From: an uncultured Arenicella sp.
GTDB taxonomy: Bacteria > Pseudomonadota > Gammaproteobacteria > Arenicellales > Arenicellaceae
DNA length: 64,000 nt
NCBI GenBank assembly: GCA_938045295.1
Contig: CALINO010000018.1
Span: 1 to 64,000, forward strand
Direction: 5' to 3'
The notes below the pieces were generated by a model, which made no database searches, was not told the DNA's origin, and saw only the letters and a program-made list of their open reading frames with translations. The position numbers and the translations under genes are program-made. The first letter of the stretch is position 1. Each line of letters opens with the position of its first letter. This document shows positions 1 through 64,000 of the stretch, one piece after another.

Positions 1-1171
1 CTTCATCTTTCCACTCGAGTAACTGGCGTAGCCAAAGTATCTTATTGTTAACTGCCGCGTCGTTATCCTTGCTGCCTTCTTTGTATCGCCAATGCGCCGC
101 AATGCCAAGTTCGTTATATTCGTGCATTTCGTGGGTACGAATTTGCACTTCCACCACTCGGCCGCCCGGGCCGATAACCGCGGTGTGAATTGAGCGATAA
201 TTATTCTCTTTCGGCGTGGCAATATAATCATCAAATTCCCCTTTGATAAATTTATATTTGGTGTGTATTGCGCCCAGTACGGAATAGCATTCCTCCACCG
301 AATCCACTAACACGCGAACGGCTCGAACATCGTACAACTGTTCAAATTCCAAGCCCTTCTTTTGCATTTTATTCCAAATGCTGTAAATGTGCTTAACTCG
401 GCCTTTGATTTCCGCCTTAACGCCTCTGATTTCTAATGCACTTTCCAATTCACCGATAAACTCATCAACGTATTGCTGGCGATCAATACGGCGCTCAGCC
501 AGCTGTTTGGCAATTTTTTTATACGTTTCTGGCTGAATATAGCGAAAAGAAAGGTCTTCAAGCTCCCACTTAATTTGCCACACACCCAGCCGGTTGGCTA
601 AGGGTGAAAAGATCTCCAAGGTTTCGGTGGCGACTCTGCGCTGCTTCTCAGCCTTAACCGCACCCAGGGTTCGCATATTGTGCAAACGATCGCACAGCTT
701 AACTAACACCACGCGCACGTCGTCTACCATTGCCAGCATCATTTTGCGTAGACTTTCAGCTTTGGCAATTTGCTTTGATTTACCGTCAGCCATGTCGGCA
801 AACTCTTGGATCACTTCCATTTTAGTGACCCCATTAACAATATTGGCAACGTCTTGGCCAAACTCATTGCTGATTTGTTCGAGTGTTACCGGGGTGTCTT
901 CAACCGTGTCGTGCAACAACGCCGCAATCACAACATCGCTGTCTAACCCCAATTCGTGCACAATGGCCGCTACCGCAAAAGTGTGGTTAACGTAATCTTC
1001 GCCCGACGCTCGCTTTTGCCCTTCATGCGCACTAATAGCGAACTCGGTAGCCTTAGCAATGTTGGCCACTTCTTGCTCATTTCGACCAACGGCAACACCG
1101 CTCAACCATTCATCAACATGGCTGGCGGGCAACTCCATTTCTGACAACGCTTTAAGGGCAACTTGAACCAT
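1..1171 (-). CDS. relA: RelA/SpoT-family (p)ppGpp synthetase, 3'-truncated by window edge
   Basis: This gene makes the stringent-response alarmone (p)ppGpp from GTP/GDP and ATP. It starts at the ATG complementary to 1169-1171 (MVQVALKALSEM) and reads off the left edge after about 390 residues, so the TGS and ACT parts are not visible. The N-terminal HD-type hydrolase domain keeps the catalytic pattern: an H in YVNH, then AALLHDTVEDT. The synthetase domain follows, with EFDDYIATPK, the YRSIHT segment and VEVQIRTHEMHE. E. coli-type RelA has lost the HD motif; this one has not, yet its synthetase loop is the acidic EFDD form typical of monofunctional RelA. It lies 155 bp downstream of pabB on the same strand. 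It could be either a synthetase with a vestigial HD domain or a truly bifunctional Rel. Family assignment is secure; the relA/spoT distinction rests on the RelA-like synthetase domain. Confidence 0.9.
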   Translation of the reverse strand, partial: MVQVALKALSEMELPASHVDEWLSGVAVGRNEQEVANIAKATEFAISAHEGQKRASGEDYVNHTFAVAAIVHELGLDSDVVIAALLHDTVEDTPVTLEQISNEFGQDVANIVNGVTKMEVIQEFADMADGKSKQIAKAESLRKMMLAMVDDVRVVLVKLCDRLHNMRTLGAVKAEKQRRVATETLEIFSPLANRLGVWQIKWELEDLSFRYIQPETYKKIAKQLAERRIDRQQYVDEFIGELESALEIRGVKAEIKGRVKHIYSIWNKMQKKGLEFEQLYDVRAVRVLVDSVEECYSVLGAIHTKYKFIKGEFDDYIATPKENNYRSIHTAVIGPGGRVVEVQIRTHEMHEYNELGIAAHWRYKEGSKDNDAAVNNKILWLRQLLEWKDE

Positions 1172-1326
1172 AACTAACAACAAATACGAAAATTAAAATA
1201 CCAACAACTCTGAATTCACTTTTACGTGGAAAAAGTGGTTCTGACAACCTCTGTTTAGCAATTTTATACTGCCGTTTAAAATTGATAGCTTAACGCCTCA
1301 TTGCCAAGAACACATTTGGCCACCAT

Positions 1327-2793
1327 CTAAGGCATAACGGCGGCTCTCATCATGCTGGCCTTGTCATTGAGCTCTTGATATTCCTCATCAACCTCAGAGT
1401 CAATCACCAACCCACCTCCGGCTGCAAAATAAGCCACACCGTCTTTCACTACAATGGTTCTAATTGCAATGCTTGTTTCTAGGCTGCCATCAACCCCCAC
1501 ATAGCCAATAGAACCACAGTAAAGGCCGCGTCTGACCGGCTCAAGTTCTTCAATGATTTCCATCGAGCGAATTTTAGGCGCACCAGTAATAGACCCACCG
1601 GGGAAGCAAACACGCAGCAAATCTAATGCATGTTTGTCGCTCTTTAAAACGCCGGTGACCTTACTGATTAAGTGGTGCACATTAGCAAAACTGTGCAACT
1701 CAAACAGCTCTGGCACTTTAACACTGCCTAATTCACATACCCGGCTCAGATCATTACGCATTAAATCAACGATCATCAGATTTTCAGCGCGATCTTTCTC
1801 ACTCACCCGTAGTTGCTCAGCAATTGCTTGATCGGCCTCGGTGTCTTCATGGTTACGTGGCCGGGTGCCTTTTATCGGGTTAGTCGCCACTTGTTGTTGG
1901 CGGCACTGAATAAAGCTTTCTGGTGAATTGGATAAAATTTGAGCAAACGGAAGATTAATAAAACAACTGTAAGGTGCTGGGCTGGCAAGCCGTAACGACT
2001 TATAAGCCCGCCAAGCATCGCCCACCACATTTGCGCTGAATTGCTTGGTTAAGTTCACCTGATAACAATCACCATTGACGGTATACTCACGAACCGTCGA
2101 AAAGGCTTTTTGATACTCGCCCCAGCTCAAACTTTCAGACAAAGAGTCGCCTTTAAGGGTCGCGCGCGCTGGTTCAAAGAAACTCTCTTTCTCTGCTTCA
2201 AGCTCAAACTCGATGGTGCCTTCATCGTCTTGTTGTTCTTGTATTAGCGTTAACCAACGCTGTTCAAGCTCAATGGCCGCATCATCGTCACCAAGGCGTA
2301 TCAATTTAGACTCGTGCGCATGATGGTCTACCACCAACACCACATAATAAATACCCATGGCCATGGCCGGCAGCTGCGCGTTATCGTGCGCAATACTAGG
2401 CAGGTTTTCATACTGCCGAGCCAAATCATAAGAAAAATAACCGTACGCCCCAGGTAAGTAAGCGCAATCAACCGCACCGTCAACGTCAGTGTAATTTGGA
2501 ATGCTGCTTTGCAATATGGCTAACGGCTCGCCATAAAGGGTTTGCTCAATATCACCCATATTAAATTTGCTGGCATTACCATCAAACACGAGGGTCGCTT
2601 GCGGAGCAAACGCAATCACGTCATAACGAGCAGACTTACTGGTGCATTTTTTCTTTCCAAGTTCGGGCGCTTCTTGCTCATTGCAACCGGAATCAAAAAA
2701 CATCGCCCACGGTTCGTTTGCCACTCGTTCAAATAGCCGAACCGGGTCGGTATACGGCAACGGTTTAACAAACAACGTGTGCTCGCCGCTCAT
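1327..2793 (-). CDS. pabB: Aminodeoxychorismate synthase component I (PabB)
   Basis: PabB converts chorismate plus ammonia, supplied by the PabA glutaminase, to 4-amino-4-deoxychorismate for folate synthesis in the cytoplasm. The protein is 488 aa, within the family range. The C-terminal chorismate-binding domain carries PIKGT near residue 307; the lysine there marks PabB, whereas anthranilate synthase TrpE has PIAGT. It also has DLMRNDLSR, a GGSITGAPK loop and the terminal GGGLVIDSEVDEEYQE metal/chorismate site. The start codon overlaps the truD stop in an ATGA, so the two are translationally coupled. No pabA or pabC lies next to it. Confidence 0.94.
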   Translation of the reverse strand: MSGEHTLFVKPLPYTDPVRLFERVANEPWAMFFDSGCNEQEAPELGKKKCTSKSARYDVIAFAPQATLVFDGNASKFNMGDIEQTLYGEPLAILQSSIPNYTDVDGAVDCAYLPGAYGYFSYDLARQYENLPSIAHDNAQLPAMAMGIYYVVLVVDHHAHESKLIRLGDDDAAIELEQRWLTLIQEQQDDEGTIEFELEAEKESFFEPARATLKGDSLSESLSWGEYQKAFSTVREYTVNGDCYQVNLTKQFSANVVGDAWRAYKSLRLASPAPYSCFINLPFAQILSNSPESFIQCRQQQVATNPIKGTRPRNHEDTEADQAIAEQLRVSEKDRAENLMIVDLMRNDLSRVCELGSVKVPELFELHSFANVHHLISKVTGVLKSDKHALDLLRVCFPGGSITGAPKIRSMEIIEELEPVRRGLYCGSIGYVGVDGSLETSIAIRTIVVKDGVAYFAAGGGLVIDSEVDEEYQELNDKASMMRAAVMP

Positions 2794-4010
2794 ACTGAAC
2801 TCGACTCACGTTTCAACGCACTGGGCACTTGCTGTGTGGTGACCAGCTCTCGCAATACTGACGTGGCAAATTGCCCAGCTTGTAAGGTGAACTTGAGCAC
2901 CAAACTGTTTTCTTCAAAATGGTATTGCATGTCTTTAGGCACACAGCGTAAAGCCCGCCGTTGCATGTCTAAACCGTGTTGCTCTAAACCGCGTTGCAGT
3001 TCAACGTCTTGCGCCAAAACCGCAGTTTCAAACTCAACCAGCTGCGAAGCGGCACCCGCATTCGCCTTAAGTTCGGCTTTCTCTTCATTACTGGCGTCTC
3101 TATCGTTTTTGCTGTTATTTCTTCTGTCGCGCTTACTCTTTTCTTTGCCCCACAAAGGCGCGGTTGGATGAATGTCTAAGGCTTGTAACCGTTGCTCATT
3201 CTCCACCTCACTTTCCGCGTCATTGCCGGAAGTAAAAATAGCATTGGAGCCATCTAAGGCCGCCGGTTCATTGGCGAATAAAGACTGCCACGTGCCGTTT
3301 TTTATCCGTGCGCTAACAACAAGATTGAATAAAAAAGAACGCGCCGATGACAGCACAATACTCTTAAGACTTCGGTCTTTTATTTTTAGCTCACGAGCGA
3401 ACAAGCCTTGTGCTCTTGCCAGATTGTTCGCGTTACGCCCAAAACGCTGCTCACCAAAATAGTTCGGCACACCTTGGTGCTTAATGATTTCTAGGCGTTG
3501 CTGCAGAGTACCAAAGTCATTCTCTTTACCATCTGAGCTATTTTGGTATTCTGACTGAGGGCTTAAATCAGTAACTCGTATTTCAAAATAGTTTGCCTTG
3601 TGAGTGCCGCGTTTTATTTTTCGTGAATGCTTGTAAACGCCCAATACTTCAACATCATCCATGGCGAAGTCAGACCAATCAAAATCAAGCTGCTTTGGCA
3701 TCCACACGCTAAACCACTGACGGGTGACCGCCTGCACGTCTTTCATGCCTGAATACCCTACATCTCGATAGGCCACATTTGAGTGCCTGGCCAAAGCTTT
3801 TGCCACACGATCAGAACTTAAACCGGTTTTGCGAATGTCCAACCAAAAGTGTTCGCCTTGGTTTGATATTTCAACATCAAGTTGTTCCACCACCACAAAA
3901 TCACTCGGGACAGCCTTAATCACCCCAGAAAAATCAGGGTAACCGTACGCGTAGCTCAAGTTACTTAAGCGCTCTGCATAAGGCTTTTTCTCAGTATTAG
4001 GTGACAACAT
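2790..4010 (-). CDS. truD: tRNA pseudouridine(13) synthase TruD
   Basis: TruD isomerises uridine 13 of tRNA-Glu to pseudouridine. The catalytic aspartate is D91 in YSGMKDVQAVT, and the family signature VPNYFGEQRFG follows at about 181-191. The protein is 406 aa against about 350 in E. coli. The extra length is mainly a highly charged Lys/Arg/Asn/Asp-rich segment at about 288-318, in the region of the TRUD insertion domain, plus a smaller Ser/Asn-rich insert at 150-165. In many gammaproteobacteria truD sits with ispF and surE; here it is coupled to pabB instead, which is a different setting. Confidence 0.94.
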   Translation of the reverse strand: MLSPNTEKKPYAERLSNLSYAYGYPDFSGVIKAVPSDFVVVEQLDVEISNQGEHFWLDIRKTGLSSDRVAKALARHSNVAYRDVGYSGMKDVQAVTRQWFSVWMPKQLDFDWSDFAMDDVEVLGVYKHSRKIKRGTHKANYFEIRVTDLSPQSEYQNSSDGKENDFGTLQQRLEIIKHQGVPNYFGEQRFGRNANNLARAQGLFARELKIKDRSLKSIVLSSARSFLFNLVVSARIKNGTWQSLFANEPAALDGSNAIFTSGNDAESEVENEQRLQALDIHPTAPLWGKEKSKRDRRNNSKNDRDASNEEKAELKANAGAASQLVEFETAVLAQDVELQRGLEQHGLDMQRRALRCVPKDMQYHFEENSLVLKFTLQAGQFATSVLRELVTTQQVPSALKRESSSV

Positions 4011-4207
4011 AGATTAGATAAACTGGGTTAATTAAACGTACTCGAGCGGCTCAGGCCAGCTAGCATTAACGCTTGTGCACCACTAATTATAAGGGTTTAA
4101 ATAATGTTAAGGTGCTTAATTCACTCAACAAAATTTTTATTCGATATAATTACGCCTTGTTTGCCACAGAGCTTACTCTGTTTTTTCACTTAACCGGTCA
4201 GCGAATC

Positions 4208-5347
4208 ATGAAAACACCCACTCTTATTCATCAAAAAGGCAAAACCAATACGCTTTTTATTGCGGTGGCGGCCATTGCCATTGTGATCGGCATTATTGTC
4301 CAAATAAAGCCCAAACCGGCAACGCAAACTCTCTCTTTTGAACAGCTAATTTTGCTGCCCAACCCCAAACAACTTGGCGAGGTGAATTTCACCAGCCACA
4401 CCGGGGCTCAATTCACTGAACAAAACTTAAAAGGCAAATGGACTGTGCTGTTTTTTGCCTTCACTCATTGCCCTGACATTTGCCCAAACACATTACAAAC
4501 ACTCAAGCAGGTAAAGCAAGAGTTAGTCGCCAATGACACTTGGAAAGCATTTCAACTTGCCATGATAAGCGTTGACCCCGAACGCGACACACCGCAGCGC
4601 TTAAAACAGTACGTGCCCTACTTTGACCCTGAATTTATAGGATTAACCGCAGGCGTTGACTACACCGCTGAATTTGCCAAAAATTTAGGCATCCTCTTTC
4701 ATAGACAGCCGCCATTAGAAGACGGCAACTACGACGTAGATCACAGTGCAGGCTTAATACTGATTAACCCTGAAGGTAACTATGCTGGCTATCTTGGTGC
4801 GCCACACAAAAAAGACGTACTGGTGAAAGACCTCTCAAAACTAGGCTTTAACGCCTTAGCCTCTAACAGCATTAAAGTGGTTAACACAACAACAAGCACC
4901 CCCATTACAGATTCCACAACAACCACCGAAACAGCAACTGGCGTTGAAAGCAATGCCTATCAGCAAACCAAATCGGCTGCATTAGAAGTAAAAAATGCAT
5001 GGATACGCCCAGCTCCGCCCAGTGCCGTTAGCATGGCCGGTTATTTTCAATTAACGAATACATCGCAAGATACGGTAAGCATTGACAGCGTTGACAGCCC
5101 GTTGTTTGACACCACCATGATCCATGAAACGGTAATCGAAGACGGCATTGCAAGCATGCAACACATGGATAACCTGAGCATTGAGCCACAACAAACCGTC
5201 ACACTTGCCCCAATGGGCATTCACTTAATGCTCATGCGCCCGGAACAAACACCGTCAGTGGGCACTAAAGTGCCGGTTGCGTTAACGCTCAATAACGGCG
5301 AAGTCATTAACCTAAATATTGAAGTCCGAGACGCGCCCAATCAATAG
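4208..5347 (+). CDS. Sco-type copper/thiol protein fused to a PCu(A)C copper chaperone
   Basis: Two periplasmic factors that assemble the CuA centre of cytochrome c oxidase are joined in one membrane-anchored chain. From the ATG at 4208 (MKTPTLIHQKGK) the protein is 379 aa. A transmembrane anchor lies at about 15-33. A Sco/thioredoxin-fold domain at about 50-215 has the CPDIC pair C88/C92 and the third ligand H179 in DVDHSAG. A Thr/Ser-rich linker follows at about 225-255, then a PCu(A)C domain at 258-377. The latter has H306, M317, H339 and M341, exactly fitting the copper motif Hx10Mx21HxM. The open frame extends upstream to 4073, but that extension has no Sco homology and I reject it. Fusion implies that thiol reduction and Cu(I) delivery are coupled. 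No oxidase genes are nearby. Confidence 0.92.
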   Translation: MKTPTLIHQKGKTNTLFIAVAAIAIVIGIIVQIKPKPATQTLSFEQLILLPNPKQLGEVNFTSHTGAQFTEQNLKGKWTVLFFAFTHCPDICPNTLQTLKQVKQELVANDTWKAFQLAMISVDPERDTPQRLKQYVPYFDPEFIGLTAGVDYTAEFAKNLGILFHRQPPLEDGNYDVDHSAGLILINPEGNYAGYLGAPHKKDVLVKDLSKLGFNALASNSIKVVNTTTSTPITDSTTTTETATGVESNAYQQTKSAALEVKNAWIRPAPPSAVSMAGYFQLTNTSQDTVSIDSVDSPLFDTTMIHETVIEDGIASMQHMDNLSIEPQQTVTLAPMGIHLMLMRPEQTPSVGTKVPVALTLNNGEVINLNIEVRDAPNQ

Positions 5348-5394
5348 AACTAGCGCCGACCACTTCAATAGCTCACTAAAAGCTTAATTAAGTG

Positions 5395-5424
5395 TTGAAA
5401 TTGTAATTCAAGCAAGCTTATAAT
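5395..5424 (+). promoter_or_regulatory. Promoter of tRNA-Leu
   Basis: TTGAAA at 5395-5400 and a consensus TATAAT at 5419-5424 are separated by 18 bp and followed by a GC-rich CCCGCC discriminator. Such a discriminator is typical of stable-RNA promoters under stringent control. The start point would be at about 5431, some 11 nt before the mature tRNA. Confidence 0.85.
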
Positions 5425-5441
5425 CCCGCCTCCAGTGAGAC

Positions 5442-5528
5442 GCCGGGGTGGCGGAACTGGTAGACGCGCCGGATTCAAAATCCGGTTCCTTCACGGGAGT
5501 GTCGGTTCGATTCCGACCCTCGGTACCA
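5442..5528 (+). tRNA. leuX: tRNA-Leu (anticodon CAA)
   Basis: This is an 87-nt class II tRNA. The acceptor arm GCCGGGG pairs with CCTCGGT (two G-T pairs). The anticodon stem CCGGA/TCCGG encloses loop TTCAAAA, giving anticodon CAA, which reads UUG. A variable arm follows, then the T-arm with GGTTCGATTCC. The CCA end is encoded at 5526-5528. It resembles E. coli leuX. LeuX-type tRNAs are frequent integration targets, but no integrase or 3'-end duplication is present downstream. Confidence 0.96.
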
Positions 5529-5543
5529 CTGGATAACAGAATT

Positions 5544-5566
5544 GCCCGCTTTTGCGGGCTTTTTTG
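5544..5566 (+). terminator. Rho-independent terminator of tRNA-Leu
   Basis: A GCCCGC / GCGGGC stem with a TTTT loop (5544-5559) is followed immediately by a run of six T residues. It lies 15 nt past the tRNA CCA end. Confidence 0.93.
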
Positions 5567-5722
5567 TGCCTGTTGCATAAATAAAAAGCCAGTGACCGAC
5601 GAAATAATGTCATCACCGCGCCGTTCCTTATGATGTATGATATTGCACAATTCTTCGACAGCCTCAGCCATCGCATTGTTGCAGTATGTCGTGAGCCAAT
5701 TTTCAACCTGTTTAAAATACCA

Positions 5723-6292
5723 ATGAAATTACATCAGTTTTGCCTATGTGTTTTAGGCTTATCACTCAGTTTATCGGCACACGCGTGGACCATTAACCCA
5801 GAAAATTCTTCGGTTAATTTCACCACCATTAAGAAAACGAATTTAGGTGAGACCCACCGTTTCACTGACTTCAGTGGAAATATCGATAACGGCCGAGCAA
5901 CTATCGTAATAAAACCTGACAGCATTGATTCGCGCGTACCTATTCGTGACGAGCGTATGCGTGAGTTCTTATTTAAAACAGAGGTGTACCCCACCATTGA
6001 AGTGTCGGCGGATGTGACTTCAACCTTGACTGAATTAGAGCAAGGCACTTCCACATTAGTGGCCATACCAGCAACGTTAGCCATGCATGGAGTGTCTGAA
6101 AAAATTACGCTCAACGTACGTGTTGATACACTGTCAGACAAAAGACTGTCGGTAAGTAGTTCTGAGCCGGTATTGGTGCGCGCTGCCACCTTTAACATGG
6201 TTGAGGGCATTCAAAAACTGTCGAGCTTGGTCAATGGGTTACACATTACTGAATCTGTTCCAGTGTCATTTTCTTTAGTATTCGAAAAATAG
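5723..6292 (+). CDS. YceI-family periplasmic protein
   Basis: This is a secreted YceI-domain protein, the beta-barrel lipocalin-like fold that binds isoprenoid or other amphiphilic ligands. From the ATG at 5723 it is 189 aa. The signal peptide MKLHQFCLCVLGLSLSLSAHA is followed by the mature start WTINPENSSVNF, the usual YceI opening. Conserved RDERMREFLF and a TLAMHGV-like segment are present. Longer upstream starts would add an unrelated non-signal extension. It is followed after 15 bp by the glutaredoxin-like gene, so they are probably cotranscribed. The ligand cannot be told from sequence. Confidence 0.85.
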   Translation: MKLHQFCLCVLGLSLSLSAHAWTINPENSSVNFTTIKKTNLGETHRFTDFSGNIDNGRATIVIKPDSIDSRVPIRDERMREFLFKTEVYPTIEVSADVTSTLTELEQGTSTLVAIPATLAMHGVSEKITLNVRVDTLSDKRLSVSSSEPVLVRAATFNMVEGIQKLSSLVNGLHITESVPVSFSLVFEK

Positions 6293-6307
6293 AATTCAGT
6301 TAGCATC

Positions 6308-6673
6308 ATGATCATAAAAATAGTTCGTAACGCACTGGGGCTAATTATTGTGTTTTTTGACTGGATTAGCCGCCCTAAAGCCATTAAACGCACGCCTGAA
6401 GCGCAAGCCAAAGCACAGTCGGCCATTGAAGGCCATTCTTTGTATCAATTTCTTGCCTGCCCTTTTTGCGTAAAAACACGGCGTGCCATGCACAAGTTAG
6501 GGCTAAACATGGAGCTTCGAGATATTAATAAAAACCCTCAACACCGTGTTGATTTAGAGCAAGGCGGTGGCCGGGTTAAAGTGCCTTGCCTGCGTATTGA
6601 AGAGGGAGAGAATGTTCGTTGGATGTATGAGTCTAATGACATTATTCAATATCTTGAACAGCGCGTGAGTTAA
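6308..6673 (+). CDS. Membrane-anchored glutaredoxin/GST N-terminal domain protein
   Basis: A thioredoxin-fold protein of 121 aa. A hydrophobic N-terminal segment (about 5-20) probably anchors it, followed by a basic linker and a glutaredoxin domain with the dithiol CPFC (C51, C54) and a cis-proline in KVPCL (P93). It ends in an ESNDIIQYLE helix of the kind that contacts glutathione. It is likely a glutathione-dependent oxidoreductase facing the cytoplasm. The gene is 15 bp downstream of the yceI-like gene. Confidence 0.82.
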   Translation: MIIKIVRNALGLIIVFFDWISRPKAIKRTPEAQAKAQSAIEGHSLYQFLACPFCVKTRRAMHKLGLNMELRDINKNPQHRVDLEQGGGRVKVPCLRIEEGENVRWMYESNDIIQYLEQRVS

Positions 6674-6717
6674 GTTTTTTACTAACAGCACTACTGCTCT
6701 AAAAATAATCGCCTACT

Positions 6718-6775
6718 CAGTGGCAAGCCAACTTGCGTGACTATTCACGCCCTGTCATGTTATGGCTGCCACTGA
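6718..6775. repeat. Nested inverted repeats between convergent genes
   Basis: An outer perfect 9-bp inverted repeat, TCAGTGGCA (6718-6726) with TGCCACTGA (6767-6775), encloses an inner 6-bp hairpin, GCGTGA (6735-6740) / TCACGC (6745-6750), with a CTAT loop. The right arm lies inside the end of the convergent atl gene. There is no T-run, so if it terminates transcription it is not a classical intrinsic terminator. Confidence 0.5.
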
Positions 6776-7122
6776 TACCGTTTTAACGGCACCGTTCCTT
6801 GCAGCCCTATTTCAACCCCTTCTTCTTCCAGTAATAGGCGCTGGTAATCTTCATAATCTGGGTGCGCTCTTTTACTGACTTCACCTTTCGCATTGATAAC
6901 TCGATGCCAAGGCACATCCGCGTAAATGTCTTCGCCCTCGCCTTCCACATTGTCTTCCACATTGCCGATTTTACGACCACCAAGCGCCGACAGAGCATAA
7001 CCCACTTGCCTTGCATGACGGGGGCGGCCAATTAAATGAGCAATTTGCCCGTAGGTAGCCACTTTGCCTTCGGGTATTTGTTTAACGACGTGGTACACGT
7101 CATCATAAATTGAGTCACTCAT
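6760..7122 (-). CDS. atl: Alkyltransferase-like protein (ATL; inactive MGMT homologue)
   Basis: This is a homologue of O6-alkylguanine-DNA alkyltransferase in which the acceptor cysteine of PCHRV is replaced by tryptophan: PWHRV at residues 71-75. Such proteins bind O6-alkylguanine, flip the base and recruit nucleotide excision repair instead of removing the alkyl group. The DNA-binding helix with the arginine finger is RPRHARQVGYAL. An acidic Asn/Glu/Gly-rich insert of about 18 residues (50-68) lies just before the active-site loop, where ATLs are normally compact. The protein is 120 aa. Confidence 0.9.
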   Translation of the reverse strand: MSDSIYDDVYHVVKQIPEGKVATYGQIAHLIGRPRHARQVGYALSALGGRKIGNVEDNVEGEGEDIYADVPWHRVINAKGEVSKRAHPDYEDYQRLLLEEEGVEIGLQGTVPLKRYQWQP

Positions 7123-7169
7123 GATTAGCGGTAATGAGATTGCTTTTTAACACTGAGTATCAAACGACA

Positions 7170-7670
7170 TTAATCAGGCACTACGCGCCAACCGAGCTGT
7201 TGATGCCTTTCATTCGTGGCCATACTGGCGGGCATATCAATCAAGGTTAGCTCAGCATCGCAAGCGACAACGCCATCAGGCAACCGTATCTGCCCTTTCG
7301 CCTTGCATAATCGCCCCTTAGATTTAACCATAACGCCCGTGGCAACCAGCTCAGTATTGATCGGCGCTGGGTTACGGTATTGAAGGGCCATGTTCACCGT
7401 CATCATAAAGTGGTGGTGGTCATCAACCATGGACACGCGCCCAACCACTTCATCCAAAATAGCGGCCAACACACCACCGTGAGCTATGCCAGGGTAACCT
7501 TGATACGACTCTGTAAGCGTGAAACGGCTCTCAACCGTTGAATCGCCGTCATCATAAAAGTTCAATTTTAGGCCATTCGGATTTTCAGTTCCGCACACAA
7601 AACAATGCGTGGCATTAGGCTGTTTATGAACACAAGGCGTATGGCTACTTAAGGGCATTTTAGCGGTCAC
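7170..7670 (-). CDS. PaaI/hotdog-fold thioesterase family protein
   Basis: A 166-aa hotdog-fold protein that probably hydrolyses an acyl-CoA. The N-terminal part has HCFVCGTENPNGLKL, a Cys pair seen in one PaaI-like subfamily. The core has GIAHGGVLAAILDEVVGR, with HGG (64-66) and the helix acid D73 forming the usual active site. The start is 2 bp after the stop of the retropepsin-like gene, so the two are cotranscribed. Substrate unknown. Confidence 0.8.
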   Translation of the reverse strand: MTAKMPLSSHTPCVHKQPNATHCFVCGTENPNGLKLNFYDDGDSTVESRFTLTESYQGYPGIAHGGVLAAILDEVVGRVSMVDDHHHFMMTVNMALQYRNPAPINTELVATGVMVKSKGRLCKAKGQIRLPDGVVACDAELTLIDMPASMATNERHQQLGWRVVPD

Positions 7671-7672
7671 GC

Positions 7673-8347
7673 TTACCTCTCTTTCAATGTCATTAAGTTG
7701 CCTGAACGCGTCATATCAAGCTGGCTCAAAAAGGTCATGCCCAACAACGGCTTCAGCGGAAAATCACCTTCAATCACGCCCGCTTCAATATTGCTAAGCT
7801 GAATAGGGCCTACGCTTATTTTAGGGATGACAATGGCGTACATTGGTGACGTGCCAGAAGCGGTTGCGGCAAAGGTTCTTTGACCATCTAAGTACTGTAA
7901 GCCTATGGCGTTTGCTTGGCGACTGCTTAGCACCACTAAGTTAGCCCCGGTATCAACCAGAAAATTAATTCGCCGGCCATTAATACTGCCAACGCTTTCG
8001 AAAAAGCCTTGCTGGTTAACTTGAATTTCCACTTTGCCGCCGCCAAGTGAACTGACCGCACCTAATTCACCGGTCAAAATAGCCGTGCCATTCAGCGTTA
8101 AAACTTCTTGCTTGCCGTTCACTTCAATCACGGCTTCAGAGGTATTGGAGCGAATTAGCTTAACCCCTTTGTGCGCCTTACCAGCACGAACAATCTTAGC
8201 TTTATGACCATTAACGGATAACATTGCCCGATCTTTGAACAATGCAATAGCCGTTACCGACGTTGATTCTGCCGCATTAAGGCAAACCGAATTCACTAAA
8301 ATGACGTTGAGCAATAAGCTCAAGACTGATGCTTTAAATCGTCGCAT
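7673..8347 (-). CDS. Exported retropepsin-like aspartic protease (TIGR02281-like)
   Basis: A 224-aa exported protein. A signal peptide covers about 1-25 (ending NAAES) and a linker region follows. A single retropepsin-like domain at about 105-220 carries the catalytic FLVDTGANLVVLS (D132) and a downstream LLGMTFLSQL, which fits the hydrophobic-hydrophobic-Gly flap/second motif. One DTG per chain implies an active homodimer in the periplasm. Substrates of this family are not known to me. Confidence 0.82.
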   Translation of the reverse strand: MRRFKASVLSLLLNVILVNSVCLNAAESTSVTAIALFKDRAMLSVNGHKAKIVRAGKAHKGVKLIRSNTSEAVIEVNGKQEVLTLNGTAILTGELGAVSSLGGGKVEIQVNQQGFFESVGSINGRRINFLVDTGANLVVLSSRQANAIGLQYLDGQRTFAATASGTSPMYAIVIPKISVGPIQLSNIEAGVIEGDFPLKPLLGMTFLSQLDMTRSGNLMTLKER

Positions 8348-8439
8348 GAAATATTCAAACCTTGAAACAAATGTTAAGTAATGTGGCGTTAAGCAGCGCT
8401 CTCACTCAGTAAATACATCATATGATTTATTCTTGCCTT

Positions 8440-9135
8440 ATGACAGAAGTAGAAGTGCATAAGAAAAAAATTATTATCTACGGGGGCAACGGCTTTGTGG
8501 GCACGCATGCCGCCGAGCTTTTGGTAAACGCAGGTGCGCAGGTAATTTGTTTAAGTCGCAATGGTTACAAGCCGATTTACTTAAAAGACACCCCCTGGAG
8601 CACCAAGGCTAGATGGTGTAAAGGAGATGCCAGCCAACCCGACACCGAACTGCTTGCCAGCGCCGACGCGGTGGTGTGCTGTGTTGGCTCACCTCCCTTG
8701 CCCACTTTTACAGAGCAGTCTTATCAACGACAATTGTTTATGAATGGCACGAGCTGCGTCAACGCTATTGAGGGCGCAAAAAAAGCGGGGTGCAAGAAAA
8801 TCATTTTGATGAATGCTCAAATTCCGTTTCCGCTTAAAAGCAAGCGTTTCGCCTATTACCAAGGCAAGAAAATGGCTTTGCAGGCAGCACAAGCGTTTGC
8901 CGACACCTCTGAACAACACACAGCCATTGTATTGCAACCGGGCATGATCACTGGAAAACGTATGTTAGAACACGGCAAGGCGATTCGCTTAGACTGGTTA
9001 ACGGCGCCCATATCGTGGCTTATGCCGTGGCAATTTGTGTCGGTAAATCGTGTGGCACAACGAATTTGCCATGCCGCCAATAATCAACAACCGTATTACG
9101 GCAACTGCACTGTTTTGAGAAATAGGGATATTTAA
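8440..9135 (+). CDS. Atypical SDR, NAD(P)-binding (NDUFA9/COQ11-like)
   Basis: A Rossmann-fold protein with the dinucleotide motif GGNGFVGTHAAE near the N-terminus and a YYQGK sequence that fits the YxxxK active-site pair. The overall form (short, NAD(P)-binding, followed by a region of hydrophobic residues) resembles the NDUFA9/COQ11 group of atypical SDRs, some linked to quinone metabolism. The ATG at 8440 is preferred because the Rossmann strand begins soon after; an ATG at 8422 is also possible. Neither start has a clear ribosome binding site. Divergent from the retropepsin-like gene. The function is inferred only at family level. Confidence 0.72.
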   Translation: MTEVEVHKKKIIIYGGNGFVGTHAAELLVNAGAQVICLSRNGYKPIYLKDTPWSTKARWCKGDASQPDTELLASADAVVCCVGSPPLPTFTEQSYQRQLFMNGTSCVNAIEGAKKAGCKKIILMNAQIPFPLKSKRFAYYQGKKMALQAAQAFADTSEQHTAIVLQPGMITGKRMLEHGKAIRLDWLTAPISWLMPWQFVSVNRVAQRICHAANNQQPYYGNCTVLRNRDI

Positions 9136-9238
9136 TCAATGGCTAATAATCAGCGGCCAGCAATCAACAGCACATAATTTCGTAGTATCATTAGCGTTAT
9201 TAAAAAATAACGCACCTTAAATATACGAGTTACAAAAA

Positions 9239-10348
9239 ATGGATACTAAAGCAGCTGTTGCATTTTCTGCAGGCGAACCGTTAAGTATTGAAACCGTTCA
9301 ATTGGAAGGCCCCAAAGCAGGCGAAGTATTGATTGAAGTAATGGCAACTGGCGTTTGCCATACCGACGCTTTCACCTTATCCGGCGATGACCCCGAGGGC
9401 GCGTTTCCTGCAATTTTGGGCCACGAAGGTGCTGGAGTCGTGCGCGAGGTTGGTGCTGGAGTCACATCGTTAAAACCCGGCGACCATGTTATTCCGTTGT
9501 ATACCCCAGAGTGCCGAGAATGTGATTACTGCTTACACCCTAAGACTAATTTATGCCAATCCATTCGCTCAACACAAGGCCAGGGCTTAATGCCTGACGG
9601 CAGTTCTCGATTTTCATTTCAAGGCAAACCCATTCTTCATTACATGGGGTGTTCAACGTTTTCAAATTTTACCGTGTTACCGGAAATTGCGGTGGCCAAA
9701 GTTCGTGAAGACGCACCGTTCGATAAAATTTGCTACATCGGCTGTGGCGTTACCACCGGCGTAGGCGCGGTGGTTTTCGATGCAAAAGTAGAGCCCGGTT
9801 CTAATGTGGTGGTGTTTGGTTTAGGCGGCATTGGCCTTAATGTGATTCAAGGTGCTCGCATGATCGGTGCCAACAAAATCATCGGTATCGACTTAAACGA
9901 AAACAAAGTGGAAACGGCCAAGCAATTTGGCATGACCGACTTCATCAACCCCAGCAACGTTGATGATGTTGTGGAAGCCATATTGGACTTAACCAATGGC
10001 GGCGCTGATTATTCTTTTGAATGCATCGGCAATGTCAACACCATGCGCCAAGCCCTAGAGTGTTGCCATAAAGGCTGGGGCGAAAGCGTAATTATTGGTG
10101 TGGCCGGAGCAGGCCAAGAAATCACAACTCGCCCTTTTCAATTGGTGACAGGTCGCGTATGGCGAGGCACAGCATTCGGTGGCGCTAGAGGCCGCACCGA
10201 CGTGCCGAAAATTGTTGATTGGTACATGGACGGAAAAATTAATATCGACGATTTAATTACGCACAAAATGCCGTTGAGTGACATTAATAAAGCCTTCGAT
10301 TTAATGCACGCCGGCGACAGCATTCGCAGTGTGGTTGAATACGGCTAA
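9239..10348 (+). CDS. frmA: S-(hydroxymethyl)glutathione dehydrogenase / class III alcohol dehydrogenase
   Basis: FrmA oxidises the glutathione adduct of formaldehyde to S-formylglutathione with NAD, and also reduces S-nitrosoglutathione. At 369 aa it is full length. The catalytic zinc ligands are C40, H61 (GHE) and the cysteine of IGCGVTTG. The structural zinc cysteines are C91, C94, C97 and C105. The class III signature [15 protein letters not shown] and the Rossmann motif [13 protein letters not shown] are present. The usual partner, S-formylglutathione hydrolase (frmB), is not adjacent, and no FrmR or LysR regulator flanks it; chrA follows after 48 bp. Confidence 0.96.
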
Positions 10349-10396
10349 CCCAAGCACGGCTTCAGTAAAACGCTCACTATTAGTTATCATTAAAGT

Positions 10397-11602
10397 ATGA
10401 CGTTTTTAACCGTTTTTTGGCGCTTTTTGCTCTTAGGCTGCGTTAGCTTTGGTGGCCCGGCCGCGCACATTGGTTACTTCCAACGCACCTTTGTGGAGTC
10501 TTTGCGCTGGATAAGCCAAGAGCAATATTCAAAGCTCGTAGCATTAAGCCAATTTTTACCCGGGCCAGGCTCTAGCCAAGTCGGGTTTTCTATTGGCTTA
10601 CATCGCGCTGGCCTGTTGGGCGGCATGGCGGCGTTTATTGGTTTTACTCTGCCTTCTTTTTTATTAATGCTGCTACTGGCATTAGGCAGTTCAGAGCAGC
10701 ATAACAATGAATTTATTGTACAGGCCATTACTGGGTTAAAACTGCTGGCCGTGGTGGTGGTGGCCGACGCCATCATCACCATGTTTAAGTCATTTTGTAC
10801 TCACTGGTTGAGCATAGTTATTGCCATCGTTACCGCCGGTATTCTGTGCCTTTACGTCAATCTTACGCTACAATTAGCACTGCTTTTATTGGCCGGCGCT
10901 GTCGGCGTGCTCTCTCGCCAAGGGCAATTTAAGATTAGTAATCAAGGCAACAGTCAAAACAGAATCAACGCCAAACAGACTCCGAGCACAAGCAATGAAA
11001 AACGGCGCACAGGTGTTAATAAAACCGCATTATTAATCTTTATCGTGCTATTCGCTGGTTTGCCATTACTGGCAAACCACTCTTTTGAGCTCAATCTCTT
11101 TAAAGATTTTTATCACGCCGGCAGTTTGATTTTTGGCGGCGGGCATGTAGTGCTGCCATTGCTGCAACACATCACGGGTGAGGCATTGAGCAATGATCAG
11201 TTTTTAACCGGCTATGCGGCCGCTCAAGCCGTACCGGGACCAATGTTCACCCTAGCCAGCTACCTTGGGGCACAAGTAGCAACGCCTGAATTGTCACCAC
11301 TATGGGGAGCCGCGCTGGCCACCGCAGCTATTTTCCTACCGGGCTTTTTATTAATCATTGCCTTTGGCAAAAGCTGGGAACGCCTATTAGCGCACCCCAC
11401 CGTGGCGGGAGCAAGCTGGGGCATCAACGCCGCCGTCGTCGGCTTGTTAATGGCCACATTTTATCGCCCCGTTTTCAGTAGCGCCGTACACGATTGGCCA
11501 AGCCTTCTTATCTGCATGCTTGGCTTAATTACCCTGCGCTATTTTAAATGCCCTATTCTGATATTAGTGGTGTGTTTTATTGGCTTAGGATTTTTGCTTT
11601 AG
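10397..11602 (+). CDS. chrA: Chromate transporter ChrA (two-domain CHR family)
   Basis: A 401-aa inner-membrane protein with two CHR domains. The first carries CVSFGGPAAHIGYFQ and FLPGPGSSQVGFSIG; the second has LIFGGGHVVLPLL and QAVPGPMFTLASYLGA. A hydrophilic loop of about 40 residues separates them. Long CHR proteins expel chromate in antiport. No chrB regulator is visible. It follows frmA by 48 bp on the same strand and may be cotranscribed. Confidence 0.9.
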   Translation: MTFLTVFWRFLLLGCVSFGGPAAHIGYFQRTFVESLRWISQEQYSKLVALSQFLPGPGSSQVGFSIGLHRAGLLGGMAAFIGFTLPSFLLMLLLALGSSEQHNNEFIVQAITGLKLLAVVVVADAIITMFKSFCTHWLSIVIAIVTAGILCLYVNLTLQLALLLLAGAVGVLSRQGQFKISNQGNSQNRINAKQTPSTSNEKRRTGVNKTALLIFIVLFAGLPLLANHSFELNLFKDFYHAGSLIFGGGHVVLPLLQHITGEALSNDQFLTGYAAAQAVPGPMFTLASYLGAQVATPELSPLWGAALATAAIFLPGFLLIIAFGKSWERLLAHPTVAGASWGINAAVVGLLMATFYRPVFSSAVHDWPSLLICMLGLITLRYFKCPILILVVCFIGLGFLL

Positions 11603-11630
11603 CTTTGGATGCCGACCAAACCTAGTAGCC

Positions 11631-12029
11631 TTACTGCACACCCGCATAAAACCACTTGCCACCCACTCGATGAAATATCGAACGTTCGTGATGCACTTGT
11701 TCAGTCGCATCATCATCGTCTAAATAATAAGCGTTAAACTCAACCAAGCCTTTATCGCCATTTTGCGCTTTGCTAAGCACTTCTAAGCGCACCCAATCGG
11801 CCGACTTTAATGACAATTCAGCCGCACTTAAGCCCGCTCTGCTGGCCGGCAACCATGTGGCCAACAAGTAATCACCATACCCGCCTTGGGCATAAGCGCA
11901 GTAGCGTGAGCGCATCAACTGCACCGGCGTTTTGGCTTTTTTAACACCGCTCAGCAAGGGTGCACAGCAAGCCTGATACAGCTTGCCGCTGCAACACAGG
12001 CATTGTTTTTTGAGTGAATCTGAATTCAT
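11631..12029 (-). CDS. YchJ-family protein with SEC-C zinc motif
   Basis: A 132-aa protein of the YchJ/UPF0225 family. The N-terminal SEC-C-type zinc-binding segment is CLCCSGKLYQACCAPLL, followed by the conserved LMRSRYCAYAQGGYGDYLLATW and an NTF2-like domain with FHERSIF-like and WFYAGV elements. Biochemical role unknown. It is convergent with chrA. Confidence 0.85.
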   Translation of the reverse strand: MNSDSLKKQCLCCSGKLYQACCAPLLSGVKKAKTPVQLMRSRYCAYAQGGYGDYLLATWLPASRAGLSAAELSLKSADWVRLEVLSKAQNGDKGLVEFNAYYLDDDDATEQVHHERSIFHRVGGKWFYAGVQ

Positions 12030-12140
12030 TTATATAACTGCTTTATGTGGTTTTTCATATAACTTAGACGCTGAACAAAAGCTTAGATAATAACGTGCGA
12101 TAAAGCCAAATAATAAGGCGGATACGTTCAGACAATAGTA

Positions 12141-12890
12141 TCAAAACCATGAATGAATACCGATAACTGCTTCGAGGCTACCGCTTGAACCTCCCTCCGC
12201 TTTAATCAGTCGGCGAGTAGAGCCGAAGGTTTGGCGTGCACTGACAGCAATAAACGGTTGGAATTTACGATTGCCGTTATGCTCATAGCCTAACCTGAGA
12301 CTGAATTCGACCTCAGCCAGCCCAGAACCTTCACCAAACCGTTCATTTGTGCGGCCATTGGCAACTATATCGAGCTCAGGCGTTAGCACCCATTCTTGAG
12401 TGAGCATCAACTCTCGTTCCAATTCAATGAGAAACTGAGTACTGGATTCTTCGCCAATAAACAGCCGGGCATCGACGTCAATAAAATACGGCGCTGTACC
12501 GATAAAGCCATAGGACGCCCAGTTGCGGGTTTCTTCGATGTGGCCAGCAAAATCATGGCGCACACCGAATTGTTGATCCCAGTAGGCGCTCACTGCTTGG
12601 CTGTAAACAAATTCAATATTGGCACCTTCAAATTCAGAGCCAGAGCCAGAGTCAGAACCTGAGCCAGACCTCGCGTATTCACCGGAGCTTTTGACCCAAA
12701 ATTTAGACAAATCACGCCCGACCCAAGCATCGATGTCCCATTCAAAAACATCGTCACTATCTTCTTGAAAGTACTCGAACTCGGACATCACCTTGGTTAA
12801 CAGAGGGTCGTCTTTGAACATCGCATTCGCATTGCAAGCGATCAGTAAAGCAGAAAGACCGCAGCATAAAAAAACAGAATTCTTATTCAT
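12141..12890 (-). CDS. copB: Copper resistance protein B (CopB/PcoB), short form
   Basis: CopB/PcoB is an outer-membrane beta-barrel involved in copper tolerance. The 249-aa protein has a signal peptide ending at CNANA and then the family core: FEYFQEDSDDVFEWDIDAWVG, an FGVRHDF-like strand, and repeated amphipathic strands ending in an aromatic C-terminus (SWF) typical of barrels. The long Met-rich N-terminal segment of classical CopB is absent. A Ser-Gly/Asp run (about residues 75-85) is encoded by a hexanucleotide repeat. It is 12 bp downstream of copA in the same operon. Confidence 0.9.
   Translation of the reverse strand: MNKNSVFLCCGLSALLIACNANAMFKDDPLLTKVMSEFEYFQEDSDDVFEWDIDAWVGRDLSKFWVKSSGEYARSGSGSDSGSGSEFEGANIEFVYSQAVSAYWDQQFGVRHDFAGHIEETRNWASYGFIGTAPYFIDVDARLFIGEESSTQFLIELERELMLTQEWVLTPELDIVANGRTNERFGEGSGLAEVEFSLRLGYEHNGNRKFQPFIAVSARQTFGSTRRLIKAEGGSSGSLEAVIGIHSWF
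12634..12670. repeat. Hexanucleotide microsatellite inside copB
   Basis: Imperfect tandem copies of a CCAGAG-type six-base unit encode the Ser-Gly/Ser-Asp stretch in CopB. Copy-number change would stay in frame, since the unit is two codons, so it would alter loop length but not frame. Confidence 0.7.
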
Positions 12891-12902
12891 ATCGCGCTCC
12901 CC

Positions 12903-14747
12903 TTAACTGATTCGCACTTCTCTAAACATGCTCGGCATGTGATAGAGAAGGTGACAATGATAGGCCCATCGACCAATGGCATCGGCCGTTACCAAGTAAC
13001 TTATCTTAGCCCCCGGCTGCACAATAACTGTGTGCTTGCGGGGAATGTAATTACCGTCGCCGGTTTCTAACTCACTCCAAACGCCGTGCAGATGCATTGG
13101 GTGATTCATCATGGTGTTATTAACCAAAGTGATGCGTAAGCGTTCGCCGTATTTCATGCGCAAGGGCTGAGCATCGGCATATTTTACGCCGTTGATCGAC
13201 CACATATATCGGCTCATATTGCCGGTTAAGTGCAGCTCAATTTCGCGCTCTGGCTCACGCGGGTCTAATGTTGGGTTTAGATTAAATAAATCTGCGTAGG
13301 TAAGAACCCGCCGGCCATTGTCGCGCAAACCAACGCCTGGATCGTCCAGCCGATATTGCGCGCCCTCGGCCAGCATATCAATGTGCGGCCCCATTTTAAT
13401 TAAATCAAACGAGGGCGAATTTGCCGTACCGTAACCCGCTTTACCGGTAGCGAATTCCTGCACCACTTTTTTAGGCATTTCGCAGTGCCCCATGTTCGCG
13501 TGTTCAGGCGTGCACGTCATGGCCGTGCTTTCGGCCATTTCACAATGCCCCATTTCGGCGTGCTCAGGCGTGCATGCCGAGCCGGATGCCCCAGCCATCA
13601 CGTGATCGCCGTGCGCCATGCCCATATCGGCGTGCGTTAAAATTGGCGACTCGTCCATCTCTGGAACCGTGGGCACCATTGCCAGATCGGGCGTAAGAGT
13701 GCCCCGTGCATAACCAGAACGGTCAATGGTCTGGCAAAATAACGTATAAGCTTGTTCAGAACTGGGCTCAACCAAAACATCGTAGGTCTCGGCCACCCCC
13801 ATGCGAAACTCGTCAACCGTGACCGGCTGCACATATTGCCCATCGGATGCCACCACCGTCATTTTTAAGCCTGGAATGCGAACGTCAAAGAAGGTCATTG
13901 CGGCAGCATTAATAAAACGCAGTAATATTTTTTCCCCTTGCTTAAACTCACCAACCCAACCGGATGCGGGCGTCTCACCATTCATTAAATAGGTATAGGT
14001 TCGGCCAGTAACATCCGATAAGTCAGTGTCTGACATGCGCATATTGTTCCACATGGCTCGCTGCTTTAACGCTTTCGACAAGCCTTTACCTTGAATGTCG
14101 TGAGCTAAATCACCAAGCGTACGCTCATCAATATTATAAATATGCGGTGACTTCTTTAAATTGGCGTACACATCAAGCGGGGCTTCGTCACTCCAATCGG
14201 ACAATACGATAATGTGCTCGCGATCATAACGGTAAGGAGCCGGTTCGCGCGGCTCGATCACAATGGCGCCGTACATTCCTTGTTGTTCTTGAAAGCCGGA
14301 GTGGCTGTGGTACCAATAAGTACCATTTTGCTTTACATCAAACTGATAACGAAACGTTTCACCGGGCTTAATGCCCGCAAAGCTAAGGCCTGGAACGCCG
14401 TCCATATTCGTTGGCAAAATCATTCCGTGCCAATGAATAGAACTGTCATGCGCCAGATGATTAGTAACATCGAGTGTTACGCGATCGCCCTCTTTCCAAC
14501 GTAGTATTGGTGACGGTATAGAACCATTAACCGAAAAGGCCTGCTTCGCCTTGCCGGTAAAGTTAACCGGTTTATAACCAATATCGAGCTTAAACTTTGA
14601 ACCACTTAGCGTTGGCTGTGGTTGGTAAACGCGAGCAGGCTGAGTTGCACTGCGAGCAAAGCCGCCAGCACTGATCATGCTCAACGCGGTAGTAGACGCC
14701 AAACCGGTAACAAATCGGCGCCTAGATATGGATGATGGGGTGGCCAT
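12903..14747 (-). CDS. copA: Copper resistance multicopper oxidase CopA (PcoA family)
   Basis: A periplasmic multicopper oxidase that oxidises Cu(I) in copper defence. It has a Tat signal (SRRRFVTGLAS) and 614 aa in three cupredoxin domains. Copper ligands are visible in HWHGM, WYHSHSG, HPMHLHGVW and the C-terminal HCHLLYHMPSMF, whose last methionine is a type 1 copper axial ligand. A Met/His-rich insert at about 375-425 includes two near-identical 13-residue units beginning CTPEHA (C392-M404 and C412-M424). These contain Cys as well as Met and His, an unusual composition for the PcoA Met-rich region. It is the second gene of the copper operon. Confidence 0.95.
   Translation of the reverse strand: MATPSSISRRRFVTGLASTTALSMISAGGFARSATQPARVYQPQPTLSGSKFKLDIGYKPVNFTGKAKQAFSVNGSIPSPILRWKEGDRVTLDVTNHLAHDSSIHWHGMILPTNMDGVPGLSFAGIKPGETFRYQFDVKQNGTYWYHSHSGFQEQQGMYGAIVIEPREPAPYRYDREHIIVLSDWSDEAPLDVYANLKKSPHIYNIDERTLGDLAHDIQGKGLSKALKQRAMWNNMRMSDTDLSDVTGRTYTYLMNGETPASGWVGEFKQGEKILLRFINAAAMTFFDVRIPGLKMTVVASDGQYVQPVTVDEFRMGVAETYDVLVEPSSEQAYTLFCQTIDRSGYARGTLTPDLAMVPTVPEMDESPILTHADMGMAHGDHVMAGASGSACTPEHAEMGHCEMAESTAMTCTPEHANMGHCEMPKKVVQEFATGKAGYGTANSPSFDLIKMGPHIDMLAEGAQYRLDDPGVGLRDNGRRVLTYADLFNLNPTLDPREPEREIELHLTGNMSRYMWSINGVKYADAQPLRMKYGERLRITLVNNTMMNHPMHLHGVWSELETGDGNYIPRKHTVIVQPGAKISYLVTADAIGRWAYHCHLLYHMPSMFREVRIS
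13500..13574 (-). repeat. Duplicated 39-bp unit encoding a Cys/His/Met copper motif in copA
   Basis: Two tandem copies of a 13-codon unit, CTPEHA-x-MGHCEM, lie within copA, separated by a 7-codon spacer. Each copy contributes two Cys, two His and two Met. Confidence 0.85.
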
Positions 14748-14798
14748 TAAAACCTCCTAACAAATTAAATGAAATAAAAAGAAAATTCGTTGGGAAGG

Positions 14799-15179
14799 TT
14801 ATTTTGGCGGGTGTGTCTCCACGGCGAGTTGACGCGATAACGCTGAAACACGAAAAGGGGTTACCCCGGCCAATGGTGTTGTATCAAAGCTGATTGAACT
14901 TGCTGTGCCCGTCACCGCATGTGCCATCACTGAGCAGAAGATTTGGCATGCAGTGGAACTGCTTTTTTCATCAGACGATGTTTGCGATGAATGACAGCCC
15001 ATATCATTGAATTCACTCACGGCGCTGATTGGCAACACCGGGGAACTCATTGAATTTTGCTCTGGGTTTTGCTTTAAGTCCTGCGATGGATTCGAAAAGC
15101 CATGCGCCGCGGCCACACTGGACGCAGCCAAATAACAAAGCAACGTGAGCAATAATATTAGTTTTCGTGCGGACAACAT
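14799..15179 (-). CDS. Small exported Cys/His protein heading the copper operon (CopL/DUF2946-like)
   Basis: A 126-aa protein with a signal peptide (about 1-25, ending VAAAHG), followed by a short region with MGCHSSQTSS and TACQIFCSVMAHA. The cysteine and histidine spacing recalls small CopL or DUF2946-type proteins found upstream of copAB, which bind copper or affect its induction. Apart from those motifs it is low complexity. It is 51 bp upstream of copA on the same strand, so it is probably the first gene of the operon. The name is by analogy and position only. Confidence 0.55.
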   Translation of the reverse strand: MLSARKLILLLTLLCYLAASSVAAAHGFSNPSQDLKQNPEQNSMSSPVLPISAVSEFNDMGCHSSQTSSDEKSSSTACQIFCSVMAHAVTGTASSISFDTTPLAGVTPFRVSALSRQLAVETHPPK

Positions 15180-15258
15180 AGCATCAGAACTTTAGCATAA
15201 AATAGACAATGACAGCCATTCAGAGCTATTTAATTGTTAAGCGGAATGTTGCAGCGAC

Positions 15259-15675
15259 TTACTCTTCACCGCAGCCAGCGCCAATTTGCTGACCGTCGGC
15301 GTCGGTAAACTCTCGCCAATGCACCCACCCCTTGGGGCAATGAAAACCCCATTCTCGGCATTTGCGCCCGGTGTAAAACAAAGTGGTTGCGGTGTTACTT
15401 TTTAAGATTAAACGGTGGGCGTATTGCGCCGAACGGTATTTGGGAATCAGTGGCCAAACGCGTTTTTCGCCTTGCTCGGTGACTTCAACTAAATGCCCCC
15501 AAAACAAGATACTCCATGACGCCCAAGGGTGGTCGTGCAAGGCTCGGTCGTCGTCACTGCCTAAGTAGCGGTGCAAATACAAATTTCTAATGCCTGGCTT
15601 TCTGAACAAATGCCAACGCTTTAGATATTGTTCACCAATGACTTCATCGGCCTTGCGCCATTTTAAATTAATCAT
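15259..15675 (-). CDS. Conserved hypothetical, cupin-like
   Basis: A 138-aa cytoplasmic protein rich in Trp, His and Arg. The motifs LHDHPWASWS, AQYAHRLIL and HCPKGWVHWREF suggest a small double-stranded beta-helix (cupin-like) fold with several candidate metal-binding histidines. I recall related sequences in phages and bacteria but no established function. It stands alone between the copper operon and the DUF885 gene. Confidence 0.5.
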   Translation of the reverse strand: MINLKWRKADEVIGEQYLKRWHLFRKPGIRNLYLHRYLGSDDDRALHDHPWASWSILFWGHLVEVTEQGEKRVWPLIPKYRSAQYAHRLILKSNTATTLFYTGRKCREWGFHCPKGWVHWREFTDADGQQIGAGCGEE

Positions 15676-15716
15676 ACGGACTTAATTAACCCATTGATTT
15701 TGTTAGTAAATTTTAA

Positions 15717-17612
15717 CTATCCCGCCTTAACTTGCTGAATCCAGTTATTCACTTTGCGCTCAAGCAAGTTTAATGGCAAGGCGCCACCATCTAATACGGT
15801 GTCGTGAAATGCTCTAATATCAAACTTATCACCCAGCTCGGCTTCGGCTTGAGCGCGTAAACGCTGAATGGTGATCATACCAATTTTATACGAGGTGGCT
15901 TGCCCGGGAATTACTAGATAACGACGAATTTCAGTTTCAATGGTTCCTAATGGCGCCGGTGAATTATCAGAGAAAAATTGCACCGCTTGTTCCATGCTCC
16001 AACCTTTATGGTGCAGGCCGGTATCCACAACCAACCGAATTGCGCGCCAAATTTCACTGCCTAAACGCCCAAAATCTGAATTAAGATCGGTAAACGTATT
16101 GGGCATTTCTTTGGCTAATGCTTCGCTGTATAACGCCCAGCCTTCTGAATAGGCGGTAAAACCAGCCTGAGTACGAAACGTTGGAATGCCCGTAAGCTCT
16201 TGCGCAATGGCAATTTGCATATGGTGGCCGGGTAAGCCCTCATGATACGCAATAACTTCTAACTCATTTTTGGGCATGGTGCCCATGTCGGATAAATGAG
16301 CATAATAAATGCCTGGGCGCGAGCCATCAGGGGTGCCCGGGTAATAGTGCTGAGGCGCACCGTCTTGCTCACGAAACGACTCAACTCGCTTAACTTCTAA
16401 ATCCGCCTTCGGCAAAATACCAAAATAGTTTGGTAGCTCTTTCTTAATGTTGTTTATCGCCGCAGTTGCTTCATCAATGTACGCTTGGCGCCCTTTGTCA
16501 TTATTCTCAAAATAAAAGCGAGCATTGTCTTTACTGTCTCGTATGTAAGCAAAGTAGTCTTGCAATGAGCCTTCAAAGCCATCTTTGGCTTTAATGTCTT
16601 CCATCAACGCACGAATGCGCTTCACTTCCGTTAACCCCAGTTGGTGAATGTCATCTGGGCTCATGTCGGTTGTGGTGTTTACCTTTAATAAATGCGAATA
16701 CAGCGACAAGCCGTTAGGTAATGCGTGAACCCCGTTGGGTTGTTCTGATGTTTTGCCAATCTCTTGGCCTAAGTAATCCACCAAGTTTTGATAACTCGGG
16801 CCAAAATCTTGCTGCAGCGCTTGAGTAACAGCCAACGCCAGTTCATTTGCTCGCTCTTCCGTGATTTTATTAGCTTGCACTAATGCGTCTATTTTACTTT
16901 TGGCATCGGCAAAAAGCGCCGAATCATCATCACCTTCCTCAAATGGCTGGCCTGAAATAATTTCTTTGGCTTCTTTGCTGACAATTTCATACGCGAACCG
17001 CGGCGGGCGCACGCCCTCTTCAGCGACGACTTTGGCACGGTCAATTAACTGGTTCATGCCTCGACCAATCTCCGATAAGCGTGACACGTAGGCCTGCATA
17101 TCAGATTCTTGCTCAACCTTATGAAACTGCATCATCAGTGTTGGCAAAAATGAATGAATGCCATTCATTTGATCAAAAATGTAACGGTGGCGGATAAACG
17201 CTTTACCCTCGTCCATTTCCTGATATTGATAGTTCCACAAGTCATACGACAATTTGCCCGCTTGGCTCAACTTGTCATAATCAAAGTTGGCCTGCATTTC
17301 TTGCACGCTCTTCTTTTTCCACTCGTAGTGCCTGATTTCCGCCTCTTCACTCATATCATCTAACTCACCGTAGCGCTCTTTACGCCCTAAAAAGGTAAGT
17401 TGAATTGGGCTCATCATTAGCTCTTCTTCGTATTTTTCTTCAAACCAAGCGTTAAGCTTTTCGCTCTCGGTTTGAGCACTTTCGGCCGTTGTTGAAGCGT
17501 TTGACTCAGACTGAGTTGAGGGCTCACTTTTCTTTACAGCTGTATCATTAACTTGATTGCCGCAAGCGACGAGTAAAAAACCACTAAACATGGCGATGAG
17601 TAAGCGGTGCAT
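15717..17612 (-). CDS. DUF885 family lipoprotein, zinc metallopeptidase-like
   Basis: A 631-aa lipoprotein when started at the ATG complementary to 17610-17612. The signal peptide ends in the lipobox LLVACGN. A Ser/Thr/Glu-rich tether follows, then a helical DUF885 domain. The C-terminal half has YHEGLPGHHMQ, an HExxPGHH zinc site, followed by AYSEGWALYSEALAKE with the third ligand region. Family members are periplasmic carboxypeptidase-like enzymes of poorly known substrate. A longer start at 17672 would spoil the signal peptide. Confidence 0.85.
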   Translation of the reverse strand: MHRLLIAMFSGFLLVACGNQVNDTAVKKSEPSTQSESNASTTAESAQTESEKLNAWFEEKYEEELMMSPIQLTFLGRKERYGELDDMSEEAEIRHYEWKKKSVQEMQANFDYDKLSQAGKLSYDLWNYQYQEMDEGKAFIRHRYIFDQMNGIHSFLPTLMMQFHKVEQESDMQAYVSRLSEIGRGMNQLIDRAKVVAEEGVRPPRFAYEIVSKEAKEIISGQPFEEGDDDSALFADAKSKIDALVQANKITEERANELALAVTQALQQDFGPSYQNLVDYLGQEIGKTSEQPNGVHALPNGLSLYSHLLKVNTTTDMSPDDIHQLGLTEVKRIRALMEDIKAKDGFEGSLQDYFAYIRDSKDNARFYFENNDKGRQAYIDEATAAINNIKKELPNYFGILPKADLEVKRVESFREQDGAPQHYYPGTPDGSRPGIYYAHLSDMGTMPKNELEVIAYHEGLPGHHMQIAIAQELTGIPTFRTQAGFTAYSEGWALYSEALAKEMPNTFTDLNSDFGRLGSEIWRAIRLVVDTGLHHKGWSMEQAVQFFSDNSPAPLGTIETEIRRYLVIPGQATSYKIGMITIQRLRAQAEAELGDKFDIRAFHDTVLDGGALPLNLLERKVNNWIQQVKAG

Positions 17613-17769
17613 ATTGAGTCCTCTATAAAGTAGTGTTCGGTGCCTGTTGATCATATCTGGTCGACAAAGCAACAGGCAAGCAAAGCGAGTGGGGTTTTTA
17701 AGCCACGCATCGACTTTTTAATATTTGTTAATTAGCAATCGTTATTAATTTTCGCTTTTGCAACAAATG

Positions 17770-18873
17770 CTAAGCAGCACTGCTGACCCTATTATTTGTA
17801 AGTTTTCGATTAAAACGCTGCTCGGCTATCAACTCAGCAACGTGAGCGGTGGTTTTACCCGTTTCTTGGCTGTGCTTAAAAATAGTGGTGAGCGTATCGG
17901 CAATTTCGGCAATCTTTTTACGGCAATCTTGCATTGAGGAGCCTTGCATTTGCCTGCACACTTCGATGATACCACCAGCATTAATAACAAAATCTGGGGC
18001 GTATAATATACCTTGGCCTTTTAACGTAGCGGCGTGCGCGCTATTTTCGAGCTGGTTATTAGCTCCCCCGGCAACAATTTTGGCTGAGAGCAAGAGGATA
18101 CTCTGATCATTGAGTATTGCGCCCATCGCGCAAGGGGCGAACACATCGGCTTCGGTGGTTATGATATCGTCTACCTCAACAATCTCAGCACCGAGCTCTT
18201 TAGCTTTGCGCAAATTGGTTGAGTTTACATCACACACTTTGGTGATTGCACCAGCCTCATGTAATAGTTGAATAAGATATCGGCCAACTAAGCCAGCGCC
18301 TTGTACGGCAATACAAATGTCATCTAAAGAGTGTTTGCCGTACTGATGAGCAACCGCAGCTTTGATGCCAGTGAATACGCCAAAAGCAGTTAGAGGTGAT
18401 GGATCACCGCCAAACTCTTGTTGGTCAGTCACACCCAAAACGTGGTCAGTATGACTGGCAACCAATTTCAAGTCAGCCACGCTGATTCCCGAATCTTCAG
18501 CAGTAATGTATTTTCCATTGAGCGAGTCAATAAACTGACTCATTGCCTTAAATATTTCAGGTGATTTATCAGTCGCAGGGTCACCAATAATCACCGCTTT
18601 TCCACCGCCCATTGGCAGCCCTGCCAGCGCTGACTTGTAAGTCATTCCTCTACTCAGCCTCAGCACATCTTCTAAAGCTTGTTGTTGATTCGCGTATGGG
18701 TACATCCGGCATCCGCCTACGGCTGGGCCCAGATTAGTGTTGTGAACAGCAATAATGGCCTTCAAGCCACTGGCCTCATCCTCACAAAGCATGATTATTT
18801 CATGGTTATCGTAAGAGCAGGAAACCTTGGCGTTTAAGGAGCCTTCGGCCTTTAATAAGCATTGAATATTCAT
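17770..18873 (-). CDS. Leucine dehydrogenase (Glu/Leu/Phe/Val dehydrogenase family)
   Basis: NAD-dependent oxidative deamination of branched-chain amino acids to 2-oxoacids. The 367-aa protein has the substrate-site motif GPAVGGCRMYPY, the catalytic lysine region LAGLPMGGGKAVIIGDP, the catalytic aspartate segment TAEDSGIS, and a Rossmann motif VQGAGLVGRYL. It resembles Leu/Val dehydrogenases rather than glutamate dehydrogenases in size and motifs. It lies 145 bp downstream of the oxidoreductase gene on the same strand, which would take over the 2-oxoacid product. Confidence 0.9.
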   Translation of the reverse strand: MNIQCLLKAEGSLNAKVSCSYDNHEIIMLCEDEASGLKAIIAVHNTNLGPAVGGCRMYPYANQQQALEDVLRLSRGMTYKSALAGLPMGGGKAVIIGDPATDKSPEIFKAMSQFIDSLNGKYITAEDSGISVADLKLVASHTDHVLGVTDQQEFGGDPSPLTAFGVFTGIKAAVAHQYGKHSLDDICIAVQGAGLVGRYLIQLLHEAGAITKVCDVNSTNLRKAKELGAEIVEVDDIITTEADVFAPCAMGAILNDQSILLLSAKIVAGGANNQLENSAHAATLKGQGILYAPDFVINAGGIIEVCRQMQGSSMQDCRKKIAEIADTLTTIFKHSQETGKTTAHVAELIAEQRFNRKLTNNRVSSAA

Positions 18874-19018
18874 AACGTGTCAACTTTTTCGTTTTTAATT
18901 TTTAGATAATGTGAATAACTACTCTGACATTTAGCTTGGTCTACCATACGAGTCTGAGATTGCTTCAACATTACCGGCACTAAAAAATACTACGCCTCGA
19001 ATAAGGTTCCAAACAATC

Positions 19019-22000
19019 TTAAGCAACGTTAGCCACTTCCACTTTAATTTCCTTGATTGGTTGTTTAGGATTTTTAAACTGTTGCTTATTGAATTCGTTT
19101 ACTTGCAAATATTGCTGATAATTTGCCAACTTGACGTGACCATAACCCCTTACCTTCATGACCGCTTCAACCATAGTCACGGCCGCCGAGTAATTCTGCA
19201 CATTTAACTCTTTTAGTATCTCTTGCAGGTCTTGTTTAAAATCGTTTAACAACTGCTTTTCCATTTTTCGCTCGTGTGAATAACCAAAAATGTCGAACCG
19301 AGTACCGCGCAGAAACTTCATTCTTGCTAACAGTTTTAATAACCAGAACGAATACTGACCAAAGCGATATTTCTTTGGAACATTAGTACCGTTTGCTTTT
19401 GCGCCAAATAATGCGGAAATGGTTGGTGGGGCAAAATAAAAGTGTAATGTTTGCTTGCCACTGAACTGCTTATCGAGCGCTTGCTGAAAACGGCCATCTG
19501 TGTACAAGCGCCCCACTTCGTATTCGTCTTTAATCGCCATTAACTTATACAGCGCTTTGGCTACGGCCTTACTAAGGTCATTGTTATTTTCGAACTTAGT
19601 GTCATGTTGACGCACCTGTTGTATGATCTGTCTATATTGTTGCGAATAAGCTTGATTTTGATACTCAACCAACTCTTTGGCTCTGAAGTCGACAATTTCG
19701 TCAATCGATTGTTCCCGCGGCTTCGCTTGAGAAAGCTTAGCGATGCTTTGCACTTCAGAGCGATCTAAATAAATACGCCGCCCCCACTCAAAGGCCATTT
19801 GATTAAACTCAACCCGTGTGCCATTAAGCTCTAGTGCTTTGTTGATTGCTTTTGCACTGACTGGCAGCAGGCCTTGCTGGTAGGCGTAACCCACCAACAA
19901 TAAATTGCTGGCTATGGAGTCTCCCAACAACTCGGTTGCAAACTCAGTGGCGGGTAAGAAATGAGCTCTGTCCTGGGCAAGCTCATGCTCAATGCTTTGC
20001 TTCATAGCATCAACATTGTAGTGTGTGTCTGGGTTATTAACGAATTCAAGCGTTGGAGAAACCGTATCATTCACCACCGCGTAGGTTCTTTGCGTGTGCA
20101 TTTTAGCCAATGAGTCATCGCTCGCGGTAACCAATATATCAGCGCCCAGCACTAGGTCAGCATCGCCAGCAGGGATACGCACCGCATGAATGTCTGATTG
20201 CTTTTCAGCAATACGCAAGTGACTTACTACTGGCCCAAATTTTTGTGCTAAACCGGTTTGATTCAAGGTGGCAACGCCTTTACCTTCAAGATGAGCCGCC
20301 ATCGACAGCACCGCAGTAACGGTTAAGATACCGGTACCGCCAATGCCAGTTACCATTACATTCCACGGTTGCTCAAGGCTTGGTTTTAACGGCGTCGGAA
20401 GTTCTTTTTTAGCCATACCTCTGGCTTCAGGCTTGTTTAGCTCCGCGCCTTCAACGGTAACAAAACTTGGGCAAAACCCTTTCAGACATGATTGATCAAG
20501 GTTGCAGGCATTTTGATCAATTTTTCGTTTGCGCCCCAATGACGTTTCCAGCGGGGCGATGGATAAACAATTAGACTGTACGCTACAATCGCCACAACCT
20601 TCACAAACAGCGTCATTGATAAACACACGAGATTTGGTTTCAATAAGTTTGCCTCGCTTAATTTTACGCCGTTTTTCTGAGGCACACATTTGCTGATAAA
20701 TCAGCACGGTACACCCGTTGGCTTCGCGCAAAGATTTTTGCACCTGATCTAAATCATCACGGTGACTGACGGTGACCACGTTGTCAGCTAATGAATGATG
20801 CGGTTCGGGTTGGTCAGACACCAACTCAACACGTTTAACGCCCTCACCTTTAAGTTGCAGTATCAATTCAGGAAGCGACAGGCTGCCGTCCACTTCTTGG
20901 CCGCCGGTCATTGCCACCGCTTCGTTGTAGAGGATTTTATAGGTAATGTTTACCTTAGCGGCTATCGCCTGCCTAATCGCTAAAATTCCCGAATGAAAAT
21001 AAGTACCGTCGCCAAGGTTCTGAAAGATATGTGGCCTATCGGTAAATTGCGCCATACCCACCCAATTAGCGCCTTCGCCGCCCATTTGTGTAAAACCATG
21101 AGCCGGGCGTGTTTCACTCCAGGTCGACATGTAGTGACAACCAATTCCACCGCCTGCGACTGAGCCTTCGGGCACTTTGGTTGAGGTGCTGTGCGGGCAA
21201 CCAGAACAATAGGTTGGCTGACGCACCGAAACGTCTCGGGGTTTAGCGAGAATGCGCTCTTTTTCTTCGATAAAGCGAATGCGTTCCTCAATTATGTCAC
21301 TGGTAAAGAATGGCTTTAATCGCGCGGCGATCACTTTCGCAATCATGGCCGGGGTTAGTTCTGCCAAATTAGTCAGTAGAGTATTGCCATTTTCGTCGTA
21401 TTCACCCACCACTTTAGGGCGTTTGTCTACCGGCCAGTTATACAGTTGACCCGTGAGCTGATCTTCCATGACCGAACGCTTTTCTTCGACCACCAATATT
21501 TCGTCCAAACCTTCGGAAAATTCATGCGTTTTTACCGATTCTAATGGCCAAGGCATGCCTACTTTATACACTCGAATGCCAATATCACTGGCCATTTTCT
21601 CGGTGATGCCTAAGTCATCAAATGCTTGCAGCACGTCTAAATAACTCTTCCCAGAAGTCAAAATACCGAACTTGGGCGTTGGGCTGTCGATAACAATTTT
21701 ATTGAGTTCGTTTTCTCTGGCGAACGCCAGCGCGGCGTAGATTTTATATTTATTGAGACGTTCTTCTTGCGCTATGGGTGTGTCAGGCCAACGAATGTTT
21801 AAACCACTTTCAGGCATTTCAAACGTGGTTGGTATATTAATTTGAATGCGTTTGGGGTCAATTTCAGCCGAAATGGCCGAATCCATGTTCTCAGTAATGG
21901 CTTTTAACCCAACCCAACACCCGCAATAACGAGACAATTCCCAGCCATAAACCCCCAAATCAAGCACTTCTTGCACGTTGGCTGGCGCTAACACCGGCAT

Positions 22001-22555
22001 CGATAAGCTGGCAAAAATGTGTTCCGATTGATAAGGATACGTGGATGACTTACAACCGTGGTCATCACCCACCACCGCCAACACCCCGCCGTACTCTGAG
22101 GTGCCAATGGCGTTGGCGTGCCTAAAGGCATCAATGCTTCGATCCAAGCCGGGGCCTTTTCCGTACCACAAGCCAAACACACCGTCGTATTGACTGCCCG
22201 GCAACAAGCCCACTTCTTGTGAGCCACGAACGGCTGTAGCCGCTAAATCCTCGTTCACTCCGGGTACAAACTTTATGTCGTGTTGGCTCAGATATTTTTC
22301 CGCCTTCCACATCGCTTGATCGACTCCCCCAAGCGGTGAGCCTCGATACCCAGACACAAAACCAGCGGTTTTTAAGCCTCGTTCTTGATCGCGTTGGTGT
22401 TGCAAAATTGGCAATCGAACCAAGGCTTCAATACCGGTTAAATACGCCTGAGTTTGGCTTAATGAATACTTATCATCTAAACAGACGTCTCGAAGTTGAA
22501 CCTTGTCATTGTGTTTTTGATCAAACCGACGCGTTCGGGTACTTAGTGCCGCCAC
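19019..22555 (-). CDS. Indolepyruvate:ferredoxin oxidoreductase family protein (fused alpha/gamma)
   Basis: An 1178-aa proteobacterial fusion that oxidatively decarboxylates aryl- or branched-chain 2-oxoacids to acyl-CoA with reduction of ferredoxin. In order it has an N-terminal transketolase-like domain (GYRGSPLGGVDQAMW), a thiamine diphosphate domain with GDGTYFHSG and LYNEAVAMTGGQ, Cys clusters (CSGCPHS; CEGCGDCSVQSNC; CNLDQSCLKGFCPS) and a gamma domain starting GIGGTGILTV. The start has AGGAG upstream, and a TATAAT (complement of 22612-22617) gives a plausible promoter. The leucine dehydrogenase downstream and the Lrp-type gene upstream point to amino-acid breakdown. The preferred substrate is not deducible. 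Confidence 0.92.
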   Translation of the reverse strand: MAALSTRTRRFDQKHNDKVQLRDVCLDDKYSLSQTQAYLTGIEALVRLPILQHQRDQERGLKTAGFVSGYRGSPLGGVDQAMWKAEKYLSQHDIKFVPGVNEDLAATAVRGSQEVGLLPGSQYDGVFGLWYGKGPGLDRSIDAFRHANAIGTSEYGGVLAVVGDDHGCKSSTYPYQSEHIFASLSMPVLAPANVQEVLDLGVYGWELSRYCGCWVGLKAITENMDSAISAEIDPKRIQINIPTTFEMPESGLNIRWPDTPIAQEERLNKYKIYAALAFARENELNKIVIDSPTPKFGILTSGKSYLDVLQAFDDLGITEKMASDIGIRVYKVGMPWPLESVKTHEFSEGLDEILVVEEKRSVMEDQLTGQLYNWPVDKRPKVVGEYDENGNTLLTNLAELTPAMIAKVIAARLKPFFTSDIIEERIRFIEEKERILAKPRDVSVRQPTYCSGCPHSTSTKVPEGSVAGGGIGCHYMSTWSETRPAHGFTQMGGEGANWVGMAQFTDRPHIFQNLGDGTYFHSGILAIRQAIAAKVNITYKILYNEAVAMTGGQEVDGSLSLPELILQLKGEGVKRVELVSDQPEPHHSLADNVVTVSHRDDLDQVQKSLREANGCTVLIYQQMCASEKRRKIKRGKLIETKSRVFINDAVCEGCGDCSVQSNCLSIAPLETSLGRKRKIDQNACNLDQSCLKGFCPSFVTVEGAELNKPEARGMAKKELPTPLKPSLEQPWNVMVTGIGGTGILTVTAVLSMAAHLEGKGVATLNQTGLAQKFGPVVSHLRIAEKQSDIHAVRIPAGDADLVLGADILVTASDDSLAKMHTQRTYAVVNDTVSPTLEFVNNPDTHYNVDAMKQSIEHELAQDRAHFLPATEFATELLGDSIASNLLLVGYAYQQGLLPVSAKAINKALELNGTRVEFNQMAFEWGRRIYLDRSEVQSIAKLSQAKPREQSIDEIVDFRAKELVEYQNQAYSQQYRQIIQQVRQHDTKFENNNDLSKAVAKALYKLMAIKDEYEVGRLYTDGRFQQALDKQFSGKQTLHFYFAPPTISALFGAKANGTNVPKKYRFGQYSFWLLKLLARMKFLRGTRFDIFGYSHERKMEKQLLNDFKQDLQEILKELNVQNYSAAVTMVEAVMKVRGYGHVKLANYQQYLQVNEFNKQQFKNPKQPIKEIKVEVANVA

Positions 22556-22710
22556 AACTCTCTCCTACTCACCAATGAAACAACATTAGAAAATAACCTA
22601 TATGAACTAAAATTATAGTATTTGCACAGAGATAAATTTATGCTATCAATCTATGAGAATGGCACTTTCGTGAAAAAATTATTCTCAATTAACAATATTT
22701 ACGCATAAAT

Positions 22711-23187
22711 ATGATCGACTTAGACAAAATTGACACAAAAATACTTCAATTACTGCAAAAAGATGCATCACGCAGTACTACGGACATTGCTGAGCATCTG
22801 AGTCTGAGCCAGTCACCCTGTTGGAGGCGTATTAAGCGCTTGCAAGATGCCGGTTTAATTCGTAAAACGGTCTCGTTAATTGATCGAGAAGCGATCGGCA
22901 TGGACTTAGTTGCGTTCATTACCATTAACCTAAGTCAGGCTGGGCGCAAAAGTATGGCAAGCTTTGAGACCGAGGTATCTAGCTTAGAAGAAGTCATGGA
23001 GTGCTACACCATGACTGGCGCTTGGGATTACATGCTCAAAATCGTTGTCAAAGACATACGCCAATACGAAACCTTTATCAGAGATCAGCTTTTAGCGAAA
23101 GTTCCGAATATAGGAGAAATCCATTCTCATATAGCGGTGACCGAAATTAAAAACACCACTCAACTGCCATTAAAGTCTCAACTGTAA
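22711..23187 (+). CDS. Lrp/AsnC family transcriptional regulator
   Basis: A 158-aa regulator. The N-terminal winged helix starts IDLDKIDTKILQLLQKDASRSTTDIAEHL and includes the SQSPCWRRIKRLQDAGLI recognition helix. The C-terminal RAM domain contains EVMECYTMTGAWDYMLKIVV. It is divergent from the oxidoreductase gene across 155 bp and probably senses an amino acid and controls that gene and its own. It ends close to the convergent cheX-like gene. Confidence 0.92.
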   Translation: MIDLDKIDTKILQLLQKDASRSTTDIAEHLSLSQSPCWRRIKRLQDAGLIRKTVSLIDREAIGMDLVAFITINLSQAGRKSMASFETEVSSLEEVMECYTMTGAWDYMLKIVVKDIRQYETFIRDQLLAKVPNIGEIHSHIAVTEIKNTTQLPLKSQL

Positions 23188-23193
23188 TTGGTT

Positions 23194-23214
23194 AAAAACG
23201 CGAGTTGCCTCGCG
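23194..23214 (-). terminator. Intrinsic terminator of the cheX-like gene
   Basis: Read on the minus strand, a CGCGAG stem, GCAA loop and CTCGCG stem (23199-23214) are followed by five T residues (23194-23198). It sits between the convergent lrp-type and cheX-like genes and may block read-through both ways. Confidence 0.8.
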
Positions 23215-23220
23215 CTCTCG

Positions 23221-23673
23221 CTACGACGGTTGAAGATTAATGATTAAGTTGGAACGGTATTGGTTGCTGGATAATGGAATAACGTAGGTATCCGCAACAT
23301 CGGACAAATCCATGTCGTCGTTCTTACCATGCATTAATTTCGGTGGTTGTAATACGAATTCTTTACCAAATTTTTGGCGTGTATTACCCGCAATGGTATT
23401 AGAAATTTCACCGACTAAGTCCAGTAAATTATCTGGATTAAGCGACGGCACCTTTAGATCACTTAACAAACGCACGGCCGTCAAAGCCATGGTTGAAAAG
23501 TACACTGAGCCTTTGTGATTACCAGAAATTGGAATTTCGCCAGTATATTCATACAGATGCTCTTTAACATCGTTAGTAAGAAATGGCGTACCTGATTTGA
23601 CGTTTATTTCACTGACCTTGTCAAAATATTTTTGCGTGACATCAACGAACACGCCTAGCTTTTTCTCATCCAT
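23221..23673 (-). CDS. CheX-like chemotaxis phosphatase family protein
   Basis: A 150-aa CheX/CheC-type protein. The segment LLDLVGEISNTIAGNTRQKFG carries the E-x2-N pair that positions water for dephosphorylating CheY-P or a related receiver. The start (MDEKKLGVF) has a GGGGG stretch shortly upstream. No other chemotaxis gene is nearby, so its response-regulator partner is unknown. Confidence 0.82.
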   Translation of the reverse strand: MDEKKLGVFVDVTQKYFDKVSEINVKSGTPFLTNDVKEHLYEYTGEIPISGNHKGSVYFSTMALTAVRLLSDLKVPSLNPDNLLDLVGEISNTIAGNTRQKFGKEFVLQPPKLMHGKNDDMDLSDVADTYVIPLSSNQYRSNLIINLQPS

Positions 23674-23718
23674 ATATACCCCCCCGGATAGGATTAAGAT
23701 TGTTAACCTTTAAATATC

Positions 23719-25383
23719 CTACACCATATTGCGTATCGTTGACAATATAGATTGAGTACCTTCTCGCTGAGCCAGCTTAATTTGTTCCGATAATATGGAA
23801 CGCAACGTCTCTAATGTGGTCATCGGATTCGCCAACACAACCCTAAAGACCGAGGTGGGCATGCCGTTGTATTGTGCTTGTGAAAAGCGTGTTCGTGATA
23901 CAAATGTCTTACCCGCCGCACGCTGTTGCTTCTGCATACGCTTAACAATTTGATCTAACTGAGCATTCACTTCGCCCTGCAGTTCAGTACTGGCGCCAGC
24001 TAAAATGGCCTGAATGTCGGCGGGCACATAACGATAGGTAAGAATATTAAGTTCTGGCTTGGTAATAAGCTCAAAGTCGGGGTGTTGATCAATCATTTTG
24101 GCAAAGCTGTGGGCTTTATCAATATTTTGATCAATCAAAATTTCATAGCCTCGGCGGCCAATAATATGAAATGCAGCGTGCACCAGCATCGCCATGCCCG
24201 GGCGGCTGCCTTCCAAAGAATACTGCCCTAAGTCTTTAGAGCCCGCTCGCAATATATATTCAGCATGGTGCTCAACCGCGCTTAACTGAGTGGGATCGCG
24301 AAAGACAACCATGCCCGCACCTTGCGGTACATACAGCTGCTTATGCGCATCAATGGTGACCGAGTCGGCCAGTTCAATGCCATTTAATATGTGCTTGTGA
24401 GTGTTAGACAGCAATGTGGGGCCACCCCAGGCAGCATCCACATGAAAATGCGCGCCAAACTCGTTGGCAATGTTGGCCATATCCAGCAACGGGTCTACGT
24501 AACCAGTCTCAGTAGCTCCGGCAATACCGACGATGGCCATGATGCCAATGCCAGACTGGCGCAGTTCTACGCAGGTGTTACTTAAGGCATTAATGTCTAT
24601 TTTAGAATTTTCGTCAGTGGGTATGGCAATCAAATTATCACGGCCAATACCAAGCACATCTACCGCTTTGCCTAAAGAATAATGGCCGCGTTCAGACACC
24701 AACACCGCCACATTACTGTAAGCGTAGTGCTTTAACGCCGCTACCAGCCCTTCTTTGGCAACGCCTTCGAAACCGTCTTTGGGTTTCAATAATTGATTGC
24801 GTGCCACCCATAATGCGGTGATATTGGCGGTGGTGCCGCCAGAACAAAAGGCGCCCAGTGCACGGCGCGCATTGTGTAAATTTTCAGTGTAAAATTGGTC
24901 GTCACCTTGATAAACCAACTGATGCAGCATGCCCATTACTTGGCGCTCTAATGGCGTAAACGCCTTAGAGGTTTCGATTTTCACCAAGTTTTGGTTTAGT
25001 GCCACCATAATGCGTGACAATGGCAGCATAAAGTACGGCAACGGTGTGGCCATATGCCCAATAAAACCGGGCGCAGCCGTGTGTACTGAATGTGCCACCA
25101 ATTTTTTCATTACAAAATCAGTGTATTCAGACACGAACTGCGGCACTTCAGGCACCTTCGCGACAGAAAAATCTTGCTCAATGGCAGACAGTGACTTTTC
25201 TCGAGCCACAATGCGGTCGCCTAAAAAACCCATCAAATTGACCGATATTTCCTTATCAATGGCGCCTAAGGTGCTATTGGGCGCTTCAGGCACGGTAAAG
25301 ATACGATATAAGTTCTCAATACTGGCCGTGGCCAACATGTGAGGGTTTATTTCATTTACCTTTGCTGTACTCTTATCTTTCAA
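23719..25383 (-). CDS. panP: Pyridoxal-dependent aspartate 1-decarboxylase PanP
   Basis: PanP makes beta-alanine from aspartate for pantothenate and replaces pyruvoyl PanD in Vibrio, Shewanella and similar genera. The 554-aa sequence shows the PLP decarboxylase core: SGGTTANITALWVARN, the HVDAAWGG aspartate that binds the pyridine nitrogen, and the Schiff-base lysine in DAHKQLYVPQGAG. The N-terminal extension of about 90 residues matches PanP rather than glutamate decarboxylase. Its presence suggests that the genome lacks panD. Confidence 0.88.
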   Translation of the reverse strand: MKDKSTAKVNEINPHMLATASIENLYRIFTVPEAPNSTLGAIDKEISVNLMGFLGDRIVAREKSLSAIEQDFSVAKVPEVPQFVSEYTDFVMKKLVAHSVHTAAPGFIGHMATPLPYFMLPLSRIMVALNQNLVKIETSKAFTPLERQVMGMLHQLVYQGDDQFYTENLHNARRALGAFCSGGTTANITALWVARNQLLKPKDGFEGVAKEGLVAALKHYAYSNVAVLVSERGHYSLGKAVDVLGIGRDNLIAIPTDENSKIDINALSNTCVELRQSGIGIMAIVGIAGATETGYVDPLLDMANIANEFGAHFHVDAAWGGPTLLSNTHKHILNGIELADSVTIDAHKQLYVPQGAGMVVFRDPTQLSAVEHHAEYILRAGSKDLGQYSLEGSRPGMAMLVHAAFHIIGRRGYEILIDQNIDKAHSFAKMIDQHPDFELITKPELNILTYRYVPADIQAILAGASTELQGEVNAQLDQIVKRMQKQQRAAGKTFVSRTRFSQAQYNGMPTSVFRVVLANPMTTLETLRSILSEQIKLAQREGTQSILSTIRNMV

Positions 25384-25478
25384 TCTAAAACTCGGGTTAT
25401 TTAACGTGCAAAACGCGGCGCGGTGATTATAGGCCAGTCATTATACTGCGCCAATAATTAACAATGATACTTGGCATT

Positions 25479-26225
25479 TTATGTTTCTATTTGACCTAAA
25501 TTGGCATCAATGATTGCACCGTTAATGACCGGATTGTCAGCGCAAAACCAAAGAGTCTCAGCAATTTCACTGGGCTGAGCTAAACGCCGGTGAGCAATAT
25601 TGCCAACGATGTGCTGATAAATTTCAGGGTTCTTGCCTAAATGCTCGCTCAGCATCTCAGTCTCAGTAAAGCCGGGGCAAACGGCGGCCGTGTGAATCAT
25701 GCTACCAGCCAAATCTTGGCACGTAGCACGCATTTGGCCAATCACTGCATGCTTAGAAATAACGTACGCGTGCGTGTTCGCTACCGCCTTACGACCCAAG
25801 GTAGAACTAATATACAAAATCGATGATCCTGCGCTCATGTGCGGCAACAACAAGGTATTAAGCTCAGCGGGAGCCACCACATTAAGTTGCAATACTGAAC
25901 GCAACACATCGCCATCAATGTCGCTCACCGTTTCTTTGGTCATTCTGGCCGCATTGTGTACCAGCACCAATTGTTCGATTTTGTCATTCTCAGTGTCGGG
26001 TTCATTGTCACCTTGAGAATCAAATAAAGCATCAATAATGCTTTTACCATGCTTGGCTTTCCAATCAGTTTCAGCAAGGTCAGCGGCAATATTACGCGCC
26101 CCCTCTAATGGGCATTCAGAGCGCGAGATATTGATCACCCTAAACCCTTGCTGTTGAAACCGTGTTGCCGTAGCAAGCCCAATGCCTTTACTGGCACCGG
26201 TAATAATAACAACGTTACTCATCAA
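25479..26225 (-). CDS. SDR family oxidoreductase
   Basis: A classical short-chain dehydrogenase of 248 aa. It has TGASKGIGLAT for the dinucleotide, HNAAR (a variant of NNAG), SSTLGRK with the catalytic serine, and YVISK with the Tyr-Lys pair, followed by CPGFTETEM. Its ATG overlaps the stop of the transporter gene (ATGA), so transporter, PTPS-like gene and SDR form one unit. Such SDRs include sepiapterin and dihydromonapterin reductases, which would suit the pterin enzyme upstream; this is inference from context. Confidence 0.85.
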   Translation of the reverse strand: MMSNVVIITGASKGIGLATATRFQQQGFRVINISRSECPLEGARNIAADLAETDWKAKHGKSIIDALFDSQGDNEPDTENDKIEQLVLVHNAARMTKETVSDIDGDVLRSVLQLNVVAPAELNTLLLPHMSAGSSILYISSTLGRKAVANTHAYVISKHAVIGQMRATCQDLAGSMIHTAAVCPGFTETEMLSEHLGKNPEIYQHIVGNIAHRRLAQPSEIAETLWFCADNPVINGAIIDANLGQIET

Positions 26226-26989
26226 GACCTCTCAGACGACAACCCTAAATAGGGTTTGAGCTTTGCAACTAAAATATAAATGATTGGAGTGTCTATCAAT
26301 GCCGATACCAACTTAAACAAATAGTTGCTCAACATAAGACCAAAAATAACGCCAATGGCCATATCGCCGGCTAAAAATGCGGCACCAAACGTGACGCTAA
26401 TAACCGCCGCTGAATCCACCAATTGACTGACCATAGTGCTGCCATTGTTGCGCAGCCACAAATGCTTGCCATTGGTTTTGCGCTTAATCCAGTGAAATAA
26501 AAACACATCCACATATTGTGCCAATACGTAGGCCAACATAGACGCAAATACCGCCCCGGTAGTGTTGGCGTAAATCAAGTAAAACAGCTCGACCGAACCC
26601 GAAACCGTGGCACCACTGGGCAAGGCCACATCCGACGCTAACGCCAACGATTGCCAAGGAGGCTGAGCGGAGGGGGCTACCGCAGGCAGCGCATTGGCCA
26701 ACCACATTACGGCGAGAATAAACCCGTTTAAGATCAAGCCAACAGTCACCATAAAATTGGCTCGGGCGCGACCGTACAGCTCACTAATCAAGTCGGTGCA
26801 TAAAAAGGTAAGCGGGTACGCCAACACCCCTACGGCCAGCTGCATTGGCCCCAGTTGCACAAAACGAGTAATGCCAATGACATTCAATAATGTCATTGCG
26901 CATAAGAAAAAACCGGCCAACACCAGAAACACTCGTTCACGTCGTTCTTGAATCTCGCTGCCGCTTGTCGCGTAAGTGTGGTGTTTCAT
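26222..26989 (-). CDS. YhhQ/VUT-family queuosine precursor transporter
   Basis: A membrane protein of 255 aa from the ATG complementary to 26987-26989 (MKHHTYATSG). It has about six hydrophobic segments and the VUT-family features YPLTFLCTDLISELYGRARAN and FHWIKRKTNG. YhhQ of E. coli imports queuosine precursors such as preQ0/preQ1. It begins 13 bp after the stop of the PTPS-like gene, so a pterin/deazapurine role for the pair is plausible. The longer frame to 27064 overlaps that gene and is rejected. Confidence 0.85.
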   Translation of the reverse strand: MKHHTYATSGSEIQERRERVFLVLAGFFLCAMTLLNVIGITRFVQLGPMQLAVGVLAYPLTFLCTDLISELYGRARANFMVTVGLILNGFILAVMWLANALPAVAPSAQPPWQSLALASDVALPSGATVSGSVELFYLIYANTTGAVFASMLAYVLAQYVDVFLFHWIKRKTNGKHLWLRNNGSTMVSQLVDSAAVISVTFGAAFLAGDMAIGVIFGLMLSNYLFKLVSALIDTPIIYILVAKLKPYLGLSSERS

Positions 26990-27002
26990 AATCTGTTTCG
27001 TG

Positions 27003-27494
27003 TTAACTCGATTGCCAACGAGCAATACCCCATTGATTTGGCCCAGAAGAAACGCGCATTTCAAAAGCCGTAATATTAAGCTCTTCCAACTTCTTTTTAT
27101 CGGCCGTCAGCAAATCCAAAAAGTAATGAGCCAAAGACTCAATAGTAATATTTTTCACTGGTAACAAAATAGTGTCGGTTTTTAATAATGGCTGAGTAAT
27201 ATGATTATGGGTGATGTGATGAAACTGCTCATCAGAGTTAATGTCCAAATAAGGTGAGTCGGCGGCAATCAATGTGTACTCATCGTATTGCCGACACAAT
27301 TCTTTCAGCACTTTTTTGTAAATGGCGTAATCAAACAACAAGCCGTTACTGTCAATTTCGCCGGTTATTTCGGCGGCTATACGCCAATTATGGCCGTGCA
27401 AACGTTCACGTTCTGTCGCCGAAAATATCGTAAAGTGCGCCGCTGAAAAGTGTAAATAGGACTTTTCAATTTCAATTGATGCGGTTCTCGCCAT
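27003..27494 (-). CDS. PTPS/QueD-family protein lacking canonical catalytic residues
   Basis: A 163-aa homologue of 6-pyruvoyl-tetrahydropterin synthase and 6-carboxytetrahydropterin synthase QueD. The zinc site is kept: H20 (SAAH) plus H33 and H35 (RLHGHNW). The usual catalytic Cys four residues before HGH is Arg (R29). A Glu sits at -3 (E30), giving ExxHGH, as in PTPS-III proteins that supply folate intermediates. The Asp-His pair (LDH) and the late Glu (ET) of QueD are also not recognisable: DEYTL and RVSSG stand there. It heads the transporter-SDR unit. The reaction is therefore uncertain; calling it QueD would be unsafe. Confidence 0.8.
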   Translation of the reverse strand: MARTASIEIEKSYLHFSAAHFTIFSATERERLHGHNWRIAAEITGEIDSNGLLFDYAIYKKVLKELCRQYDEYTLIAADSPYLDINSDEQFHHITHNHITQPLLKTDTILLPVKNITIESLAHYFLDLLTADKKKLEELNITAFEMRVSSGPNQWGIARWQSS

Positions 27495-27555
27495 GCTGTT
27501 TTAAACCCTGCGTTACTTGTTTAAGGCTGCGTGCAAATTAAAGCCCGCCGCGTAA

Positions 27556-28224
27556 TCACTTTATTTTACGTTCTTGTGGAAGATTAAATTCCACCGTCAC
27601 TTGCGTTTCTATACGTTGAAAAGGCGCGTCGTCGTTGGTTATGTTAAGGCGCAGCGTGTCTTGAAACTGACCGCGCACCATTCGCACTTGCTTGCCTGCA
27701 TCGTCACTGTCTTGCCACTTACTTATGGAATCAACGGTGAATGAGTCACACTCAAGGTACACACCGTACGCATTGGAGTACGCCATTAGCTCATGCCGGT
27801 CTCTAAGCTTGAGTTCACCGCACGGCTTGGAACCATCAACCGATGGCTGTAATGGCTTGCCTTGCCAATCACTGACTGTATTGCGGCCTTTACGTAACTT
27901 GCCGGAAACAAAACGCTGCATTTCATCAAGTTGAATACGTTCATCTTCCGCCTGCAGGCGTTGAGCAATTAAAAAAGTGGCGTTATTTTTTTCGTGATAA
28001 GTCAGTGACAACTGCGACACCGGGTCGGCGCTTTTTCGATACACATAAGCGCCTTTATTGGGGCCATCGTCAAAACTGATTCGCAGGTAAGCTTGTTTTA
28101 TGTCACGAACACTGACGTCATCGCGCTGCTCAGAGCAAGCGGATAAAAGCGAAAGTGCCAGCAGAAAAAAGACACCGCGCTTAAGCACATTTACCGATAA
28201 ATCATTGCATATAAAACTCGCCAT
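27556..28224 (-). CDS. Hypothetical lipoprotein
   Basis: Unrecognised. A signal sequence (VLKRGVFFLLALSLLSAC) with a good lipobox precedes a mature domain of about 190 residues with mixed beta-type sequence and no motif known to me. AAGGGTG lies just upstream of the ATG complementary to 28222-28224. A GTG at 28188, directly before the signal core, is an alternative start giving a shorter leader. It sits between the pterin-related genes and the polysaccharide cluster and shows no link to either. Confidence 0.65.
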   Translation of the reverse strand: MASFICNDLSVNVLKRGVFFLLALSLLSACSEQRDDVSVRDIKQAYLRISFDDGPNKGAYVYRKSADPVSQLSLTYHEKNNATFLIAQRLQAEDERIQLDEMQRFVSGKLRKGRNTVSDWQGKPLQPSVDGSKPCGELKLRDRHELMAYSNAYGVYLECDSFTVDSISKWQDSDDAGKQVRMVRGQFQDTLRLNITNDDAPFQRIETQVTVEFNLPQERKIK

Positions 28225-28285
28225 TTGGATCACCCTTACATCACTAATATCGCCGATATCACTGGTATCACTAAAGGCGAGCCAG

Positions 28286-30151
28286 CTACGCAGAACGTTT
28301 GGCGTCGCTCACTTGAGTTTGAGCTTGGTATTCAGGCACCAGTTCTGCCAAACATAGCGTCAGGCTGTCATCAAACGTGTCTAATTTTTCTTGCATTCGA
28401 TCAAACACTTTATAGACTTTTTCTGGCTCTACATAACGCGTGGCGGCCAACTGAATTTTTTCATAATCGGTGTCGGTCAAGCTTTCTTCGTCGTGAAACA
28501 ATTCTTCGTGCAGTTTTTCGCCTTTTCTCAATCCGGTGTAGATTATTTTAATGTCTTCATCGGGCTCACGGCCAGACAGGCGAATCAGCTTTTCGGCCAG
28601 CTCAGATATCAATACAGGCTGCCCCATTTCAAGCACGTATATTCGCCCATCTTCGCCCATGGCACTGGCTTCAAGAATCAGTTGGGTTGCTTCAGTGATG
28701 GTCATAAAATAACGCGTCATTTCTTTGTGCGTTACCGTCACCGGGCCTCCTTTTTTGATTTGCTTTTGAAACTTGGGCACCACGCTGCCGGCCGAGCCAA
28801 GAACATTACCAAAGCGCACGGTAATGAATTTTGTGTCACTTTGACTCGCCAATTGCTGACAATAAATCTCAGCAGCACGCTTACATGCGCCCATCAAACT
28901 GCTGGGGTTAACGGCTTTATCGGTGGAGATTAGGACAAATTTTTCAGCCTGAAAACGGTGCGCTAAGTCAGCGATATTTCGCGTTCCAATGGCGTTATTT
29001 TTCACCACTTCTCGTACTTGCCCTTCCAGTAACGGCACGTGTTTATAAGCCGCCGCATGAAATACAGCCGACGGCGTAAATCGCTCAAATAAATTTAATG
29101 TGCACGCTTGATCACAAACGTCGCCCAATATGGCGGTGGTTTTAATGTCTGGAAAACGTTCAACCAACTCTTCTTGAATACGGTATAAGTTGTACTCACT
29201 TTGATCGAAGAGCACCAAATGAGCCGAACACACACTGGCAAGCTGACGGCAAAGCTCAGAGCCAATAGAACCACCGGCTCCGGTAACCAACACGGTTTTG
29301 TCGCACAAGCTGTGTTTAATTCGGTGCCAGTCTAACTTGACTGGGTCTCGCCCTAATAAATCGTCAATGCGCACTTCACGTAAGTCAGCCAGCTGCACTC
29401 GCCCACTGACTAATTCGTGCGCCCCAGGCAAGGTGCGAAACTCAACACCGGTGGATTCACAAATACTTACCAAACGCTGCATTTGTTCTTCGTTGGCCGA
29501 GGGCACGGCGATCAATACTAAGTCAATGTCCCAGCGGTAGATCAAGTCTTGCAGTACGTCCGGCGATGCAACAATAGGCACGCGGTGAATCTGACGACCA
29601 ATTTTTTTCGGGTCGTCATCTAAAAACGCCACGATGTTGTAGCGATTTGGGTGATTACGGGTTAGGTCTCTAAACAGCTGTTCTCCGGCCGCTCCGGCGC
29701 CAAAGATCACCACTTTGCGACCAGATCGCGTTGAAAAATGACGTTCTTTGTACAGGCGATACAATAAACGGGAACCGACCATCAAAAACAACAACACGAT
29801 AGCGTACAAAATAAACACGGAACGCGGCACAAAGGTTAATCGATCCGCCACCAAGAATAAGGTGAAAGCAATGGCTGCGGTGCCTATGGCCACTGAACGA
29901 ACAATCAGCGACAAATCAGGCAAAGACACAAAGCGCCACTCGCCTCGGTGAACGCCCATGAATAGGTTAACCACGGTTTGCACCGTAATGACGACGGGCA
30001 ATGCATAGATGGCACTTTGCAGAAAAATATCAGGAATGACTTCTAAATTATACCGAAGCCAATACGCAAGTATCCATGCTGTTGGGATGACGATTAAGTC
30101 GTGGAGTACGATTCTCCATCGGAACACTAATGTTGTGAGAGCTTTAATCAT
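28286..30151 (-). CDS. FlaA1/CapD/WbpM-type nucleotide-sugar 4,6-dehydratase, membrane-bound
   Basis: A 621-aa inner-membrane enzyme of surface polysaccharide synthesis, likely UDP-HexNAc 4,6-dehydratase. Four transmembrane helices fill about 10-125. A Rossmann (CoA-binding-like) domain with GAGAAGEQLFRDL follows. The catalytic SDR domain starts at GAGGSIGSELCRQL, with ISTDKAVNPSS and MGACK, where Met replaces Tyr of YxxxK as is typical of FlaA1/PglF/WbpM. It is the last gene of the minus-strand polysaccharide locus. Confidence 0.92.
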   Translation of the reverse strand: MIKALTTLVFRWRIVLHDLIVIPTAWILAYWLRYNLEVIPDIFLQSAIYALPVVITVQTVVNLFMGVHRGEWRFVSLPDLSLIVRSVAIGTAAIAFTLFLVADRLTFVPRSVFILYAIVLLFLMVGSRLLYRLYKERHFSTRSGRKVVIFGAGAAGEQLFRDLTRNHPNRYNIVAFLDDDPKKIGRQIHRVPIVASPDVLQDLIYRWDIDLVLIAVPSANEEQMQRLVSICESTGVEFRTLPGAHELVSGRVQLADLREVRIDDLLGRDPVKLDWHRIKHSLCDKTVLVTGAGGSIGSELCRQLASVCSAHLVLFDQSEYNLYRIQEELVERFPDIKTTAILGDVCDQACTLNLFERFTPSAVFHAAAYKHVPLLEGQVREVVKNNAIGTRNIADLAHRFQAEKFVLISTDKAVNPSSLMGACKRAAEIYCQQLASQSDTKFITVRFGNVLGSAGSVVPKFQKQIKKGGPVTVTHKEMTRYFMTITEATQLILEASAMGEDGRIYVLEMGQPVLISELAEKLIRLSGREPDEDIKIIYTGLRKGEKLHEELFHDEESLTDTDYEKIQLAATRYVEPEKVYKVFDRMQEKLDTFDDSLTLCLAELVPEYQAQTQVSDAKRSA

Positions 30152-30285
30152 TATTTAGTTTATAGCAGCACTAACCACCGGTAAGTACCAACATTATTTA
30201 ACCTTACTAAACCCAGTTCAGTAATTGAAAAGCGTATTACGCTGTGGGCTTACGACACAAAAAAACAGCCGTAAACCACACAAAA

Positions 30286-31341
30286 TCACTGTGGCTCTTT
30301 TATTATTGAATTCTTTTCTTTATTCACTACCCAAACCGCGGCAATAAGCAGCATGGCAAGGGTAATAAGCACTAAGTAAACAATAATATCACGGTATAAC
30401 ACACTAAGCGTGGCAATCAAGGAACATAACACCATCAAAATAATACAAACCAGCACCACATGAGCGTGTTTCACGCCTGCCAGACCGGCTCGTTGATAAA
30501 AATGACTGCGATGAGGTAACCAAATTTTCTCGCCTTTGCGCAACCGATTGCCAATAGTATAAGTGGCATCGGCAATAAAAACGGCAAAAATGAGCAACAA
30601 ACTCAGTACCGGAATGTGATGGCGGTTGCTGGCAATGATAATCAGCGTGCCATAGATTGCGCCTAAGGTAATGCTACCCACGTCACCCATAAATATCTTA
30701 GCGGGTTGCCAATTCCATAACAAAAAACCGTAACTGGATGCGCATATCACCACACACAGTAGCGCTAATTCAATATCACCTAAATACAAGAACCATGAAC
30801 CTAGCGTCACACTGGCAATCACCGCTTGCGAGGCCGCTAAACCATCCATGCCGTCCATGAAATTGTTTAAATTGGCCATCCATAACAGCCCAAATACGCT
30901 TAACACTGGCCCCAACCAGCCCAATGACAAGCCCATAAAACGACCAATCCAGCCAAATAAAAACACGGTCGCGATTGCAATAATTAACTGCGTACCAAAA
31001 CGCAGGCCGGGGCTTAAATCAAACTTATCGTCACACCAGCTCAAGCCTGCCCACGCAGAGATACACGCCGCTAATGAAGCAAAAAATAAAGGCCTATCAC
31101 TGACGAGCGCTAAAACGAGCACACTGAATACAATCAGTGCAACAATCATTAAGCCACCGCCTCTAGGCACGACGCCTTGATGCATGCTGCGCGTATTAGG
31201 GCGATCCATGAGGCTGTTTTTTTCTAAATACGTAATAAGATAACGCACTCCGTAAAAGCTCAACAATAACGCCACTAAGAACACCCCCAACAACAGCGGC
31301 CAAACTTGACTCAGTTGAATGTGCTCAGCAATAAGGTTCAC
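30286..31341 (-). CDS. WecA/MraY-family undecaprenyl-phosphate sugar-1-phosphate transferase
   Basis: A polytopic 351-aa GT4-type initiating transferase that moves a sugar-1-phosphate (commonly GlcNAc-1-P or QuiNAc-1-P) onto undecaprenyl phosphate. Visible motifs are DRPNTRSMH, NLNNFMDGMDGLAASQAV with the metal-binding Asp, and FMGDVGSITLG. The C-terminal cytoplasmic loop has LPHRSHFYQR. It probably starts the glycan made by this cluster, using a product of the FlaA1-like enzyme. It overlaps the upstream epimerase gene by 4 bp. Confidence 0.9.
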   Translation of the reverse strand: MNLIAEHIQLSQVWPLLLGVFLVALLLSFYGVRYLITYLEKNSLMDRPNTRSMHQGVVPRGGGLMIVALIVFSVLVLALVSDRPLFFASLAACISAWAGLSWCDDKFDLSPGLRFGTQLIIAIATVFLFGWIGRFMGLSLGWLGPVLSVFGLLWMANLNNFMDGMDGLAASQAVIASVTLGSWFLYLGDIELALLCVVICASSYGFLLWNWQPAKIFMGDVGSITLGAIYGTLIIIASNRHHIPVLSLLLIFAVFIADATYTIGNRLRKGEKIWLPHRSHFYQRAGLAGVKHAHVVLVCIILMVLCSLIATLSVLYRDIIVYLVLITLAMLLIAAVWVVNKEKNSIIKEPQ

Positions 31342-32189
31342 GGTAAATCTCGCTCGGGTTGAGTTAAAAAGGCTTGCGGGGAATACGCAAAGTCTTGAAT
31401 CGCATCGTGATTCGAATAGGCTAAATCTTGATTCATACGATTGGCCATTTCGGGGGTGTAATTAAACGAGGTAAACAGACTGGCCAGTTTCAGAGCCAGC
31501 CTGAAACACGGCAAAGGAATGCAAATTACTCTAGGAGTGCGGTTCAAACCAATAAATATTCGCTCTACCATAGCGCGATAAGTTAATTGTTCGGCACCCG
31601 CCAATGTGTATGTTTTATTCACTGTTTTAGGATTCTCAATGGCGGTTAACGTGGCCGTTACTAAGTCTTCTGCTTGCACTGGCTGCCTTAAACCCTTGGC
31701 TTGGCCGGCCAATAACATAAAACCTCGTTTTGTGATGAATTTGGCAATGTGCGTGACGTTTTCATCCAAGCCACGGCCGTAGATCATGCTGGGGCGAAAG
31801 AGAGTAAATTGCATGTCGTGCTCACGACAGAACCGCTCAATAGCATGCTCGGCATCGGTCAGTGAGTTCACCAGCATTTGCTCTTGCGCGTTACCCGAGT
31901 GTTGCTTGCTGATCACACTGCTGGAACTGAACGCCACTATGCGTTTTACCCCGGCCGAATGCAGGGCAAGCAAGTGTGGTGGCAATAACCATATTGGCGC
32001 GCAATGAATCAATTGACGACACTGGTTCAGTGCGGCCAATGTGCCCGCCGGCGGCGATTGGCTTAAGTCCCATTGGTATTGCTCGCCTGTGGGCTTACGC
32101 GACACACTGACGACATCAACGCCATTACTCGCTAAACGTTCCGCCATCGGAACGCCCACAACGCCATTAGCACCAGTGAGTAAAATCAC
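31338..32189 (-). CDS. Atypical NAD(P)-dependent epimerase/dehydratase
   Basis: An extended-SDR-like protein. Start chosen: GTG complementary to 32187-32189, giving MILLTGANGVVGVPMAERL, because an upstream ATG at 32279 lies deep in the preceding glycosyltransferase and lacks SDR homology. GANGVVG binds the cofactor. After the FSSSS strand the usual YxxxK does not appear; the equivalent stretch has no Tyr-Lys. The C-terminal part still has RPSMIYGRG and PVQAEDLVTA typical of epimerases. It may be a catalytically altered UDP-sugar 4-ketoreductase or epimerase acting with the FlaA1-like and WecA-like proteins. Confidence 0.75.
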   Translation of the reverse strand: MILLTGANGVVGVPMAERLASNGVDVVSVSRKPTGEQYQWDLSQSPPAGTLAALNQCRQLIHCAPIWLLPPHLLALHSAGVKRIVAFSSSSVISKQHSGNAQEQMLVNSLTDAEHAIERFCREHDMQFTLFRPSMIYGRGLDENVTHIAKFITKRGFMLLAGQAKGLRQPVQAEDLVTATLTAIENPKTVNKTYTLAGAEQLTYRAMVERIFIGLNRTPRVICIPLPCFRLALKLASLFTSFNYTPEMANRMNQDLAYSNHDAIQDFAYSPQAFLTQPERDLP

Positions 32190-32193
32190 GCCT

Positions 32194-33060
32194 CTACCTA
32201 CTGACCAACGCTTTGCCAACGCGAGCAACGAAACTGGCATACACGCCAGCCTTAACGGCGATTCGTATCGGCCATGCATACGTGTCGCGGTAGAATTTGT
32301 CGTAAAACCGGTTCATGCCCTTGTGCAGGGTCCACAGCACGCCGATCGGGCGACTTTTTGAGCTTACCCCTTTGGCGTGTACCACCTCAGCCGCGGGCAC
32401 AAAACCCACAGCCCACTTAGAATCGTCAAAGCGCTTGCACCAGTCCAAGTCTTCACAATGCATAAAGTACCCTTCGTCGAGCAAACCAACGTCATTTAAA
32501 GCAGGTTTGCGAACCACCATAAACGCGCCTGAAATGGCCTCAACACGATGCGGGGCTTCATCTGGCTGTATGTGCTCGCCATAATCAAAGTTGGTAAACT
32601 TCGGGTTATCAGGAAACAGTGCATGAAGCTTTAATAGCCGAACCAAGGCCGACCAAGGTGTGGGAAATTTTCGCCGGCATGTGGGCTGTAAGGTCAAATC
32701 TTCGTTCAAGATACGGCAACTGACCAAACCAAATTCAGGGTGACTCTCAAGAGCGTCAAGCACAATAGGCAAGGTGTCTGGGCGTAGCTCACAATCAGGG
32801 TTCATCAAAACCGCCACATCGGCCTCAAGCTCTTTCAATATTTGATTGTTGGCCGCGGCAAAGCCTGTGTTTTGAGTATTAATCACCCAGTTAACCCGCT
32901 CTGAGGTAATGGCTTGTTGTGCTTCAGCCACGCTGCTGTCTTGCGATGCATTATCAACCACACTCACTACGGCATTACTGTGTTCTAATACCGAGTTCAG
33001 TGCTCGTTGCAACCAAGCGCCGGAGTTATAGTTAACAATGATGATGTGCACACTGGGCAT
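32194..33060 (-). CDS. GT2 family glycosyltransferase
   Basis: A 288-aa GT-A enzyme of the rhamnosyltransferase-like GT2 group. It starts HIIIVNYNSGAWLQRAL, has the nucleotide-sugar aspartates VVDNASQD and AVLMNPDCEL (a DxD-like site), AISGAFMVVRKPA, and the ED acid pair in HCEDLDWCKRF. It is soluble and presumably transfers one residue of the repeat unit. It overlaps the epimerase gene by a few bases only. Confidence 0.9.
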   Translation of the reverse strand: MPSVHIIIVNYNSGAWLQRALNSVLEHSNAVVSVVDNASQDSSVAEAQQAITSERVNWVINTQNTGFAAANNQILKELEADVAVLMNPDCELRPDTLPIVLDALESHPEFGLVSCRILNEDLTLQPTCRRKFPTPWSALVRLLKLHALFPDNPKFTNFDYGEHIQPDEAPHRVEAISGAFMVVRKPALNDVGLLDEGYFMHCEDLDWCKRFDDSKWAVGFVPAAEVVHAKGVSSKSRPIGVLWTLHKGMNRFYDKFYRDTYAWPIRIAVKAGVYASFVARVGKALVSR

Positions 33061-33099
33061 AATATAAATAATAAACCTATAGATTGGCTTAGTAATAGG

Positions 33100-34083
33100 C
33101 TAACGGTGGCGAAATGACATGGCTCCGCTTTTACCGATCAGGCCGTGCCACGCCCCCAACAGCATCATGCGCATGTTTTGCCAACGCGGCGCTTTTAGAC
33201 AACCAAACATAATAAAAATCATGCCTAAGCGCTGAACGTCATTCCACTTCCATAACCACGAGGTGTACGAACGTTTATACAATGCCACGCTATTACGAAA
33301 AATATAATAATACCGGAACGGTTTGTGTTGTGGCACATTGCGTTGTCGGCCCGCCATATTAATCGTGTGGGTCGCTTCACCCAAGGCATGCTGCATACGG
33401 GCAGCACCCACGCCAAAGGCTTTGAACCCTTTATGCCGGGCTCGTAAAAACCATTCGGTATCCACGTGATCTATAAACAGGCTTTCATCCATGCCGCCAA
33501 TGTCATTGAGCGCATCTACGCTAAACAAGCTGCCTGAAGAAATTAAAAAGTCAGCTTCAACAATCGCATTATTTTTTGCGTATTCACGTTGAAACTTTAA
33601 TACCCCAAAGCGCACAAAAAACGACTCACTCTGATTGTTGGCATTTAAATAACATGCACCAACCGCACTCACCTTATGTGTTTGAGACAATGTTTGATGC
33701 GCGCCTAAGAGCTGTGGCACCATTTCTGGCAACGGTTGACTGTCTTGATCTAATACCAACACATAAGAAAAACCGTGTTCATTGGCGTAAGCCAAGCCTT
33801 GATTGTGTGCCGCCCCTAAGCCGGAGTTAACTTGGTTTAAAAGCACCTGAATATCGGCACTCGCGGCTTCTAAACTGAGTTGCAAATCGGTTTGATTGTC
33901 AGAGCAATTATCAACAATTAATACCCGACACCCCTGCTCAGCTAACAGTGCTAAGGAGTTGCACAATGCTTCAATGTCAGGATTAAAGGTCACCACCACG
34001 GCCAACACATTGGCCGATTGTTCAACCGTCTTGTTGTGCGGTTTATTAGTTGCTGTCGTGGTTTGGTCTACCGATTTGCTCAA
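33100..34083 (-). CDS. GT2 family glycosyltransferase, rhamnosyltransferase-like
   Basis: A 327-aa GT2 enzyme. The N-terminal 25 residues are a Thr/Asn-rich leader; the catalytic domain starts VLAVVVTFNPDIEALCNSL and contains VLIVDNCSDN and YVLVLDQDSQP, the LDQDS form seen in bacterial rhamnosyltransferases. DHVDTEWFLRARHKG carries the acceptor-side acid. The presence of rmlA and rmlB in the cluster fits rhamnose transfer, but the sugar is inferred. Confidence 0.88.
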   Translation of the reverse strand: MSKSVDQTTTATNKPHNKTVEQSANVLAVVVTFNPDIEALCNSLALLAEQGCRVLIVDNCSDNQTDLQLSLEAASADIQVLLNQVNSGLGAAHNQGLAYANEHGFSYVLVLDQDSQPLPEMVPQLLGAHQTLSQTHKVSAVGACYLNANNQSESFFVRFGVLKFQREYAKNNAIVEADFLISSGSLFSVDALNDIGGMDESLFIDHVDTEWFLRARHKGFKAFGVGAARMQHALGEATHTINMAGRQRNVPQHKPFRYYYIFRNSVALYKRSYTSWLWKWNDVQRLGMIFIMFGCLKAPRWQNMRMMLLGAWHGLIGKSGAMSFRHR

Positions 34084-34161
34084 GTTTATTACCGTGCCTC
34101 TTCATTTATGTGACGCTGGTGTCTGTACTGCTGTCTAGTGCTTAAGCACTCACACCGGTGG

Positions 34162-35145
34162 TTAAGCCGACTGTTGAGGGTTGTCGTCTTCAATATCCCC
34201 GCCCTCAATACCAACCGTGCTGCGCACGTGGTAAATCGGCTTATTTTGGCTTTCGTAGTAAGTACGCGTTTGCATTTCACCGATCAAACCAAACAGAATA
34301 AATTGCAGGCCAATAATAAGCAGCATAAAGGCAAATATTAATAACGGGCGGTCACCTAATGGCACGTCAAAGAACAGCCTGGCAACGGTTAAATACGCCA
34401 ATAACACGCCCCCTATGCCACCTAGCGCTAACCCAGGCATGCCGAAAAAGTGCAATGGCCGAGCATGAAAGCGCAATAAAAATTTGACCGTAATTAAATC
34501 TAAAACCACCCGAAAGGTACGCGAAATACCGTATTTTGATTCGCCGGCGGTGCGAGCTCGGTGATTGACCTTTACTTCGGCAATTTTTGCACCAACGCCA
34601 CTGGCAACCGCGGGTATAAAACGGTGCATTTCGCCATACAGAGTGACCCGTTTAGCCAGTTCTTTGCGCATGGCTTTTAAAGTGCAACCATAGTCGTGCA
34701 GACTGACGTCGGTAATTTTAGAAATCAGGCGGTTGGCCAGCATGGAAGGTAATTTGCGTGACAGGTAGGTGTCTTGGCGGTCATAGCGCCAGCCGCACAC
34801 CATGTCGTAGCCTTCTTCAATTTTCGCAATTAGCTTTGGAATATCGGCTGGGTCGTTTTGACGGTCGGCGTCTAAGGTAACCACAATATCACCTTGCGCG
34901 TAGTCCAAACCAGCGACCATGGCGGCTGTTTGGCCAAAATTTCGTCGAAAGCTAACGACTTTAATTTGTGGCATTTGCTTGCGAAAGTCTTCTAAAACTT
35001 GCACACCTTTGTCGGTGCTGCCGTCATCGATAAATAAAACTTCGTAGCTTTTTCCAATACCGTCCAAGGCAGCTTTAAGCTCTTCGCACAATGGCGTTAA
35101 ATTTGGCTCTTCATTTAAAAACGGGATAACAATTGAAATGTCCAT
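34162..35145 (-). CDS. GT2 polyprenyl-phosphate glycosyltransferase (DPM1/ArnC/GtrB-like)
   Basis: A 327-aa membrane-associated GT2. The catalytic domain has VIPFLNEEPNLTPL, FIDDGSTDKG, and the DxD-type TLDADRQNDP with the QNDP motif of dolichyl/undecaprenyl-phosphate transferases. Two C-terminal transmembrane helices (about 232-255 and 267-290) follow. Such enzymes make Und-P-hexose, used for side-branch addition in the periplasm or, in ArnC, for lipid A. In this cluster it may supply a modifying sugar. Confidence 0.88.
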   Translation of the reverse strand: MDISIVIPFLNEEPNLTPLCEELKAALDGIGKSYEVLFIDDGSTDKGVQVLEDFRKQMPQIKVVSFRRNFGQTAAMVAGLDYAQGDIVVTLDADRQNDPADIPKLIAKIEEGYDMVCGWRYDRQDTYLSRKLPSMLANRLISKITDVSLHDYGCTLKAMRKELAKRVTLYGEMHRFIPAVASGVGAKIAEVKVNHRARTAGESKYGISRTFRVVLDLITVKFLLRFHARPLHFFGMPGLALGGIGGVLLAYLTVARLFFDVPLGDRPLLIFAFMLLIIGLQFILFGLIGEMQTRTYYESQNKPIYHVRSTVGIEGGDIEDDNPQQSA

Positions 35146-35207
35146 TCGCTTACCTTGAGATAAAAAATTCAGGTTTATTATTTTAATTGGCCGATTATAC
35201 GTAATTA

Positions 35208-37208
35208 CTACGTTGATTGCTCGGCGAGATAGAGTAACTCGTCGGCTTGAGCGCCATCGATTTGGGGGAACACACCTTCGTCTGTAATGCGCAAGTGCCG
35301 ACTGTAGTACTTGTCAACAAAACCTCGAGTCTTCCAACGAGACTGCAATACTTTCAGTTCACTGAAATAACGTTCTATGTGCGGAGCCGACATGTCATCG
35401 CCCCGGCTGACGGATTCGTGATGATGCAACACCGCTTCAGGCGTCCAAAGAACGTGCAAACCACTTTGTTCAACACGTAAACAGTAATCGATGTCGTTGT
35501 ACGCGACCTTTAAGTGCTCTTCATCAAGACGCCCCAGCGCGTAATAGGTGTCGCGGGGCGTAATCAAACAGGCGGCGGTTACCGCCATCATATTCTGTGT
35601 TGCTAAGCAGCGTAACTGATAACCGGGCGCATCACCGGCCTCTAAACGATGTATGTGCCCAGCTGCATTGCCCATGCCAATGGTCACGCCAGCGTGCTGT
35701 ACGCGGCCATCAGAAAATAACAACTTGGCACCCACAATGCCCACATCGGGTTGCACTGCCCACGCCATCATTTGCGTTAACCAATCACCATCTATGACCT
35801 CAATATCATTATTAATTAAACCGATATAGGGCGCATCGCCGTGCTCCACGGCAAAATTATTAATTGCCGAATAATTAAACTCACCTGGGTAATTAACCAC
35901 TTTCACCCGTGGGTCTTGCTGTATGTGGGCGAAGTACGACAATGTTTCGTCTTGTTCACTGCCATTATCAACCACAATAATGCGATAATTTGGGTAGTCG
36001 GTCTTAGACAAAACACCGTCCACGCACGGCTTTAACACTTCTAAGCCATCACGGGTTGGAATCACTAAATCAACCGCCGGCTGGTTTTGGTCATTGCCTG
36101 TGTCAGCCACTAAAACATTGTAAGAGTCTCGCCGTTGCCATTGTATGCCTGGCCACAACGACACATCAGCATTAGGCTCTGGCGTGGCCGGCGCACTGGT
36201 GCGCCGACTGCGAAACAGCGCTTCTGAAATATGCAGCACCTGCTCTGGCGTTTTTAAACATTCCAGTGCGCGTTGATAGCAGAAAGATTCACTCATTAAC
36301 TCCAGCGTCGTCGCCTGCACCACTTCCGATTGGGCAAATACCACAGCAGGGCCAATGTAATTAAAGCAAGCCAAATAACATAAACTGGGCTTAGGTTTAA
36401 ACACAGGCGGCATGACAGTATCACCAGTATCGCTGATGTAGTCGTGATCCGTATAAATCAACTTTGGCGTATTGGCGCTCGCTTTCTTAATCGCCATTTT
36501 CAGCATCAGTATTGCTGGCGAACGCAGAGCCTCGGTAGCTCGAAGCGGAATCACATAATCGGCTTCGCGCGGTATTTCAGCGCCTTCTTGAGCCAATATC
36601 ACCCAGTCAGGAGGCAGCATCATGGCCTCTAAGGCAGCGCGCTGAGATTCTTGCTCAATGAGCACGGCAATTTTTGCCTTACCTGCAAAAGCAAACAACA
36701 GGCGACCGAAGCCCTCGAACCTCTTCCAAGTATTAATATTGTCTAGATAGCTGCTGGCGTCGGGTGAGTAAAAGCGCAGCAAGCTGCTGGAGCGCTCAAA
36801 CGGTTTTTGAAATTGCAACACGATCATCTTTGCCAACACACGAACACTGAAAAAGTCACGCAAGTAACGCAGGCAAATTAACCCTGTACGGAACCTTGCC
36901 TCAAGCGAAGACACTCTTGCTAAGCGTTCTATGTTGATTGATTGGCTGTACGCCACTAACGGCCCGGCGGGCAGATAGAACATCATGCGATTACGCCCGG
37001 CATGCGCGCCTTGTAAAAGGCGCTCGGTTTCCAGTGAACGTTGCTCTTTCACCACCAATCTGGGGGTGTGCTGAATGTCACTATCAAGCACAAACTCACT
37101 CACGTACCAGCCTGCGGATAAGTTAACCGGCGCTTGTTCAACGTCAACACGTTGCCACGACGCTTCAAGCCGGTTATTAAGCTTAAGCAAAAACTTGCGA
37201 ATACTCAT
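35208..37208 (-). CDS. Large GT2 glycosyltransferase (O-antigen type)
   Basis: A 666-aa protein from the ATG complementary to 37206-37208 (MSIRKFLLKLNNRLE). The N-terminal 370 residues are a poorly conserved region that includes a TDHDYIS segment seen in other large O-antigen transferases. A GT2 catalytic domain follows: VDLVIPTRDGLEVL, IIVVDNGSEQDETL, LINNDIEVIDGDWL, and the acceptor-side ND in YNDIDYCLRV. The two-part layout recalls WsaE/WbbB-like polymerising transferases, but only one recognisable catalytic domain is present. Confidence 0.85.
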   Translation of the reverse strand: MSIRKFLLKLNNRLEASWQRVDVEQAPVNLSAGWYVSEFVLDSDIQHTPRLVVKEQRSLETERLLQGAHAGRNRMMFYLPAGPLVAYSQSINIERLARVSSLEARFRTGLICLRYLRDFFSVRVLAKMIVLQFQKPFERSSSLLRFYSPDASSYLDNINTWKRFEGFGRLLFAFAGKAKIAVLIEQESQRAALEAMMLPPDWVILAQEGAEIPREADYVIPLRATEALRSPAILMLKMAIKKASANTPKLIYTDHDYISDTGDTVMPPVFKPKPSLCYLACFNYIGPAVVFAQSEVVQATTLELMSESFCYQRALECLKTPEQVLHISEALFRSRRTSAPATPEPNADVSLWPGIQWQRRDSYNVLVADTGNDQNQPAVDLVIPTRDGLEVLKPCVDGVLSKTDYPNYRIIVVDNGSEQDETLSYFAHIQQDPRVKVVNYPGEFNYSAINNFAVEHGDAPYIGLINNDIEVIDGDWLTQMMAWAVQPDVGIVGAKLLFSDGRVQHAGVTIGMGNAAGHIHRLEAGDAPGYQLRCLATQNMMAVTAACLITPRDTYYALGRLDEEHLKVAYNDIDYCLRVEQSGLHVLWTPEAVLHHHESVSRGDDMSAPHIERYFSELKVLQSRWKTRGFVDKYYSRHLRITDEGVFPQIDGAQADELLYLAEQST

Positions 37209-37218
37209 GATGTGAACG

Positions 37219-38463
37219 CTACAGCGTGGTTCTGCGCAACATACGCCGAATGCCATTTAAAAATCGCCAGCCCACGGAATTGCTCATTAAGCCAACTTTG
37301 CCTTCAAGATTGCTTGAGTGTGATTCTAGCTGAGTGATTTGAGCCTTTAAATGCTCGATCAACTTAGCATCAATCTGACGCATTTCGCCCACCTCTTGTT
37401 CCTCAGAAACAAGGCTATACTGATGCTCAGGTTGGTCAAACTGGCTTAATACTGGCGTCGCCATTTTTTCCATGCGTTGTTTATCGTTACCCAACAACCA
37501 TAAAAATGAATTGCTGTGTTCAGCAACCGTTTGCGCATTAATCACCGTTTGCCATAAGCGCCATTCGTTGGAACCTAAATTGAACGCCGATGAGTAATCA
37601 CGTGATTGAATATTTTTTAACGCCTTGATCGCCACTTCAGCGTCACACTGCTGGCTAAAAACCACCGTCGGTATTTTGTAGTCAGGAAATGGTAATAACA
37701 GTTCTGAATGCGTGAAATTGGCCTTTTCTATTTGCGCTAACCACTCCTGGTGACTGTAGGTTCGAATGCCGGTTGAACTGGGGTAATCGTCCAAACCAAT
37801 GAATGGTGTTGCGTAATGATCTTCGTTTGCGCCTAAGGCGTATTTCATGCCTAAACGGTTTTCAATGGCAACCAACACCACGCCATCAGTCTTACACGCA
37901 CGCTGCCCCATTTTAAGCAGTTCATTAACCGCCTCTTGATCTGTTTTAGCACTAGAAAAGCGGCCCGCGTATTCGGTAACTCCAACGAACAAAACTAAAT
38001 CGTATTCGCCTTCAGGCACCTCGATGTCATTGAAGTTGGCAGTACTGATTTGTACGTTGTCTAAATCACGGCAACGCAATTTAGCCAAGGATGCACGCAC
38101 CGGTGAACCTTCAACCGCATCTACTGTAACATTGGGCTGCTCACCTAAATAACGAGTAATTGAGCCGCAGCCACACCCTAATTCCAGCACGCGAAATACC
38201 CCATCAAGGTTAATCGCACGCAACAGATTAGCTCGAGTGCTCGACAAGTGATACTCGGTCGGCCAATCAACAATGTGCTTTTGCAACTCATCAGAACTGC
38301 TTGATAAGTCTTTTGCATTTTCAAGAATGCTCATCAACGCACGTTCAGACTCTTCGCCATCAGAGTAATTGAACGGACGAATCTCATCTTTGGCTTGAAA
38401 AACACCTTGCTCGTTCAGAGAAAACCCATTTTGTTGTGCAATGGTGGCTATTGTTTGGCTCAT
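37219..38463 (-). CDS. SAM-dependent methyltransferase with C-terminal coiled coil
   Basis: A 414-aa class I methyltransferase. The SAM motif is VLELGCGCGSITRYL, with the acidic VEGSP and a DLVLFVGVTEYAG motif after it. A C-terminal amphipathic stretch (LIEHLKAQITQLESHSSNLEG) looks like a short coiled coil, followed by a basic, hydrophobic tail. It lies directly after wzt (1-bp spacing). In WbdD systems a methyltransferase caps the glycan and a coiled coil sets its length, and Wzt recognises the cap; the same is possible here but not shown. No kinase domain is present. Confidence 0.8.
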   Translation of the reverse strand: MSQTIATIAQQNGFSLNEQGVFQAKDEIRPFNYSDGEESERALMSILENAKDLSSSSDELQKHIVDWPTEYHLSSTRANLLRAINLDGVFRVLELGCGCGSITRYLGEQPNVTVDAVEGSPVRASLAKLRCRDLDNVQISTANFNDIEVPEGEYDLVLFVGVTEYAGRFSSAKTDQEAVNELLKMGQRACKTDGVVLVAIENRLGMKYALGANEDHYATPFIGLDDYPSSTGIRTYSHQEWLAQIEKANFTHSELLLPFPDYKIPTVVFSQQCDAEVAIKALKNIQSRDYSSAFNLGSNEWRLWQTVINAQTVAEHSNSFLWLLGNDKQRMEKMATPVLSQFDQPEHQYSLVSEEQEVGEMRQIDAKLIEHLKAQITQLESHSSNLEGKVGLMSNSVGWRFLNGIRRMLRRTTL

Positions 38464-39852
38464 TTACAGTACGTCTCTCTGGCCGGTTGAGTGCTCAATG
38501 ATGTTTAAATCGCCTTCAAGGTCGACCACACCAAACGCTTCTTGGGTTTCACTTACATGCAGGTGAATCATGTCGTAGCGGCGATCAATGGCCACATTGT
38601 CTTTTACCTGATGGTCTTGCGCTACGCCCAAGGAAATAAAGTAATCGCCCGCTAATAGATTCAGCGTTAACGAAAACTCAATGGAAATTAAATCGCCGGC
38701 TCGTTGTGAGGGCTTTAAGTTACCCTTGAGTCGAGAATTGGTTCCGTAGATTTGATTTCCGTCATTCATTTTTACCGTAATGCCGTAAATCAAATCGTCA
38801 ATATCATGCTCAAATAAGACAGACGCACGAATTTTTATCTGGTCTCCGCGCTGCACCAAACCGTTAGTAATGGCGCCATTTTGCAACACTTGGTAGTGGC
38901 ATATTTTGGCGCGCGCATCACCCCAACGATGCTCGTTGGCATTATACGTTGGTTGCGTAGTGCAGTTATCGATGGTGGGGTCAAAATCAACCGCATAATC
39001 ACCGGCTTCAATAGCAACGGGCTGATCCACCACCACATCTGAGTCAAACATCATTTCTAAATATGCTTGAACCACTTGTTTCGGTGAGCCCGTCATTTTC
39101 AGCTCGCCTTCGTCAAGCATGATTGCTCGGTCGCAATATTTGAGCACGCTTTCGGTGGAATGCGTTACAAATAAAATAGACACGCCCTGCTCTTTTAATT
39201 GTTCTAAACGCCGAAAGCACTTACGTTGAAAGCGCACGTCACCCACAGCTAGGGCTTCGTCAACAATTAAAATATCGGGGTTCATATTAATCGCAACAGC
39301 AAACGCTAATCGCACAAACATACCGCTGGAATACGTCTTAACTGGCCGGTGCAAAAAGTCACCTAAGCCACAAAAGTCGACAATATCAGGTAACTTTTGA
39401 TGAAACTCGTCGCGCGTTAACCCCATTATCGAGGCGTTCAATCGGGCATTTTCCATGCCGGTGAACTCAGGGTTAAAACCCGCACCCAGCTCTAACAAAG
39501 CTGAAATGCGCCCTCGGGTTTCAAACTCGCCCGAGGTCGGCTGTAAAATACCGGCAATGATTTGTAGTAGCGTTGATTTGCCAGAACCGTTCTTACCAAC
39601 AATACCGACGGTTTCGCCTTTTTTAACTTCTAAGTCAATGCCCTTTAAAGCCCAAAACTCTTGGTAGTACTTTTTATTGCTATTAAAACTTTGCCACAAG
39701 CGGTGTATTGGCTTTTGATAGGTGTGATAACACTTTGTTACCTGAGACACACTGATCACTGGCTCATGGCCATCAAACTCTTGAGCGACTTGCGATTTAG
39801 AACCAAGTACCACACCGTCAGCACTGTCTTGGCTATGCGTGCTAGATGACAT
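38464..39852 (-). CDS. wzt: ABC polysaccharide exporter ATPase Wzt with C-terminal carbohydrate-binding domain
   Basis: The ATP-binding subunit of the glycan exporter. Start chosen at the ATG complementary to 39850-39852 (MSSSTHSQDS), which slightly overlaps the permease stop. It has Walker A GKNGSGKST, signature YSSGMFVRLAFAVA, Walker B ILIVDEALAVGD and the H-loop VTHS. From about residue 300 a beta-rich Wzt C-terminal domain of about 150 residues follows; in E. coli O9a and similar systems this domain binds the non-reducing terminal cap of the O-polysaccharide. It pairs with the permease immediately upstream. Confidence 0.93.
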   Translation of the reverse strand: MSSSTHSQDSADGVVLGSKSQVAQEFDGHEPVISVSQVTKCYHTYQKPIHRLWQSFNSNKKYYQEFWALKGIDLEVKKGETVGIVGKNGSGKSTLLQIIAGILQPTSGEFETRGRISALLELGAGFNPEFTGMENARLNASIMGLTRDEFHQKLPDIVDFCGLGDFLHRPVKTYSSGMFVRLAFAVAINMNPDILIVDEALAVGDVRFQRKCFRRLEQLKEQGVSILFVTHSTESVLKYCDRAIMLDEGELKMTGSPKQVVQAYLEMMFDSDVVVDQPVAIEAGDYAVDFDPTIDNCTTQPTYNANEHRWGDARAKICHYQVLQNGAITNGLVQRGDQIKIRASVLFEHDIDDLIYGITVKMNDGNQIYGTNSRLKGNLKPSQRAGDLISIEFSLTLNLLAGDYFISLGVAQDHQVKDNVAIDRRYDMIHLHVSETQEAFGVVDLEGDLNIIEHSTGQRDVL

Positions 39853-40633
39853 CAGCAAAGCCCTCACGCGTGCGCTTGAAAAACCATTGCCCGGCAAACA
39901 ACATCAAACAAGCGAACACCGTGTAAATACCCAAATCATGCCAATTGGGCATTTGCCCGAACAACACCACCGCTCTGAATTGTTCTACTATTACCGTGAG
40001 TGGGTTCAGCCAATACACGTACGGCTGCATGAATTCGGGAATCAAACTGAACGGGTAAACAATGGGTCCCATAAACAGTAAGACTGTCATAAAAACGCCC
40101 ATCACTTGACCTAAGTCTCTGACATACACGCCGAGCACTGAAATAAACCAAGACGCGCCCAGCAAAAATATAATGAACGGCGCTAACACAACCGGCGCCA
40201 ACACAATTGTCCAATGCAAGGTGTTACCCGTTAGCAAATAAATAGCCAACAAGATGCACAAACCTAATAGCATGTGAAATAAAGCGTTAGCCAAGCTTAC
40301 TAAACTTAAAATTTCTAATGGAAACACTACTTTTTTAACGTATTGCGAGTTGCCTGTAATCAAGCCAACGGCGCCAATCAAAACTTCGGCGAGTAAGCTG
40401 TGGCATAACAGGCCGGCAAATAGGATTAAACCGAAATCCAAATTATCTTGGCCGGCAATCCCCCATTTAGCCTTCATTACAAAGCCGAATACGAAGGTGT
40501 AAACCAGCAGCATCAAAATTGGGTATACGAACGCCCACAGAAACCCCAACTGCGACCCTCGGTAGCGCTGTTGGATGTCACGTTTTAGCATTTGTAGGAA
40601 CAAATACTTATGACTTAATAAACCTGTGAGCAT
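39842..40633 (-). CDS. wzm: ABC polysaccharide exporter permease Wzm
   Basis: A 263-aa ABC-2-type permease with about six membrane helices. KRDIQQRYRGSQLGFLWAFVYPILMLLVY is the conserved N-terminal amphipathic and first-helix region of Wzm/KpsM-like proteins. Its last codons overlap the wzt start. With Wzt it would move the Und-PP-linked glycan across the inner membrane. Confidence 0.92.
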   Translation of the reverse strand: MLTGLLSHKYLFLQMLKRDIQQRYRGSQLGFLWAFVYPILMLLVYTFVFGFVMKAKWGIAGQDNLDFGLILFAGLLCHSLLAEVLIGAVGLITGNSQYVKKVVFPLEILSLVSLANALFHMLLGLCILLAIYLLTGNTLHWTIVLAPVVLAPFIIFLLGASWFISVLGVYVRDLGQVMGVFMTVLLFMGPIVYPFSLIPEFMQPYVYWLNPLTVIVEQFRAVVLFGQMPNWHDLGIYTVFACLMLFAGQWFFKRTREGFADVI

Positions 40634-40732
40634 AGTTATTGTAATTATTATTTATCTTTTCTATTTTTAGCAGTTTTAGCGTTTGCTTGCCGCATTATTC
40701 ATCAACACAACCGCCAAAGTGTGTGCGAACAA

Positions 40733-41623
40733 TTAATCGATACCTGGGAACTGATGCTTATTGTCCAGAATCATTTTTAAATATTTTCCATAACCACTCT
40801 TTTTATACTGATCGGCCGCCTTAGCCAAGGTTTGCTCATCAATAAAACCTTGGCGATACGCGATTTCTTCCAGACACGCCACCTTTAACCCTTGACGGTT
40901 TTCAATGGTTTCAATAAACATGGAGGCTTGCAATAAAGACTCGTGTGTTCCCATATCAAGCCACGCCAAACCGCGACCAAAAACTTCCACCGACAAGTCG
41001 CCCCACTCTAAGTACTGTTTATTAACGTCGGTAATTTCTAGCTCGCCGCGCGCCGATGGTTTAATGGATTTCGCCACGTCAACCACTCGGTTATCGTAGA
41101 AATACAAGCCGGTCACCGCGTAGTTAGATTTGGGTTGCTCTGGCTTTTCTTCCAAGCTCAATGCTTGCCAGTTTTCATCAAATTCAACCACACCGTAACG
41201 CTCTGGGTCGTGCACTGGGTAAGCAAATACAGTGGCGCCCTTTTTTTGTTCGCCGGCCGATTTAAGACTCTTGCTTAGATCAGCACCGTGGAACACGTTA
41301 TCGCCCAACACCAACGCACAATTATCATTACCAATAAACTCAGACCCGATAATAAACGCCTGCGCCAAACCGTCAGGCGACGGCTGCACTGCGTAGGAAA
41401 TATTAATGCCCCATTGCGAACCGTCTTTCATCAACTGCTGAAACCGCGGTGTATCTTGAGGCGTTGAAATAATCAAAATATCTTTAATACCGGCCAGCAT
41501 CAATGACGACAACGGGTAGTAAATCATAGGCTTGTCGTACACCGGCAACAACTGCTTAGACACCGCTTGTGTGACTGGATGTAGCCGAGTGCCCGAGCCG
41601 CCCGCTAAAATAATTCCACGCAT
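40733..41623 (-). CDS. rmlA: Glucose-1-phosphate thymidylyltransferase RmlA
   Basis: RmlA makes dTDP-glucose from dTTP and glucose-1-phosphate. The 296-aa protein has the nucleotidyl signature [11 protein letters not shown] and [18 protein letters not shown], then VLGDNVFHG and [20 protein letters not shown]. The metal-binding Asp is in [13 protein letters not shown]. It lies 59 bp downstream of rmlB. No rmlC or rmlD is in the window. Confidence 0.96.
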
Positions 41624-41682
41624 ACTATTTACCTATTTATTCTCTAATCGGTGCTATTCATTAGCTAATTTGGCTATTTAAA

Positions 41683-42738
41683 TTAGTGGCTGCCTAAACG
41701 CCCGCCATCGTAGTCACCTGAAACTTTGGCAACCCAATCGGCGCTATCAAGGTACCACTCAATGGTTTTACGAATACCAGTTTCAAACGTTTCTTCTGGT
41801 GTCCAACCCAATTCACGCTCAATCTTCGTAGCGTCAATGGCGTAGCGTCGATCATGCCCCGGGCGGTCGGCCACGAAGGTGATTTGATCAGCGTATGATT
41901 TGCCATCTTGGCGTGGCTTAAGGTCATCTAAAATGCCACAGATGGTCTCAACCACTTCAATGTTGGTTTTTTCGTTATGCCCGCCAACGTTATAAACCTG
42001 GCCATTGTCACCGGTAGTCACAATGCGCCACAATGCTTTTACATGGTCATCCACGAATAACCAATCTCGAATATTATCGCCTTTGCCGTAAATCGGCAGC
42101 GGCTCTGCCGCCAACGCTTTTTGCACCACCAACGGAATTAATTTTTCTGGGAATTGGAAAGGACCATAATTGTTCGAACAATTAGAAATAACCACTGGCA
42201 AGTTGTAGGTCTTATTCCAAGCACGCACCAAATGGTCTGAACTCGCCTTGCTGGCTGAGTAAGGTGAGTTAGGTTTATAGCGCGTAGTTTCGGTGAACAA
42301 ACCGGTCTCGCCCAAGCTGCCATACACCTCGTCGGTGGAAATATGATGAAACTTAAACGCCTCTTTTTTCTCACCTGACAATGACTCGTAGTACTCACGC
42401 GCCACTTCCAGCAAGTTATACGTACCCACAATATTAGTTTGAATAAATTCACCCGGCCCATCGATTGAACGGTCCACGTGCGATTCGGCGGCTAAGTGCA
42501 TAATGTAGTCGGGTTGATATTGCGTTACCAATGCGCGCATGGCGTGCATATCGCTAATGTCATCCTGATGAAAATGGTGTCGGTCACTGGCATCAGCACC
42601 ACCCAGAGACAACAAGCTGCCCGCGTAAGTTAACTTGTCTACATTGATTACCGTATGCTCAGTGCTGTTAATTAAGTACCGCACTAACGCCGAGCCAATA
42701 AAGCCGGCACCGCCGGTAAGAAGAACTGTTTTATTCAT
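41683..42738 (-). CDS. rmlB: dTDP-glucose 4,6-dehydratase RmlB
   Basis: RmlB converts dTDP-glucose to dTDP-4-keto-6-deoxyglucose. The 351-aa extended SDR has [27 protein letters not shown] with the Thr-Asp-Glu catalytic trio, and [15 protein letters not shown] with YxxxK. It is the first biosynthetic gene after the regulator (38 bp). The product can become L-rhamnose through RmlC/RmlD, which must be encoded elsewhere, or another deoxysugar. Confidence 0.96.
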
Positions 42739-42776
42739 TTTTTAAATTTCTCACGTTCAATCTAAGAACACACTCT

Positions 42777-43469
42777 TCAAGCAAAAGGTTCATCCGCCCC
42801 TTCTGGGGTGCGAAACTTCATGGTTAGCAACATTGGTGGCATCACAATGATGTCGCTCGCAAGTTGTTGTTCAACATCAAATAATAACTCCGCGGTTTGT
42901 TCCATCGAGGTCAACACAACCACGTCAAATTCATCGTGCTCAGGCAACACGTCAATCACTGGCACACCAAAAAAGTCATTGTTTGGCGTGGCCGCATCAG
43001 CCGTATCAGACCGAGGCTGATAAATACCCGTAACTGACAAGCCCAATTGCTGGGCGCGCATTAAAGCAATCTCTGTTAAGTCTGACAAGCCTATAAACAC
43101 CAAACGTTGCTTTTGTTGTTCAGCCAAACGTTGCAATAACTGCGTGTACTCTTCACCGGCCTGACGAAACAGCGTGAATGAGGTGGCGAAAAAATCGGCG
43201 GTCAGCCGCGCTTTTTCAGCAAAACCATTGGGCGTTAGGTAATACAAATAGCGATTAGCGGGGGCTGTGGACATTTTAATCCACCCTTTTTTAACGCAGC
43301 GCTTAAGGTATGAGTTTGCCAAACCAAGAGCCACTCCCATTTGCTGAGCCAAATGACGCTGACTGATGTCGTCACGCCGCTCAATGGCTTGCAATAACTC
43401 AAGCGTCAGCTGACTTTCTTTGTCGACTGAGCTGATTTGCAGTTTGTCTGTTTTAGCGGGAGTGTTCAT
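42777..43469 (-). CDS. MarR-EPS-type regulator with C-terminal Rossmann-like domain
   Basis: A 230-aa probable local regulator of the polysaccharide operon. The N-terminal winged helix (LLQAIERRDDISQRHLAQQMGVAL, then NSYLKRCVKKGWIK and YLTPNGFAEKARLT) matches the EPS-associated MarR-like family that precedes many exopolysaccharide loci. That family is normally about 100 aa. Here a second domain of about 110 residues follows (RLVFIGLSDLTEIALMRAQQLGL, then FDVVVLTSMEQT), resembling a nucleotide- or CoA-binding Rossmann fold. This could bind a nucleotide-sugar or similar signal. It is transcribed with rmlB downstream. Confidence 0.8.
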   Translation of the reverse strand: MNTPAKTDKLQISSVDKESQLTLELLQAIERRDDISQRHLAQQMGVALGLANSYLKRCVKKGWIKMSTAPANRYLYYLTPNGFAEKARLTADFFATSFTLFRQAGEEYTQLLQRLAEQQKQRLVFIGLSDLTEIALMRAQQLGLSVTGIYQPRSDTADAATPNNDFFGVPVIDVLPEHDEFDVVVLTSMEQTAELLFDVEQQLASDIIVMPPMLLTMKFRTPEGADEPFA

Positions 43470-43566
43470 GCGGTGAACACTATAGTTAGTTATTCACTGT
43501 TCGTCAAAAATAAAAGCAATAAATGCTCACAAGGCACTTTATCTGCTTTTGGTTTTTGCCTGGCGA

Positions 43567-43595
43567 CTGTCATACAACCATCATCAAACCATAAC
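43567..43595 (+). promoter_or_regulatory. Candidate Pho box (PhoB binding site)
   Basis: Three 7-bp direct repeats are spaced by 4 bp: CTGTCAT (43567-43573), CCATCAT (43578-43584) and CCATAAC (43589-43595). The first is identical to the PhoB half-site consensus CTGTCAT; the next two are degenerate. The 11-bp periodicity is that of Pho boxes. A possible -10, TAACAT, lies at 43603-43608, and the downstream ATG is at 43650. It is read as controlling the acyltransferase/PHP-GT operon. Confidence 0.6.
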
Positions 43596-43649
43596 GGTTC
43601 AGTAACATAGCCAGCCTACTCTCTGCAAAACAGACAGACGGAGAAAAAA

Positions 43650-44660
43650 ATGAACAGTGCCGAGCTAGAAATACTCGACATAACAGCGCCTCTAGGAAGA
43701 GTTAAATACATGGCTGCGCGCCTCAAGTACACGCATCAGTATCGTAAAAGTGCGGCCGAATTAAAGGCAAAGATGGTGGCTTTTCCTGAGCCAAAACGAC
43801 GTTTAGCCAAAGAATTGAAGCAATCAAAACGCCTTGGAGCAACCCCCGATGGTAAGCATATTTATTTGTTCGACTATAGTCTTAACTCTAGTGTTATTCG
43901 AGAACTAGGCCGCCTACGCGAACTTTCGTTTAGAAGTGTTGGTGAAGGCACGCATAAACTGCGAGACATTGATAAGTACGACAAAACCTATCGCCATATC
44001 GTTTTGTGGGATGACACGGAACAAGAAATTGTAGGCGCTTACCGCATTGGTGAAGCCTTCCGCTTAATAAAAAATGACGGTGCGCATGCGCTTTATACCA
44101 ATGAGCTGTTTGAATTCAAATCACAGTTTGATGATATTTTTCCTTTTGCAATAGAATTAGGTCGCAGCTTCATTCAACCCAAATACTGGACAAAACGCGG
44201 GCTGGATTACCTTTGGCAAGGCATTGGTGGTTATTTAAAAACACACCCTCAGGTTCGTTACTTGTTTGGAGCCGTGAGCATTTCTAATGATTACCCAGAG
44301 CTGGCCAAACAGCAAATTGCCGGCTTCTATCAACATTTTTACCAACCTTGCAATGCCAACAATATGGCCACGGCAAGAATGCCCTATCGATTAAACCGCA
44401 GCGTTATTGAAAACTATCGCAGCCTAAGCGTAGCGCAAGCCTCAAGACAGCTAAAACGCGCACTGAATCAACAAGGAGTGGTGCTGCCCACGCTGTACAA
44501 ACATTATTCAGAGTTGTGCGAGCCACAAGGCGTTAATTTTGTCGGTTTCAATGTTGACCCTGATTTTTCTTTTTGTGTTGATGGGCTTATTTTAGTGGAC
44601 TTGAATCACATAAAAGAAAATAAAAAACGCCGCTACCTAACACCCGACAGCACCGCATAA
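43650..44660 (+). CDS. GNAT-fold N-acyltransferase, OlsB/COG3176-like
   Basis: A 336-aa acyltransferase of the group that includes OlsB (acyl-ACP:ornithine N-acyltransferase, first step of ornithine lipid synthesis) and the acyltransferase halves of OlsF-type proteins. The signature is LSFRSVGEGT followed by RDIDKYDKTYRHIVLWD, then IVGAYRIGEA, FAIELGRSFIQPKYW and YLFGAVSIS. It has a GGAG ribosome binding site and lies 55 bp after the candidate Pho box. It is the first gene of a three-gene run with the PHP-GT fusion and a histidine phosphatase. The amino-acid acceptor is not known. Confidence 0.8.
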   Translation: MNSAELEILDITAPLGRVKYMAARLKYTHQYRKSAAELKAKMVAFPEPKRRLAKELKQSKRLGATPDGKHIYLFDYSLNSSVIRELGRLRELSFRSVGEGTHKLRDIDKYDKTYRHIVLWDDTEQEIVGAYRIGEAFRLIKNDGAHALYTNELFEFKSQFDDIFPFAIELGRSFIQPKYWTKRGLDYLWQGIGGYLKTHPQVRYLFGAVSISNDYPELAKQQIAGFYQHFYQPCNANNMATARMPYRLNRSVIENYRSLSVAQASRQLKRALNQQGVVLPTLYKHYSELCEPQGVNFVGFNVDPDFSFCVDGLILVDLNHIKENKKRRYLTPDSTA

Positions 44661-44694
44661 AACTCAACTAATATCGCTGAAGAGCACAACCGTT

Positions 44695-47184
44695 ATGGCC
44701 AAAGCCGACCTTCATGTACATTCTAAGTACTCAGACCATCCCAGCACTTGGGGGCACAAGGTTTATAATTCACCTGAAAGCTTCACCGACCCCGAAGCGG
44801 TGTACCAACAAGCCAAACAGCGAGGCATGGATTTTGTCACGCTAACAGATCATGACGATATTCGTGGCGCTATTGAGTTGCACAACAACCACCCTGAAGA
44901 CACGTTCATTTCATGCGAAGTCACTACCTTTTTTCCTGAAGACAACTGCAAAATTCACATATTGGTTTATGGCATTAGCGCAGAGCAATACCATGAGATC
45001 ATGCAAATACGCTTTAATATTTATTCACTGCGTGACTATATAGTTGAACATGATTTGGCATACTCAGTGGCACACGCCACCTACGACCAAGACGGTAAAT
45101 TAACCTTTGAACACATCGAAAAATTAGTGGTTCTGTTTGACGTATTTGAGATTATCAACGGCGGGTCTGATGCGCAAAACAACTTACTGTTACATCAATA
45201 TTTACAGAGTTTGGACCAAGCCACACTTGAGCACTTACAAGGCAAGCACAACCTAAAACCACTGAGTGCCGACCCGTGGGCAAAAGGCTTTACGGGTGGC
45301 TCAGACGATCATTGCGGCATCTTGATCGGCAGCGCTTTTACTCAAAGTTTGAGCGACAGCCCAGACACATTCTTACAATCCATTAAAGATAAAAAAAGCC
45401 TCGGCAACGGCATGCACGGCAGCTTTGAAGCGTACGCAACGGGCGTCATCAAACACGTGCATGATTACCGTTTAAACCGTGACAGCAAATACGCCAAGTC
45501 AAAAATGAATGACTTCTTAGAGTTGTTTTTTAATGGCCGAGAAGGCAACTTAATTAAGCGCTTCAAAAAAAGCCAATCTCTGCGTTATTTAAAAAAGAAA
45601 AACAGCAAAACCCACAAAGCACTGCACCGCTTACTAAAGCAAATCAACGAAGACGCTGAGCACGACATTGCCAGTAAAATCCCCAACGCTTACGCACACA
45701 TCAACACCTTACACGATGAAATGTTTCGCTCGGTCGTTACATCCATCACAAAACACATGCCTCGGGGCGATATTTTCAAAGGTTTTCAGAGCTTATCAGC
45801 GGTTTTCCCCATAGCGTTATTAGCCGCTCCGTTCATTGGCTCAATGCGTCACCAAGTTTTAAAGTCGCACATCAAACGCCCGCTCATCGAAGGCACCAAA
45901 CAAAACTACACCGAAAAAGCCTTGTGGTTTACTGACACCATTGATGACTTGAACGGTGTTTCCATTACGTTGCACCAACTGGCCAAACACAGCCTTGAAC
46001 ATGGCTATCAACTCAAGTTAGTGACCTGCGTCAACCCAGATACAGTAAGCACTCCCCTGCCAAGCAATAACCTAAATTTCATGCCAATTGAAGAAGTGGA
46101 AATACCGGGTTACGAGCAACAAAAAGTGGGGTTTCCGTCGTTGTTTGCAATGATGCGCAAAATTACGCTTGAGCAACCCGACCAAATCATTATTTCCACA
46201 CCCGGGCCGGTGGGGCTGGGTGCCATGTTGTGCGCAAAATTGATGGATTTGCCGGTAAAAACCATCTACCACACCGATTTTGCCGAACAAATAATGCGCA
46301 TGACTAACGAACCCACACTGGCACGCAGCGCCGACTATCTGGTTAATGCATTCTATCAACAGTCCGACCAAGTTTTTGTGCCAAGCAAAGCGTACATTGA
46401 CAAGCTCAGTGCCGGGGGTTTAGAACCAAGCAAATTAGCCATTTTCCCTAGAGGCTTAGATCTTGAGCTTTATTCCCCACAACCCAATAGCAACAACCTA
46501 CCACAGCATGATTTGAGCACACCGGCAAACTCCATGCTTACAGGCAAACACCTTGAAGGCGACTTTACATTACTGTTTGCTGGGCGCATTTCAGAGGACA
46601 AAAATTTATCACTGCTCAGTAAAATTGCCAGCCAGCTGCATCAACAACACCCTCAGGCATTTAATCTAGTCATTGCCGGTGACGGGCCAGACTTAGACAC
46701 ATTAAAAGCAACCCTATCACCGCTCGTCAATGTGTATTTTACCGGCCGGTTGGAGCCTCAAGAGTTGGTTGATTGGTATCGCTCTGCTGATCTGTTTTTG
46801 TTTCCAAGTCATACCGACACCTTTGGTATGGTGATACTCGAGGCACAGGCTTGTGGCGTGCCTTGCTTAGTCACCAACACCGGCGGGCCTAAAGAAATCA
46901 TCAAACCGTCGGTCACCGGAGAAGTGTTGCTTACCGACAACCCTGCTGACTGGGTAGCTCACATTAAGCGTTACCGTGACATAAAGCGTAATCAACCTGA
47001 GAAGTTCGCGCATATTAAGCAGCAGTGCCATGAACACGTGCACCAACACAACAACTGGCAACCGGTGTTTGATGCGGTGTTAGGTGACGGCTGTTTATTG
47101 CCTAAAAAGCAAATTAACACCAACACAACAACCCACGGCTCAGCACCAGAGCACACACCGCCCCATAAAAAAGTGGCGGCGTAA
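44695..47184 (+). CDS. PHP-domain phosphoesterase fused to GT4 glycosyltransferase
   Basis: An 829-aa cytosolic fusion. Residues 1 to about 280 are a PHP metal-dependent phosphoesterase with intact ligands: DLHVHSKYSDHP, LTDHDD, a CEV glutamate, AHATYD and GGSDDHCG. A helical linker reaches about 395. Residues about 400-805 form a GT-B fold GT4 transferase: LWFTDTIDDLNGVSITLHQLA, LFAGRISEDKNLSLL, VIAGDGPDLDTL, and DTFGMVILEAQACGVPCLV. GT4 enzymes of similar form glycosylate diacylglycerol or phosphatidylinositol-type acceptors. Joined to a phosphoesterase, it could dephosphorylate and then glycosylate one substrate. It lies 34 bp after the acyltransferase. The substrate is unproven. Confidence 0.85.
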   Translation: MAKADLHVHSKYSDHPSTWGHKVYNSPESFTDPEAVYQQAKQRGMDFVTLTDHDDIRGAIELHNNHPEDTFISCEVTTFFPEDNCKIHILVYGISAEQYHEIMQIRFNIYSLRDYIVEHDLAYSVAHATYDQDGKLTFEHIEKLVVLFDVFEIINGGSDAQNNLLLHQYLQSLDQATLEHLQGKHNLKPLSADPWAKGFTGGSDDHCGILIGSAFTQSLSDSPDTFLQSIKDKKSLGNGMHGSFEAYATGVIKHVHDYRLNRDSKYAKSKMNDFLELFFNGREGNLIKRFKKSQSLRYLKKKNSKTHKALHRLLKQINEDAEHDIASKIPNAYAHINTLHDEMFRSVVTSITKHMPRGDIFKGFQSLSAVFPIALLAAPFIGSMRHQVLKSHIKRPLIEGTKQNYTEKALWFTDTIDDLNGVSITLHQLAKHSLEHGYQLKLVTCVNPDTVSTPLPSNNLNFMPIEEVEIPGYEQQKVGFPSLFAMMRKITLEQPDQIIISTPGPVGLGAMLCAKLMDLPVKTIYHTDFAEQIMRMTNEPTLARSADYLVNAFYQQSDQVFVPSKAYIDKLSAGGLEPSKLAIFPRGLDLELYSPQPNSNNLPQHDLSTPANSMLTGKHLEGDFTLLFAGRISEDKNLSLLSKIASQLHQQHPQAFNLVIAGDGPDLDTLKATLSPLVNVYFTGRLEPQELVDWYRSADLFLFPSHTDTFGMVILEAQACGVPCLVTNTGGPKEIIKPSVTGEVLLTDNPADWVAHIKRYRDIKRNQPEKFAHIKQQCHEHVHQHNNWQPVFDAVLGDGCLLPKKQINTNTTTHGSAPEHTPPHKKVAA

Positions 47185-47214
47185 AATATTCACTTATTTA
47201 ATAGATAAAACCCA

Positions 47215-47829
47215 ATGACCGCCTTCCAACAGAAAAAAAACCGCTACTACTTAATGCGCCATGGCGAAAGCTTAGCCAACCGAAAAGGTTTAATTGTCAG
47301 CCACCCTGACAACGCTCTGAATGACTTTGGGTTAACGACCAAAGGCGCCGAACAAGTAATGAATGCCGCCTTAAGCACTCGCCTTAAAGACGACACATTG
47401 ATCGTATCTTCTGACTACAAACGCTCAAAAGAAACCGCCGAAATAGTGAACAGTGTGATTAGCTGCTCCACCGAGCCATTATTAGAACCACTGCTAAGAG
47501 AACGAAATTTCGGCTCTTGGGAACTCTCCGATCACGCTAATTACGATGCCGTATGGCGCAATGACATTAATCACCCACAACGAAGTGAAAAGGGCGTGGA
47601 AACGGTGGATGACGTATTACAAAGAGGCTTGCAAGCCATTGACGATATAGAAAAGCACCATCAAGGCCGCACAGTTTTATTGGTGGGTCATGGTGACGTA
47701 TTACAAATTCTTTTAGCGCATCACCACAATATTCACCCGCGCTTTCACCGCAGCTTATCCGCCATTGGTAATGCCGACATTAGGAGCTTGGCCAAACTTC
47801 AATTAGCCATCGACTCGCCTGCGGCTTAG
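47215..47829 (+). CDS. Histidine phosphatase family protein
   Basis: A 204-aa phosphoglycerate-mutase-like phosphatase. YYLMRHGESLANRKG holds the nucleophilic histidine, SSDYKRSKETAE the second arginine, RERNFGSWE the acid region and LLVGHGDVLQ the second catalytic histidine. It follows the PHP-GT gene by 30 bp and ends the operon. It may remove a phosphate from a pathway intermediate or be a broad-range phosphatase. Confidence 0.87.
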   Translation: MTAFQQKKNRYYLMRHGESLANRKGLIVSHPDNALNDFGLTTKGAEQVMNAALSTRLKDDTLIVSSDYKRSKETAEIVNSVISCSTEPLLEPLLRERNFGSWELSDHANYDAVWRNDINHPQRSEKGVETVDDVLQRGLQAIDDIEKHHQGRTVLLVGHGDVLQILLAHHHNIHPRFHRSLSAIGNADIRSLAKLQLAIDSPAA

Positions 47830-47851
47830 GTATCCAAAAATGATAACCCCA

Positions 47852-48673
47852 CTAATGGCTCAGTAGTGCGTCTTTAGCAAACCATTGATCATTCAACCAC
47901 TGATTCACGTCATCAACCTCTGAGAATAAGTGGTGCTCAATAGTAATAGTGACCTTTTTAGGGTCGCCGTGTAAGCACCGCCAGATATTGACGTTTTCTT
48001 GATGGTAATTAATTGTAATATCAACAATCGGCGTATCAGCACTGACGTGACGTTTGATCATTTTAATACCGCCCGATCTTGGCTTTAACAAATGTTGGTA
48101 GGGTGAACCTTGTTGCGTTTGTTTGTCGTTAGTGAAACGTGTGCCTTCAGGAAACAGCAATAGAGCCCCTGATACGTCGGAGTGATTTTGCGAGGCTTTT
48201 TGAATCAGGCGCAGATCATCACTACTTCTGCCATTCTTATTCTTAGTGCCATTTCGTTGCAACCGAGGAAAGTCTAAGGCCAAACAAATCCAGCCAATGA
48301 TGGGCACCCACGTCAACTCTCGCTTTACAAGAAACTTAATCATTGGCCCATTAGCGGTAATAACCTCTTGCACCAACGGTATATCAAACCAAGTTTGATG
48401 ATTGCAAATAACCACCGGGTTGGGGTGTGCATTAAGTTCACCCTTAACCTCCACCTCAATGCCAACCACTTTTTTCATCCAGAAACTGTTCACTCTAACC
48501 GCACAACGATACAGCTTAGCGGTTAAGCGCTGAGAAATGGCGGTAACGGTTTTCGACGGCACCACCCAAGCAACCAATAAAATAATCAATAAAATGATTA
48601 AGCCAGTCACCAAATTCAACGCCACCCACAACGCTGAAAGCACACTAATCACATGGTTAATCATTGCCTTCAT
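47852..48673 (-). CDS. PlsC-family acyltransferase (YihG-like)
   Basis: A 273-aa membrane acyltransferase of the 1-acylglycerol-3-phosphate type. It has an N-terminal hydrophobic helix, the NHQTWFDIPL block with the catalytic HxxxxD, the VKRELTWVPIIGW block and LLFPEGTRF. The arrangement resembles E. coli YihG, a minor lysophosphatidic acid acyltransferase, rather than PlsC itself. It is convergent with the histidine phosphatase gene, so a link to that lipid-related operon is positional only. Confidence 0.85.
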   Translation of the reverse strand: MKAMINHVISVLSALWVALNLVTGLIILLIILLVAWVVPSKTVTAISQRLTAKLYRCAVRVNSFWMKKVVGIEVEVKGELNAHPNPVVICNHQTWFDIPLVQEVITANGPMIKFLVKRELTWVPIIGWICLALDFPRLQRNGTKNKNGRSSDDLRLIQKASQNHSDVSGALLLFPEGTRFTNDKQTQQGSPYQHLLKPRSGGIKMIKRHVSADTPIVDITINYHQENVNIWRCLHGDPKKVTITIEHHLFSEVDDVNQWLNDQWFAKDALLSH

Positions 48674-48697
48674 CCTTAGCTGAACAACAACACTGCA

Positions 48698-49501
48698 TTA
48701 CATAACCGCGGCGCTGAATAAAATCCAAACCGCAATAAAACTCTTCAGTTGAACGGGCGACATTAACGCCGCAACGCGTTTGGCAACAGAACCACCAATC
48801 ACCGCCGCAGGTGCGGCAAACGCCAGCACATCAACATTAATATTGGTGTGCAACCACACGTACTTTTGCACACCAAACCAAACGCAAATAGCGCTGACGC
48901 TGACCGCAACACCAATCGCCATGCGCACCGGAAAGCGCATTAATATGAGCATAACAGCCACTAACTCACCAATACCAATGGATAACCAAGCCGTTACCAA
49001 ACCGCCAATAAAACTCACCAACACGGCCACCGCATTAATGCGCGTATTAAAGGCAATGGACGACTGATGCAATCGCTTAGTGCGCACAATGTATACCGTG
49101 GTTAGCAGTATGGCGACTCCGAACAAGCCTGAAAACACTTTAAACACCCACTTCACCTGCATGGCCGACTCAGGGGTGAGCACGTATTGCCCAATCAGCA
49201 AGCCAACCACAGCGGGTACGGTAAATAAAATAATCAGCGAATAGTATTGCCGCCAATCGGCGACGTGCGTTTGATCGCCCGCTACTAATTGCTGCTTTGC
49301 AAAACGCCGCCACGCTAACATGCCCGCCGTCATACCAAAACACTGTATGGCGAAACTGGTGGCGATAATCTGCTCAGCGCCAACACCCAGCATATTAAAC
49401 GCAGGCACAAATACAACACCGCCGCCCGCGCCAGTAGCATTGGCAACAATAGCCCCCAATATGGCAACAAAGAAAAATGGCCAATAACTAAAATCAATCA
49501 C
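48698..49501 (-). CDS. TauE/SafE (TSUP) family permease
   Basis: A 267-aa inner-membrane protein with about eight hydrophobic segments and the TSUP motif NATGAGGGVVFVPAFNMLG near the N-terminus, repeated in a degenerate form in the second half (FIGGLVTAWLSIGIGELVAV). TSUP members export sulfite, sulfoacetate or other organosulfonates; the substrate cannot be told. It lies 24 bp upstream of the PlsC-like gene on the same strand. Confidence 0.85.
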   Translation of the reverse strand: MIDFSYWPFFFVAILGAIVANATGAGGGVVFVPAFNMLGVGAEQIIATSFAIQCFGMTAGMLAWRRFAKQQLVAGDQTHVADWRQYYSLIILFTVPAVVGLLIGQYVLTPESAMQVKWVFKVFSGLFGVAILLTTVYIVRTKRLHQSSIAFNTRINAVAVLVSFIGGLVTAWLSIGIGELVAVMLILMRFPVRMAIGVAVSVSAICVWFGVQKYVWLHTNINVDVLAFAAPAAVIGGSVAKRVAALMSPVQLKSFIAVWILFSAAVM

Positions 49502-49596
49502 AGTACAGTGCCTAATGTTTGTAAAGCAAACATGAATTTATGAGAATAATAACGGCTGCTGACATTAGAAAAATTAGCGTGCTAAATCAACTTAAT

Positions 49597-51321
49597 TTAC
49601 TCGAATGAGTAAATTAATACGCCACCCACAAAGGTACTTAGAACCTTGGTATTGAGCAAATCAGTGTCGTCGTTGCTGGGGTCAGCGTCGAGCACCACTA
49701 AATCAGCCAACTTGCCAACCTCAATAGAGCCAAGTTCATGTTCTCTAAACACTTGATAAGCGGCATCAATGGTGACGGCTTTTAACGCTTGCTCACGCGA
49801 GATACGTTCAGTACGGCCAATACTTTGCCCGGCTGATGATTCACGTTGTACCGCCGACCACAGCAAACGCATTGACTGCATGGGCACCACCGGTGAGTCT
49901 AAATGAATGGTAAACGGCAAATCTAGTTTACTGGCACTATTGGCTGGGCTGATTTGCATTACTCGTTCAGGGCCTAAGAAAATATTGCGATGCCGATCCG
50001 CCCAATAGTACGTATGAGCACTGAAGAATGATGGCGTAACACCCAGCTTTTTCATTTTTTCCAGCTGCTTTTTACTCGCCATCTGCGCATGAATAAGCAC
50101 CACTCTAGGGTCAGCCCTTGGGTAAGCAGTTTGTGCCTGCTCCACGGCGTATAAAATATCATCAATGGCCGCATCGCCATTGCCGTGAATGGCCAGTTGC
50201 TGACGCTGTTTAAAATAATCAGTCACTAACGCCGCCAACGTCTCTCTACTCATCAGTGGGTGGCCAGCAAACTCATCGCCGTATTCATCAGGAACAGTAT
50301 GGTACGGCTGCTTTAAGTAAGCGGTATAACCTTGAATACTGCCATCAGCCACCAGCTTGATGGCGCCTATTTCGTATTTGTCACTATTGTCCTGCTTAAG
50401 CGAGGTAAGTTTGTCTGGCGTTAACGCACCGTGACGAGGCCAAAGAATAAGCCGCTGCTTTATTGCGCCTAATTTAGCCGCCCATTTCAGCCCAGATATA
50501 TTGCGCCAGTCAGCCGCCCCGTTTTGCGCCATTGTCACGCCTTGCGACGCGTACTCATTTGAGGCCGCCTTCACTATTTGCACAATCTCAGGCAATGAAA
50601 AGTCCGTCGCCTTGTCTTGAAATGCAAAAATAGCATTCTCAAGTATTAGCCCGGTTAATTCGCCTTCGGCGTTTTTTTGATACTGCCCACCGTCAGGGGG
50701 GCGCGTATTTTTATCCACGCCCAAGCGTTGTAGCGCGGCTGAATTGGCCACCCCGATATGCCCAGACACGTGCAAAATAAAAATCGGTCGCTCGCTTGAT
50801 ACACGATCAAGCTCTTCTTTTAGCGGGTGCCGGCCATCCACCATTTGCGTATCGTCGTAGCCAAATCCAAACAGCCAATCATGGGCGTCTTTTAATTGCG
50901 CCTCACGCTTGCGAAGCACGCTCAGCAATTCCTCGATACTGCCAATATTACCAATAGGCGGGGCATTCAAATCAGCAGCAAACTCATACACACCGGAAGC
51001 GGGGAAATGACTGTGTGCATCAATAAAACCAGGCATTAAGGTATTGCCAGCCAGATCGTGAACACGCACATGCTTGCGCTCAGGATGCGCTTGAATTAAC
51101 GCGCTTATTTCTTTGGTAGTGCCAATAGCAACAATTTTTTCACGCTCAAGCAAAACAGCTTGCGCCGTGTCGTTGGCCTCGTTTAACGTTAATACATGCC
51201 CATTAATAAACGCTTGCAATACCGGCGGCTTTGGCGGCATAAGCCAAACATAGCCAATGGCCGCCACAATTAAGCAAAGCAACAGCACGATTTTTAGCAG
51301 CGCGAAGAGAAGCTTCTTCAA
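49597..51321 (-). CDS. Membrane-anchored amidohydrolase, YtcJ-like
   Basis: A 574-aa metal-dependent hydrolase of the YtcJ-type amidohydrolase group. An N-terminal anchor or signal (about 5-27) is followed by the composite beta domain and the barrel: GNTLMPGFIDAHSHF gives the HxH ligands, QLAIHGNGDAAIDDI and VVLIHAQMAS further histidines. It ends ELGSIEVGKLADLVVLDADP, typical of the family. The substrate is unknown. Single gene on the minus strand. Confidence 0.87.
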   Translation of the reverse strand: MKKLLFALLKIVLLLCLIVAAIGYVWLMPPKPPVLQAFINGHVLTLNEANDTAQAVLLEREKIVAIGTTKEISALIQAHPERKHVRVHDLAGNTLMPGFIDAHSHFPASGVYEFAADLNAPPIGNIGSIEELLSVLRKREAQLKDAHDWLFGFGYDDTQMVDGRHPLKEELDRVSSERPIFILHVSGHIGVANSAALQRLGVDKNTRPPDGGQYQKNAEGELTGLILENAIFAFQDKATDFSLPEIVQIVKAASNEYASQGVTMAQNGAADWRNISGLKWAAKLGAIKQRLILWPRHGALTPDKLTSLKQDNSDKYEIGAIKLVADGSIQGYTAYLKQPYHTVPDEYGDEFAGHPLMSRETLAALVTDYFKQRQQLAIHGNGDAAIDDILYAVEQAQTAYPRADPRVVLIHAQMASKKQLEKMKKLGVTPSFFSAHTYYWADRHRNIFLGPERVMQISPANSASKLDLPFTIHLDSPVVPMQSMRLLWSAVQRESSAGQSIGRTERISREQALKAVTIDAAYQVFREHELGSIEVGKLADLVVLDADPSNDDTDLLNTKVLSTFVGGVLIYSFE

Positions 51322-51386
51322 TGGCCACCTCGATTAATTTGTTTTATTTATGATGCCCGACGATACCAGTTTACACTCTTATGTTG

Positions 51387-53021
51387 CTATAAATTAGTAC
51401 GCGTTTGCTTTGATTTTTCATACCATTGCTCAAAGCGAGCCACTCCATCGTCCATCATGTGGTGATTATTTCTGACTTTATTTGCCATGGCTTCCGCCGC
51501 GTCAGAATGGTGAAGCATTAATAACGCCTCAACCACAGAACGTTGCGCTGCGTAATTATTGGGCACCCTATCGTAAACACGTTGATATAAGCTAAGCGCC
51601 TTACCCCAATGTTGATTGGCGGCGTATAAGCATGCCGCCGACCATGCGGCTTCAGTTTGTTCTGGCGCCGCGTGCATTGCAATGTTGTAACGACTCGCTG
51701 CTTCGACCAAAAACGCTTCTTGTTCTAACCGAGTGTTGGCAAACTGTATTTTTTGACGAAAAACATGGCCGCTAACAGTGTTAACAAAAGGCGCTTGTGG
51801 TGCCAGTTTCAATGCCTGATTAATCAAACCTTGCGCACGTAAAAGACTGCTTTTGTTACGTGCAAATAGGGCAATATTTGCCAAGCCCGCCAGCGCATGA
51901 GCATTGTTGAGGTTTAAACGTAATGCGCGTTCAAATAATGGCTTAGCTAACTCGGGCTTAGCTTCAGATTGCAAGAAAAATAGGCCTAACGCGCTCATCA
52001 CCTCATTAGTGCGCAACTGTTTTGCAGTCACACTGACATTAACGGCCGCAACTATCGGCCGGATGCTTTTAGCTCGTTTTTTATAGATGCCTTTTTTTAA
52101 ATAACGCCGCAGCTCTGTGTCTAATTCAGAAAACGAAAGCCCAACCGCGTATTGCAGCGCCTGCTGTTCCGCCATGCCCGCTGCACTCAAACTTAAGTAT
52201 TGCCTTAGTTGCTGTTGGCGATCCGCATTACTGTGGAAATAATGAGCCATCAACCAGCCTTGCGAATAGGTTTGGTAATGACGTTTTTTCAATCGGCGGC
52301 TAACGTATTTAGCGGTTAACATTTCTTTGCTGGGCACCCAGCGCATGGTGCGCATGGCTTTAACATGGTGTTTAGCAATGCGCCCATAAACAATACTGTC
52401 ATCACGTTTGAATTGGGTATGTGCCAAATATTCAGCAAGCCCTTCGCGATACCAATAAGGCGCATTACTGTATGTGCTGTTGGCTAAAACATAATGCGTG
52501 TACTCGTGAAGTAATGCGGCATGGTTTTGGCTTGTCTTAACATAACGCAGCACGCAATAAGGGCCATTAATACTGTCGCGAAAGAAACCAGAGGTTTTTC
52601 TTAATTGTGGTGCGTGTTGAGTTAAAAAATCGTACGTAGAATCGTGCTCCGTGAGAATCAACGTGAGTGGCCGCGCCTTCTTGCGCATTTGCGCCGAGCT
52701 GAGTATTCCCGCCCCCTGCTCTATGGCTAGGTGAAACTGCCTTAAGCGCTGCACAACTTTAGCCGCTGACTCAGATTTCAAGTCTGTGATGAATATAAAA
52801 TGATCGGTTTCAAATTGGTGCCATGGTTGGCTAGTCCAAGCTTCTTTTTGTTGATGCTCTGCCGCCGCCCAAGGAACCATAAAAAGCAAACCGAGTATCA
52901 ACACAACTGGCACGGCAAACAGCCGATGGATCTTGTTTTTTAATACACGCGCTTTTGACAGAGCCGTGAATATAAATTCAAAAACAAACTCTAATACACA
53001 CCCCAATACACATTTCGTCAT
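51387..53021 (-). CDS. Exported peptidase-MA-like (DUF1570) protein with TPR region
   Basis: A 544-aa exported protein. A long N-region precedes the signal core FAVPVVLILGLLFMVPWAAA. The middle shows a gluzincin-like site: ALLHEYTHYVLANSTYS (HExxH form HEYTH) followed by WYREGLAEYLAH with the downstream glutamate. From about residue 330, several TPR-type repeats follow (ALGLFFLQSEAKPELAKPLFERAL and later copies). It may be a zinc metallopeptidase with a protein-binding scaffold. The start, with a GGGGGGTAGG stretch before it, is the only usable one I found. Confidence 0.78.
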   Translation of the reverse strand: MTKCVLGCVLEFVFEFIFTALSKARVLKNKIHRLFAVPVVLILGLLFMVPWAAAEHQQKEAWTSQPWHQFETDHFIFITDLKSESAAKVVQRLRQFHLAIEQGAGILSSAQMRKKARPLTLILTEHDSTYDFLTQHAPQLRKTSGFFRDSINGPYCVLRYVKTSQNHAALLHEYTHYVLANSTYSNAPYWYREGLAEYLAHTQFKRDDSIVYGRIAKHHVKAMRTMRWVPSKEMLTAKYVSRRLKKRHYQTYSQGWLMAHYFHSNADRQQQLRQYLSLSAAGMAEQQALQYAVGLSFSELDTELRRYLKKGIYKKRAKSIRPIVAAVNVSVTAKQLRTNEVMSALGLFFLQSEAKPELAKPLFERALRLNLNNAHALAGLANIALFARNKSSLLRAQGLINQALKLAPQAPFVNTVSGHVFRQKIQFANTRLEQEAFLVEAASRYNIAMHAAPEQTEAAWSAACLYAANQHWGKALSLYQRVYDRVPNNYAAQRSVVEALLMLHHSDAAEAMANKVRNNHHMMDDGVARFEQWYEKSKQTRTNL

Positions 53022-53161
53022 CCTACCCCCCAGTACGATTCCCCTTGTTGCTTCGTTGGTTTTATTCCTTTTGCTGCTCTTTCAACCTTCTTTTGACTTC
53101 CATTGCCATTCGCCCATATGGCTATTTATTAGCCATACTATGTAACTTGCTAATTCATTTG

Positions 53162-54058
53162 CTAAGCCACTTCTTGTAACTTAATAGTAAATAAGTCTAT
53201 CAGTGCTTCAATATTATTCAAGTTGGCGTAGTTTGGCCTAACCACAAAAGCAATGCGCCGGTGAGGCCCTGGCTCGGCCAACCTTTTTGCGTTAAGTGTT
53301 TGGCTGGAAGCCACTAATTGCTCTAACGCCATGGCCGGTATCAACGTAGACCCCATTTTTCCAATGACTAATTGAATTAAGGTACTTAAGCTGGTTGCGC
53401 TTAAGCTTTGCGCCTTTTCACTGCCCATTTTGCACGCTCTCAAGGCTTGGTCTTTTAAACAATGGCCGTCTTTAAGCAACATGAGTTTTTTGTTCTCGAG
53501 TTCTTTTGCCGTGATCACATCGGTATCACTCAAGTCATCGTCACCATGACTGATCCAGTACAGATCTTCCTGCCAGAACTCAAATGTAAGCAAGCCTTCC
53601 GTGGGGTACGGCAATGCCAATATTGCGGTATCGATTTCCCCACTGCGCACCATGTCTAACAACGGCGCGGACTGCTCTTCCACCACATTAAACTCAAAAT
53701 TTGGGTGGCTTTGAGCCAATGCGGGCAACACCTTGGGCAATAAATATGGGCAGATCGTTGGAATAATGCCCACTGACATTGGGTAGCTCAATACCGCCGC
53801 TCGGGTTTGTGACAGTTTTAATAAATCGTCAATTTGCAGCTGCACGTCTCGGGCTTTATCTAAAAATTGCTGCCCTATTGGCGTTACCAACACTTTTTTA
53901 TTGTCGCGTTCAAATACAGCAAAACCCAGCTGCTTTTCCATTTCAGCTAACGCCGTGCTCAGGGCTGACTGAGATATTGAACATTCTTCGGCCGCACGCC
54001 GAAAGTGCAATTGCTTCTCAACGGCCAAAGCATAACGAATCTGTTTCAATGAAATCAT
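53162..54058 (-). CDS. oxyR: Peroxide-sensing LysR-type regulator OxyR
   Basis: OxyR senses hydrogen peroxide by disulfide formation and activates defence genes. Taking the ATG complementary to 54056-54058 (MISLKQIRYALAV) gives 298 aa. The LysR winged helix is followed by the sensor domain with LLKDGHCLKDQALRAC; C200 and C209 match the redox pair of E. coli OxyR (C199/C208). It is divergent from ahpC, with an OxyR-type site between. The longer frame to 54100 adds an unrelated hydrophobic stretch. Confidence 0.95.
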   Translation of the reverse strand: MISLKQIRYALAVEKQLHFRRAAEECSISQSALSTALAEMEKQLGFAVFERDNKKVLVTPIGQQFLDKARDVQLQIDDLLKLSQTRAAVLSYPMSVGIIPTICPYLLPKVLPALAQSHPNFEFNVVEEQSAPLLDMVRSGEIDTAILALPYPTEGLLTFEFWQEDLYWISHGDDDLSDTDVITAKELENKKLMLLKDGHCLKDQALRACKMGSEKAQSLSATSLSTLIQLVIGKMGSTLIPAMALEQLVASSQTLNAKRLAEPGPHRRIAFVVRPNYANLNNIEALIDLFTIKLQEVA

Positions 54059-54113
54059 AGGCTTACATAAACCAAAATAAAAATGATCGATTAAATTCAT
54101 TATATTCCAAAAA

Positions 54114-54150
54114 ATAGATCGTAACGATCAAATCAATCTAATTTATTTAC
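54114..54150. promoter_or_regulatory. Candidate OxyR operator between oxyR and ahpC
   Basis: ATAG (54114-54117), CGAT (54125-54128), ATCT (54136-54139) and TTAC (54147-54150) are spaced at 11 bp, the four-quarter-site layout of OxyR (ATAG-N7-CTAT repeated). The first pair fits ATAGnTnnnAnCTAT well and includes the palindrome GATCGTAACGATC; the second pair is weak. A -10-like TATGAT follows at 54165-54170 for ahpC without a good -35, as expected for an activated promoter. Confidence 0.65.
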
Positions 54151-54257
54151 CTTGATATGTTTCGTATGATGCCCACATTGTTTATTTGATGGGTACGTCA
54201 AGCCACCCTCAGCTAATCATTTTAACGTTAATTTTTTACATTCTTCGGAGAATAACA

Positions 54258-54821
54258 ATGGCTTTAATCAACACCCAAGTGAAACCATTCACGGCGCAGG
54301 CATTCAAAAACGGTGAGTTTTTTGAAGTAACTGAAAAAGATATTGCTGGCAAATGGGCGGTTTTCTTTTTCTACCCAGCGGACTTCACCTTTGTGTGCCC
54401 GACAGAGCTAGGCGACTTACAAGACAAATACGCTGAGCTGCAAAGCATGGGCGTTGAAGTGTTCTCAGTCTCTACTGACACTCATTTCTCTCACAAAGCG
54501 TGGCACGACACGTCAGACACCATCGGCAAAATTGAGTACCACATGCTTGGCGACCAAAACGGCACTATTACTAACAACTTTGACGTAATGCGCCCCGGTG
54601 TTGGCCTAGCTGATCGTGCAACGTTCATCGTTGATCCAGACGGCATTATTCAAGCCATGGAAATCACGGCTGAGGGCATTGGCCGCGACGCTGACGACCT
54701 ACTACGTAAAGTTAAAGCTGCTCAGTACGTTCGAGCTAACCCTGGCGAAGTTTGCCCGGCCAAATGGAAGGAAGGTGAAGAAACACTGGCTCCTTCATTA
54801 GATTTGGTTGGCAAAATCTAA
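54258..54821 (+). CDS. ahpC: Alkyl hydroperoxide reductase subunit C (peroxiredoxin)
   Basis: AhpC reduces hydrogen peroxide and organic peroxides. The ATG at 54258 has CGGAG upstream and gives 187 aa, as in E. coli. The peroxidatic cysteine is C47 in [10 protein letters not shown]; the resolving cysteine is C166 in GEVCPAKW. The C-terminal tail for oxidative sensitivity is present. ahpF follows after 81 bp. Confidence 0.97.
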
Positions 54822-54902
54822 GCCAATAAATCACTCGCTGACCGGGCACTAATAAATTAATAACGTGCTCGGTTAGCACACTTATTATTGAGGAATTTGA
54901 TT

Positions 54903-56492
54903 ATGTTAACGGCAGAAATTTTAAATGCACTAAAAGGCTATACGGCAAACATGACTAATGCCGTCACCTTCGTTCTACAAACGGGCGAGCACTCAAAACG
55001 AGCTGAGTTAGTCGACTTCCTTACGCAAATCGCCTCTGTTTCAGACAAGCTTTCGATTGAAGAGCGTGATGCTGGCTTTCGTAGCCCAATCAGCTTTTCA
55101 CTGCAAACGCCTGAAGGCGACACTGGCATCCTATTTTCAGGCATCCCAAGCGGCCACGAGTTTAATAGCCTAATACTGTCGGTGCTTTGGTCTTCTGGCA
55201 CTGCAATGAAGCTTGATGACACACTTAAAAATCGCATAGCGGCTCCTGTTAATGAGAAGCTGCACTTTGAAGTGTTTATCAGCCTTGACTGCCACAATTG
55301 CCCCGATGTTGTACAAGCGTTGAATCAGTTCGCCTTGATCAACCCGAGTATCACCACCGAAATGATCGACGGTGGCTTGTTTCGTAATGTAATCGAAGAG
55401 CGCGACATACAAGGCGTGCCAAGCGTCTACCTAAATGGCGAAAAATTTGCCAACGGCAAAACCGAGCTCAGCACCATGGTCGACACGTTGATTGAGCGTT
55501 TTCCTGAAATGAAAGCGTCAAACGTTGTTGCACCTAAACTGCCCTTGCAAGACGTTACCATTATCGGTGGCGGCCCGGCAGGCGTAGCGGCCGCTATTTA
55601 CAGCGCCAGAAAGGGCTTGGCCGTAACATTGGTTGCTGACGTACTCGGCGGCCAAGTAAAAGACACCATGGGCATTGAGAACCTTATCTCAGTACCCAAA
55701 ACCACCGGCCCTGAACTGGTTGGCAATATGCAAGCGCACCTTGCGGATTATGAGATCACCATCAAAGAGCACGTACGTGTTCAGAGCATTGAAAAAGGCA
55801 ATATTAAAACCTTGGCTCTTTCATCTGGCGAAGAAATCGACACCAAAACATTAATCATAGCCACCGGCGCACGCTGGCGAGAGCTGGGTGTGCCGGGTGA
55901 AAAAGAAAACATCGGCAATGGCGTGGCTTATTGCCCACATTGCGACGGCCCGTTTTTCAAAGGCAAAGACGTGGCGGTGATTGGCGGCGGCAACTCCGGT
56001 ATTGAAGCGGCATTGGATTTAGCGGGCATTGTGAAGTCAGTCACCGTGTTCGAATTTATGCCCACATTAAAAGCCGATCAAGTGTTGGTAGATCAAGCGC
56101 AAAAACGCGACAACATCACCATATTAAAAAACGTGGCGACGAATCAGATTCATGCGCAAAACGGCAAAGTAAGTTCAATTGAATACACCGACCGAGCCAC
56201 CGAAGAAGTAACTCACCTAGAGTTAAACGGTGTGTTCGTACAAATCGGCTTAGTGCCCAACAGCCAATTTGCTGAAGGCGTGATTGAAATGAGCCAGCAC
56301 GGCGAGATTATTATTGACGAGCGTTGCAACACGTCAGAAAAAGGCATTTTCGCTTGTGGTGATGTAACAACGGTGCCGTATAAGCAAATTGTTATTTCAA
56401 TGGGCGAAGGCTCTAAAGCCTCACTGGCCGCGTTTGAATACCTGCTGACTCACGATGTTGATAATAGCCAAACAGCGGAGGTTGCCGCTTAA
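54903..56492 (+). CDS. ahpF: Alkyl hydroperoxide reductase subunit F
   Basis: AhpF transfers electrons from NADH to AhpC. From the ATG at 54903, preceded by GAGGA, it is 529 aa. It has an N-terminal double thioredoxin-like domain with C130/C133 (DCHNC), an FAD/NAD thioredoxin-reductase module with [19 protein letters not shown], the second redox pair C344/C347 (CPHC), and [17 protein letters not shown] for NADH. A strong terminator follows, so ahpC and ahpF form one operon. Confidence 0.97.
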
Positions 56493-56517
56493 ACAGCATT
56501 AGCAATGAATCAATAAC

Positions 56518-56550
56518 AAAGGCCGCTGCGGGAAACCACAGCGGCCTTTT
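56518..56550 (+). terminator. Intrinsic terminator of ahpCF
   Basis: GGCCGCTG (56521-56528) pairs with CAGCGGCC (56539-56546) across a 10-nt loop, flanked by AAA and TTTT. It ends the ahpCF operon. Confidence 0.93.
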
Positions 56551-56591
56551 AAATTTTATTGCCTTAATTTACGTTAAGAGATAAAAAACGC

Positions 56592-56620
56592 TTGCGCAAA
56601 TGAGAATCATTCTCTATATT
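56592..56620 (+). promoter_or_regulatory. Promoter overlapped by a Fur box
   Basis: TTGCGC (56592-56597) and TATATT (56615-56620) are separated by 17 bp. Between them lies TGAGAATCATTCTCT (56601-56615), which matches the 7-1-7 Fur core TGATAATnATTATCA at 11 of 14 defined positions and includes the perfect palindrome GAGAATcATTCTC. Iron-loaded Fur would cover the spacer and -10. The start would be at about 56628. Confidence 0.85.
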
Positions 56621-56627
56621 AAACCTC

Positions 56628-56800
56628 AGATGCAAATGAGACACATTTACATCGAATTGAAGCTTTTAATACATTGGCAGTTTGGTTGTATTACGGAAAA
56701 ACAGACCTTAGAGGTTTCAAAGCACACTTTTCTCAAAGTGAATAATAATATTCTCGGCACATTGATCAGGCAGAACGGCACTCCTGCCTGATCTTTTTTT
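56628..56800 (+). ncRNA. Candidate Fur-repressed small RNA (RyhB/PrrF-type analogue)
   Basis: No credible protein lies here: the one open frame of 63 codons starts before the promoter ends and has no ribosome binding site. The predicted transcript of about 173 nt starts from the Fur-box promoter. It has a hairpin CACTTT-TCTC-AAAGTG (56725-56740), then an A/U-rich single strand (56741-56752), then a perfect terminator. This is the usual plan of an Hfq-dependent trans-acting sRNA. It would be made under iron shortage. It is convergent with bacterioferritin, a typical RyhB-type target. The sequence is not recognisably RyhB. Confidence 0.72.
56764..56800 (+). terminator. Strong intrinsic terminator of the candidate sRNA
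   Basis: A perfect 10-bp stem, GATCAGGCAG (56764-56773) with CTGCCTGATC (56784-56793), encloses a 10-nt loop and is followed by seven T residues. It lies 54 bp before the bfr stop. Confidence 0.95.
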
Positions 56801-56854
56801 ACCCACACTTTTGTGTGAGCGCTACCTCTTATTTAAATCCAAACCATCTTAGAT

Positions 56855-57319
56855 CTACATCATTGATTGCAAGTAATTCTGCTCGCCTACTTTTTCAAAT
56901 AGTTCGATTTGCGTTTCCAGCCAGTCATAATGCTCTTCTTCGTTTTCGAGTATCGATGCGAATAAATCTCGAGTAACATAGTCACGCACTTTTTCACAGT
57001 GCTCTACCGCGTCTCGGTAAACAGGGATTGCTTCGGCTTCTAAGCGCAAATCGCATTGCAACATTTCTAATACATTTTGCCCAATGTAGAGTTTGCCTAA
57101 ATCTTGCAGATTAGGCAGCCCTTCAAGCATAAGTATGCGCTCAATCAACATGTCGGCATGCTTCATTTCGTCAATTGATTCTTCATACTCTTTTTCATTA
57201 AGCTTTTCCAAACCCCAGTTTTTGTACATACGAGCATGTAAAAAATACTGGTTGATCGCCGTAAGTTCCAGCTTAAGTGCTTGATTCAGCAGCTCAATAA
57301 CACCGTCTTGCGCTTTCAT
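56855..57319 (-). CDS. bfr: Bacterioferritin
   Basis: Haem-containing 24-mer iron store with ferroxidase activity. The 154-aa protein keeps all ferroxidase ligands: E18, E51, H54, E94, E127 and H130. The haem ligand M52 (SIDEMKHAD) is present, so it is the haem-binding type rather than ferritin. The upstream region carries a Fur-like box at 57424-57441. No bfd ferredoxin gene is adjacent. The candidate Fur-controlled sRNA is convergent with it. Confidence 0.96.
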
Positions 57320-57423
57320 TGCGTATCCTGTTCTAAATAATTGAGCATTTATTATAGCCTAAAAGCACATCAAAAAACGATGAGAAATTCACTAAGTGAT
57401 TGTTTTTAAACAAATATAACAAG

Positions 57424-57441
57424 GCTAATCATTCTCATTTA
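57424..57441. promoter_or_regulatory. Second Fur-like box, upstream of bfr
   Basis: On the minus strand TGAGAATGATTAGCC matches the Fur 7-1-7 core at 11 of 14 defined positions. It lies about 110 bp upstream of the bfr start, between bfr and the DUF1971 gene. bfr is the only gene whose 5' side faces it. Confidence 0.6.
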
Positions 57442-57509
57442 TTTTTATATTCACGAGCCTAAGTTAGAATTTTAATAATACTTATTTGCAAACAACTTAC
57501 GACCAAAGC

Positions 57510-57535
57510 ACTGCAAGCAAGAAACGACTTGCAGT
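57510..57535. repeat. Inverted repeat downstream of the DUF1971 gene
   Basis: ACTGCAAG (57510-57517) pairs perfectly with CTTGCAGT (57528-57535) across a 10-nt loop, 17 bp after the stop of the minus-strand gene. There is no T-run, so it is at most a weak terminator or an RNA 3'-stabilising hairpin. Confidence 0.5.
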
Positions 57536-57552
57536 CAGTTAAAGGCGCTCAG

Positions 57553-57828
57553 TCATCGATAAAATTCAACATAAAAACGCACGGCACCGCGCGGAGTAAT
57601 GTAATGTAAGACCGCTGGCTCAACCACACCGCAATGTTCGGGGCTCAATTGAATAACTTCGCGCTCAGGCTCAAGAATGGTGTATTCCAAAACACCCTCA
57701 AGAACCACAATGTTCCCCCACACCCCTTGCTTGGTTTGATGGTCAGCCAATAAGCCTTTGGGCACCGTACCTTCTGTGAACTCAGGTGTTTTTTTATACG
57801 CTTTCGCCCCAACCGGCATTACTTTCAT
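57553..57828 (-). CDS. DUF1971 (TehB N-terminal-like) cupin protein
   Basis: A 91-aa single-domain cupin resembling the N-terminal part of some tellurite-resistance TehB proteins. Recognisable parts are MPVGAKAYKKTPEFTEGTVP, GVWGNIVVLEGVLEYTI and the terminal RFYVEFYR. No methyltransferase domain follows. The role of the free domain is unknown. Confidence 0.78.
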   Translation of the reverse strand: MKVMPVGAKAYKKTPEFTEGTVPKGLLADHQTKQGVWGNIVVLEGVLEYTILEPEREVIQLSPEHCGVVEPAVLHYITPRGAVRFYVEFYR

Positions 57829-57879
57829 ACAATCACTCCTGGTGGTGGCGCTAATAAAAACAAGTTTACAACCACGGCC

Positions 57880-58326
57880 TTACGGCCGCTTTGTAATCGA
57901 TAAACTGTGCCCAAATATTTTTTCTAAGGCTTGTTCTTCTGGAAATATCTGAAATCGGTGAATGTAACACACATACAACAGCACACATGCCACTGACCAC
58001 ACCGAGCTCAAAAAAACCGACCATGCCAATAAAAACAACACAAACCCAACATACATTGGGTTGCGCGTAATTGAATAAATACCAGTAGTAACAAGTGACG
58101 ACGCAGACTCAGGCGACAATGGGTTTACCGTGGTGTTGGCACGCCGAAACTCGAATACGCCACACAAGCAAAAAAGTGCCCCGGTACTGAATAACACAAC
58201 GATGCCTGCGTACTTTAATACCGTACTAATATTAATGAGTGGGGTTACATACCCAATGGCATACATAAGACAAGCAAATACAAATGCAACCAATGGGGGA
58301 GGCAATTTATTATTAAGTAGCGTCAT
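57880..58326 (-). CDS. ICMT/PEMT-like membrane methyltransferase family protein
   Basis: A 148-aa integral membrane protein with about four hydrophobic segments. GIYSITRNPMYVGF is the conserved RNPxY motif that contributes to SAM binding, and HRFQIFPEEQALEKIFG is the C-terminal EE motif of the isoprenylcysteine methyltransferase-like family. Bacterial members methylate unknown lipids or small molecules. Confidence 0.82.
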   Translation of the reverse strand: MTLLNNKLPPPLVAFVFACLMYAIGYVTPLINISTVLKYAGIVVLFSTGALFCLCGVFEFRRANTTVNPLSPESASSLVTTGIYSITRNPMYVGFVLFLLAWSVFLSSVWSVACVLLYVCYIHRFQIFPEEQALEKIFGHSLSITKRP

Positions 58327-58412
58327 CTGCTAGCACTAAACGTATTTAAAGGTTTAAGGTTTAAGTTTCAACCTTCTTATTAAACTCGCCTTTTGGTGAA
58401 GTTACAATCAAC

Positions 58413-58427
58413 ACGGCAAATTGCCGT
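58413..58427. repeat. Perfect 15-bp palindrome
   Basis: ACGGCAA-A-TTGCCGT lies between the ICMT-like gene and the end of the aminotransferase gene. It has no T-run and could be a protein-binding site or part of a 3' structure. Confidence 0.4.
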
Positions 58428-58463
58428 TTACGCTATTATCAGGTAGGTGACGCCATATTGAAG

Positions 58464-59609
58464 TTAAGCAAGTACGCTCCGTAAACGTTCCACTCCGGCT
58501 TCCAATTCAGAGGCATCGCAGTGAGAGAAATTTAAACGCAGCGCCGGCTTAGGCGTCTTATGCTCTAAGTAAAAGACGTCGCCCGGCACCACCGCCACCT
58601 TTTTATCTAACGCTTGTTGCGCGGTTTGCATCATTGATTGTGATTGTTCAGGCAACTCTAGCCATAAGAACATACCACCTTCAACGTCATTAAATTGGCA
58701 GTTTGGCAGCGCCTCACGCAATAAGGCTGAGAGTGTTTGATAACGATCACAATAAAGCGTACGAACCCTTTGCAAATGAGCGTCAAATAAATCGTTTTTA
58801 AGCATATGCAGCAGCGTTGCTTGAGACGGCTGTGCCGTATGCAAATCTGCGGCTTGCTTGACTTTAATCATCGATGCCAACCATTCACTGGGGGCAGTCA
58901 CTAACCCTAGCCGCAAACCCGGTGCCGATACCTTAGAAAATGACCGTAACACGATGGCATTATCGGGGCATAAAGAAGACACCATCGGCAGGCTTTGATT
59001 GGCAAAGCGTAACTCTCGGTACGGGGAGTCTTCAACAAAAGCCACCTTGTATTGCTGACATAAACGCGCCACGTCTTCGCGTACAGACAGCGCCCAACTC
59101 AAGCCCGTGGGGTTGTGAAAGTCAGGAACCGCATAAAACAATTTAGGCTGCTTGTTTTTAAATACGTGTTCCAGTTGGTTTAGGTCTGGCCCGAGAGGGG
59201 TTTGATCAACCGTTTGAATATCAGCTTGAGCCAAACCAAACACTTGCAATGCACCAAGGTAACTTGGCGCTTCCATAACAATCACATCACCAGGATCAAG
59301 AAACGCTCGTGCCACCAAATCAAGCCCTTGCTGTGAACCGTTGGTAATAAGCGGTTGCACCCCTTCGGGCAATTGGCAATAGTCAACTAAATAATCTAAT
59401 AACGGCTTATAGCCGGTTGTTTCCCCGTATTGAAACACTTCGGGCGTTTGTTGCAAATCGCCCATTGCCTGCATGATTAAATCAACGGGTAAATGCGCCG
59501 AATCCGGCAAACCACCGGCCAGCGAAATAACGTCTTTCGACTTAGCCGCCTGTAATATTTCTCGAATGTAAGACGGCTGAATGTTTTGCAAGTGCGTGCT
59601 GATTTTCAT
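58464..59609 (-). CDS. PLP-dependent aminotransferase, class I/II (LysN/2-aminoadipate type)
   Basis: A 381-aa fold-type I aminotransferase. It opens SYIREILQAAKSKDVISLAGGLPD, has ITNGSQQGLDLVARAF for the PLP phosphate, PDFHNPTGLSW, EDSPYRELRF, the Schiff-base lysine in RSFSKVSAPGLRLG, and the carboxylate-binding arginine in ALRLNFSH. It resembles 2-aminoadipate or multi-substrate aminotransferases (LysN/MocR catalytic-domain group) without the DNA-binding domain. It is divergent from an AraC regulator. Confidence 0.87.
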   Translation of the reverse strand: MKISTHLQNIQPSYIREILQAAKSKDVISLAGGLPDSAHLPVDLIMQAMGDLQQTPEVFQYGETTGYKPLLDYLVDYCQLPEGVQPLITNGSQQGLDLVARAFLDPGDVIVMEAPSYLGALQVFGLAQADIQTVDQTPLGPDLNQLEHVFKNKQPKLFYAVPDFHNPTGLSWALSVREDVARLCQQYKVAFVEDSPYRELRFANQSLPMVSSLCPDNAIVLRSFSKVSAPGLRLGLVTAPSEWLASMIKVKQAADLHTAQPSQATLLHMLKNDLFDAHLQRVRTLYCDRYQTLSALLREALPNCQFNDVEGGMFLWLELPEQSQSMMQTAQQALDKKVAVVPGDVFYLEHKTPKPALRLNFSHCDASELEAGVERLRSVLA

Positions 59610-59736
59610 AGTGGGGGGGGCGACAATTCAAAATAAAGAAAGGAGTAATGATTAAGACGGAGCTTAGTGCTTTTTACACAAAAATAAGTGTCGATATATG
59701 CTGACTAATATGTTGATATATGCTTTTATTGTTATT

Positions 59737-60615
59737 ATGACCACCGCACAACAGACTTCTCGTATTAATAATGCGCTGTATGAAATACACCGTGATATTT
59801 CGGCGCCGCATTCAGCCAAAAAATTGGCTCGCATTGCCGCCTATTCAGAGCAGCATTTTCACCGAGTATTTAAAGCCGTTGTCGGCGAAACCGTGAACAA
59901 CTATATACGCCGCACACGGTTGGAGCACGCAGCAAATCAGTTGATGTTTGACGACCAAAGTTCGGTGTTGGAAATTGCCGAAAAGTGCGGTTTCAACTCC
60001 TTGTCGTCATTCATTAAGGTGTTTAGCGCAAGTTTCAATGTTACCCCCGGTGTGTGGCGCAACAGCAATCGCGCACAACACCCACAACATTATTTAAGCG
60101 AGCCCCGTTTAGCGGAAGGCTATGCCCGCACTAAACAGCAGCCGCTCGGCACGCCCGACATTATCTACCGACCGCCTCAAACGGCGGTTTACGTCAGACA
60201 CAAGGGCTACGGAAAGAGCATAAAAAAAGCTTGGCAAGTATTGCTGAGCTGGGCCAGAACCCACCATATTGCGAACAATACAACGGAGCAAATAGGCTTG
60301 CACCACTCCAACCCAGCTTGGACACCATTGCAAGAGTGTCGCTACGTTGCCTGCCTCACCATCAATAAACCCATAGTGCGGCGTGGTGTGATTAACACAT
60401 TAACCATACCCGGTGGCGATTACGCGGTCTTTAATTTGCAGGGCCAATACGGTGACCTTGTACCTTACATGGACAAAATTTTAACGCAATGGTTGCCCCA
60501 CTCTGGTTTTATATTAGACACCACTCCCATATTAGCCATTTACCAAAAAAATCACTTTATATCTCAAGATGAGAAGTTTGACTTGCAGCTGTGTTTCCCA
60601 GTCAGCATTGTCTAA
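59737..60615 (+). CDS. AraC-family regulator with GyrI-like effector domain
   Basis: A 292-aa regulator from the ATG at 59737 (MTTAQQTSRI). The AraC HTH pair comes first: SAKKLARIAAYSEQHFHRVFKAVVGETVNNYIRRTRLEHAA, then SSVLEIAEKCGFNSLSSFIKVFSASFNVTPGVWR. A GyrI-like small-molecule domain follows, starting PDIIYRPPQTAVYVRHKGYG. This is the Rob/MarA-with-GyrI layout of drug- or metabolite-responsive activators. The upstream extension (MLTNMLIYAF) looks like untranslated leader. It may control the divergent aminotransferase. Confidence 0.88.
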   Translation: MTTAQQTSRINNALYEIHRDISAPHSAKKLARIAAYSEQHFHRVFKAVVGETVNNYIRRTRLEHAANQLMFDDQSSVLEIAEKCGFNSLSSFIKVFSASFNVTPGVWRNSNRAQHPQHYLSEPRLAEGYARTKQQPLGTPDIIYRPPQTAVYVRHKGYGKSIKKAWQVLLSWARTHHIANNTTEQIGLHHSNPAWTPLQECRYVACLTINKPIVRRGVINTLTIPGGDYAVFNLQGQYGDLVPYMDKILTQWLPHSGFILDTTPILAIYQKNHFISQDEKFDLQLCFPVSIV

Positions 60616-60839
60616 TGCTCAAGGTTAACGATATAAATCAGTGGCAACCTTTGCGCACTCAGTACAGTGGCCATAGAAAAGTGAAATATCCATTAAAAAC
60701 AAACCTATACATGGTTTTATAACAAAATTTATTCATATATCACTTTTTATATTCAAAGCTAAATGTTAAATTGCCGGCCAATCAATTAGGCTGATAATAC
60801 TAAGACTCGCCCCACAAGGAGCAGCGGCCATTTCTGAAT

Positions 60840-60871
60840 AATTTCTAATTTTGGATGGAGGGTTAGAAATT
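60840..60871. repeat. Inverted repeat in the 282-bp gap before a secreted protein gene
   Basis: AATTTCTAA (60840-60848) and TTAGAAATT (60863-60871) form a perfect 9-bp stem around a 14-nt G-rich loop containing GGATGGAGGG, 26 bp upstream of the ATG at 60898. The rest of the AT-rich 60616-60897 gap shows no gene I can support. Confidence 0.55.
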
Positions 60872-60897
60872 CAACATTTCAATTTGTAAATACTGAT

Positions 60898-61443
60898 ATG
60901 TACATCAAAGCATTAACCTCTACATTACTTGTGTTTTCCGTTATGGCCAGCGGGTCACTGACTCATGCCCAAACATCAAATAAACACGACCCTAGTGTTA
61001 AAAAATTCCTAGCACGTTGCTCAGTTAATGATAAGCGAGTGATATATAAGGACAAGGAAACAGATAAATGGTGTGGTTTTGAGATTGACGGTTTTTGTAG
61101 AGCATCACGCATTTCAATCGCATTAGCTGTTTGCAATAAAGAATACACACAAGCATTAATTGATAAAAAGAGTGCTCAACAAGAGACAGTAGAAGAAGGC
61201 TTTGCTAAAGCGCCAGCACCATTAGACATAGAGCCAACAAACCTAGAGCCAGCAAACACAGAACAAGAGAGCTCGACACCAAGCAGCCAAAAAAAGCCCA
61301 GCGAACAAAGTGCACAAATTGCACTGCAGCTTGAGTTGCTGGAAATTGAACAAAAGCAATTAGACCTTAAGAAAAGGCAGCTGGATTTAATTAAAGAAGA
61401 GAAGCGTCTTAAAACCAAAATAGACAACACTTTGGAAAATTAA
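60898..61443 (+). CDS. Hypothetical secreted protein with C-terminal coiled coil
   Basis: Unrecognised, 181 aa. A signal peptide (about 1-25, SGSLTHA) is followed by a short domain with three or four cysteines (LARCSVNDKR, KWCGFEIDGFCRAS, AVCNKEY) that could form disulfides. A low-complexity Pro/Glu/Ser linker leads to a Lys/Glu/Leu-rich coiled coil (LELLEIEQKQLDLKKRQLDLI) to the end. No Shine-Dalgarno sequence is obvious before the ATG. Confidence 0.6.
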   Translation: MYIKALTSTLLVFSVMASGSLTHAQTSNKHDPSVKKFLARCSVNDKRVIYKDKETDKWCGFEIDGFCRASRISIALAVCNKEYTQALIDKKSAQQETVEEGFAKAPAPLDIEPTNLEPANTEQESSTPSSQKKPSEQSAQIALQLELLEIEQKQLDLKKRQLDLIKEEKRLKTKIDNTLEN

Positions 61444-61541
61444 GCGTTAAAACATTTCTTAAGCAAGGAAAACAGGCCAACCGTTCACAAATGCGATATT
61501 AGGTTATTAACACTAAAAGCTCGCGTGATTGAACTGAATTA

Positions 61542-61590
61542 GGCGTTGATTTTTTATATACTGAAAAATCAACGCCAAGCCACGAGGCTT
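61542..61590 (+). promoter_or_regulatory. Tandem hairpins directly before the Sel1-repeat gene
   Basis: GGCGTTGATTTTT (61542-61554) and AAAAATCAACGCC (61564-61576) form a perfect 13-bp stem with a 9-nt loop. Directly after it AAGCC-ACGA-GGCTT (61577-61590) forms a second hairpin whose loop and 3' arm hold the likely ribosome binding site GAGG, and the ATG is at 61593. It could be an RNA structure controlling translation or an operator palindrome. Confidence 0.6.
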
Positions 61591-61592
61591 TT

Positions 61593-62450
61593 ATGCTTAA
61601 GGAAACCTTCTTTTTTTTATTATTATTAGCCAGCACATCTACCGCAGCGTTTGCTGAAAATAATGCACATCAGCATTACCAAAAAGGGTTGCAACTTTAC
61701 CTGAACGGATCAAACCAAGACCACGTATCAGCGCACCGTTTCTTTAGCGATGCGGCCGATCTTGGCCATGGCTTGGCTCAGTACCATCTGGGGCTTCTCA
61801 ATTATCGTGGCCATGGTGTAGACCGAAATTATTCACAAGCACACCATTGGTTCAACCTCGCGGCCGAACAAAATGTCTCAGGCGCCCATCATTACTTAGG
61901 CACACTTCATCGACATGGGCACGGGGTCAACGCCAACCCTAACAGAGCAATTTATTGGTACTCGCGCTCTTTGCGCTATGGTTACTACGACTCGATAGAC
62001 CCTCTGGCTCAACTCTACCTAAGTAATGCCAGAAGTACCGGCACCCTTTCCGACTTACTGGTGGAAAACGCCAAGGCTGGCGACATCAGTTCTCAATATA
62101 ACTTGGCGTCTTCGTACTATATCGGCAATAAAGTTAAGCAAGATCATACCGCGGCATTAGGTTGGTTTTTAAAGGCCGCCTCTCAGGGTGATTCAGGCGC
62201 TCAAGCCATGCTGGCCAAAATGTACCACCTTGGCCAAGGCGCCGAAAAGAGCAACTACCAATGCGCCTTTTGGGCACTGGCAAGCGCTCATACACAACAC
62301 GACGCGGCCGCCACTAGCATTGACGAAGAGCTGACCAAAGAAACCCAAGCATTGAAAGAGTTGTGTGCCCAAGCACTCAGTAATACTGAATACGAAAAGG
62401 CAGTGGAACAAGCGCACGCGTTTTCCGATTCATATCAGCCGTCAGAATAA
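61593..62450 (+). CDS. Sel1-like repeat protein, exported
   Basis: A 285-aa protein with a signal peptide (about 1-22, ending AAFAENN). At least four Sel1/TPR-like repeats follow, e.g. AQYHLGLLNYRGHGVDRNYSQAHHWFNLAAEQ, then GTLHRHGHGVNANPNRAIYWYSRSLRYG. The loops are His/Gly-rich. Sel1 repeats mediate protein interaction in the periplasm; the partner is unknown. Confidence 0.85.
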   Translation: MLKETFFFLLLLASTSTAAFAENNAHQHYQKGLQLYLNGSNQDHVSAHRFFSDAADLGHGLAQYHLGLLNYRGHGVDRNYSQAHHWFNLAAEQNVSGAHHYLGTLHRHGHGVNANPNRAIYWYSRSLRYGYYDSIDPLAQLYLSNARSTGTLSDLLVENAKAGDISSQYNLASSYYIGNKVKQDHTAALGWFLKAASQGDSGAQAMLAKMYHLGQGAEKSNYQCAFWALASAHTQHDAAATSIDEELTKETQALKELCAQALSNTEYEKAVEQAHAFSDSYQPSE

Positions 62451-62577
62451 CGTTCGCGGACAAACCTATTAGTTAGGCTCAACCATCAACGAGCGGAAAA
62501 ACGCATATTTATTATTTAGCACACGTTAAAGTATCAGCCTCAGAGCGGGTGCTCCATTCACACAAAATACCATCATT

Positions 62578-63330
62578 ATGATCGTGCTTTTTGGTTACTC
62601 GCTGTCGTTCTCAGAGTTAAGCATTTTAATTTGTGTTGGCGTTTTAGTGGGCATGGCTAAGACAGGCATATCAGGCGCCGGCATGATTGCGGTACCGTTA
62701 TTAGCTCTGGCTTTTGGCGGCAAAAACTCCAGTGGCTTAATGTTGCCATTTTTGATTATCGCGGATGTCTGCGCCATTGCCTATTATCATAAACACGCAA
62801 ACTGGCATTACCTACGAAAGCTTCCAGCGTTCGCTATTATTGGCGTAGTGATTGGCACTCTGGTTGGCAATCAAATCAATGATGAGTTATTCAAAACTAT
62901 GATGGCCGTCATGATTTTTTTCTGTTTAAGCATCATGCTCTGGCAAGAAAAAAGCCGAAATACAAAACTACCTGATTCCACATTTTTTACTGCCGGCATT
63001 GGGGTTTTCGGTGGTTTCACCACCATGGTCGGCAATTTGGCTGGGCCGGTGATGTCACTTTATCTGTTGGCTATGCGGCTACCAAAAAATGAATTCATTG
63101 GCACCGCCGCCTGGTTCTTTTTGCTGATAAACCTGTTCAAAGTACCGTTTCATGTGTATGCCTGGCATACCATTAACATCAACAGTGTGCTGCTTAATCT
63201 GAGCTTCTTCCCAGCGGTGGCATTGGGCGCGTTACTGGGTATAAAAATAATTAAGCTGTTGCCTGAAAAATTATTTCGTTACTTCGTAATAGCAATGACA
63301 GCCGTAGCTGCCATTGCTCTGTTGCTGTAA
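62578..63330 (+). CDS. TauE/SafE (TSUP) family permease
   Basis: A 250-aa membrane protein with about eight hydrophobic segments. KTGISGAGMIAVPLLALAFGGKNSSGLMLP is the TSUP N-terminal motif, repeated as GGFTTMVGNLAGPVMSLYLLAMRLPKNEFIGTAAWFF in the second half. It differs clearly from the TSUP protein at 48698-49501, so it is not a recent duplicate. Substrate unknown. Its stop abuts the convergent lipoprotein stop. Confidence 0.87.
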   Translation: MIVLFGYSLSFSELSILICVGVLVGMAKTGISGAGMIAVPLLALAFGGKNSSGLMLPFLIIADVCAIAYYHKHANWHYLRKLPAFAIIGVVIGTLVGNQINDELFKTMMAVMIFFCLSIMLWQEKSRNTKLPDSTFFTAGIGVFGGFTTMVGNLAGPVMSLYLLAMRLPKNEFIGTAAWFFLLINLFKVPFHVYAWHTININSVLLNLSFFPAVALGALLGIKIIKLLPEKLFRYFVIAMTAVAAIALLL

Positions 63331-64000
63331 TTAATTAAACGAGCTTTGCATTTTTTTTGCTTGAGCAATTAATTTATCGTTTTTGCTGGTCGCAATGATC
63401 TCAGACAACAGCTTTTGCGCCACCGGCTGATCACCTGCGGCTTTATGGTAATCGGCCGATGCCAGATGAAAATATTCAATGGCTTCAGGGGCGTATTTGT
63501 TCGGCTTTTCTTTAATTTCTTGGCTTAATTTTTCATGCGCATCAGACGCCCACTCAAGAGAATCAAACATATTCACGCCACTGCCGGTGTGAATGCCAAC
63601 CAATTTAATATTGAAGTTATCTCCGCCTTTATCTAGAGCCGTTTTAACGTCATTCAAGCATCCATTGACTCGATATAATTTACGCAAGCCCATCAACCAT
63701 GGGGTGGAGTCGGCGACTATTTTGCATTTATTGGCGCCGTACCATGCCAGGGCTTCCATATGGTTTTCATCTTCTTCGATTAAAGATTCGAGCAGCTCAT
63801 CGGCTTTTTCAAGCTCATTATGCTCAAAGTAAAAGCGCCCTAGCAGTACTTTACTTTCATAGTCACCGGAGTCATCAATGGATTCAACAAGTAACTTTTC
63901 GTACTCATGATCGGAGTCAGTGTACGCGATTTTATCAAAGCTTTTGGCGCAAGCGCTCAGTAGCAAAGAAACACAAATAACGGTAAGAGTATTTTTTTTA
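63331..64000 (-). CDS. TPR-like lipoprotein, 5' end cut by window edge
   Basis: The frame is open to the right edge. Read back from the edge, the visible N-terminus is KKNTLTVICVSLLLSAC, a complete lipoprotein signal and lipobox, so only the start codon and perhaps a residue or two are missing. A TTG at 63966 would cut the signal and is not the start. The mature part is helical with TPR-like helices (SKVLLGRFYFEHNELEKADELLESL; EAIEYFHLASADYHKAAGDQPVAQKLL). It has no known function to me. Confidence 0.75.
   Translation of the reverse strand, partial: KKNTLTVICVSLLLSACAKSFDKIAYTDSDHEYEKLLVESIDDSGDYESKVLLGRFYFEHNELEKADELLESLIEEDENHMEALAWYGANKCKIVADSTPWLMGLRKLYRVNGCLNDVKTALDKGGDNFNIKLVGIHTGSGVNMFDSLEWASDAHEKLSQEIKEKPNKYAPEAIEYFHLASADYHKAAGDQPVAQKLLSEIIATSKNDKLIAQAKKMQSSFN

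Follow-up and report, generated by a model that had tools for sequence, protein, structure and literature searches.

The block at positions 56592-56800 on the forward strand of the window, that is, the whole 64-kb stretch of DNA analysed here, is best read, with moderate confidence, as the gene of a RyhB-type iron-sparing small RNA (sRNA) of about 173 nt, which would act in trans, probably bound by Hfq, and which is unrelated in sequence to RyhB itself. The anatomy of a Fur-repressed sRNA is well supported, and the observations that carry the reading are the sequence elements of the block, the rarity of its combination of Fur box and terminator, and a statistical preference for certain targets. 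From these we infer transcription, Fur binding, Hfq binding and repression. When iron is plentiful, Fe-Fur would occupy the DNA between the -35 and -10 elements and block the promoter; under iron shortage, the sRNA would be transcribed up to its own terminator, and its single-stranded region would pair through UUCUCGGCAC, with the assistance of Hfq, with the leaders of sdhC, acnB and acnD. Such pairing would lower the synthesis of heme- or Fe-S-dependent enzymes of the TCA and methylcitrate pathways, leaving scarce iron to be used elsewhere.

The locus lies in a genome of 2.99 Mb, in the gene order LysR regulator (- strand), ahpC, ahpF, candidate sRNA, bfr (- strand). For the LysR regulator near ahpC, the best NCBIfam model is OxyR, with a score below the cut-off. 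The upstream neighbour, ahpF (54903..56492, + strand, start as chosen by the gene finder), carries Pyr_redox_2 and Thioredoxin_3 domains, and the hairpin beyond it (56518..56549), terminator-like on both strands, forms the left boundary of the unit. On the other side, as the original prediction had it, lies a bacterioferritin gene: bfr (56855..57319, - strand) is convergent with the sRNA and scores above the cut-off of TIGR00754. The unit is bounded by terminators at both ends, the ahpF hairpin on the left and its own on the right, and the next + strand open reading frame of at least 100 residues comes only at 59698; it is therefore not a leader.

The convergent gene has features of its own. 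From the bfr stop (56855) to 56549, the scans list no terminator-like hairpin on the - strand, so that bfr mRNA may cross the whole sRNA gene in antisense; it would hold the complete sRNA antisense if bfr transcription stops at the hairpin 56549-56518. Upstream of bfr, a TATAAT stands at -37 and, further out, a Fur-like site, AATGAGAATGATTAGC, with three mismatches (57424-57439, - strand), about 105-120 nt before the start, while in five of 15 other bfr loci (L003-L017) the best Fur-like sites (12 to 15 of 19) lie at -123 to -128. Such a site may point to direct activation of bfr by Fur.

The promoter consists of a -35-like hexamer, TTGCGC (56592..56597, + strand), and a -10 hexamer, TATATT (56615..56620, + strand), separated by a spacer that, read directly from the sequence, measures 17 nt (56598-56614) and is filled by an exact match to the Fur box, AATGAGAATCATTCTC (56599..56614, + strand). 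A near-consensus Fur box over the promoter had been proposed and is borne out. The accompanying claim of a well-spaced promoter stands for the spacing and the -10 element but has to be softened for the -35 element, which matches TTGACA at three of six positions, is absent from the list of the stock promoter scan, and counts against the iron-sparing reading.

The 16-mer AATGAGAATCATTCTC has a single exact match in the 2.99-Mb genome, and three other places come within two mismatches. In the window, one match is exact, and the five matches with up to three mismatches (0.50 expected) represent three places, since the count takes both strands of palindromic places. Near-match boxes in congeners adjoin genes for extracellular solute-binding proteins in all three cases tested, and the families concerned include iron-binding ones, the link to iron being our reading; other congener boxes lie beside feo-like and TonB-receptor-like genes, judged from their translations, and a near-match box in the sRNA's own genome lies near bfd. 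Given these putative iron genes, identification of the motif as a Fur box is very likely correct.

The predicted sRNA extends from 56628, a start placed from the -10 element, to the end of the T tract at 56800 (+ strand), in agreement with the length of about 173 nt first suggested for the region after the promoter. Its end is an intrinsic terminator (56764..56800, + strand) evident from sequence, folding and a hairpin scan, with the perfect 10-bp stem and seven T residues that had been described: GATCAGGCAG (56764-56773) pairs with CTGCCTGATC (56784-56793) around the loop AACGGCACUC and is followed by T7 (56794-56800). The stock terminator scan is limited to loops of 8 nt, and this 10-nt loop was found by a separate scan. 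The folding z-score is -3.08 with the terminator included (56626-56800) and -1.68 without it (56628-56763), so that, taken by itself, the internal structure does not stand out. Outside the terminator loop, the accessible part, defined as 8-mers with an unpaired probability above 0.3, is the AU-rich seed region at nt 114-136 of the sRNA, AAUAAUAAUAUUCUCGGCACAUU (56741..56763, + strand), marked by accessibility and pairing and comprising three ARN triplets and the seed UUCUCGGCAC (56751-56760). The motif CGGCAC occurs twice, in the seed region (56755-56760) and in the terminator loop (56776-56781), both of them exposed parts of the RNA. The ARN repeat and T7 tail are present by inspection, and we take ARN triplets with poly-U to be signatures of the Hfq type; in a sample covering 31% of the genome, motif searches detected no gene for Hfq or Fur.

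For target prediction, duplexes with translation-initiation regions (-80 to +40) were scored with a correction for accessibility, under one scheme throughout, first in 338 regions (genes of at least 110 residues) and later in 776 regions from 0.94 Mb (at least 100 residues). Among the 338, sdhC ranked first; among the 776, sdhC ranked 3, acnB 9, acnD, an aconitase-family gene identified by NCBIfam, 34, and sdhD 54. Against the iron-sparing reading, sodB (141) and bfr (246) did not stand out, and most of the top 24 predicted targets are, as we read them, not recognisably iron proteins. A second SOD-like gene ranked 7, through a site in its coding region that pairs with a structured part of the sRNA; nadA (quinolinate synthase) ranked 10 and a molybdopterin oxidoreductase 24, with a leuC-like gene at 454, ahpF at 511, ahpC at 551 and leuC at 630. 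Plain sequence matching points the same way: the longest match to the complement of the seed, GTGCCGAGAA, is 8 nt in sdhC (a length that 6 of the 776 regions reach), 7 nt in acnD (23 reach 7), 6 nt in acnB (79 reach 6), 5 nt in sodB and 4 nt in bfr.

The preference was compared with shuffled sequences for a set modelled on the targets named beforehand (sdhC, acnB, acnD, sodB and bfr) against 60 background genes; the second SOD-like gene and sdhD were left out of these tests, and leuC and the leuC-like gene were not counted as targets. The observed rank-sum of the target set was 0.484, with a mean energy advantage of -3.77 kcal/mol. Shuffling the body with the terminator kept gave a mean rank-sum of 1.37 (sd 0.39) and an energy of -1.17 (0.51) kcal/mol, and none of 45 shuffles was as extreme as the observed RNA on either measure; shuffling the full RNA gave 2.15 (sd 0.57) and -0.40 (0.77) kcal/mol, with 0 of 49 as extreme. 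The target set is inherently favoured, as the shuffled means of 1.37 and 2.15 compare with 2.5 for uniform ranks, and the repeat of the seed motif CGGCAC in the terminator loop probably explains part of the bias among body shuffles. Pairing with sdhC, acnB and acnD is predicted, and the preference for the set as a whole exceeds that of all 94 shuffles. Of the targets originally named, sdh (as sdhC) and acn (as acnB and acnD) are supported by prediction, and sodB and bfr are not; the RyhB-like logic is supported to the same extent, with sodB and bfr falling outside the predicted trans targets.

The target sites differ in their evolutionary histories. The sdhC leader contains GCCGAG at -89 and -42, and the 8-nt site GCCGAGAA (-42 to -35) is present in this species only, being found in none of 17 congener leaders of 110 nt each; GCCGAG itself occurs in one of the 17 (G017, at -98). 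The stretch at -89 is similar in many congeners, so that only the -42 site is clearly special. Its position, from -42 to -35, lies beyond the range in which pairing usually blocks the ribosome directly, which argues against the iron-sparing reading. At acnB, the predicted duplex takes in the Shine-Dalgarno sequence together with the initial two bases of the GTG start codon. Here the site, GCCGAGGA, is shared by six of ten resolved congener leaders, and the sRNA was not found in those congeners, which points to a pre-existing target and gives no evidence of co-evolution. In the acnB leaders (L245-L256), the GCC before the GAGGA Shine-Dalgarno sequence is kept in six of ten congeners, beyond what a ribosome site needs; another RNA might be its user.

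No homologue of the sRNA was detected by DNA BLAST in the other 99 of 100 genomes, by a covariance model in the other 60 of 61 genomes (the model being built from one sequence and run with strict filters that can lose weak matches), in plasmids and phages, or, as an exact 21-mer, in viral contigs. There is consequently no covariation or seed conservation to call on, a point against the iron-sparing reading. In the congener G002, synteny is kept, with ahpF adjoining bfr, and the spacer between them contains no Fur site at 14/19 or better and no + strand terminator-like hairpin; a possible remnant of the sRNA in that spacer was rejected, its local score of 31 comparing with a mean of 26 and a maximum of 43 for shuffled sequences. 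The promoter-terminator block, for which the original prediction had proposed a search in relatives, was thus not found among those examined, and the gene has either been acquired recently or diverges too far to be recognised. The idea of an undescribed sRNA of this lineage keeps its first half, as the RNA matched no Rfam family at the gathering score, and narrows in its second to an sRNA that is apparently species-restricted.

The arrangement was also compared with other Fur-like sites in the genus. Of 74 distinct Fur-like sites in its 18 genomes, counted without the duplicate locus L173, ten besides that of the sRNA are accompanied, on one side and at up to 300 nt, by a hairpin of some kind, and nine of these hairpins are short or have a broken T tract. 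The pattern of Fur box and -10 element gave 34 rows across the 18 genomes, 30 with loci examined, among which a strong terminator occurs at the sRNA site alone and weak hairpins at two others. A search for the seed followed by a T-run gave 27 rows across the genus; one of the 26 others has a hairpin (G003, L220), which has 6 pairs and a poor T tract and is formed by the seed itself. A comparable combination of Fur box and terminator was found in no congener of the 18-genome set.

The tenth hairpin belongs to the same genome as the sRNA (locus L138, contig C35). Situated on the - strand at a distance of 194 nt from the Fur box, within bfd and antisense to it, this hairpin forms 11 pairs (4 of them G-C) with one mismatch and has a T-run behind it. 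The Fur box of this stretch (1150-1516, - strand) is the second best of the genome, with one mismatch, and on the antisense strand stands TTCGGCACC, which shares seven letters with the sRNA seed; the stretch may be a second Fur-linked RNA, or chance in coding sequence. On the + strand (1501-1786), an 81-residue open reading frame without a Pfam match lies downstream of this same box, which itself follows a TTGACA.

Among other explanations, the block could be a short Fur-repressed mRNA, since one frame (56630-56791) is open through the transcript and could yield a small protein of some 53 residues, but this is highly improbable. On inspection the frame has no Shine-Dalgarno sequence, it would start within a few nucleotides of the predicted 5' end, and its stop falls inside the terminator stem; the frame taken from 56600 has no Pfam match. 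Its codon score of 0.012 per codon is near the 5th percentile of real genes (5th, 50th and 95th percentiles: -0.015, 0.176 and 0.335) and within the range of antisense pieces (-0.203, -0.041 and 0.096). What is found is a short unit with a Rho-independent terminator and no credible protein, as first described. We also think it unlikely that promoter and terminator are a decayed or chance pair with no function: the absence of homologues from the relatives searched would fit such a pair, yet it would have to account for the only exact Fur 16-mer in the genome, an intact perfect terminator and a target preference beyond 94 shuffles.

The layout of the locus itself suggests that a Fur-repressed noncoding transcript could act in cis, as an antisense to a 3' extension of bfr mRNA, by duplex cleavage or by transcriptional interference, the pairings with sdhC and acn being incidental. 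The convergent bfr, the stretch free of listed - strand hairpins beyond its stop and the weak rank of bfr as a trans target favour this, but the target preference (0/45 and 0/49 shuffles) would be left unexplained, and the putative read-through of bfr comes from scans to which Rho-dependent ends are invisible; we give action in cis a low probability. Action in cis and in trans might also be joined, an idea we regard as doubtful, in that a species-restricted sRNA would have arisen in the 3' flank of bfr and formed a mutual switch with it. With plentiful iron, bfr mRNA would read through, its 3' extension acting as an antisense sponge over the full length of the sRNA; with scarce iron, the sRNA would silence sdh and acn in trans and cut bfr mRNA in cis. 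The sdhC site would have arisen in the same species, and the possible unit antisense to bfd at L138, which has the heptamer TCGGCAC in common with the seed, may be a partner of the sRNA.

Returning to the preferred reading of a trans-acting iron-sparing sRNA, known systems offer parallels in logic. PrrF of Pseudomonas, a tandem pair, and NrrF of Neisseria are Fur-repressed and iron-sparing, a logic that is predicted here too, without a sequence match. The Rfam library includes both families, and neither these nor RyhB matched at gathering or among the eight hits at E values up to 5, in keeping with the original view that the sequence is not recognisably one of the three. The sub-gathering hits were rejected as chance: six of the eight, on the - strand, lie around the ahpF hairpin, and the two on the + strand belong to a microRNA and a cis-regulatory family; the best, to GibS (RF04182, - strand), reached 33.3 bits against a gathering threshold of 115. 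A literature search on Arenicella small RNAs and Fur-regulated analogues, with little subscription coverage, gave nothing on RNA of this organism, and the match listed for Arenicella and small RNA concerned an oligoribonuclease.

RyhB, of Escherichia coli and relatives, has an intrinsic terminator and sdh and acn targets. In the portion of the source available, a Fur box is also described in its promoter (PMC4144887). The block analysed here is alike in its Fur-box promoter, terminator and predicted sdh and acn targets, and differs in its length of about 173 nt, its seed and its lack of a sodB signal. HrrF of nontypeable Haemophilus influenzae is described in the same portion of that source as an intergenic sRNA whose promoter is overlapped by Fur boxes, an arrangement predicted for the candidate too, with a core fully conserved across several species and mod, asn and nrdB genes as RNA-seq targets (PMC4144887). 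The closest published parallel among the systems compared, set beside our candidate by description, is BrrF of Burkholderia cenocepacia, which, according to the available part of its report, resembles no known Fur-regulated sRNA in sequence, targets sdhC and acnA, and counts the 2-methylisocitrate dehydratase gene acnM among its predicted targets (PMC7377471); the counterpart of acnM among the predicted targets here is acnD. As far as that part of the report goes, BrrF has no Fur box directly upstream, is expressed together with hemP and shows conservation throughout Burkholderia (PMC7377471), whereas the candidate comes with a Fur-box promoter of its own and yielded no relatives in the genomes searched. 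Iron-sparing sRNAs seem to have originated on several occasions with no sequence in common, and the one predicted here, not found in the relatives examined, may have evolved recently as an answer to a widespread problem; with a target site in sdhC seen in its own species alone, it would offer a young case for following how such a regulator and its first targets are born.
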